A stretch of DNA of 37,862 nt from Thermoflexaceae bacterium (GTDB lineage Bacteria; Bacillota; Clostridia; Lachnospirales; Lachnospiraceae), in NCBI GenBank assembly GCA_029226085.1, contig JAQXXN010000226.1, forward strand, positions 1-37,862. The letters run 5' to 3'. Position numbers and translations under genes: made by a program. Below the pieces are notes generated by a model. It was not told the origin of the DNA, ran no database searches, and worked only from the letters and a program-made list of their open reading frames with translations. Positions 1 to 37,862 of the stretch are shown here, one piece after another (within the stretch, counting starts at the first letter, position 1; every line of letters starts with the position of its first letter).

Positions 1-2
1 CG

Positions 3-254
3 GATGAACCGACGGGGGCTTTAAATAAAAGTGCGGCAGCCGGAGTTATGGAGGAATTTGTGAAGTTAAACCGAGAAGGAACGACCATTCTTCTGGTAAC
101 TCATGACAGCAAGGTAGCCAGTAGATGTAACCGGATTTTGTATCTTCTGGATGGCAGTATTTGTGGGGAACTTAAGCTTGACAGAATGGAAGACGGCATG
201 GAGAGAAAGAGGGAGGAGAAGGTCAATCGGTGGCTGATGGATATGGGATGGTAA
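3..254 (+). CDS. ABC transporter ATP-binding protein, C-terminal fragment (5' truncated by window)
   Basis: Frame open from base 3: DEPTGALNKSAA...GTTILLVTHDSKVASRCNRILYLLDGSI. Walker B/D-loop (DEPTGAL) and H-loop (VTHD) of the LolD/MacB-like class; stop at 254. Confidence 0.9.
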   Translation, partial: DEPTGALNKSAAAGVMEEFVKLNREGTTILLVTHDSKVASRCNRILYLLDGSICGELKLDRMEDGMERKREEKVNRWLMDMGW

Positions 255-305
255 AGTCAGGAAGATTTCCTAGTTAAATTTTTTGATGCAGGATGCAGGA
301 GGTTA

Positions 306-314
306 TGATATAAT
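306..314 (+). promoter_or_regulatory. Candidate extended -10 promoter (TGATATAAT)
   Basis: TGnTATAAT exact match at 306-314; the -35 is poor (TTGATG at 283-288, spacer 20). Confidence 0.4.
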
Positions 315-358
315 ATTTCCATTGAAACGTGTCATTTGCTCAAGAAAGAAGGAAATCC

Positions 359-433
359 ATGGAAAAGACAATGAATGTGTTTTTTTTAAATAAATGTTTG
401 GGTGTAAAAACCGATGTCGTAATATGGCCTTAA
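359..433 (+). CDS. Candidate small ORF (24 aa: MEKTMNVFFLNKCLGVKTDVVIWP)
   Basis: ATG preceded by purine-rich AAGAAGGAAATCC; lies between a candidate promoter and a long hairpin. Very short, so uncertain. Confidence 0.25.
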   Translation: MEKTMNVFFLNKCLGVKTDVVIWP

Positions 434-470
434 GTTTAATTTTGAGGACATATTATGACATCGGTTTTTT
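406..470 (+). terminator. Long intrinsic-terminator-like hairpin
   Basis: AAAACCGATGTCGTAATATG ... CATATTATGACATCGGTTTTTT; about 20-bp stem with one G.U, followed by a T run. Confidence 0.75.
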
Positions 471-539
471 GTCAAATAAGGATATTTGTCCGATATACTA
501 CAATGAGATAATTTCATCTATGGAAGGAGAAACAGTTCC

Positions 540-3158
540 ATGACAGCTTACTTTTTGATAACGACCAGCTTAGCTTTATTAAATCTGATTATACTAATAT
601 TTACGTTTGAAACAAGAAAAATAAATTATTACTTTATGGTTTTGATGCTGCTTATGGTATTGGCAAATAGCGGATATTTATCTATTGCTCTTTCAACGAG
701 TGTCCAAGAAGCGGTTCTTGCAAATAAGCTTTGCTATCTGGGTGGCTGTTTTCTTCCGCTGATTAACGTATTTTTAATATGTGCAATTTGCAATTACAAT
801 GTTTCAGCATGGCTTAGGGCAATTATGTATTCCTATAGTTTTATAGTATATGCAATGGTGCTGACGGTTGGTTTTGATGATTTTTACTATAAGACAGTAT
901 TTCTGGATAGCTATGGTGATGCTTCTGTTTTAGACCATACCTATGGACCGGGTCATGTTTTCTTTTATGTTATATTGTATGGATATATGGTCGTACAGCT
1001 TTTCCTTTTAATCTACAGCATTGTAAAAAAACGTGCTGTTTCCCGAAAGTATTTATGGGCACTAATTCTCATGGAAATATTTAATATCAGCTTGTTTATT
1101 GCAGGACGTACCATTAATCCTGCGATTGAAATCATGCCGGTTGCGTATGTGGTTGATGGCTGGTTTTTGTTGTATGTGTATCAGCGTGGCATGATGTACA
1201 GCATAGAAGATAACATAGTGGCTTCTGTCCGCAAGCAGGAAACTTATGGATATATCATGTTTGACAGTCATCTGAACTATCTGGGATGCAATAGCATGGC
1301 TTTAAAAATATTTCCAAAGCTTTCAGATTGTGTCATTGACTGGTCAATCCGAAATTTTCCGGAACTTAAGGTGCTTTTGGAATGGCTGGAGGACTATTCT
1401 GCAAATGATAGCGGGAATTTTAGCTATGAGTGTGAAGAGAAGCACTATGAATGTCATGTGAAAAAACTCTGGTATCGAAAAAAGGCGCGGGGCTATATGC
1501 TGGAATTGCGGGAAGATACGGATAAGTGGAAGTACATGAATTTACTGTTATCGTATAATTCTGAACTGGAAAGGGCAAAGGAAGAAGCCGAAAACGCCAA
1601 TCGTGCAAAATCACAATTCCTTGCCAGAATGTCTCATGAAATCCGGACACCGGTGAATGCCGTGATGGGAATGAATGAGATGATTCTTCGGGAAAGCAGT
1701 GAGGAAAGTGTCAGAAGTTACGCACAGGATATCAAAAATTCTTCTGCAGAACTTCTCAATCTGATTAATGAGATACTGGATTCTTCCAAGATAGAATCCG
1801 GAAAGATGGAAATAACAGAAGGAAATTATGAGATTGGAAGCCTTTTGAATGATTTATATAACATGATTCAAGTCAGGGCAAAAGAAAAAGGCCTGAATTT
1901 AATATTTGATATTGACCTTTCTATTCCGGTGGAATATTATGGAGATGACAGGAAAATAAGACAAGTACTGCTAAATCTCCTTACCAATGCGGTAAAATAT
2001 ACCGTTCAGGGAACGGTAACATTGAAAGTAAGATGCAGGATGGAAGGAGAAAATGCAACCCTTCACTATTCAGTAAAAGATACCGGTATCGGAATCCAGA
2101 AAGAAGACATGGAAAAGATTTATGATGCCTTTGCGCGGGTGGACACGGTAAAGAACCGGGATGTGGAAGGAACGGGTCTTGGTATGAATATCGTCCGGCA
2201 GTTTTTAAAGTTAATGGGAAGTGAATTGCAGATACAGAGTGAATATGAAAAGGGAAGTGAATTTTCTTTTGATATTGTACAGAAGATTGTCAATGAAAAA
2301 CCACTTGGAGATTTTCGCGACAGATTTTCTGTAACGCTGGATGAAGACAGGTATCAGCCGGGCTATCTTGCACCGGAAGCAAAAATACTGATTGTGGATG
2401 ATTATCAGATGAACCGTAAGGTATTTAAAGGTCTTCTGAAACCAACACAGATACAGGTATATGAGGCGGAAAGCGGAAGAGAGTGTCTGAATATGTTAAA
2501 GGTACAATCGATTGATCTTGTTTTTCTGGATCACATTATGCAGGAAATGGATGGCATAGAGACTCTTCATGTGATAAAAGAAAATAAACTGTGTGAAAAT
2601 GTTCCAATAATCATGCTCACGGCAAATGCCATCGTAGGTGACCGGGAGAAGTATCTCAATGAGGGATTTGATGATTTCCTTTCCAAACCGATTATACCGG
2701 AGAAACTGGATAAAATGATTTTACATTACTTACCGGGAAAATGCATCGTGAACAAAGACTCGGTTGAAACAGAAGCACAATTACCAAAGAAACAGGAAAA
2801 TCAATTGGAACAGTTACGGAAAAGACTGCCGGAAATTAATTTTGAAACCGGTCTTGCAACCTGTTGTCAGGATGAGGATTTTTATCTGGAATTATTGAAA
2901 GATTTTACGGAGCTTTCAATGAAAGAGGAATTAACAAAATATAATCAGGACAAGGACTATAAAAATTATTGTATTCGTATCCATGGATTTAAAAATAATG
3001 CATATTCCATAGGTGCAAAGACAATGGGCGATCTGGCATATGAAATGGAAAAACTCACCAGGGAAAGATTCCCGGAAGAAGTAAATCTTCTGCGAAAATA
3101 TCTTTTTGAGCAATATGACAACGTCTGCCGCATATATAATGAGATAACAAGACAGTAA
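540..3158 (+). CDS. Hybrid sensor histidine kinase (N-terminal multi-TM domain, HisKA-HATPase_c, REC, C-terminal Hpt)
   Basis: 872 aa: hydrophobic multi-TM N-terminus; [18 protein letters not shown] (H-box); [10 protein letters not shown] (N-box); GTGLGMNIV (G-box); [16 protein letters not shown]...[12 protein letters not shown]; Hpt-like [16 protein letters not shown] after GGAAGGAGAAAC. Confidence 0.93.
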
Positions 3159-3189
3159 AAGAATAACAAGTGGACTGGGGTGACCTATA

Positions 3190-6100
3190 GTGAAAGATAC
3201 GATAAGAAAAGGAATCATTGTGATTGTGGGAATTGTATTAAATGTTCTGGGAAGGATGGCAGCAGCCGGGCTGGAACTTCCAATATGGTTTGACATGATT
3301 GGAACCATTCTTGCATCTTATTTTGTGGGGATATGGGGTGGCGTGATTGCCGGCCTGTTTAACAATTTGATTTCAAGCTTTTATGATGTGACTGCGCTGG
3401 TGTATTCTCTGACAAGTCTGATAGCAGCATGCATGATGTATCTTTTTATCAAAAAGGGTTATATGAATAATTTGTTAAAGGCAGTTGTTTCAAGCTTCTG
3501 GCTTGGAATCATCTGTACTGTTGTTTCTACTCCATTAAATCTTATTTTTTATAACGGTTATTCCGGAAATGTATGGGGAGATACTCTTGTTGACATGTTG
3601 AAATGGCATGATGCTCCGGACGTGATAGCGGCACTTTCGGGAGAAGCGGTTGTGGAAATCGTGGATAAGCAGATTTGTGTAATGGTTGCATATCTGGTTA
3701 TTTATCTTGTCAGCCGGCTGAAAAAAGAAAAAGGAAACCGGAAACAGAAGGTTGCGATGATTCTTGTCGTGGGAATCATGGCCTCGTTATTCATGAATCC
3801 TCTTTATTCACAGGCTGCACAAATCAATTTTTACGTGGATAATTTTGTTGAGAAAATATACGACAATACAAACGGTATGGTTTCCTCGGAAGCAAATGTT
3901 ATCTGCGAGACGAATGACGGATATATATGGATAGGAAGTTACGCCGGACTTACCAGATATGACGGAAATGAATTTGAATTTGTGCGTGAAGGCGGACTTG
4001 TTAATGTTGTTGGGATGATGACCGACAGCAAGGGAAGGCTTTGGATTGGAACGAATGATGCAGGAATCGCAAGATATGAGAATGGAAAGTATACCTATTT
4101 TACCAGTGAAGATGGGCTCCCTTCGAATTCCATCCGTTGTTTTGCGGAAGATGAAAATGGAAATGTCTATGTAGGAACAAGTGATAAAATATGTAAGTTT
4201 GACATGGATGATACCATTGAAATCATAAACCGGGATATTACGTTTGCAAAAGCAATGGAAGTATATCAGAACATGCTGGTTGTAGTAGATAATAAGGGCG
4301 GTCTCCATGCGATAGATGATAGGAAACAGTTGGAGATAGAGAGTGCCATGGCAAAAGAAAAATTTTACTATTGTCTGGCATTGACTTCCAAGGGCCTCAT
4401 GGCAGGAACTGAGACAGGAGAACTCTTGGTACTGGATATTTCAGAGAATGGACTTTTCGTAAAAGAACAGACGGAAATTCCGGCAAATCAGATATCGGCA
4501 GTCTTTGAGGACAGCAAAAACCGTATCTGGGTAGCTACGGAGTCCGACTTTGGTTATCTTGATTCCAATGGCACTTATCAGAAAATGCATTATGATGGTT
4601 TTGATTCATCCATTGTCTGTTTTCATGAGGATTATCAGGGAAATATCTGGGTAGCGTCAAACCGTTATGGTGTTATGAAACTGTCAGAAAGTTCCTTTGT
4701 TAATTTATTTGAAAAGGCAGGTATCGAAAAAGAGTCTGTCAATGCAGTAACCTACTATGACGGTGATTATTATTGCTGTATGGATGACGGACTTACGATT
4801 CTTGATGGCAAAGACTTGACTAGGAAAACCAATCCGATTTCAGAAATGGTGGAAGGTTACAGAGTTCGTTCTATATATACGGATTCGAAAAATCGTTTAT
4901 GGTTATGTACCTATAGCGGGCTGTTTTGTTATGATGAACAGAACGGAATCAGTTCTTTTCGCTTGGAATTCCATGACATTACCAGTGAACGTTTCCGGTG
5001 TATTACAGAGTTAAAGGATGGAACGATTGCCACGGGAACTGCGGATGGAATTAATTTCATCAAGGATGGTAGAGTAACGGGAACGCTGACCGCAAAAGAC
5101 GGTCTTGCCAATACCCAGATTCTGTCCATTGTGGAAGGAATGGATGGAACGGTATGGGCAGGCAGTGACGGAAGTGGAATTTATCTTATTTCAAACGGGA
5201 AACTAATCGGAAACTATACGGTTGAGGATGGTTTGTCCTCGAATATTATTTTAAGAATCATACCTCATGAGGATGGATATTTCATTGTAACCAGTAATGC
5301 ATTGTGTCATGTTGATTTGGATGGAACAATCCGAAGACTTGAGAGTTTCCCGTATTTTAATAATTACGATATTATAATCGATGGTGAAACTGCTTATGTA
5401 ACCTGTAGTGCCGGTCTGTATGAGGTGGAACTTTCAGAACTCTGCGAAGACACCAATGAACAGTTTCGGTATTATGGTGCAGGAGAGGGATTATTCTCGG
5501 GACTTAATGCAAATTCCTGGAATTATGTTTCAAGTGACGGAAGGCTTTATCTTTGCAGTAACAATGGAGTGATTATTTTTAATAACCGCGGTGAGAAAAC
5601 AGATGAGGACATGAAATATGGAATCGTTTCCTTTGAATGTGATGGAACACAACTGGAAATGGAGGATGATAATCATTTTGTGGTTCCTTCCGATGCAAAA
5701 AATATTTCGCTCTATGCATCGGTAAGAAATTATGCATTTACGGATGTTAAAGTGCGTTTCTTCATCAAAGAACTTGAGGATACACCAAAGATTTGCAGCT
5801 GGGACGAAATGGAACCGATTAAGCTTTACAAACCGGACTTGTCAGAATATCATGTGTGTCTGCAAATACTGGATGCTTCCGGTGAAAACATCCTGCAGGA
5901 AACAGTATATACGGTCAGTAAGGAAACACAGAAATGGGAAAAACCAGCATTTAAGACCTATCTTGTGATTGTGTGTATTGAGATTTCCCTGTTTACAATT
6001 ATCAGTATTGTAATCATGATTCTTTTTATCGTAAGAAAGAATGAACTGGAAAAGCTTCAGATTGATCTTGAAAACAAGGTGAAAGAACAGACGGGTGAGC

Positions 6101-7089
6101 TGGTACAAAAACAGCAGACCATAAAGGAACTTTTCATACAAACCGTTACTGCACTTAGTGAAGCGGTGGATGCCAAGGACCGGTATACCAGTGGACATTC
6201 AAAGCGGGTTGCCGAGTATTCGCGAATGATTGCAGCAAGAATGGGGAAAAGTAAGGAAGAACAGGAAGAAATATATCGTGCCGGTCTGTTACATGATGTG
6301 GGAAAAATCCGTATTCCGAATGAAATCATTAATAAACCGGGAAGACTTACGGATGAAGAATACAATATCATCAAAATCCATCCGGTAACGGGATATCATA
6401 TTTTAAGGGGAATATCAGGCAGTAACCTGATTGCCATTGCTGCCAAATATCATCATGAAAGATATGACGGAAAGGGATATCCAAATGGACTGACTGGGGA
6501 AAAAATACCGGAAGCGGCAAGGATTCTTGGAATTGCGGATGCATATGATGCCATGACAAGTAATCGAAGCTATCGTGATGCACTGCCACAGGACGTTGTA
6601 AGAGGTGAGATTGAAAAAGGAAAGGGAACCCAGTTTGATCCTGAAATTGCGGATATCATGCTGCAAATGATTGATGAAGACAAGGATTATTCCCTGAAAC
6701 AGGAAGAGTTTACTCATAAAAAGATTCTTGCAGTAGATGATGAGGCTATGAATAATAAAATTATCATGCATATCATGAAAGATGAACCGATGTATGAAAT
6801 TGTTCCGGCAGGCAGCGGAAGAGAAGCATTGGAAATTCTTGAACAGCAGTCCTTCGATCTGATTTTGCTGGATGTGAAAATGCCTGAAATGGATGGTCTG
6901 GAAACGCTCCGGCACATACGGAAGAAATATCAGACCCCGGTTGTTCTTATGACGGCGGATAAAACCCTTGATGCGTCAATTGAATTTTCCGAACTGGGAT
7001 GTGATGATTATATTACAAAACCATTTCTGCCACTCCTTATGAAGGAGATTATTCATAACATGACGGAAAGGACGAATATAAAGGACTAA
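3190..7089 (+). CDS. Multidomain sensor: N-terminal multi-TM (ECF S-component-like) domain, two-component-regulator-type beta-propeller, TM/coiled coil, HD-GYP phosphodiesterase, REC
   Basis: 1299 aa, GTG start. Repeats such as DGYIWIGSYAGLTRYDG / KGRLWIGTNDAGIARYENG / DGTVWAGSDGSGIYLI (Reg_prop); HDVGKIRIP plus HHERYDGKGYP (HD-GYP); ILAVDDEAMNNK...LLDVKMPEMDG (REC). Confidence 0.9.
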   Translation: MKDTIRKGIIVIVGIVLNVLGRMAAAGLELPIWFDMIGTILASYFVGIWGGVIAGLFNNLISSFYDVTALVYSLTSLIAACMMYLFIKKGYMNNLLKAVVSSFWLGIICTVVSTPLNLIFYNGYSGNVWGDTLVDMLKWHDAPDVIAALSGEAVVEIVDKQICVMVAYLVIYLVSRLKKEKGNRKQKVAMILVVGIMASLFMNPLYSQAAQINFYVDNFVEKIYDNTNGMVSSEANVICETNDGYIWIGSYAGLTRYDGNEFEFVREGGLVNVVGMMTDSKGRLWIGTNDAGIARYENGKYTYFTSEDGLPSNSIRCFAEDENGNVYVGTSDKICKFDMDDTIEIINRDITFAKAMEVYQNMLVVVDNKGGLHAIDDRKQLEIESAMAKEKFYYCLALTSKGLMAGTETGELLVLDISENGLFVKEQTEIPANQISAVFEDSKNRIWVATESDFGYLDSNGTYQKMHYDGFDSSIVCFHEDYQGNIWVASNRYGVMKLSESSFVNLFEKAGIEKESVNAVTYYDGDYYCCMDDGLTILDGKDLTRKTNPISEMVEGYRVRSIYTDSKNRLWLCTYSGLFCYDEQNGISSFRLEFHDITSERFRCITELKDGTIATGTADGINFIKDGRVTGTLTAKDGLANTQILSIVEGMDGTVWAGSDGSGIYLISNGKLIGNYTVEDGLSSNIILRIIPHEDGYFIVTSNALCHVDLDGTIRRLESFPYFNNYDIIIDGETAYVTCSAGLYEVELSELCEDTNEQFRYYGAGEGLFSGLNANSWNYVSSDGRLYLCSNNGVIIFNNRGEKTDEDMKYGIVSFECDGTQLEMEDDNHFVVPSDAKNISLYASVRNYAFTDVKVRFFIKELEDTPKICSWDEMEPIKLYKPDLSEYHVCLQILDASGENILQETVYTVSKETQKWEKPAFKTYLVIVCIEISLFTIISIVIMILFIVRKNELEKLQIDLENKVKEQTGELVQKQQTIKELFIQTVTALSEAVDAKDRYTSGHSKRVAEYSRMIAARMGKSKEEQEEIYRAGLLHDVGKIRIPNEIINKPGRLTDEEYNIIKIHPVTGYHILRGISGSNLIAIAAKYHHERYDGKGYPNGLTGEKIPEAARILGIADAYDAMTSNRSYRDALPQDVVRGEIEKGKGTQFDPEIADIMLQMIDEDKDYSLKQEEFTHKKILAVDDEAMNNKIIMHIMKDEPMYEIVPAGSGREALEILEQQSFDLILLDVKMPEMDGLETLRHIRKKYQTPVVLMTADKTLDASIEFSELGCDDYITKPFLPLLMKEIIHNMTERTNIKD

Positions 7090-7173
7090 TTCTTTTAAGA
7101 GAAAATTTATGAGCATTTTATTCCGTATGGTGTTATAATGAAACGTATGATTATATAAAGAAAGGATTTTCAT

Positions 7174-7947
7174 ATGCATAACGAACTTTTTACAATCGGA
7201 CCGTTTACAATCTACGGATACGGATTAATGATTGCAATCGGAATTCTGGCTGCTTATTTAAACACGGAACGTCTTGCCAGGAAGGCGGGACTAGACCAGA
7301 CACCGGTGTTTAATATTTTAATTGTGGGTGTTGTTTCCGGTATTCTTGGAGCTAAAATTCTGTATTATATTACTACCATAGATGAAATTATAGCCAATCC
7401 CCGACTATTACTGGATTTTACTGCCGGATTTGTTGTGTATGGCGGTGTTATTGCGGGAATTGTTGCGGCAGCCATATACTGTAGGAAAAAGGGACTGGAA
7501 TTTTTTAAGTATTTAGACTGTGCGGCACCTTCCATTGCACTGGCGCAGGGATTTGGACGTATCGGATGTTTTCTGGCAGGATGCTGTTACGGTACACCAA
7601 TGGATTCGCCAATTTCCATAACCTTTACCCATTCGGCTTACGCACCGAATAATATACCGTTATTCCCTTCCCAGATTGTTTCCAGTGTATTTGATTTTCT
7701 GCATTTTGGAATTTTGTGCCTCTTATTTAAGTACAATAAACAGCCTGGAAGAATTGGCGCATTTTATCTTATCTTTTATAGTATTGGGCGTTTTATTATT
7801 GAATTTTTCCGTGGAGACCTGGAACGAGGAAGTGTTGGGGCATTGTCGACTTCGCAGTTTATCTCCATATTTGTGGCAATTGCAGGAATTATATTGCTGA
7901 TTTGCCTCGGTCAAAAGGGAAAAACAGCTGAGGAAAAAGGTAAATAA
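7174..7947 (+). CDS. lgt: Prolipoprotein diacylglyceryl transferase
   Basis: MHNELFTIGPFTIYGYGLMIAIGILAAY... QGFGRIGCFLAGCCYGTP... GRFIIEFFRGD, typical Lgt motifs; RBS AAAGGA upstream. Confidence 0.95.
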   Translation: MHNELFTIGPFTIYGYGLMIAIGILAAYLNTERLARKAGLDQTPVFNILIVGVVSGILGAKILYYITTIDEIIANPRLLLDFTAGFVVYGGVIAGIVAAAIYCRKKGLEFFKYLDCAAPSIALAQGFGRIGCFLAGCCYGTPMDSPISITFTHSAYAPNNIPLFPSQIVSSVFDFLHFGILCLLFKYNKQPGRIGAFYLIFYSIGRFIIEFFRGDLERGSVGALSTSQFISIFVAIAGIILLICLGQKGKTAEEKGK

Positions 7948-7948
7948 C

Positions 7949-7977
7949 TTGACAGAGAATTATTTTATATGTATACT
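7949..7977 (+). promoter_or_regulatory. Consensus sigma-A promoter TTGACA-N17-TATACT
   Basis: TTGACA at 7949-7954, exactly 17-nt spacer, TATACT at 7972-7977. No ORF starts nearby downstream. Confidence 0.8.
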
Positions 7978-7983
7978 TTAGAA

Positions 7984-8208
7984 AAGAATTACAATGAATT
8001 TTAGGAGAATGTTGCATGTTAAGTGTGCTTGTAATGGAGAAAATTGCAAAATAAATATTGCAAGGGTGATTTTTGGCTGTATGCCAGAAGTCTGCCCGTT
8101 TGCTGACAGCTTGTCTGCTCAGCATTTTCGCCTTACAATCGCTTAATATTGTGGTATGTCTTTTGGTAATATTCCTGTAAATGATATAAGCATGGCTGTC
8201 TGGCTGTG
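7984..8208 (+). ncRNA. Candidate stand-alone structured small RNA (family unassigned; 6S-like is one possibility)
   Basis: Consensus promoter immediately upstream. Long interrupted stem: TTGTAA(8029-8034)/TTACAA(8133-8138), GG/CC, GAAAAT(8039-8044)/ATTTTC(8124-8129). Ends in an 8-bp hairpin plus T-rich tail at 8179-8209. No convincing ORF. Confidence 0.65.
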
Positions 8209-8209
8209 C
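8179..8209 (+). terminator. Intrinsic terminator of the candidate small RNA
   Basis: AGCATGGC-TGTCTG-GCTGTGCT (8 bp including two G.U) followed by TTTATTTTT. Confidence 0.75.
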
Positions 8210-8250
8210 TTTTATTTTTGGGAAAATGGAAATTGATAATCATATGTATG

Positions 8251-8298
8251 AAAACCATGGTATTTTATGCTCTTAGGCACCATGGTTTTTGTATTTTA
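8251..8298 (+). terminator. Palindromic hairpin in mutS2-like leader
   Basis: AAAACCATGG (8251-8260) / CCATGGTTTT (8280-8289), perfect 10-bp inverted repeat followed by a T-rich stretch. May be a terminator or a leader hairpin. Confidence 0.5.
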
Positions 8299-8337
8299 TG
8301 GAGTAAAAGGTTAAGAATGAAAAAGGAGAATATCAGG

Positions 8338-10242
8338 ATGAATACAGAAAAACAAATTGAATTTGATAAAATCAAAGAAATATGGATGGGACTTGCGGTC
8401 ACAGAATGGGCAAAAGAAAAGATAAAAGGAGCCGCTTTTTATCTGTCCGAAGGGGAATTAAGAAAGCAGTTAAGGGACACAACAGACGGAAGGAATCTGA
8501 TGGAAAAGCTGGGTATGCCGCCGCTTCAGAATGTGGTGGAAATTAAGGATATCCTTATGATTTCAGAAAAAGGAGACTGCCTTACCCCACACCAGTTAGA
8601 ACAGTTAGAAAAGATTCTGGCAGCTATCCGGCGTTTAAAGGATTATCTGAAGAGAGGAAAAATGTATGACAATCCGCTTAGCTTTTATGAGGAAAACCTG
8701 GATGCGCTGGAGGACTTAAAGGAAGAAATTTGCAGACAGATAAGAAATGGTGCGGTAGATGATTATGCTTCAAAGGAGCTTTTGCAGATAAGAAGCCAGA
8801 TTACAAAATGTGAAGAACAGATGAAGCAGAAAGCAGAACAAATCATTCGCTCGCATAAGGAATGCATGGCGGATAACTATTATACCCTGCGTAACGGGAG
8901 AGTCTGTGTTCCTGTAAAAAAGGAATGCAGGCTTATGGTATCAGGAAGCGCGATTGATAAATCGGCTACGGGAAATACTCTATTCATTGAACCGACATGT
9001 GTTTCAAAGCTTCAGGAAGAATTACAGCTTCTTAAAATTGGCGAAGAAAATGAAGTATACCGTATTCTGTATACATTAACAGCAATGGTGGCCGATGCGG
9101 TTGAAATCATGAAAGAGAATATTACAATGATAGAAAAACTGGATTTTATTTTCTCAAAAGGAAAGCTAAGCATGGATATGGATGCGGTGGAACCGACAAT
9201 TAATACCGGGCGTAAAATTGTACTAAAAGATGCCAGACATCCGCTGATGGATAAGGAAATCAATGTACCGCTGCAATTTGAAATCGGAGAGGAAATCCGG
9301 GGAATCATCATAACAGGTCCTAACACGGGTGGAAAGACCGTGGCAATTAAGACGGTAATGTTAAACTGCATGATGGCACAGTGCGGACTGCATGTTACCT
9401 GTAAAGAAGCGGATATCTGCATGAATAATTCCTATCTTTGTGATATTGGTGACGGTCAGAATCTTGCAGAAAATTTGTCTACTTTTTCTGCACATGTTAA
9501 AAATGTTCTGGAAGTATTAAGCGAAGTAAATAAGGACAGCTTCGTAATCATGGACGAACTGGGTTCCGGAACAGACCCGGCGGAGGGGATGGGAATTGCC
9601 ATTGCAATTCTGGAGGAACTTCGGAAAAGCGGCGCAATTTTTCTTGCTACCACACATTATCCGGAAGTAAAGGAATATGCGGGGAAGACACCGGACATCA
9701 TAAATGCCAGAATGACCTTTGATAAAGAAACCTTAAGACCAACGTATCAGATGGTAATTGGGGAAGCGGGAGAAAGCTGTGCGTTTTATATCGCAGACCG
9801 GCTTGGAATGCCAAAGGAAATGCTTCGCACAGCCATTAAGGCGGCTTATGGAGAAGAAGCCGTTCATGCATATCACTTCCAAAAGGGTGATACTGTCATG
9901 GAGAAAAGGAATACGAGCAGGATTGTAAAAGTTAAGAAACCAAAAGGCAATATGGAACTTACCACAAAATATAAGCTGGGAGACAGTGTCATGGTCTATC
10001 CGGAGAAAAAGATTGGAATTGTATGCGAGCCGGTAAATGAGAAGGGTGTGTTAAGAGTACAGCTGCCGGGGAAAAAGATATGGATTAATCATAAACGGGT
10101 AAAACTGCATGTGGCGGCAACGGAATTATATCCAGAGGATTATGATTTTTCGATTCTTTTTGAAACGGTTGAAAACAGGAAGCTTGCCCATGACATGGGA
10201 AGAAAGTATACCGAAGGGATTATCCGGCATGATGAGAAATAA
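8338..10242 (+). CDS. MutS2-like DNA mismatch repair/recombination ATPase, lacking a C-terminal Smr domain
   Basis: ITGPNTGGKTVAIKT (Walker A), VIMDELGSGTDPAEG (Walker B/D-loop), ATTHYPEVKEYA. ATG at 8338 after AAAGGAGAATATCAGG preferred over the 8206 start, which would read through an inverted repeat. No Smr motifs at the C-terminus. Confidence 0.88.
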   Translation: MNTEKQIEFDKIKEIWMGLAVTEWAKEKIKGAAFYLSEGELRKQLRDTTDGRNLMEKLGMPPLQNVVEIKDILMISEKGDCLTPHQLEQLEKILAAIRRLKDYLKRGKMYDNPLSFYEENLDALEDLKEEICRQIRNGAVDDYASKELLQIRSQITKCEEQMKQKAEQIIRSHKECMADNYYTLRNGRVCVPVKKECRLMVSGSAIDKSATGNTLFIEPTCVSKLQEELQLLKIGEENEVYRILYTLTAMVADAVEIMKENITMIEKLDFIFSKGKLSMDMDAVEPTINTGRKIVLKDARHPLMDKEINVPLQFEIGEEIRGIIITGPNTGGKTVAIKTVMLNCMMAQCGLHVTCKEADICMNNSYLCDIGDGQNLAENLSTFSAHVKNVLEVLSEVNKDSFVIMDELGSGTDPAEGMGIAIAILEELRKSGAIFLATTHYPEVKEYAGKTPDIINARMTFDKETLRPTYQMVIGEAGESCAFYIADRLGMPKEMLRTAIKAAYGEEAVHAYHFQKGDTVMEKRNTSRIVKVKKPKGNMELTTKYKLGDSVMVYPEKKIGIVCEPVNEKGVLRVQLPGKKIWINHKRVKLHVAATELYPEDYDFSILFETVENRKLAHDMGRKYTEGIIRHDEK

Positions 10243-10269
10243 GAAAACGGGATAAGATTAGGGTTGTCC

Positions 10270-10298
10270 TTGTGTTTTTGCTTATCAGGGGTTATAAT
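10270..10298 (+). promoter_or_regulatory. Candidate promoter TTGTGT-N17-TATAAT for the ABC exporter operon
   Basis: TATAAT at 10293-10298, 17-nt spacer, weak -35. Confidence 0.45.
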
Positions 10299-10333
10299 TT
10301 TTTTGTGGGAAAATGGAAAAGAGAGGAAATAAA

Positions 10334-12079
10334 ATGAAACAGCTATTAATGTATCTAAAAAATTACAAAAAAGAAACCATTATTGCCCCACTCTTTAAAA
10401 TGCTGGAGGCAACCTTTGAATTATTCGTGCCTCTTGTAATGGCAGATATTATTGATGTGGGTATTGCAAACAATGATAAAGGATATATCCTGTGGATGGG
10501 AGCATTATTGGTAGCGCTTGCTATCATCGGCCTGACATGCTCACTCACGGCACAGTATTTTGCGGCAAAGGCCGCAGTGGGATTTGGTACGGAACTTCGA
10601 AATGATTTGTTCCGTCATATTAATTCTCTGTCCCACACGGAACTGGATGTCATCGGAACATCAACTTTAATTACCAGAATGACGACAGACATTAATCAGG
10701 TGCAGTCCGGTGTGAATCTGTTCTTAAGATTATTTTTACGTTCACCGTTTATTGTGTTTGGTGCCATGATTATGGCATTTACCATCAGTGTAAAGGCGGC
10801 GCTGGTGTTTGTTGTGGCAATTCCGCTTCTTGCACTGGTGGTATTTGGCGTCATGAAGCTTAGTATACCGATGTATGCCAATGTTCAGAAACAGCTGGAT
10901 AATGTGGTTCTTTCCACAAGGGAGAACATCGCCGGTGCCAGGGTCATCCGTGCATTTAACAGACAGGATGAAGAAAAGGAATCCTATGAAAAGAAAAATC
11001 ATTTGCTAAAGGCTTTCCAGATGAAAGTTGGTAATCTTACGGCAATGATGAATCCGGTTACCTATGTGATTGTCAATCTCGCCATAGTTGTCATTGTGTG
11101 GACAGGCGGCGTGCAGGTAAATACCGGTGCCCTGACACAGGGAGAAGTGGTTGCTCTTGTAAATTACATGTCACAGATTCTGGTGGAGTTAATTAAGCTT
11201 GCCAACCTGATTGTGACTATAACCAAGGCACTTGCCTGTGCAGGAAGAATTTCAGATGTTTTCAAGGTGGAGACTTCCATTGTGGATGGAAATGGTGCCG
11301 ACAGCACAGAGGCAGATGAAATCCATGCAGACGTGGCGGTTCCAATTGTAGAATTTGACAATGTTTCTTTTACCTATAAAGGTGCAGGTGATGAATCCCT
11401 AAGTAACATTTCCTTTAAAATTAACCGTGGCGAAACGGTGGGAATCATAGGAAGTACCGGTTCAGGTAAGAGCTCCCTTGTAAGCCTGATTCCAAGATTT
11501 TATGATGCAACGAAAGGTTCTGTCTACATTAACGGAAGGGATATAAAGGAATATCCATTGGAGCAGATTCGGGACATGGTGGGATTTGTCCAGCAGAAAG
11601 CCGTGCTTTTTAAGGGAACCATCCGTGATAACATGAAATGGGGCGATAAAGATGCAAAGGATGAGGATATCTTGGAGGCTCTTAAAATTGCCCAGGCGGC
11701 GGATTTCGTTGCCGAGAAGCCACAGGGACTGGATACCATGATTAATCAGGGAGGAAGTAATCTTTCCGGTGGTCAGAAGCAGAGACTGACCATAGCAAGG
11801 GCATTGGTGAAGAAACCGCAGGTTCTTGTGCTGGATGACAGCTCTTCTGCTCTGGATTATGCAACGGAAGCGAAGCTTCGTGCCGCAATCCGGGAAAATA
11901 CAAAGGGGATGACGGTGTTTATTGTTTCACAGCGCGCTTCCACGGTGCGTTATTCCGATAAAATCATAGTGCTGGATGACGGTGTAATGGCAGGAATCGG
12001 TAGTCATGATGAATTAATGAAATCCTGTGATGTATATAAGGAAATCTGCATGTCACAGCTTTCTGCCGAGGAGGTGTAG
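10334..12079 (+). CDS. ABC exporter half-transporter (TM-NBD), degenerate-site subunit
   Basis: 6-TM exporter fold then GSTGSGKSS, LSGGQKQRL, VLVLDDSSSALD (Asp at the catalytic Glu position). ATG at 10334 follows GAGAGGAAATAAA. Confidence 0.92.
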   Translation: MKQLLMYLKNYKKETIIAPLFKMLEATFELFVPLVMADIIDVGIANNDKGYILWMGALLVALAIIGLTCSLTAQYFAAKAAVGFGTELRNDLFRHINSLSHTELDVIGTSTLITRMTTDINQVQSGVNLFLRLFLRSPFIVFGAMIMAFTISVKAALVFVVAIPLLALVVFGVMKLSIPMYANVQKQLDNVVLSTRENIAGARVIRAFNRQDEEKESYEKKNHLLKAFQMKVGNLTAMMNPVTYVIVNLAIVVIVWTGGVQVNTGALTQGEVVALVNYMSQILVELIKLANLIVTITKALACAGRISDVFKVETSIVDGNGADSTEADEIHADVAVPIVEFDNVSFTYKGAGDESLSNISFKINRGETVGIIGSTGSGKSSLVSLIPRFYDATKGSVYINGRDIKEYPLEQIRDMVGFVQQKAVLFKGTIRDNMKWGDKDAKDEDILEALKIAQAADFVAEKPQGLDTMINQGGSNLSGGQKQRLTIARALVKKPQVLVLDDSSSALDYATEAKLRAAIRENTKGMTVFIVSQRASTVRYSDKIIVLDDGVMAGIGSHDELMKSCDVYKEICMSQLSAEEV

Positions 12080-12081
12080 AG

Positions 12082-13842
12082 ATGGGAAATCCAGAAAAGA
12101 ACATTTATGATACCAAGAGAACATTAAAAAGAATTTTGTCCCTGATAAAACCATACGGATTTTTTGTAGTATTGTCTTTATTATTTGCGGCAGGTGTAGT
12201 CACACTTACGTTATATGCACCAATTCTTGTGGGTAATGCGGTTGATTTGATTGTTGGACCGGGAAATGTGGATTTTGCCGGAATAAAAGCAATTTTACTA
12301 GAAATTATAATTGTTGTGGCATTTACGGCAGTTTTTCAGTGGCTCATGAACCTGTGTAATAATCATATCACATACAGCATTGTGGCAAAGATTCGTACCC
12401 AGGCATTTAACCATATTCAGGGGCTTCCACTAAGATATATTGATGCAAATCAGAGCGGAACCATTATTAATCGGGTGATTACAGACGTGGACCAGTTTTC
12501 GGATGGTCTGCTCATGGGATTTACCCAGCTTTTTACCGGCGTGGCCACCATTGTGGGAACATTATTTTTCATGTTATCCATTAATGTCTGGATTACTCTT
12601 GTGGTTGTTTTGATTACGCCGCTTTCCTTCTTCGTGGCGGGATTTGTGGCAAAGAAAACCTATGTGCTTTTCCGCAGACAGTCGGAAATCCGTGGTGAGA
12701 TGACTGGACTGATTGATGAGATGGTTGGCAATCAGAAAATCGTTCAGGCATTTAATCATCAAAAGGAAGCCATTGAGAATTTTGAAGAAATTAATGAAAG
12801 GTTAAAGGATTGTAGCCATAAGGCGATTTTCTTCTCCTCAGTGACCAATCCGGCGACAAGATTTGTAAATAGCATTGTATATGCAGGAGTTGGAATTACC
12901 GGAGCATTCGCAGCAATCAACGGGATGCTTTCCGTGGGACAGCTTTCCTGTTTCTTAAGTTATGCCAATCAGTATACGAAGCCGTTTAATGAAATCAGCG
13001 GTGTCATCACAGAACTTCAGAATGCACTTGCCTGTGCGGCAAAGGTCTTTGAACTGTTAGACGAAGCAGAGGAAACGGAACGTGAGGATGCCATTACACA
13101 GATGGAAGCAGGAGAGGCATCTGTGGATTTAGAGCATGTTTATTTTTCCTATAATCCGGAGGTTAAGCTTTTAGAGGACTTAAATCTTTCCGTTAAGCCG
13201 GGTCAGAGAGTGGCGATTGTGGGGCCGACAGGCTGTGGCAAGAGTACGCTTATTAATCTTTTGATGCGTTTTTATGATGTGGACAGTGGTGAAATCAAAA
13301 TAGACGGAATCAATACACAGAAAATGACACGAAATGTATTGAGAGAACGGTTTGGTATGGTGCTTCAGGAGACATGGCTACAGGCGGGAACCATCCGTGA
13401 CAATATTGCATACGGTAATCCGGATGCAACACAGGAAGAGATTATCAATGCGGCAAAGATGGCACATGCACACAGCTTTATCAAGCGTCTTCCACAGGGC
13501 TATGACACGGTTCTGGCAGAAAACGGCGGAAATCTTTCACAGGGACAAAAGCAGCTTCTGTGTATCGCAAGAGTCATGTTAAAACTTCCTCCAATGCTGA
13601 TTCTGGATGAAGCTACTTCTTCCATTGATACCAGAACGGAAATCAGGATTCAAAAGGCATTTAACACACTTATGGAAGGAAGGACAAGTTTTGTGGTGGC
13701 ACACCGTCTTTCTACTATCCGTGAATCGGATATTATTCTTGTGATGAAAAATGGAAATATCATTGAGCAGGGAACTCATGAAGAACTGCTTAAAATGAAC
13801 GGTTTTTACACAGAGCTTTATAACAGTCAGTTTGCACATTGA
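12082..13842 (+). CDS. ABC exporter half-transporter (TM-NBD), canonical-site subunit
   Basis: GPTGCGKST, LSQGQKQLL, MLILDEATSSID, VAHRLSTI; directly follows the first half-transporter (2-nt gap). Confidence 0.94.
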   Translation: MGNPEKNIYDTKRTLKRILSLIKPYGFFVVLSLLFAAGVVTLTLYAPILVGNAVDLIVGPGNVDFAGIKAILLEIIIVVAFTAVFQWLMNLCNNHITYSIVAKIRTQAFNHIQGLPLRYIDANQSGTIINRVITDVDQFSDGLLMGFTQLFTGVATIVGTLFFMLSINVWITLVVVLITPLSFFVAGFVAKKTYVLFRRQSEIRGEMTGLIDEMVGNQKIVQAFNHQKEAIENFEEINERLKDCSHKAIFFSSVTNPATRFVNSIVYAGVGITGAFAAINGMLSVGQLSCFLSYANQYTKPFNEISGVITELQNALACAAKVFELLDEAEETEREDAITQMEAGEASVDLEHVYFSYNPEVKLLEDLNLSVKPGQRVAIVGPTGCGKSTLINLLMRFYDVDSGEIKIDGINTQKMTRNVLRERFGMVLQETWLQAGTIRDNIAYGNPDATQEEIINAAKMAHAHSFIKRLPQGYDTVLAENGGNLSQGQKQLLCIARVMLKLPPMLILDEATSSIDTRTEIRIQKAFNTLMEGRTSFVVAHRLSTIRESDIILVMKNGNIIEQGTHEELLKMNGFYTELYNSQFAH

Positions 13843-13889
13843 AGGAATATTCTTTTTGTATCAAATCAGGTACTGGTGGGGGTGATTGA

Positions 13890-14408
13890 ATGGGTAGTGA
13901 AGCGTTTCCGAATAACCTGGATAATGTGGATGCTGAGGAACTGAACAGACTGAAAAAATGGCTTTTTGCAGAGAATATCCGTCTTCAGGCAAAGGAAAAG
14001 GAGCTGGAGGATGAGAGAGAGCTTTTAAAGGCACAACAGGGGGTTTTGAAGTCCCAGCAGCGAAAAAACACTACTTATAAGGCACAACTGGATAATCAGA
14101 GAGTTCTTTTTGAAAAACAGTGGGCAATCATGGAAGCAGAGCTTCGTAAGATGGCGGTGGAAAAAGAGCAGTTTGAACATAAGAAATCCGTATTGCGGGA
14201 TGAAATCTACCGGGAGGCAAGGCGCAGTTTTCAGGTAGAAGAAGGCGGACGGGTGTTTTTTAAAGGAATCACTGATGGTGTATCCCTTCGAAAACGCTAT
14301 AAGGAGCTGATGAAGATTTATCATCCGGATAATGCCAATGGGGACAGTGAGACACTGCTTTGTATAACGAAGGAATATGAGAGATTGAAAAGGGTTTATT
14401 TTGAGTAA
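13890..14408 (+). CDS. Coiled-coil protein with C-terminal J-domain-like segment
   Basis: Heptad-rich KEKELEDERELLKAQQGVLKSQQ then VSLRKRYKELMKIYHPDNANGDSETLLCITKEYERLKRVY (HPD tripeptide); RBS-like GGGGGTG upstream. Confidence 0.8.
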   Translation: MGSEAFPNNLDNVDAEELNRLKKWLFAENIRLQAKEKELEDERELLKAQQGVLKSQQRKNTTYKAQLDNQRVLFEKQWAIMEAELRKMAVEKEQFEHKKSVLRDEIYREARRSFQVEEGGRVFFKGITDGVSLRKRYKELMKIYHPDNANGDSETLLCITKEYERLKRVYFE

Positions 14409-14588
14409 GTTGGAAAAGGTCAGTTTTTACGCAGGTGAAAGCTGGCTTTTTCTGCTTATTGGGAGTGGCAGTCATTTATAAAGTTTTTTATTTTTTTCCA
14501 ACAATATTTTGGATTTCTTTGTATTCAAAGTAGAAGACAGATAATTTAAATAACAGGGGAACAAAATACCGGCGAAGGTGGTGGTTGA

Positions 14589-15050
14589 ATGGATGAAAAA
14601 CAAATCAGCGAAATCTATGAACGCAATGCAGACATGGTGTACCGGCTGTGTTTTTCCTATCTGAAGAATAGGGAAGATGCGCTGGATGCGGTGCAGAATA
14701 CATTTTATCAGATGATACGGACAGAGAAGGAATTTGACAATACAGAGCATGAGAAGGCATGGCTTCTGGTTACGGCGGGAAATATCTGTAAGAACGTGTT
14801 AAAGCACTGGTGGAGAAAGAATGTTTCGATAGAGGAGAGTGACAGTCTTGCGGCAGGAGAGAGCCCGCGGGACCGGGAGTTAATGATGGTGATTTTGAAT
14901 CTTCCGTTACAGTACCGGATACCGGTGTATTTGTATTATTATGAGGGTTATACCTCGGCGGAGATAGGAAAAATCATGGGGAAGAGTGATGCAACCGTAA
15001 GATGGTATCTGTCAAAGGGCAGAGAGCTTCTTAAAAAGGAAGTGGGGTGA
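14589..15050 (+). CDS. RNA polymerase ECF-type sigma factor
   Basis: 153 aa; MVYRLCFSYLKNREDALDAVQNTFYQM (sigma2) and LPLQYRIPVYLYYYEGYTSAEIGKIMGKSDATVRWYLSKGRELLKK (sigma4 HTH). Confidence 0.92.
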   Translation: MDEKQISEIYERNADMVYRLCFSYLKNREDALDAVQNTFYQMIRTEKEFDNTEHEKAWLLVTAGNICKNVLKHWWRKNVSIEESDSLAAGESPRDRELMMVILNLPLQYRIPVYLYYYEGYTSAEIGKIMGKSDATVRWYLSKGRELLKKEVG

Positions 15051-15054
15051 GTCT

Positions 15055-17316
15055 ATGAGGAAAAAAATGCAGGAACCAGATAGAGAGGAATTCATGGATA
15101 TCGTAAAATCTGCTTATCATGGGACGAAAATGGATGAAAAGGATAGGGAGCAGATTAAGGAAAGACTGTTAAGAAAGAATCAGGAGCGTGGCAGGAGGCG
15201 GATTTCTTATAAGGCAATGGCAGCAGTTGCAGCATTTCTTGTATTTGTGGCAGCAAATGCAGTCATTATCGGACTGAATCTAAAGCATGGAAATGTGGTG
15301 GAAAATCCGGCGGATGATAATTCGGAGAATACCGTCAAAAACCAGGAAAAGCAGGATGACCTGGCAAATGTAAGAGAAGGGGATGTCATTTATTCCATGA
15401 GAGTGAATTCTTATGTATTCGAGTCTTATGGAGAGGGCTATTCTTACAGAAGTAAGAAGTATACGGCACAGGTTGTTTTTGCAAAAATGGAAGTCACAGA
15501 TTCAAAGAGTCAGAATGATAAGTTGAATAATGACAGTAGGATTACGGGAAGTTTCCTGATTCAGATTGTGGATGAAAACGGAAATGTAATCAGTTCTTGC
15601 CCGCTTTCAACAGGTGCAACCTCGGAATACGGAGTTTCGTTAAATCTTGATGAAGAGAGTCTGGGTGAATATTTCTTTTATGCAAAGGAAACTTATGCAA
15701 ATGATGACATGGTGATATTCCGTTATCCGGTAGAGGAAAAGAACGGACGGAAATGTTACCTGACATCATTTTACGGTGTGGATGTGAATGGCAATATTTT
15801 CTTATATGAAGTGGATGATAATATCCCACAGGAAGTGCGTTCCGGAAGTAATTTTGAACTGATAACCGGTGAAAATTTCAGTCAGGTTGTCAATGAACCG
15901 GGACTCTGGCAGGATTACCTGGTACTTGACGATAAGAATCAGTATATTTTCTATAATTTTGATGTGGATGAACAGAAGATAAAACTGTATCAGTATTATG
16001 AGGGAACGAATTCCGGAGAAGATGTGGATGCGGCACTTTTAGCATTACAGATAAAGTATGATATTCTGCATTTTTCGGGAAGAATTCCTTTGGAGTCAGA
16101 AGAAATTGTAGAAACCGTTATTAAAGGGACTGTACAGGAAGCAGAAAGCGGTTATCAGCAGGTTAACAGGAATATCGCAGGAAGTGAAGAAGAGTTTCTG
16201 GATTATATCGAAAATTCGGTGGTGAGTCTGGAATCATACGGATATAAAAACCGTGAGGAATTAAGACAGAAGCTTTTTGTGGAGCCTATTGATTTATCAC
16301 ATGTTGACCGGACAAGACTGCTTATGGATAATGTTACACATTTTAAAATGATTGACGGGAAATTATGCTTTATGTACTTTTATGGCGGCGTTCCATGGAG
16401 CGTTGGAAATAAATATGTTGCACAGAAGGTAGATGAAAAGACAACCGATTTTTATTGCAGGCTTAATGGAGTGGCAGGTATTGGAATAGCCCGGGTAAGG
16501 ATGGTTCTGGAAGAAGACGGCGTATGGCGTGCAGAAGAATTTGAAGAGATTGTGCCAAAGACACAGCGGGCAAAGAAAGACTTAAGTTTTGATGAGACGT
16601 TGGTGAAAATGTATGTGGAAGGATGGGCAAAAAAATTTTGTGAAAGAGATGGAGAAGCCATTGCGGAAATCTGTTCTAAGGAAATGATCGGATCTCTCAT
16701 GAAAGAAAATTTGCTTTCCGTGGCAGGTAATGGCTATGAGCTGGGACAGTCCAGTCCATGGCCCTGGAATCCGGAAACGGACTACCGGATTCTGGATTAC
16801 AATGAATCCCATGCGTCAATTTTGTATTATGCACAGACCTCGGAACCGCATGTAACAGTATGGCGTCAGGAGATTACCTATTCTGTTGAAAATGGGAAAT
16901 TCATTGTGAAAGGACAAAGTATTGATTATCTGGATAATATAGTTACACAGGAAGAATTTTACGCGGCATATCCGGATGGAATCATAAATGAAACAGGGAT
17001 GGATTATTTAAAAACAGGACTGAGTGATGACTTGATTAGAAATGCAGAAAGTAACCGAAACAGGGAACCATATTCCTATCTTTACGATCCGGAGACTTCT
17101 GCAAGGTATCTTCTTAATATTTTAAATAATGACAATAAGGCCACTGTATCGTCATGGGCGAACGGGAATGAAGGTATTGTATATGTAACTTTTTCCTTTC
17201 GTGAAATGGGCGGAATGGTAACGGTTACCATGAAGCAGGTGGAGGAAGATGGAATCTGGGTTCCACAGACCACTGTGGATTATGAACAGACAAGGGAAGG
17301 GGGTAAAGAAAGATAA
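15055..17316 (+). CDS. Probable membrane-anchored anti-sigma-like protein with large extracytoplasmic region
   Basis: Starts 4 nt after the sigma gene stop; short cytosolic N-terminus, single TM (AMAAVAAFLVFVAANAVIIGL), long soluble C-terminus. Confidence 0.65.
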   Translation: MRKKMQEPDREEFMDIVKSAYHGTKMDEKDREQIKERLLRKNQERGRRRISYKAMAAVAAFLVFVAANAVIIGLNLKHGNVVENPADDNSENTVKNQEKQDDLANVREGDVIYSMRVNSYVFESYGEGYSYRSKKYTAQVVFAKMEVTDSKSQNDKLNNDSRITGSFLIQIVDENGNVISSCPLSTGATSEYGVSLNLDEESLGEYFFYAKETYANDDMVIFRYPVEEKNGRKCYLTSFYGVDVNGNIFLYEVDDNIPQEVRSGSNFELITGENFSQVVNEPGLWQDYLVLDDKNQYIFYNFDVDEQKIKLYQYYEGTNSGEDVDAALLALQIKYDILHFSGRIPLESEEIVETVIKGTVQEAESGYQQVNRNIAGSEEEFLDYIENSVVSLESYGYKNREELRQKLFVEPIDLSHVDRTRLLMDNVTHFKMIDGKLCFMYFYGGVPWSVGNKYVAQKVDEKTTDFYCRLNGVAGIGIARVRMVLEEDGVWRAEEFEEIVPKTQRAKKDLSFDETLVKMYVEGWAKKFCERDGEAIAEICSKEMIGSLMKENLLSVAGNGYELGQSSPWPWNPETDYRILDYNESHASILYYAQTSEPHVTVWRQEITYSVENGKFIVKGQSIDYLDNIVTQEEFYAAYPDGIINETGMDYLKTGLSDDLIRNAESNRNREPYSYLYDPETSARYLLNILNNDNKATVSSWANGNEGIVYVTFSFREMGGMVTVTMKQVEEDGIWVPQTTVDYEQTREGGKER

Positions 17317-17410
17317 AAATGGGAAAAGTATTATGATAATGTATGGAAGCGCATGGATTAAAGCTGTATCTTTGTTAAAAAAACTACTTGTGAAAAATGC
17401 TTAAATTAAG

Positions 17411-17439
17411 TTGACCTTGCGTAAATGTTTTGTTAAAAT
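17411..17439 (+). promoter_or_regulatory. Promoter TTGACC-N17-TAAAAT upstream of hppA
   Basis: TTGACC 17411-17416, 17-nt spacer, TAAAAT 17434-17439. Confidence 0.65.
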
Positions 17440-17526
17440 TTACTATGAAGCGTTTTGGGGATTCGGCATGAAAATGATATGAAGAAGCAGGACGCTAACA
17501 TTTCATTTTACGAAAGGAAGTAAAAA

Positions 17527-19683
17527 ATGACAGCTTTAGTATTAGTTATTGTTGCAGCTCTTGCAGCATTAGCTTTCGCAGCATTCAACTTCACCACGGT
17601 GAAGAAGATGGATGAAGGAACAGACAAAATGTCTGAGATTGCGGCAGCAATCAGGGTGGGTGCCAATGCATTCATCGTTTATGAGTATAAAATTATTGCA
17701 ATCGTTGTTGCGATTCTTGCAGTATTATTTATATTCATGTCATGGCAGTCGGCCATCTGCTTTGTAATCGGCGTATTAATGTCCGCAGCAGCAGGATGGG
17801 TTGGAATGAAGATTGCCACATATGCCAATGTACGTGTATCCAACAAGGCACGTGAGACCAAGAATATCGGGGAGACATTAAAGGTTGCATTCCGCGGTGG
17901 TTCCGTAATGGGTCTTTGTGTTGGCGGATTTGCACTGCTTGGTCTTTTTCTTGTTTATTTAATCTTTGGAATGGGATTAAATCTCATGTCCATTGAAGCC
18001 ATTAAAAATGGCGGTATTTTTACACAGTGTTTATCCTGCTATGCGCTTGGATGTTCCATCGTGGCAATGTTCAACCGTGTAGGCGGTGGTATTTATACAA
18101 AGGCAGCAGACATGGGTGCTGATCTTGTTGGTAAGACAGAGGCACACATTCCTGAGGATGACCCTCGTAACCCTGCAACCATTGCAGATAATGTAGGTGA
18201 TAACGTAGGTGACGTTGCCGGTCTTGGTTCCGATCTTCTGGAATCTTATGTTGGTGCCATTTCATCCGGTATCATTCTTGCTTCACACCTTTTCCTGGTG
18301 TCAGCAGTAACAAATGGTAACTTTAGTGAAGCACTTCTTCAGAAGATGTTCTATTATCCGCTTATTTTTGCGGCATGTGGTCTGATTGCATGTATCATCG
18401 GTATTGCATCGGTTCTTTTTAAGAAGGGTTCCAATAATCCTCATAAGGATTTGAATTTTGCAACGATTGTTTCTGCAGCACTTACCATTATCTGCGGATT
18501 TGTGGCTACATATATGTTATTTAATGATGCTTCCTTAGCAGATGCTCTGGTAGCAGCAGGCTTTAAGCTTGGTTATCTTTCTCCATGGATTGCAGCATCT
18601 ATCGGTGTTGTCAGTGGTGTTGTCATCGGTATGATTGCTGAGTATTACACAAGCTATGATTATAAGCCGACTAAATTAATCGCAGAAGCTTCCAAGGAAG
18701 GTGCGGCGCTTACCATTACACAGGGTATGGCAGTAGGAATGAAGTCCTGCATGGCACCACTGATTCTTCTTGGTGTGGCAACTTATGCGTCTTATGCAGT
18801 TTCTGGAATGTTTGGTATTTCCATGGCAGCCATTGGTATGCTTTCCTTTGTAAGTACCACAGTTTCCGTCGATACATATGGTCCTATTTCTGATAATGCC
18901 GGCGGTATTGCAGAAATGTCCGAACTGGATCCGGAAGTTCGTGAAATCACGGATAAGCTTGATTCTGTTGGTAACACAACAGCAGCAATCGGTAAGGGAT
19001 TTGCAATTGGTTCTGCAGCATTTGCAGCACTTTCCCTTATGGTTTCTTACCTTTACTCATTTAATGATCCAACGACTCCTCTGGAGTTAAACTTTACAAA
19101 CCCACTGATTCTTGCAGGTGCAATGGTTGGTGCGGCATTACCGTTCCTGTTCTCAGGTATGTTAATTGAAGCCGTTGCCAAGGCAGCTCGTAAGATGGTA
19201 GAAGAAGTCAGAAGACAGTTTAAGGAAATTCCTGGAATTCTTGAAGGAAAGGCTAAGCCTGACTACAAGACCTGTATCGAGATTTCTTCACAGGGTGCAT
19301 TAAAGGAAATGAGAGTTCCGGCTGTTCTTTCCATTGTATTCCCATTGGTTGCAGGATTTTTATGTGGACCTTGGTTTGTGGGAGGCGTATTAATTGGTGC
19401 AACACTTTCTGCTATCATGCTTGCAATCTTTACCGGTAATGCAGGTGGTGCATGGGATAATGCCAAGAAATACATTGAATCCGGTGCCATTGAAGGACAG
19501 AAGAAGGGTTCACCGGCTCATGATGCAGCCGTTGTAGGTGATACCGTAGGTGATCCTTTGAAGGATACGGTTGGACCATCCCTTGATATTCTGATTAAGA
19601 TTATGTCAACAGTTTCACTGGTTGCAGTTGCTCTTTTCAGGGACTACAATCTCTTAGACTGGGTTATGGGATTATTGAAGTAA
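17527..19683 (+). CDS. hppA: Membrane-bound ion-translocating pyrophosphatase (probable K+-dependent type)
   Basis: 718 aa; DMGADLVGKTEAHIPEDDPRNPATIADNVGDNVGDVAG, DTYGPISDNAGGIAEM, GNTTAAIGKGFAIGSA, DTVGDPLKDTVGPSLDILIK. RBS GAAAGGAAG upstream. Confidence 0.96.
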   Translation: MTALVLVIVAALAALAFAAFNFTTVKKMDEGTDKMSEIAAAIRVGANAFIVYEYKIIAIVVAILAVLFIFMSWQSAICFVIGVLMSAAAGWVGMKIATYANVRVSNKARETKNIGETLKVAFRGGSVMGLCVGGFALLGLFLVYLIFGMGLNLMSIEAIKNGGIFTQCLSCYALGCSIVAMFNRVGGGIYTKAADMGADLVGKTEAHIPEDDPRNPATIADNVGDNVGDVAGLGSDLLESYVGAISSGIILASHLFLVSAVTNGNFSEALLQKMFYYPLIFAACGLIACIIGIASVLFKKGSNNPHKDLNFATIVSAALTIICGFVATYMLFNDASLADALVAAGFKLGYLSPWIAASIGVVSGVVIGMIAEYYTSYDYKPTKLIAEASKEGAALTITQGMAVGMKSCMAPLILLGVATYASYAVSGMFGISMAAIGMLSFVSTTVSVDTYGPISDNAGGIAEMSELDPEVREITDKLDSVGNTTAAIGKGFAIGSAAFAALSLMVSYLYSFNDPTTPLELNFTNPLILAGAMVGAALPFLFSGMLIEAVAKAARKMVEEVRRQFKEIPGILEGKAKPDYKTCIEISSQGALKEMRVPAVLSIVFPLVAGFLCGPWFVGGVLIGATLSAIMLAIFTGNAGGAWDNAKKYIESGAIEGQKKGSPAHDAAVVGDTVGDPLKDTVGPSLDILIKIMSTVSLVAVALFRDYNLLDWVMGLLK

Positions 19684-19700
19684 TTTTGGAATTTGAAGCA

Positions 19701-19748
19701 GGGGGGTGTCGCTTCAACGAATGAAAATTCGTTAAAGCGACATGCTCC
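19701..19748. repeat. Left hairpin element flanking the tandem array
   Basis: GTCGCTTcAACGAAtgaaaaTTCGTTaAAGCGAC at 19708-19741, with partly complementary outer arms GGGGGGT/ATGCTCC. Confidence 0.8.
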
Positions 19749-19755
19749 TTTAATG

Positions 19756-20220
19756 AATGCCAAAATTTATGCCGTAAGCAATGTAGCACAAAATCTGGCG
19801 TAGCGAATAGCAGAAATGCAATTCTCTATGCCTGCATCAGCGTTTGAAAGAGTAAGATTGGCGTAGGAAATAGCAGAAATGCAATTCTCTATGCCTGCAT
19901 CAGCATTTGAAAGAGTAAGATTGGCATAGGAAATAGCAGAAATGCAATTCTCTATGCCTGTATCAGCATTTGAAAGAATGAGATTGGCATAGGAAATAGC
20001 AGAAATGCAATTCTCTATGCCTGCATCAGCATTTGAAAGAATGAGATTGGCGTAGCGAATAGCAGAAATGCAATTCTCTATGCCTGCATCAGCATTTGAA
20101 AGAATGAGATTGGCATAGGAAATAGCAGAAATGCAATTATCTATGCCTGCATCAGCATTTGAAAGAGTATGATTGGCGTAGAGAAAGAGGAAATGATAAA
20201 ATCCTATGCCAATATGTAAA
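19756..20220. repeat. 63-bp tandem repeat array (6 near-identical units, plus degenerate copies at both ends)
   Basis: Units begin at 19798, 19861, 19924, 19987, 20050 and 20113 (exact 63-nt period). Core GCRTAGGAAATAGCAGAAATGCAATTCTCTATGCCTGCATCAGCATTTGAAAGARTRAGATTG. Degenerate copies at about 19756-19797 and 20176-20220. Confidence 0.97.
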
Positions 20221-20250
20221 TGTTTTCCAAAGGATACTTTATCTACACTC

Positions 20251-20303
20251 AACAGGGGCTGTCGCCTCACGAAATTTCATTCGTTAAAGCGACAGCCCCT
20301 GTT
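20251..20303. repeat. Right hairpin element flanking the tandem array
   Basis: CAGGGGCTGTCGC...ACGAAatttcaTTCGT...GCGACAGCCCCTG followed by TTT. Shares TTCGTTAAAGCGACA with the left hairpin. Confidence 0.85.
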
Positions 20304-20345
20304 TATGGAAAATCTGTCTCATCAAGAGAAGAAAGGGGAAATATT

Positions 20346-21194
20346 ATGGTAAAAATTATTGCAGACAGCACTTGTGACCTGTCACAGGAGTTGATTGAAA
20401 AATATGATATTTCAATTATTCCGTTACATATTGTGCTTGGAGAAAAAGAATATAAGGATGGCAGTGAAATTAGTCCGGATGACATTTATCAGTGGTCCGA
20501 TGATAATAAGACAACGCCAAAGACATCTGCATCTTCCATTGATGATACCATGGATGTATTAAAGAATGTTCTGGATGCAGGTAATGAGGCGGTAATGTTC
20601 AGCATTTCGGAGAAAATGTCTACCACGGGAAATATTTTCCGGATGGCAGCAGAAGAACTTGAGGCAGAAGAGAAAGTGAGTGTTATTGATTCCGCAAATC
20701 TGTCCACTGGAATCGGACTACTTGTCATTGAAGCGGCAATCATGGCAAAAGAAGGAAAAACGAAGGAAGAAATCACTGCGGCAATGGAACAGTTAAAGCC
20801 GCTGGTGCGTGCAAGCTTTGTAGTAGATACACTGGTATATCTGCATAGAGGCGGAAGATGCAGCAGTGTTGCAGCCATGGCAGGAGGAATCTTAAAGCTT
20901 CATCCAAAGATTGTGGTAGAGGATGGAGCCATGGAAGCAACCAAAAAGTACCGTGGCAAAATGGATTCTGTAATTATGAATTATGTGAAAGACATGGAAG
21001 AAGATTTGAAAAAAGCCAGAACAAAAAGGGTGTTCATAACGCATTCCGGATGCGGACAGGAAATTGTTGACCAGGTTTCTGCCTATTTAAAGAGTCTGGA
21101 ACATTTTGATGAAATTATTGTTACCCGAGCAGGCGGCGTAATTTCTTCCCACTGCGGGCCTGGAACCCTTGGAGTTTTATATATTGGGCAGTAG
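20346..21194 (+). CDS. DegV family (fatty-acid-binding) protein
   Basis: MVKIIADSTCDLSQELIEKYDISIIPLHIVLGEKEYKDG... HRGGRCS ... ITHSGCG ... THCGPGT-like GVISSHCGPGTLGVLYIG. Start at 20346 with AAAGGGGAAATATT, rather than 20220. Confidence 0.93.
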   Translation: MVKIIADSTCDLSQELIEKYDISIIPLHIVLGEKEYKDGSEISPDDIYQWSDDNKTTPKTSASSIDDTMDVLKNVLDAGNEAVMFSISEKMSTTGNIFRMAAEELEAEEKVSVIDSANLSTGIGLLVIEAAIMAKEGKTKEEITAAMEQLKPLVRASFVVDTLVYLHRGGRCSSVAAMAGGILKLHPKIVVEDGAMEATKKYRGKMDSVIMNYVKDMEEDLKKARTKRVFITHSGCGQEIVDQVSAYLKSLEHFDEIIVTRAGGVISSHCGPGTLGVLYIGQ

Positions 21195-21226
21195 GCTGGA
21201 ATAGGTATCATCACAAGGAGCAAACC

Positions 21227-21778
21227 ATGGGAAAATTATATTTTACAAGACACGGACAAACGGTCTGGAATGTGGAGAATAAAATCTGCGGAGCAACAGA
21301 CATTGCTCTAACAGAGCTTGGACATGAACAGGCAATAGCACTTGGAAGACAGATTAAGGAGAGTATGGAAAAGGATGGACTCATGATTGATGAAATTCTT
21401 TACTCTCCTCTTGTTCGTGCGAAAGACACGGCAGGACACATTTCAGAAATGACCGGGATTCCGATGCGGATGGAAATGCGCCTTAAGGAGCAGAATTTTG
21501 GCAAATATGAATCTACACCGCGAAACGGCGAAGAGTTTCAGGAGGCAAAAACACATTTTATCGACCATTTTGAGGGCGGTGAGAGTATGCTTTTTCTGGC
21601 ACAGCGGATTTATAATCTTCTGGATGAGCTGAAGGCGGAATCGGATGAAAAAACATATCTTCTGGTGGCACATAACGGAATTGCGCGTGTGATAAAGTCC
21701 TATTTTTGCGATATGGGAAATGAAGAGTATGCCAGATTCGGAATCAGAAATTGTGAGATTATGGAGTTTGAGTTTTAG
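21227..21778 (+). CDS. Histidine phosphatase family protein (phosphoglycerate mutase-like)
   Basis: YFTRHGQTVWNVENKICGATDIALTELGHEQA ... LLVAHNGIARVIKSYF. Confidence 0.93.
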   Translation: MGKLYFTRHGQTVWNVENKICGATDIALTELGHEQAIALGRQIKESMEKDGLMIDEILYSPLVRAKDTAGHISEMTGIPMRMEMRLKEQNFGKYESTPRNGEEFQEAKTHFIDHFEGGESMLFLAQRIYNLLDELKAESDEKTYLLVAHNGIARVIKSYFCDMGNEEYARFGIRNCEIMEFEF

Positions 21779-21916
21779 GGAAATGTTCGATTAAAATAAG
21801 TGAGACGGATATTTCTCATTATATAGTTTTCAGAGAAAGGATATTGGAAGTTAAATTCCAGAAGAATTGTTCCTTATTTGAAGATATATACTTTAAGTGA
21901 TTCTTACGAACAAATC

Positions 21917-22045
21917 ATGGGAGAACCGGAAAGAATGGGACTTTGCAATGAAAAATATGTTTCTGAAATAAAGGGTATATGGAGATTATTATGTGAAAAG
22001 CATGGTATGGATCTGGATGAATTATGTGAGGGTTGTCGCCTGTAA
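21917..22045 (+). CDS. Small ORF / possible gene remnant (42 aa)
   Basis: MGEPERMGLCNEKYVSEIKGIWRLLCEKHGMDLDELCEGCRL. The frame continues upstream without a good start (…RIVPYLKIYTLSDSYEQI-M…), suggesting a truncated gene. Confidence 0.3.
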   Translation: MGEPERMGLCNEKYVSEIKGIWRLLCEKHGMDLDELCEGCRL

Positions 22046-22091
22046 ATTAATAATAAACCTGTTATTGCGTTAAATATGGAGGAATAGGGCT

Positions 22092-22475
22092 ATGCTTAAT
22101 GAAATGATTAAAAGTGTACTTGAACAGGACAGGGCTTCGATAGTTCTATGTGACTTGCATCATACGATTGTATATATGAATCCTTCTGCAAAAATGAGAT
22201 ATGGAAAGCGTGGCGGTGCTGCGCTAATAGGGAAGAGTTTGATGAATTGTCACAATGAGAAATCGTGTGAAATCATAGAAAAGATTGTTTCGTGGTTTGC
22301 TGAAAGTCCGGCTAATAATATGATATACACATTCCATAATGAGAAAGAAAACAAGGATGTATATATGGTTGCATTAAGAGACAATGCCGGAAATCTTATT
22401 GGATATTATGAAAAGCATGAATACAGGAATGCTGAAACGGCCGGAATTTATGATTTTACTAAATCACTTGTATAA
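22092..22475 (+). CDS. Stand-alone PAS-domain protein
   Basis: 127 aa; ASIVLCDLHHTIVYMNPSAKMRYGKRGGAALIGKSLMNCHNEKS ... YMVALRDNAGNLIGYYEKHEY; RBS GGAGGAA upstream. Confidence 0.75.
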   Translation: MLNEMIKSVLEQDRASIVLCDLHHTIVYMNPSAKMRYGKRGGAALIGKSLMNCHNEKSCEIIEKIVSWFAESPANNMIYTFHNEKENKDVYMVALRDNAGNLIGYYEKHEYRNAETAGIYDFTKSLV

Positions 22476-22591
22476 AATTCTTTTTTGATTTTGAACCAAC
22501 GGGTGATTAGAGTTTCTTTTAAAATAAGATAGATCTGCACCATTCCAGATGGTCAGGATTTCTGCCGAATGTGTAAGCATTATATCCATAA

Positions 22592-22878
22592 ATAATTCAC
22601 TCATATCATCTGAAACAATATCTTGAAAGGCAGATAAAGCAACCTCTTGTTAGTAAAAGAGTAATACTTGCTGCAATGTATGAAATCGAAGAGAAGATAT
22701 GTCCGGGTGTTTTCTATGAATTGATGCTGAAGAAGTTTGGAATGACAACTTCCTTATTGACTTTCCCCATGAAAATAAATATACTTATCTTAGCAAGTTT
22801 ATTTCAAAGCGGACGATAAGTCTATCTGGAATTTCTATAATTCTTTATTCTTTGCAAATCCTTGCTGAATTCAATTGA
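22592..22878 (+). pseudogene. Frameshifted coding remnant
   Basis: Frame 1: IIHSYHLKQYLERQIKQPLVSKRVILAAMYEIEEKICPGVFYEL. A frame change near 22730 gives IDAEEVWNDNFLIDFPHENKYTYLSKFISKRTISLSG...AEFN*. Protein-like in both pieces but no start codon. Confidence 0.5.
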
Positions 22879-22965
22879 TTATCGATAGCAGGGATGGGAA
22901 ATGTATAGTTACTGGTTACCAATCGACAACTGAAGGGCTTTTCTCTTTCTTGCGGAAAGGAAAGA

Positions 22966-23949
22966 ATGGGTGAACCCAATAATGCAATTACAGACTATTT
23001 GCAGAAAAAGGAACGGCTGGTTTCATTTTGCAATTATGCTGTGGGAGAAGAACTGTTTCATGTGGAGGACGTAGAAGATAAGGACGGATTTTATTCTGAT
23101 AACGGAAAGAACGTACTAGCTTTTTCTCAACGGGACATACTAAGGCGGATGAAACTGAAAGGTCAGGATATTCTGGTGGGAGTAGAAAACCAGCAGAATG
23201 TGAATCTGATATTTCCAATCCGGCAGCTTGGAATGGATTATCTGGAATATCGTAGAAATGTGGAATGGATTCAGGAAAAGAATCGGGAAAAGAAAAATCA
23301 GACGCTGTATACAAAAGAGGACGATTTTTTATATCATTTTCGGACGGAAGATAAAATTCTACCCATATTAGACATTGTATTGTACTGGGGAAGAAAAGAG
23401 TGGAAGCAGCCACATTATTTACAGGATATGTGGAGCTTCAATGAATTCCCGGACAATGTGAAGAAAATGTTAAATAACTACAAAGTTAATGTTATTCCGG
23501 TAAGGAAGATACCGGATAAAGCACTGGAACGGATGAAATCGGACGTGAAATATGTGGTTGGAGCCCTGAAGCGTTCCGAGGATAAAATAGAATACAGAAG
23601 GTACATACAGGAGAATAAAGATTATTTTTGTAACATTCCAAGGAGTGCGGCAGAGGTTTTAAATGCCTGTACGAAGATGAATGAGAGAATGGTGTTTCAG
23701 TATCAATGGGATGACAAAGAAAGAGAGGAAGTGGCAGATATGTGTAAAGCATGGGAAGATCAGTTCAATGATGGTGTGGCGGAAGGAGTGAGCCGAGGAC
23801 GAAATCAGGAAAAACAGGATGTAATCCGTAATATGCTGAGAATGGGTATGAGTGATGAAATCATCCGTGCCGTGACGGAATGTGGACAGAGCATGATTGA
23901 TAAGCTGAAGATAGAAGCAGGCATAGCAACTTTAGATGCTGCAAGATAA
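22966..23949 (+). CDS. Rpn family (YhgA-like) PD-(D/E)XK nuclease / putative transposase
   Basis: DILVGVENQQNVNLIFPIRQLGMDYLEYRRNVEWIQ ... KILPILDIVLYWGRKEWKQPHYLQDM, typical of the PDDEXK/Rpn family; C-terminal GVSRGRNQEKQDVIRNMLRMGMSDEIIRAVT. Confidence 0.8.
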   Translation: MGEPNNAITDYLQKKERLVSFCNYAVGEELFHVEDVEDKDGFYSDNGKNVLAFSQRDILRRMKLKGQDILVGVENQQNVNLIFPIRQLGMDYLEYRRNVEWIQEKNREKKNQTLYTKEDDFLYHFRTEDKILPILDIVLYWGRKEWKQPHYLQDMWSFNEFPDNVKKMLNNYKVNVIPVRKIPDKALERMKSDVKYVVGALKRSEDKIEYRRYIQENKDYFCNIPRSAAEVLNACTKMNERMVFQYQWDDKEREEVADMCKAWEDQFNDGVAEGVSRGRNQEKQDVIRNMLRMGMSDEIIRAVTECGQSMIDKLKIEAGIATLDAAR

Positions 23950-24014
23950 TTTACAGCTCAATCTTAATTGAAAAAGGGATTGCAAATATTACGGTTATCA
24001 TTTACAATTAAAGA

Positions 24015-24166
24015 AATGGTACACGACTGGCGGAAACAAATGAAATACATTTTGCATGCAGAATGATTTTATTTGTGTAGGAAAAACCTACAGGGAGTGT
24101 ATTTAAAGCATGAATCAGCCGACCGCCTGGGCAGCCTTAGATTAAGTGCACCCAGACGGTCTTTTT
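24015..24166 (+). promoter_or_regulatory. ZTP (pfl motif) riboswitch with overlapping intrinsic terminator
   Basis: ACGACTGGCGGAAAC (about 24023-24037), ACCTACAGGGAGTG (about 24086-24099), GCCGACCGCCTGGGCAG (24118-24134) match the pfl consensus. GACCGCCTGGG (24121-24131) pairs with CCCAGACGGTC (24151-24161) followed by TTTTT. Upstream of purine genes. Confidence 0.93.
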
Positions 24167-24214
24167 ATGTAATTCAGCCGTCAGGCATTTTATAAAAAAC
24201 GGAGGATATTGCAA

Positions 24215-24931
24215 ATGAAAATGTTATCACTGGAACAGGAATTAAAGGAAAATTCATATCCGGGACGAGGAATCGTAATCGGTAAGTCCGCGGATGGAAC
24301 CAAGGCGGTAACGGCCTACTTTATCATGGGAAGAAGTGAAAGCAGCCGTAACCGTGTGTTTGTTGAGGACGGTGAAGGAATTAGAACCCAGGCGTTTGAT
24401 CCAAGCACATTATTAGTTGCACCTGAGCTTATTATTTATTCACCGGTTCGCGTGCTGGGTAACAGTACAATTGTAACAAATGGTGATCAGACTGATACCG
24501 TATATGAAGGCATGAGCGAGGGTAAGACTTTTGAAGAGTCATTAAGAGTACGCAAGTATGAGCATGATGCTCCGAATTACACGCCAAGAATCTCCGGTGT
24601 AATGCACGTGGAAGACGGCCAATATGATTATTCCATGTCAATCTTAAAGAGTAATAACGGTAATCCGGATGCATGTAACCGTTATACATTTGCATATGAG
24701 AATCCGGTTGCAGGTGAAGGACACTTTATTCACACATACATGCATGACGGCAATCCGCTTCCAAGCTTTGAAGGCGAACCAAAGTTAGTTTCCGTGCCGG
24801 ATGACATTGATGAATTTACCAATCTTGTATGGACAAGTCTTAATGAAGATAACAAGGTTTCACTGTTTGTAAGATTTATTGACATTGCAACAGGTAAGTA
24901 TGAAACGAGAATCATCAATAAGAATGTATAG
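24215..24931 (+). CDS. IMP cyclohydrolase (PurO-like)
   Basis: MKMLSLEQELKENSYPGRGIVIGKSADGTKAVTAYFIMGRSESSRNRVF..., matches the IMP_cyclohyd family. ATG at 24215 after GGAGG (the track start is an upstream TTG). Confidence 0.9.
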   Translation: MKMLSLEQELKENSYPGRGIVIGKSADGTKAVTAYFIMGRSESSRNRVFVEDGEGIRTQAFDPSTLLVAPELIIYSPVRVLGNSTIVTNGDQTDTVYEGMSEGKTFEESLRVRKYEHDAPNYTPRISGVMHVEDGQYDYSMSILKSNNGNPDACNRYTFAYENPVAGEGHFIHTYMHDGNPLPSFEGEPKLVSVPDDIDEFTNLVWTSLNEDNKVSLFVRFIDIATGKYETRIINKNV

Positions 24932-24970
24932 ATAAAGAATGATAAATAAAAAGAAAAAGGAGAAATTATC

Positions 24971-26149
24971 ATGAATGAAATTCAGTTAAAATACGGATGT
25001 AATCCAAATCAGAAGCCTTCCAGGATTTTCATGGAGGATGGAAGCGACCTTCCTGTTACCGTGTTAAACGGAAAGCCGGGATATATCAATTTCTTAGATG
25101 CATTTAACGGCTGGCAGTTAGTGAAGGAATTAAAGGAAGCGACCGGTCTTCCGGCAGCAACCTCTTTTAAGCATGTTTCCCCGGCAGGCGCGGCAGTTGG
25201 CCTTCCACTGACAGAAACTCTGGCTAAGATTTACTGGGTGGATGATCTTGGAGAGCTTTCTCCGCTTGCATGCGCGTATGCAAGGGCAAGAGGTGCGGAC
25301 AGAATGTCTTCCTTTGGTGATTTCATTGCATTATCCGATGTGTGTGACGCAGATACGGCAAGACTCATTAAGAGAGAGGTTTCGGATGGCGTCATTGCAC
25401 CGGGATACACAGAGGAAGCACTGGAATTATTAAAGGCAAAGAAAAAAGGAAATTACAACATTATCCAGATTGATCCGTCTTATGTTCCGGCAGAACTTGA
25501 AAGAAAGCAGGTTTATGGAATTACATTTGAACAGGGAAGAAATGAACTGGATATTAACGGTGATTTATTATCCAACATTGTTACAAAGAATAAGGAGATT
25601 CCGGAATCTGCAATTATTGACATGAAGATTGCACTGATTACCTTAAAGTATACACAGTCCAATTCCGTATGCTATGTTAAGGGCGGACAGGCAATCGGTA
25701 TCGGTGCAGGACAGCAGTCCAGAGTACATTGTACCAGACTTGCAGGTCAGAAGGCAGATAACTGGTATCTTCGTCAGGCTCCACAGGTATTAAATCTTCA
25801 GTTTGTGGATACTTTAGGACGTGCCGACAGGGATAACACCATTGATGTATATATCGGAGATGAATACGAGGATGTTCTTCGTGAAGGTGAATGGCAGAAG
25901 AGATTTAAGGTGAAGCCACCGGTATTTACCCGTGAGGAAAAGAGGGCTTGGCTTGACGGAAACACGGATGTCACACTTGGTTCGGATGCGTTCTTCCCAT
26001 TCTCCGATAACATTGAGAGAGCATACAAGAGCGGTGTGAAGTACATTGCACAGCCGGGTGGCTCCGTAAGAGATGACCTTGTTATCGAATGTGCGGACAA
26101 GTATAACATGGCGATGGCATTTACCGGAATCCGTCTGTTCCACCATTAA
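24971..26149 (+). CDS. Stand-alone AICAR transformylase (phosphoribosylaminoimidazolecarboxamide formyltransferase)
   Basis: MNEIQLKYGCNPNQKPSRIF ... ATSFKHVSPAGAAVG ... KYTQSNSVCYVKGGQAIGIGAGQQSRVHCTRLAG ... DAFFPFSDNIERA; lacks the MGS-like IMP cyclohydrolase domain of bifunctional PurH. Confidence 0.94.
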   Translation: MNEIQLKYGCNPNQKPSRIFMEDGSDLPVTVLNGKPGYINFLDAFNGWQLVKELKEATGLPAATSFKHVSPAGAAVGLPLTETLAKIYWVDDLGELSPLACAYARARGADRMSSFGDFIALSDVCDADTARLIKREVSDGVIAPGYTEEALELLKAKKKGNYNIIQIDPSYVPAELERKQVYGITFEQGRNELDINGDLLSNIVTKNKEIPESAIIDMKIALITLKYTQSNSVCYVKGGQAIGIGAGQQSRVHCTRLAGQKADNWYLRQAPQVLNLQFVDTLGRADRDNTIDVYIGDEYEDVLREGEWQKRFKVKPPVFTREEKRAWLDGNTDVTLGSDAFFPFSDNIERAYKSGVKYIAQPGGSVRDDLVIECADKYNMAMAFTGIRLFHH

Positions 26150-26195
26150 TTGAAAATATCGAAATACACTGTTTATTGACAGACAAGAAATAGGA

Positions 26196-26226
26196 AAAGG
26201 AAATCAGAAATGGTTTCCTTTTTTTC
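26196..26226 (+). terminator. Intrinsic terminator after AICAR transformylase gene
   Basis: AAAGGAAA(26196-26203)...TTTCCTTT(26214-26221) followed by TTTT. Confidence 0.75.
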
Positions 26227-26279
26227 ATAACTGTGCTAAAATAACTCTAACTAAGTTTTTATGAAAGGTGACTAGAACG

Positions 26280-27554
26280 ATGACGATATTGATTAAAAAC
26301 GGACGTGTGTTGGATCCTGCCAATAACAGGGATGAGATTATGGACATTTACGTGGAGGATGGCATTATCCAGAGTGTCTCTAAGGGGATTGAGGCAGCAG
26401 CGGATGAGATTATCGATGCCACGGGATGTTATGTGACGCCGGGACTTATTGATCTGCATGTACATGTCCGTGATCCGGGATTTGAGTACAAGGAGACCAT
26501 TAAGACAGGCGGAAAGGCAGCAGCTAAGGGAGGATTTACCACGGTATGCCCGATGCCGAATACCAATCCTGTAACGGATAACGTGGATACGTTAAAATAC
26601 GTGATTGACAAGGCGAATCGTGAGACCATGATTAATGTGCTTCCGGTTGCGGCAATTACGGTCGGACAGGAAGGAGAGTACATGACGGATATTGAGTCTC
26701 TTGCGGCAGCAGGAGCCATTGCCATCAGCGAGGACGGCAAGTCGGTCATGAATGCCAGATTGTACCGTCAGGCAATGAAGCTTGCAAAAAGGTCGGACAT
26801 TGTTGTTATGGCGCACTGTGAGGATAAGAACCTTGTGGCAAGAGGCGTGTTGAATGCGGGACCGAAAGCAAAGGAAATGGGAATGTTTGGTATCATGAAT
26901 GCAGTGGAAGATGTTATTGTGGCAAGAGATATCCTGCTTGCAAAGAACACAGGATGTAAGCTTCACTTGTGCCATTGTTCCACCAGGGATTCGGTAAAGA
27001 TGATTGCACTGGCAAAGGAAGAGGGACTGCCGGTTACCGGTGAAGTCTGTCCGCATCATTTTACACTGACGGAAGATGACATTACCTGTGATGATGCTAA
27101 TTTTAAGATGAATCCGCCGCTTCGTACGAAGGAAGACGTGGAGGCATTAAAGGCCGGTCTTCGTGACGGTATCATGGATGTCATTTCCACGGATCACGCA
27201 CCACATGGCGCGGATGAGAAGAGAAAGTCCATTAAGGATGCACCGTTTGGAATCACGGGACTGGAGACTTCCGTGTGCCTTACGATTACGGAACTTGTGG
27301 AGACCGGATATCTTACCCCGCTTCAGATGGTTGAGAAGATGAGTTATAATCCGGCAAAGGTTATCGGAATTGACCGTGGTACCCTTACGGAAGGAAAGGT
27401 TGCGGATATTACCATTATTGATCCTGCGGCAGAATGGGTAATTGATTCCAGGAAATTTGTGTCACTTGGTAAGAATACCCCGTTTAACGGCAAGAAGGTT
27501 CATGGTAAGGTATTGTATACCATTTGTAATGGTGAATTTGCATACCGGGCATAG
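26280..27554 (+). CDS. pyrC: Dihydroorotase
   Basis: MTILIKNGRVLDPANNRDEIMDIYVEDG ... GLIDLHVHVRDPGFEYKETI ... GEVCPHHFTLTEDDI ... VISTDHAPHGADEK. ATG at 26280 with AAAGGTGA upstream; the track GTG at 26268 is an alternative. Confidence 0.95.
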   Translation: MTILIKNGRVLDPANNRDEIMDIYVEDGIIQSVSKGIEAAADEIIDATGCYVTPGLIDLHVHVRDPGFEYKETIKTGGKAAAKGGFTTVCPMPNTNPVTDNVDTLKYVIDKANRETMINVLPVAAITVGQEGEYMTDIESLAAAGAIAISEDGKSVMNARLYRQAMKLAKRSDIVVMAHCEDKNLVARGVLNAGPKAKEMGMFGIMNAVEDVIVARDILLAKNTGCKLHLCHCSTRDSVKMIALAKEEGLPVTGEVCPHHFTLTEDDITCDDANFKMNPPLRTKEDVEALKAGLRDGIMDVISTDHAPHGADEKRKSIKDAPFGITGLETSVCLTITELVETGYLTPLQMVEKMSYNPAKVIGIDRGTLTEGKVADITIIDPAAEWVIDSRKFVSLGKNTPFNGKKVHGKVLYTICNGEFAYRA

Positions 27555-27586
27555 AAACGAAAGAATTTTAGGAGGATAAAACAGAC

Positions 27587-28519
27587 ATGATTAATAAATT
27601 AGTCGAGAAAATAAAGAAACTGGATGCACCAATCGTCATGGGACTGGACCCGATGATGAACTACATTCCGGAACAAATTGTAAGCAAAGCATTTGCAGAA
27701 TATGGAGAGACCATTGAGGGTGCCTGTGAAGCAGTATGGCAGTACAACAAGGGAATTATCGATGCAACCTATGACCTGATTCCGGCTGTAAAACCACAGA
27801 TTGCAATGTATGAGCAGTTTGGCGTGGAAGGCCTTAAGGTTTTCCAAAAGACTGTTGATTACTGTAAGGAAAAGGATCTTGTGGTAATCGGAGATATTAA
27901 ACGAGGTGACATCGGTTCCACATCCACCGCTTATGCAGTAGGTCATCTTGGAAAGGTAAAGGTTGGTTCTAAGAGCTTTAAGACCTTTGATGAGGATTTT
28001 GTAACGGTGAATCCGTATCTTGGCTCGGATGGAGTGAATCCGTTCCTTGACGTATGCAGGGAAGAAAAGAAAGGAATTTTCGTGTTGGTTAAGACATCCA
28101 ATCCATCCAGCGGAGAGTTTCAGGACAGGCTTGTGGATGGAAGACCGTTATATGAAATCGTGGGAGAACAGGTTGCAAAGTGGGGCGAGAGCCACATGGG
28201 TGACACTTACAGCTATGTGGGTGCCGTTGTTGGTGCAACCTATCCGGAGATGGGAAAAGTGTTACGTAAATTAATGCCGAAGACATATATTCTCGTGCCG
28301 GGATATGGCGCACAGGGCGGAAAGGCAGCAGATCTTGTGCATTACTTTAATGAAGACGGCCTTGGTGCCATCGTCAACAGCTCCAGAGGCATCATAGCTG
28401 CATATAAGCAGGAAAAATACGCTTCCTTTGGTGCCGTAAACTATGCAGATGCATCAAGACAGGCGGTTATTGACATGCGTGAAGATATCATGGGAGCTTT
28501 AAGAAGCGCCGGAAAGTAA
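27587..28519 (+). CDS. pyrF: Orotidine 5'-phosphate decarboxylase
   Basis: PIVMGLDPMMNYIP ... VVIGDIKRGDIGSTSTAYA ... LVPGYGAQGGKA ... NSSRGI; RBS AGGAGG upstream. Confidence 0.95.
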   Translation: MINKLVEKIKKLDAPIVMGLDPMMNYIPEQIVSKAFAEYGETIEGACEAVWQYNKGIIDATYDLIPAVKPQIAMYEQFGVEGLKVFQKTVDYCKEKDLVVIGDIKRGDIGSTSTAYAVGHLGKVKVGSKSFKTFDEDFVTVNPYLGSDGVNPFLDVCREEKKGIFVLVKTSNPSSGEFQDRLVDGRPLYEIVGEQVAKWGESHMGDTYSYVGAVVGATYPEMGKVLRKLMPKTYILVPGYGAQGGKAADLVHYFNEDGLGAIVNSSRGIIAAYKQEKYASFGAVNYADASRQAVIDMREDIMGALRSAGK

Positions 28520-28532
28520 AGAGGATTGATTC

Positions 28533-29288
28533 ATGGAATTCAGGGAAAAAGTAAGGATAGTAAGACAGGAACAGCTGTCTTTGGATGTGTATTCATTGTG
28601 GATTGAAACAAAGGATATTGCGGTAAATGCAAAGCCGGGTCAGTTTGTTTCTGTTTATTCCAATGACGGCTCAAGACTGCTTCCAAGGCCAATCAGCATT
28701 TGTGAGACAGACGGGAATAATCTTCGCATGGTCTATCGTGTGGTTGGAAAGGGAACGGAGGAATTTTCCGGTTACAAGGCGGGCGATACTCTGGATGTGT
28801 TAGGACCGCTTGGAAATGGTTATACACTGGATACCAGAAAAGCTATTTTGCTTGGCGGAGGTATCGGAATTCCGCCGATGTTAGAACTTGCCAAGCGGCT
28901 TAATTGTCAAAAGTCCATCGTGCTTGGATATCGGGATGTACTTTTCCTAAATGAAGAGTTTGAACCGTTCGGGGATGTCTATATTGCAACAGAGGATGGC
29001 AGTGCAGGAACCAGGGGAAATGTGCTGGATGCCATAAGGGAACAGGGCATTACCGGAGAGGTTATCTATGCCTGCGGACCGAAGCCGATGCTTCGTGCAA
29101 TTAAGGCATTTGCAGAGGAAAATGGAATGGAAGCTTTCATTTCATTGGAAGAGAAGATGGCATGCGGTATCGGTGCGTGCCTTGCCTGTGTATGTAAGAC
29201 AAAGGATGTGGACAGCCATTCTCATGTACACAATGCAAGAATCTGCAAGGAAGGACCTGTATTTAATGCAAAGGAGGTTGAGTTCTGA
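28533..29288 (+). CDS. pyrK: Dihydroorotate dehydrogenase electron transfer subunit
   Basis: KPGQFVSVYSNDGSRLLPRPISIC ... LLGGGIGIPPMLELAKRL ... YACGPKPML ... SLEEKMACGIGACLACVCKT (2Fe-2S cysteines). Confidence 0.95.
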   Translation: MEFREKVRIVRQEQLSLDVYSLWIETKDIAVNAKPGQFVSVYSNDGSRLLPRPISICETDGNNLRMVYRVVGKGTEEFSGYKAGDTLDVLGPLGNGYTLDTRKAILLGGGIGIPPMLELAKRLNCQKSIVLGYRDVLFLNEEFEPFGDVYIATEDGSAGTRGNVLDAIREQGITGEVIYACGPKPMLRAIKAFAEENGMEAFISLEEKMACGIGACLACVCKTKDVDSHSHVHNARICKEGPVFNAKEVEF

Positions 29289-30202
29289 TGAGTACAACAC
29301 CGAATCTGAGTGTAAAGATTGCAGGAGTGGAATTTAAGAATCCAGTTACCGTGGCTTCCGGAACTTTTGGCTCCGGCATGGAATTTGCAGAATTAGTGGA
29401 TTTGAATAAACTGGGTGCGGTTACCACAAAGGGCGTTGCCAATGTGCCTTGGCCGGGTAATCCAACGCCGAGAATAGCTGAGACTTATGGCGGAATGATG
29501 AATGCCATCGGATTACAGAATCCGGGAATAAATGTATTCTGTGAACGTGATATTCCGTTTCTTAAAAAGTACGATACAAAGATTATTGTAAATGTTTGTG
29601 GCAAGAGCAGGGAAGATTATGTGGAAGTGGCAGAACGCCTTGCCGGTGAGCCGGTAGACATGCTGGAAATCAACATCTCCTGTCCGAATGTGAAGGAGGG
29701 AGGCATTGCTTTCGGTCAGAAGGCGGATGCAGCTTATGAAATCACAAAAGCAGTCAAGGCAGTGGCAAAGCAGCCAGTTATCATGAAATTAAGTCCGAAT
29801 GTGACGGATATTGCCGAGATGGCAAAGGCTGTGGAAGCAGGCGGAGCCGATGCGGTATCCCTTATCAATACGCTGACTGGCATGAAGATTGACATTAACC
29901 GCAGAACATTTGCTCTGGCCAATAAGACCGGCGGACTTTCCGGTCCTGCCATTAAGCCGGTTGCGGTGCGCATGGTTTACCAGGCAGCGAATGCAGTGAA
30001 GATTCCGGTAATCGGAATGGGAGGAATCGCAAGTGCGGAGGATGCACTGGAGTTTATCATGGCAGGTGCAACTATGGTATCCGTGGGTACGGCAAATTTC
30101 CATAATCCATCGGTAACAATGGAAGTAATCGATGGAATCCGGGCGTTCATGGAAAAGAACGGTGTGGCGGATATTAAGGAATTGATTGGGTGTGTGAAAT
30201 AG
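29288..30202 (+). CDS. pyrD: Dihydroorotate dehydrogenase, catalytic subunit (class 1B)
   Basis: Overlaps the pyrK stop (TGATG). VEFKNPVTVASGTFGSG ... LEINISCPNVKEGG ... GMGGIASAEDALEFIMAGA. Confidence 0.96.
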   Translation: MSTTPNLSVKIAGVEFKNPVTVASGTFGSGMEFAELVDLNKLGAVTTKGVANVPWPGNPTPRIAETYGGMMNAIGLQNPGINVFCERDIPFLKKYDTKIIVNVCGKSREDYVEVAERLAGEPVDMLEINISCPNVKEGGIAFGQKADAAYEITKAVKAVAKQPVIMKLSPNVTDIAEMAKAVEAGGADAVSLINTLTGMKIDINRRTFALANKTGGLSGPAIKPVAVRMVYQAANAVKIPVIGMGGIASAEDALEFIMAGATMVSVGTANFHNPSVTMEVIDGIRAFMEKNGVADIKELIGCVK

Positions 30203-30207
30203 ATACG

Positions 30208-30250
30208 GAAATAGCATCTAACTTAGGACGTTGGGATGCTATTTCTTTTT
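30208..30250 (+). terminator. Intrinsic terminator after pyrD
   Basis: GAAATAGCATC ... GATGCTATTTC (perfect 11-bp stem) followed by TTTTT. Confidence 0.9.
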
Positions 30251-30374
30251 GCTTATTTTCTGTGTCCCTTCTGTGTCTTTATAAATGATATAATTAATCA
30301 AAATATTTCTTTATATGCCGAAAAAAGCAGTTTACTATGATGGATAATGGATGTTTTTTATCAGGGAGGCACAA

Positions 30375-31445
30375 ATGGATTACAAAAAAGTAATACAGAT
30401 TAATTTTAAAAAGCACTGGCGTGAATATGAAGGATTGCTGTTGTTTATTGCAGCATTGGAAATTTTCATGATGTGTTATGGTATCATTCATTTTAATTTT
30501 GAGGAAATGAGACGGCGCTTCTACTTTGCTTCCTACGTTTTCTTACTGATTGTTACATTGGCAGCATTTTTTGTAAACAGACTATACATAAAAAAGAATG
30601 AAGTAAAGTATGCCGTAATTAATGCATATATTTACTGTATTATCCTGATATTCTGGAGTGCATGGATTTCGGGTCTGGATATCATGGAAGGAGGATTTCC
30701 ATTTACATATCTGACAATTTTATCGGCAGTAGGAAGTCTTATTATATTCCATACCGGATTTTATGGGATTATTACAGTTCTTTCCACAGTGTTCATGATA
30801 GCATTGTGTGTTTTGGAAGGTAATACAAGGCTGTATTTTGGATTTTATCTGAATCTGGCAATTTTCCTTGCGGTATCCATTCTGATGTCTTACAGGAGCT
30901 ATGCAGCCACACGTTCTGAGTACATTGCAAACTACCGGCTGGAAGAATTGTCTGAGATGGATGCACTGACTCATATTGGAAACAGACGTTTTATGGATGA
31001 ATATCTGGAAAAGCTGGAAAAAGAGCAGACACAGTATACATTTGCGCTGCTGGATGTGGATAATTTTAAAACCATTAATGATACACTGGGACATGAGACG
31101 GGAGACTGCTGTCTGGTACAGATTGCTGAACTGTTAAGAGATAATTTTGGAGATATGGTTTTCCGCTATGGCGGAGATGAATTCGCCGTGGTTTCGTTTG
31201 AAATGCCGGAAACAGTACTGGAAAAGATGATACAGATAAACCGAAGTCTTTTGAAAAATAACGAGAAATACCGGCTGCAGGTCTGCACGGGAATATATCG
31301 TCAGGACGGAATGCAGGATAGACGTACGGTTTTTTCGTCTGCTGACCAGGCATTATATGTTGCGAAACAGAATGGAAAAGCAAAAGGAGTCATTTTTGAA
31401 TCTGCAAATGATGTGAAGGAGCCGGAAATTGAAAAACTTAAATGA
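30375..31445 (+). CDS. Membrane diguanylate cyclase (N-terminal TMs, C-terminal GGDEF)
   Basis: Multi-TM N-terminus; DALTHIGNRRFMDEYLEKL ... FRYGGDEFAVVSFE (intact GGDEF). ATG at 30375 follows GGGAGG. Confidence 0.92.
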   Translation: MDYKKVIQINFKKHWREYEGLLLFIAALEIFMMCYGIIHFNFEEMRRRFYFASYVFLLIVTLAAFFVNRLYIKKNEVKYAVINAYIYCIILIFWSAWISGLDIMEGGFPFTYLTILSAVGSLIIFHTGFYGIITVLSTVFMIALCVLEGNTRLYFGFYLNLAIFLAVSILMSYRSYAATRSEYIANYRLEELSEMDALTHIGNRRFMDEYLEKLEKEQTQYTFALLDVDNFKTINDTLGHETGDCCLVQIAELLRDNFGDMVFRYGGDEFAVVSFEMPETVLEKMIQINRSLLKNNEKYRLQVCTGIYRQDGMQDRRTVFSSADQALYVAKQNGKAKGVIFESANDVKEPEIEKLK

Positions 31446-33228
31446 ATTTCGTAAAAAAATAAGTCATCTGCCAGATGGAGAAAAAATATCAGTAAGAGCA
31501 TATGGAATTGCATTAGCCTTGATGATGGTATTGCTTGTTTATCTTGGGGTGGCGAATAATGTTCATGTGACTTCCCAGAGGAAGGATGCAGGATATGAAA
31601 CGATAGAGGATTACCGGATTGAGGAAGAAAGAGATGAAGAAGCACCCATTGGAGTACATAAGGTGTATACATGGACACTGCCTGAGGTAAAACCACAGGA
31701 TAATTGTCTGGCTTTTTATGTGGTTCATCAGTCTGTTCATGTGTATCTGGAAGACGAACTCATATATAGTCTGGTGCCGGATGAGAATCTCCTGTTTGGT
31801 AAAACCATCGGAAGCAGCTGGGTGATGATTCCGCTTTATCCGGAAGATGGCGGCAAGGAAATCCGTGTCGTTATTACACCGGCATATGAAAGCTTTCGTG
31901 AACGGAAAGTGGAATTTCTTATGGGTTCCGAGCTTAGCATATATACGGAGCGTCTGAAGCTGGATTTGCCGCAGATTATTATTGGCAGCATTGCAATGCT
32001 GGTGGGAATGCTGTTTATTATGGTAGCCTTTGGTACACTGTTTTCTAAGAAACGGGATTATAATCTGGCAGCACTTGGAAACTTTTCTGTAATGCTTGGA
32101 CTGTGGCGGCTGACGGATACACGTTTTAGCCCGTTTATGATGCAGGAAAAACCGGTTTTTTTATTTTATGTTTCCCTGGCAATGCTTATGCTGGGCGGTG
32201 TACCCCTTCTAAAATCCATTCAGTATCGATACAATAAGAAGTTTTATCCGTTATTCAATTATTTCTGCCTGGCACTAAGTGTTGCCTGCATGATTCAGAT
32301 TATACTGCAGATAACGAATATACGGGATTTTCGTGAAACTTTAGTTGTAACACATTTTATGCTGCTTATCGGTGTGCTCTTATGCGCAGGAGTGATGATT
32401 CATGACTGGATCAAATCAGGCAGGAAAAAAAAGAATGGTTTTGGAAAAGGCATGTTCATGGTATGTGTGGCAGGTGTGGCAGCAGATGTGCTGGCATTTT
32501 ACGTGAAAGGAAATTCATCAGGGCTTCTATTTACCTTAACAGCATTTTTGATTTATATTATTATAAGTGGATTTGTTTCTATCTGGGGTTATGTGGAGCA
32601 GGAACGAAAAATGAAGGAGCAGGAGGCAGAACTTGCAGCGAGCAGGATTTCAATTATGCTTAGCCAGATTCAGCCACATTTTCTATATAATTCCCTTAAC
32701 ACCATTTATCATTTGTGCGAAAAAAATCCCGCAAAGGCGCAGAAAGCAATCAGTGATTTTTCGGATTACCTGAGGGGAAATCTGGAGTCGCTGAAGAGAA
32801 ATTTACCGGTTGCATTTGAAAAGGAACTGGAACATGTAAAAATATATCTATCACTGGAAAAAATGCGTTTTGACGAAGAATTGGAAATTGTGTATGACAT
32901 TGAGACAACGTCCTTTCTGATTCCGACCCTGACAGTACAGCCACTTGTGGAAAATGCCGTAAAACATGGTGTTGGTAAGACTCAAACAGGAGGAACGGTT
33001 ACCATCAGTACCAGAGAAAGGAAAGAATGGTATGAGGTTGTGGTTGCGGATGACGGCGCAGGATATGACGTGAATGAAGTAAAAGATGACGGAAGAACTC
33101 ATGTCGGTATTGAAAATGTACGAAAAAGACTGTGGGAAATGAGTCATGCCACACTGGAGATTTACAGTGAAAAAGGCAGAGGTACCAGAGTCGTCATAAA
33201 ACTTCCAAAGGAGGGAAATGCCGGATGA
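31429..33228 (+). CDS. LytS/YesM-type sensor histidine kinase (multi-TM, His_kinase plus HATPase_c)
   Basis: SQIQPHFLYNSLNTIYHLCEKNPAKAQKAISDFSDYLRGNL ... VQPLVENAVKHGV ... DDGAGYDVNEV ... HVGIENVRKRL. TTG start with AAGGAG 8 nt upstream; overlaps the previous CDS by 17 nt. Confidence 0.9.
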   Translation: MKNLNEFRKKISHLPDGEKISVRAYGIALALMMVLLVYLGVANNVHVTSQRKDAGYETIEDYRIEEERDEEAPIGVHKVYTWTLPEVKPQDNCLAFYVVHQSVHVYLEDELIYSLVPDENLLFGKTIGSSWVMIPLYPEDGGKEIRVVITPAYESFRERKVEFLMGSELSIYTERLKLDLPQIIIGSIAMLVGMLFIMVAFGTLFSKKRDYNLAALGNFSVMLGLWRLTDTRFSPFMMQEKPVFLFYVSLAMLMLGGVPLLKSIQYRYNKKFYPLFNYFCLALSVACMIQIILQITNIRDFRETLVVTHFMLLIGVLLCAGVMIHDWIKSGRKKKNGFGKGMFMVCVAGVAADVLAFYVKGNSSGLLFTLTAFLIYIIISGFVSIWGYVEQERKMKEQEAELAASRISIMLSQIQPHFLYNSLNTIYHLCEKNPAKAQKAISDFSDYLRGNLESLKRNLPVAFEKELEHVKIYLSLEKMRFDEELEIVYDIETTSFLIPTLTVQPLVENAVKHGVGKTQTGGTVTISTRERKEWYEVVVADDGAGYDVNEVKDDGRTHVGIENVRKRLWEMSHATLEIYSEKGRGTRVVIKLPKEGNAG

Positions 33229-34022
33229 TAATTGTGGCAGTTGATGATGAAAAAATTGCACTGGAAGGTCTGGTTGAGGCAATAAAGAAAGCAGCACCGG
33301 ATGCAGATGTATATGGATTCCGGGATGCGAACCAGGCGGTGGATTTTATAAAAGATAACAGCTGTGACGTGGCATTTCTGGATATTGAGATGCGTGGAAT
33401 GAATGGAATTGAGCTTGCGCGGCAGATGAAATTAAGAAATCCGAGAATTAATATCATATTTGCAACAGGTTATGATGAGTACATGAATCAGGCATTTACT
33501 CTTCGTGCCAGCGGATATGTGATGAAGCCTGTTACGCAGGAAAAAATAAAACTGGAAATGGAAAATCTTAGAAATCCGGTTCAGACTCCGGCAAAAAAAG
33601 AATTAAGAATACAAACTTTCGGAAACTTTGAGGTGTTCTATGGGGATGAACCGGTAAAGTTCCAATACAGTAAGACGAAGGAATTGCTGGCATATCTCAT
33701 AGACCGGAACGGAGCGTTATGTACCAATGGGGAACTGATGGCAATTCTGTGGGAGGATGAGGAAAATGCCGGGGGACATATTTCCTATCTGAAAAATATT
33801 AGAAAGGACCTGGTTGAGACACTGGAAAAGTACGGTTTAAAGGATGCAGTCAGCAGACAGAGGGGAAGAATCGCCATTATTCCGGAAAAAATCCAGTGTG
33901 ATTATTTTGACTGGCTTACGGGAAAGTCCACAGGAATCAATGCATACCGGGGAGAATACATGAATCAGTATACATGGAGCGAATTTACTCATGGGGATTT
34001 GGAGAAGGCGAAGATAAAATGA
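33225..34022 (+). CDS. Response regulator with C-terminal SARP/OmpR-like DNA-binding domain
   Basis: IIVAVDDEKIALEGL ... VAFLDIEMRGMNGIELA ... GYVMKPVTQEKI, then LRIQTFGNFEVFYGDEPVKFQYSKTKELLAYLIDRNGALCTNGELMAILW (Trans_reg_C/SARP type). Confidence 0.88.
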   Translation: MIIVAVDDEKIALEGLVEAIKKAAPDADVYGFRDANQAVDFIKDNSCDVAFLDIEMRGMNGIELARQMKLRNPRINIIFATGYDEYMNQAFTLRASGYVMKPVTQEKIKLEMENLRNPVQTPAKKELRIQTFGNFEVFYGDEPVKFQYSKTKELLAYLIDRNGALCTNGELMAILWEDEENAGGHISYLKNIRKDLVETLEKYGLKDAVSRQRGRIAIIPEKIQCDYFDWLTGKSTGINAYRGEYMNQYTWSEFTHGDLEKAKIK

Positions 34023-34047
34023 TGAAATAATAAGGAGCTTGCATCAT

Positions 34048-35712
34048 ATGAAATCTGTTCAGACAAAAATTATCCTGCTGATTTTAACAGGAATCATTGC
34101 TTCCACAACAATTGTTGGTGTTACCGGCATCATGAGCTTTGGAAAGGCCATTGATGAGGACTCGGTTAAGGTAATGAATCTGATGTGCAGTGAAAAAGCA
34201 CAGGAGTTAAATAATGTACTCGGAAAAATAGAACAGTCCGTGGAAATCCTGTCGGGATATGCCGTTGATAATCTGGAAAGCATTAACAGACTTTCAAGGG
34301 ATTCGGAATATCTGGAAGAATTCACAAACGATCTGGAAGAACTCGGCCTGACCATTGCCAATGCAACGGATGGTGCAGTAGCGGTTTATGTCCGCTTTAA
34401 TCCGGATATCACGTCACCTAAGGCAGGCTTTTTTAAGGTAAAGAATACGGAAAATGAAAGATTTGTTGATGAAAAGCTTACGGATTTTTCACTATACAGC
34501 CCGGATGATGTGGAACATGTGGGCTGGTATTATATTCCGGTAAATGAAGGAAAAGCAGTGTGGATGCAGCCATATGATAATAAAAACATTGACATATATA
34601 TGATTTCCTATGTGATTCCCGTATATAAGGATGATGAGCTTTTTGGAATTGTAGGTATGGATATTGACTTTAATTATATTGCAGAGATGGTTGACAAAAT
34701 AAAAATATATGAGACAGGCCATGCATTTATCACGGATGAGAATTTTGTAATTGTCCATAGCAGACATTATTCGCAGGGAACCGTGGTAAGGGAATTAAGT
34801 GACAGCCTTTTGGTGGCAGGAGACGATGACCTTCTTAGTATGGATACTTTGTATGATCATGAGTTGGACGGTGAAGAGAAAAAAGTTGTGTTCCGGTCTC
34901 TTGAAAACGGCATGAACCTTGCTGTCACGGTTCCTGTTTCGGAAATTGACCGTACAAAAAACAGGTTGATTATTCAGATTATTATTATGGCATGTTTTAT
35001 AATACTGGTCTTTATCTTTGCTGCTCTTGCAATCGCCAAAACCATTGTAAAACCGTTAAAGGAATTGAATCTTGCTGCGAAAGAAATAGCGCAGGGAAAT
35101 CTGGAAGTTTCTTTAGCCTGCAAGTCAAAGGATGAGGTGGGAACTCTTGCGGAGAGTTTGAAGGAAACAGCTCACCAGCTGAAAATACGAATAGATTATA
35201 TTAATAATCTGGCTTACATGGATAAGCTTACGGAAACAAAAAATAATACGGCATATCTTCATGAAGTTTCGGACATAAAAAAGAACATACAGGATAAAGA
35301 ATGTGCATTTGCTGTATTTGTAATTGATGTAAATGGTCTGAAATCCATTAATGATACTTACGGACACAGTTATGGAAATGAACTGATTATTGCCATTTCC
35401 AAGGCGGCGGTTGCAGTGTTTGGAGCGGAACATGTTTTCCGGATAGGCGGAGATGAGTTCGCGGTAATTTTATGGGATACAGATGGCAAAAAGTGCAGTG
35501 AGCTTTCGGAAGCATTTGAAAGAAACTTAAAGGATTATACCGGAAACCTGAAGCCATCGGCGGCAATCGGCAGTGCAGTGTATGATAAGAATATTGACAG
35601 CAGCTATGAAAGTGTATTTGAACGTGCGGATGAGAAAATGTATGAGAGAAAGGTTGATATGAAGTCAAGGGGAGAGAATAGCAGCGTTTCTGTGCCGGGT
35701 GAGACGGTATAA
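34048..35712 (+). CDS. Cache-HAMP-GGDEF diguanylate cyclase
   Basis: dCache-like periplasmic region between TMs, HAMP IVKPLKELNLAAKEIAQGNLEVSL, GGDEF FRIGGDEFAVILWD. ATG at 34048 preferred over the track TTG at 34039. Confidence 0.9.
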   Translation: MKSVQTKIILLILTGIIASTTIVGVTGIMSFGKAIDEDSVKVMNLMCSEKAQELNNVLGKIEQSVEILSGYAVDNLESINRLSRDSEYLEEFTNDLEELGLTIANATDGAVAVYVRFNPDITSPKAGFFKVKNTENERFVDEKLTDFSLYSPDDVEHVGWYYIPVNEGKAVWMQPYDNKNIDIYMISYVIPVYKDDELFGIVGMDIDFNYIAEMVDKIKIYETGHAFITDENFVIVHSRHYSQGTVVRELSDSLLVAGDDDLLSMDTLYDHELDGEEKKVVFRSLENGMNLAVTVPVSEIDRTKNRLIIQIIIMACFIILVFIFAALAIAKTIVKPLKELNLAAKEIAQGNLEVSLACKSKDEVGTLAESLKETAHQLKIRIDYINNLAYMDKLTETKNNTAYLHEVSDIKKNIQDKECAFAVFVIDVNGLKSINDTYGHSYGNELIIAISKAAVAVFGAEHVFRIGGDEFAVILWDTDGKKCSELSEAFERNLKDYTGNLKPSAAIGSAVYDKNIDSSYESVFERADEKMYERKVDMKSRGENSSVSVPGETV

Positions 35713-35760
35713 GAGATAAGGGGAAAAAAATTTTCTCCAATATATCAGGAGGATGAGAGG

Positions 35761-36330
35761 ATGAAAAGAAAAAATCAGTATCTGGTGATACTGGCAGCAG
35801 TGGGAGTGTTAGTACTGTGTGCCTGTACCAGGGGCAATACGAATGAAAAGGCAACACAGGAACAGACTGTGGTGTCAGAAACGAATTATTCTGCATTTGT
35901 GAACCTGCTGGCAGAAAAGAAGGAAAGCCTTGGAGAATACGGGGTTTATTCCGTATATGACATGGATTGTGACGGAATTTTGGAAATGTTCATAAAGGAA
36001 GGAACCTGTGAGGCAGATTATCTGTATCATGTCTATAAGCTTGATACTGACGGAAAGGCAGTGGACATGGGAATCTTTACCGGTTCACACAGTAAGCTTT
36101 TCGGAAATGAGGATGGTGTCGGTATTATTGCCTTATCGGCAGTTCAGGGATATGAAAGGGTAGCATGGGTTAGCATTGAGAATTCTGTTCTGACAGAAAC
36201 GGTTATCAGGGAAGGAGATACTAAGGGAGCAGATTACTATTCCAACAGTCTGCCGTTGTCAGAAAGTTATGTGACGGATGATGGACTTCTAAAAAAGGAT
36301 GCGCAGATTATTGGAAGAGAGGCGCAGTAA
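35761..36330 (+). CDS. Putative lipoprotein
   Basis: Signal with lipobox: LVILAAVGVLVLCAC; EF-hand-like DMDCDGILEMFI; RBS AGGAGG upstream. Confidence 0.75.
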   Translation: MKRKNQYLVILAAVGVLVLCACTRGNTNEKATQEQTVVSETNYSAFVNLLAEKKESLGEYGVYSVYDMDCDGILEMFIKEGTCEADYLYHVYKLDTDGKAVDMGIFTGSHSKLFGNEDGVGIIALSAVQGYERVAWVSIENSVLTETVIREGDTKGADYYSNSLPLSESYVTDDGLLKKDAQIIGREAQ

Positions 36331-36402
36331 ATAAAATGCAATTTTTGGATTTATATATAGAGCATTCCTGTAATTCAGAAGTAATGCCAATTGAATAAAA
36401 GA

Positions 36403-36471
36403 AAACCTCGAAGTACAATTAAGGTGTTCATCTTGGCGGATGAAAAAACACTTTAAGAATACTGGAGGTTT
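36403..36471 (+). promoter_or_regulatory. Structured leader/left end of IS110 element enclosing transposase RBS
   Basis: AAACCTC(36403-36409)/GAGGTTT(36465-36471) encloses TTAAGGTGTT(36419-36428)/AACACTTTAA(36447-36456) and CATC/GATG. RBS GGAGG lies in the outer 3' arm. Confidence 0.65.
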
Positions 36472-36477
36472 CTAATA

Positions 36478-37752
36478 ATGAATTTAACACAAAATGACAG
36501 ACTTAAGCAAGTAACAAGTGAAACTTTAATTGTGGGAGTAGATGTAGGATCACAGACACATTTCTGCAGAGCATTTGACTGGAGAGGATTTGAACTATCC
36601 AGAAGAGTATTTAAGTTTAGTAACACCGGCATGGGATTCCTTACTTTCCTCAGGTGGACAGAGGAACTCATGAATAAAACCGAAATGAAGAAGGTTATTG
36701 TTGGCTGCGAGCCTACCGGTTGCTACTGGCTTACTTTTCAGAAGTTCTTACAGGACCATGATATCCAGCTTGTAACGGTGAATCCATTTACGGTAAACAG
36801 AAGCATGGAACTGGATGATAACAGCCCCGAGAAGAGTGATTTAAAGGATCCAAAGACAATAGCGTTACTTGTAAAGGATGGAAGGTATTCAACATCTTAT
36901 CTTCCGAGTGGAGTGTATGCTGAAATCAGGGAGGCTTCTGTTTGCAGAGACCAGATCATGAAACAGCATGTACGTCTGTCAAATCAGATACAGGGATGGC
37001 TGCAGAAGTTTTTCCCGGAGTATTTTGAGTGTTATGCCGAATGGGATTCCACCAGTGGACTTATGCTTTTGAAAGAGGCCCCACTGCCACAGGATATCCT
37101 TAAAATCGGTGCAGGCGGAGTCAATCAGATATGGCGTGATGCAAAGGTGCGTGCGGCAGGAATCAAGAGGGCACAGACTCTGGTAGAAGCTGCACAGAAC
37201 AGTGTAGGACTGGAGGCCGGTGAGGCTGCAAGACTTGAAATCTGGGTTCTTGTAAATGACTACATCCTGAAAGCAGAACAGTTAAAAAGGCTTGATGAAT
37301 ACCTGGAGGAAAAAGTAAAAGAAGTACCAAATGTGGAGAAACTGCTCGCCATTAAAGGAGTAGGGATGAGTACTGTGACCTCTTTTATTGCAGAGGTTGG
37401 TGATATCGGACGTTTCACTGACCCAAAGCAAATACAGAAGCTTGCAGGGCTAGAGATAGTCAAAAAGAGCTCCGGCAAGAAGAAAGGTCAGCCAAGAATC
37501 AGTAAGAGGGGCAGAAGAAAGCTACGAAGAACCATGTATGAATCAGCACGTGCACTGCTGACCTGGAATCCTGCATTTCAGGATGTGTTCCTTTATTACA
37601 GGAACAGAACCAAGAATCCACTAGGAGGAATGCAGGCAAAGATTGCAGTTGCGTGTAAGGCAATACGAGTATTCTACGTAGTATTACAAACAGGTTGTGA
37701 CTTTGATGAAGAAAAGTTCCGAAGGGATATCATCAGACCAGAAGCAGCCTAA
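36478..37752 (+). CDS. IS110 family transposase (DEDD/RuvC-like plus Transposase_20)
   Basis: LIVGVDVGSQTHFCRAFD ... VGCEPTGCYWLTF ... KSDLKDPKTIALLVKDGRYS ... LLAIKGVGMSTVTSFIAEVGDIGRFTDPKQIQKLAGL ... ISKRGRRKLRRTMYESA. Confidence 0.95.
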   Translation: MNLTQNDRLKQVTSETLIVGVDVGSQTHFCRAFDWRGFELSRRVFKFSNTGMGFLTFLRWTEELMNKTEMKKVIVGCEPTGCYWLTFQKFLQDHDIQLVTVNPFTVNRSMELDDNSPEKSDLKDPKTIALLVKDGRYSTSYLPSGVYAEIREASVCRDQIMKQHVRLSNQIQGWLQKFFPEYFECYAEWDSTSGLMLLKEAPLPQDILKIGAGGVNQIWRDAKVRAAGIKRAQTLVEAAQNSVGLEAGEAARLEIWVLVNDYILKAEQLKRLDEYLEEKVKEVPNVEKLLAIKGVGMSTVTSFIAEVGDIGRFTDPKQIQKLAGLEIVKKSSGKKKGQPRISKRGRRKLRRTMYESARALLTWNPAFQDVFLYYRNRTKNPLGGMQAKIAVACKAIRVFYVVLQTGCDFDEEKFRRDIIRPEAA

Positions 37753-37862
37753 CATAAAAAAGCACATACTGTAACAGATAACGTCCGCCAGGAATACAAT
37801 TGGTGCTGGATTACAGGAGTGCTCTCTGGCAATGACAAAGCAGAGCGAAGCCGCTAAGACAT

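Follow-up and report, generated by a model that had tools for sequence, protein, structure and literature searches.

A structured leader RNA with a conserved 12-codon uORF, probably a ribosome-stalling-dependent attenuator, precedes an SMR-less MutS2 paralogue in Lachnospirales

The whole stretch of DNA that was analyzed, hereafter the window (37,862 nucleotides of contig JAQXXN010000226.1, from a member of the Lachnospiraceae), carries a sigma-70-type promoter, a structured RNA of ~200 nt and, just downstream and in line with it, a MutS2-like gene (Table 1). A preliminary description of this DNA had taken the RNA for an orphan transcription unit flanked by lgt and the MutS2-like gene, with no convincing ORF and an end at 8209, i.e., for a stand-alone sRNA gene, possibly 6S RNA. 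The promoter that it reported held up (of 96 homologous leaders, 78 have a promoter matching at least 10/12 of the consensus, as compared to 8.0 on average in shuffles), and so did its terminator (T1) and its long interrupted stem carrying internal hairpins: the window RNA was predicted to fold into such a stem at -77.4 kcal/mol, whereas shuffles averaged -54.1 (z = -5.7; 0/200 shuffles as low). The end of the unit had to be moved, as a second conserved terminator (T2) sits before the MutS2-like ATG. Using Rfam 15 at the gathering threshold, no family was matched in the element, and the window's only match was a ZTP riboswitch (RF01750; 24013-24139, + strand; 50.2 bits). Rfam 15 families were likewise absent from five homologous loci. 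When the element was scanned with Rfam at E values up to 10, matches were at chance level and RF00013 was not among them; the bona fide 6S RNA of the genome lies at G000:C111:7661-7879 (55.8 bits). Since the RNA folds far more stably than its shuffles, ends in a terminator and is not matched by 6S, the feature is real and is not 6S, and with no threshold match to any other Rfam family these identities were rejected.

Table 1. Features of the leader and of the gene downstream, in window coordinates
Feature	Position	Strand	Remarks
Sigma-70-type promoter, TTGACA-N17-TATACT	7949..7977	+	11/12 consensus match; TTGACA 7949-7954, TATACT 7972-7977
Shine-Dalgarno (SD) AGGAG of uORF	8003..8007	+	8 nt before ATG; SD-like motif in 98/98 leaders
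5' arm of long stem	8012..8043	+	includes uORF start and first nine to ten codons
uORF, 12 codons, MLSVLVMEKIAK-stop, candidate arrest peptide	8016..8054	+	open in 98/98 leaders
P2 hairpin, TTGCAA-AATAAATA-TTGCAA	8044..8063	+	90% paired; uORF stop codon in loop
P3 hairpin, conserved AGTCTGCCC at end	8064..8097	+	86-94% paired
P4 hairpin, then TTTT	8101..8124	+	strongest covariation, e.g., UA30/CG28/UG18
3' arm of long stem, TTTTCGCCTTACAATCGCTTAATATTGTGGTAT, proposed antiterminator strand	8125..8157	+	pairs with 5' arm
Terminator T1, AAGCATGGCTGTCTGGCTGTGCTT and T tract	8188..8218	+	10-pair hairpin with T tail
Terminator T2, AAAACCATGGTATT..GGCACCATGGTTTTT	8251..8290	+	about 48 nt before MutS2-like ATG
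MutS2 paralogue without Smr domain, regulated gene	8338..10242	+	ATG 8338 (8317 possible)

Covariance model R1, built from 47 sequences, and the broader R2, built from 37 diverse sequences, yielded alignment A5. The preliminary description had made its fold depend on compensatory changes among homologues, and these were found. Results showed that 88.2% of A5 cells were paired, versus at most 47.3% when the alignment was slid, and that double changes occurred at 40 of 48 pairs and in 351 cells, as compared to 86.7 +/- 16.1 cells in shuffles, although the fitting of A5 to the structure and the relatedness of its sequences bias these counts upward. Helices 1-4 were paired in 83-94% of cells (97 sequences), with double changes at 5/6 pairs of P2 and at every counted pair of P3; in divergent leaders, P2 is replaced by CAACTA..TAGTTG. 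The P4 hairpin together with the TTTT (8101-8128) resembles a weak mid-leader terminator or a pause site, and the TTTT is possibly a site at which RNA polymerase pauses.

Contrary to the preliminary description, the RNA contains a convincing, if short, ORF. In the covariance-model alignment, an SD-like motif precedes an open uORF in 98/98 homologous leaders; the uORFs span 6-14 codons, and 80 of them have 12. The alignments read AGGAGG-N7-ATG, then MLSVIVMEKIAK-stop. Start codons (ATG in 85 leaders, TTG in 12, GTG in 1) and stop codons (TAA in 92, TAG in 4, TGA in 2) change among leaders, always within valid codons, and in-frame 3-nt deletions were seen (e.g., MLIVVMEKIAK). Among unique 12-codon uORFs, synonymous codon changes numbered 58 in the real frame versus 24 and 28 in the alternative frames, and changes at the three codon positions of the uORFs were 99/104/162. 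The peptides have a conserved core, M-L-[S/I/N]-[V/I]-x-V, which could be delimited because the shortest forms are MLSVVM and MLSVVIN. Over the same stretch, frame +1 is closed in 98/98 leaders. A longer, upstream-starting ORF in another frame (MLHVKCACNGENC...), spotted by eye in the window, was rejected: its frame is open across the uORF stretch in 80/98 leaders and closed in 18/98.

Searches of 397 Lachnospiraceae genomes by blastn with the RNA alone gave matches in 24 at E <= 0.001, of which a few of the weakest are probably due to chance. A protein search with an SMR-less MutS2 relative independently added 80 loci; since these were picked by protein, the claim of gene linkage is built on the RNA-only searches, which recover the leader upstream of MutS2-like genes. 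Divergent leaders were found by R1 (392 genomes of the order) and R2 (397 genomes of the family, 42 with matches), and the MutS2-like genes downstream of these leaders show identities from 45% upward. From a class-level genome sample, two leader matches were obtained, both in Lachnospiraceae, and no phage copies of the leader were found; one match (L121 in G424) lies inside a coding sequence and was taken as chance. MutS2-like genes also occur without the leader, as among 20-odd loci in which no copy was obvious, R2 failed to match several for which sufficient upstream sequence was available.

The gene lgt was absent from beside the RNA in all locus windows fetched beyond the genus. Since it is a neighbor within the genus only, the reported position of the unit, with lgt on one side and the MutS2-like gene on the other, is half coincidence, and the RNA is linked to the gene on its right, which is conserved. 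Divergent leaders also lie upstream of genes for a DrrA-like ATPase and ABC2_membrane_6 permeases (L154, L163, L164, L167, L169, L171, L174, and L179) and upstream of GNAT acetyltransferase genes (L084, L159, L160, and L161). At some loci outputs are combined behind one leader, i.e., a methyltransferase gene and then a MutS2-like gene (L172), exporter and MutS2-like genes (L154), or GNAT and MutS2-like genes (L161), and three genomes (G351, G543, and G134) carry two leaders, each before a different output gene. This conserved downstream linkage led us to reject a stand-alone sRNA, and a uORF in the stem likewise speaks against it; what stands of the sRNA reading is that the RNA is real, conserved, and structured, has a promoter and a terminator of its own, and matches no Rfam family. 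Judged by its sequence context, the element is a cis-acting 5' leader that precedes genes of a few types, and this is what a modular, reusable cis-acting sensor with several outputs would look like.

The protein encoded downstream in the window matches TIGR01069 (533.7 bits; cut-off, 400) to position 511 of 790 only: its core and ATPase are present and MutS_V is kept, whereas domain profiles detected neither an Smr domain nor a recognized MSSS domain. It is a MutS2-related paralogue and not a canonical MutS2, which would have core, ATPase, and Smr. A full-length MutS2 that has both Smr and MSSS is also encoded in the same genome, and the paralogue is 35% identical to it over about 500 residues. 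Among its closest PDB relatives are the MutS2 structures 7qv3 and 8qpp, which we take to be those of B. subtilis MutS2. Bacterial MutS2, as represented by B. subtilis, is homologous to the regulated protein in core and ATPase over about 500 residues but differs from it by the two domains that the paralogue is missing. In B. subtilis, MutS2 acts on stalled ribosomes by splitting them, and cells that have lost it are hypersensitive to chloramphenicol, tetracycline, and erythromycin (PMC10897456). Considering that the SMR domain mattered in bringing B. subtilis MutS2 to collisions (PMC10897456), the SMR-less paralogue may act differently.

Terminator hairpins of the GCATGGCTGTATGGTCATGC type follow the 3' arm in 94/98 leaders, a count that includes some T2 copies in leaders missing T1, and T2-like terminators (ACCATRGTAT..ATGGT type) are located between T1 and the gene in 59/90 leaders versus 7/270 shuffles. 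The ACCATRGTAT sequence of T2 (8251-8290 in the window, with equivalents in L030-L107) is kept across many genera, beyond pairing alone. A plain terminator would not usually show this, and a second pairing or a binding site may be the reason. Complementarity of the 3' arm to the 5' half of T1 was greater for cognate than for swapped partners (z = -3.4, P = 0.001; controls flat); this advantage fell to P = 0.027 after deduplication and did not reach significance when divergent arms were taken by themselves (P = 0.08). The 3' arm is complementary to T2 as well, yet without a cognate advantage, and a T2 antiterminator formed by the 3' arm was rejected on that ground. Masking the uORF in silico freed the 3' arm. 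In most leaders, the freed arm paired with the 5' half of T1 in nascent transcripts; this antiterminator was favored solely as long as the 3' half of T1 had yet to be transcribed, and hardly any such pairing was seen in the window's own leader. At equilibrium, T1 stayed intact in most leaders when the uORF was masked, so an equilibrium switch was rejected. A domino model (3' half of T1 with 5' half of T2) was discarded as well, as inspection of the sequences showed T1 changing with no matching change in T2. The exact antiterminator is, at this stage, tentative.

This leader thus combines a conserved SD and uORF (98/98), a uORF that makes up the 5' arm of the covarying regulatory stem, and predicted intrinsic terminators, T1 and T2, between the uORF and the gene. 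We propose, with a probability of about three in four, that it is a ribosome-stalling-dependent transcription attenuator for the SMR-less MutS2 paralogue; as a whole, an attenuator is well supported by the sequences. The leader would be transcribed from its promoter and the uORF translated at once. Were the ribosome to complete the uORF, the 5' and 3' arms would form the long stem carrying P2-P4, and T1, then T2, would end transcription to give a short RNA. Were it to stall at the first codons (M-L-S-V-x-V), most likely through a ribosome-targeting antibiotic, the 5' arm would be covered and the freed 3' arm (UGCUUAAUAUUGUGGU) could pair with the 5' half of T1, perhaps with T2 too, such that the polymerase would continue into the MutS2-like gene, whose product may, like MutS2, split or rescue stalled ribosomes. 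We infer an antibiotic as the inducer because of the output genes and the precedents, with less confidence than we place in the attenuator. One shortened leader (L160:299-368, in G169:C27), with a GNAT gene downstream, lacks P2-P4 and keeps T1 and T2, while its uORF (MLTVIVIEQSAIA) extends into the 3' arm; it is possibly a minimal form of the switch.

The main rival that remains is a branched-chain amino-acid sensor, in which the uORF would respond to charged Leu, Val, or Ile tRNA, as ilv leaders do, through the same stem/terminator switch. The core residues are indeed mostly Leu, Val, and Ile, and the ilvB leaders of Corynebacterium achieve uORF-based amino-acid attenuation in this way. However, the outputs (MutS2-like, ABC exporter, GNAT, and methyltransferase) include no biosynthesis genes, the third uORF position is often Ser or Asn, and particular residues are kept rather than any run of branched-chain codons, making such a sensor unlikely. 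Its own promoter, an efficient-looking terminator, and the short stable transcript to be expected would also suit a trans-acting sRNA that merely happens to lie upstream of genes, the uORF rendering it dual-function at most. Yet a short terminated transcript would be expected from an attenuator in its off state as well, and Listeria rli80 is itself catalogued as a small RNA (PMC6310831). Linkage to few downstream gene types across families, retained when the type changes, a second terminator immediately before the gene, and a uORF inside the stem render a trans-acting sRNA quite improbable. Least probable of all is a ligand-binding riboswitch, or a leader bound by its own gene product, with the uORF of minor importance, for which conserved internal sequence such as AGUCUGCCC and the multi-branched fold might speak, but a large share of the conservation lies in the uORF and the strand pairing with it, Rfam gave no match, and reuse before unrelated genes argues against autoregulation.

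Returning to the stalling-dependent attenuator, several known systems invite comparison. Macrolide leader peptides of the erm and msr genes stall with the drug, e.g., at IAVV of ErmAL1 and IFVI of ErmCL. They are short, hydrophobic, and Val/Ile-rich, and their faint likeness to S-V/I-V-V is a lead rather than a test, whereas they are longer, stall further from Met, and have erm/msr genes downstream. Antibiotic-inducible attenuators of ARE-ABCF genes (VmlR, VmlR2, CplR, and LsaA; PMC10201436) likewise rely on uORF-controlled premature termination before a resistance or rescue gene, but their uORF consensus sequences (MIN, MK[L/Q], MR[I/M], and MAGN; PMC10201436) include none like ML[S/I]VxV, and the RNA and genes differ. 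Alike in kind is the anatomy of rli80, a small RNA with a 14-codon uORF ending in a terminator before Listeria hflXr, a second copy of a ribosome splitter, in which stalling blocks termination (PMC6310831); uORFC-6-1, upstream of Bacillales hflX (PMC8632094), is similarly a short uORF in a structured leader. Those two systems have an RLR peptide and an HflX-family gene, whereas peptides of the MLSVV type, terminators in tandem, and several output genes characterize the leader described here. Since the RLR motif was present in none of the 98 uORF peptides and hflX was not among the outputs examined, we do not place it with rli80/uORFC-6-1. The literature searched, which comprised neither subscription papers nor preprints, contained uORF attenuators before hflX and ABCF genes, none before a MutS2-like gene, and no MLSVV peptide. 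The best explanation of the sequences would be an undescribed candidate arrest peptide joined to a MutS2-paralogue target that is new for uORF attenuators.

More tentatively, and at somewhat less than even odds, the MLSVV leader may be an undescribed stalling sensor of Lachnospirales for a small antibiotic-response regulon, the main target of which, the SMR-less MutS2 paralogue, would follow HflXr as the second class of resistance factor that splits ribosomes and is induced through its own uORF attenuator. The case already shows that what looks like an "sRNA" in the sequence can turn out to be a leader in which a 12-codon gene was overlooked. If the proposal is true, 98 naturally varied leaders would be available for the study of arrest and attenuation, and MutS2-type splitting would gain a resistance role parallel to that of HflXr. 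Gut Lachnospirales would then have in common a stalling sensor in which a candidate arrest peptide with the core MLSVV is coupled to an SMR-less MutS2, an ABC exporter, or modifying enzymes, predicting new inducible antibiotic-tolerance genes in these commensals.
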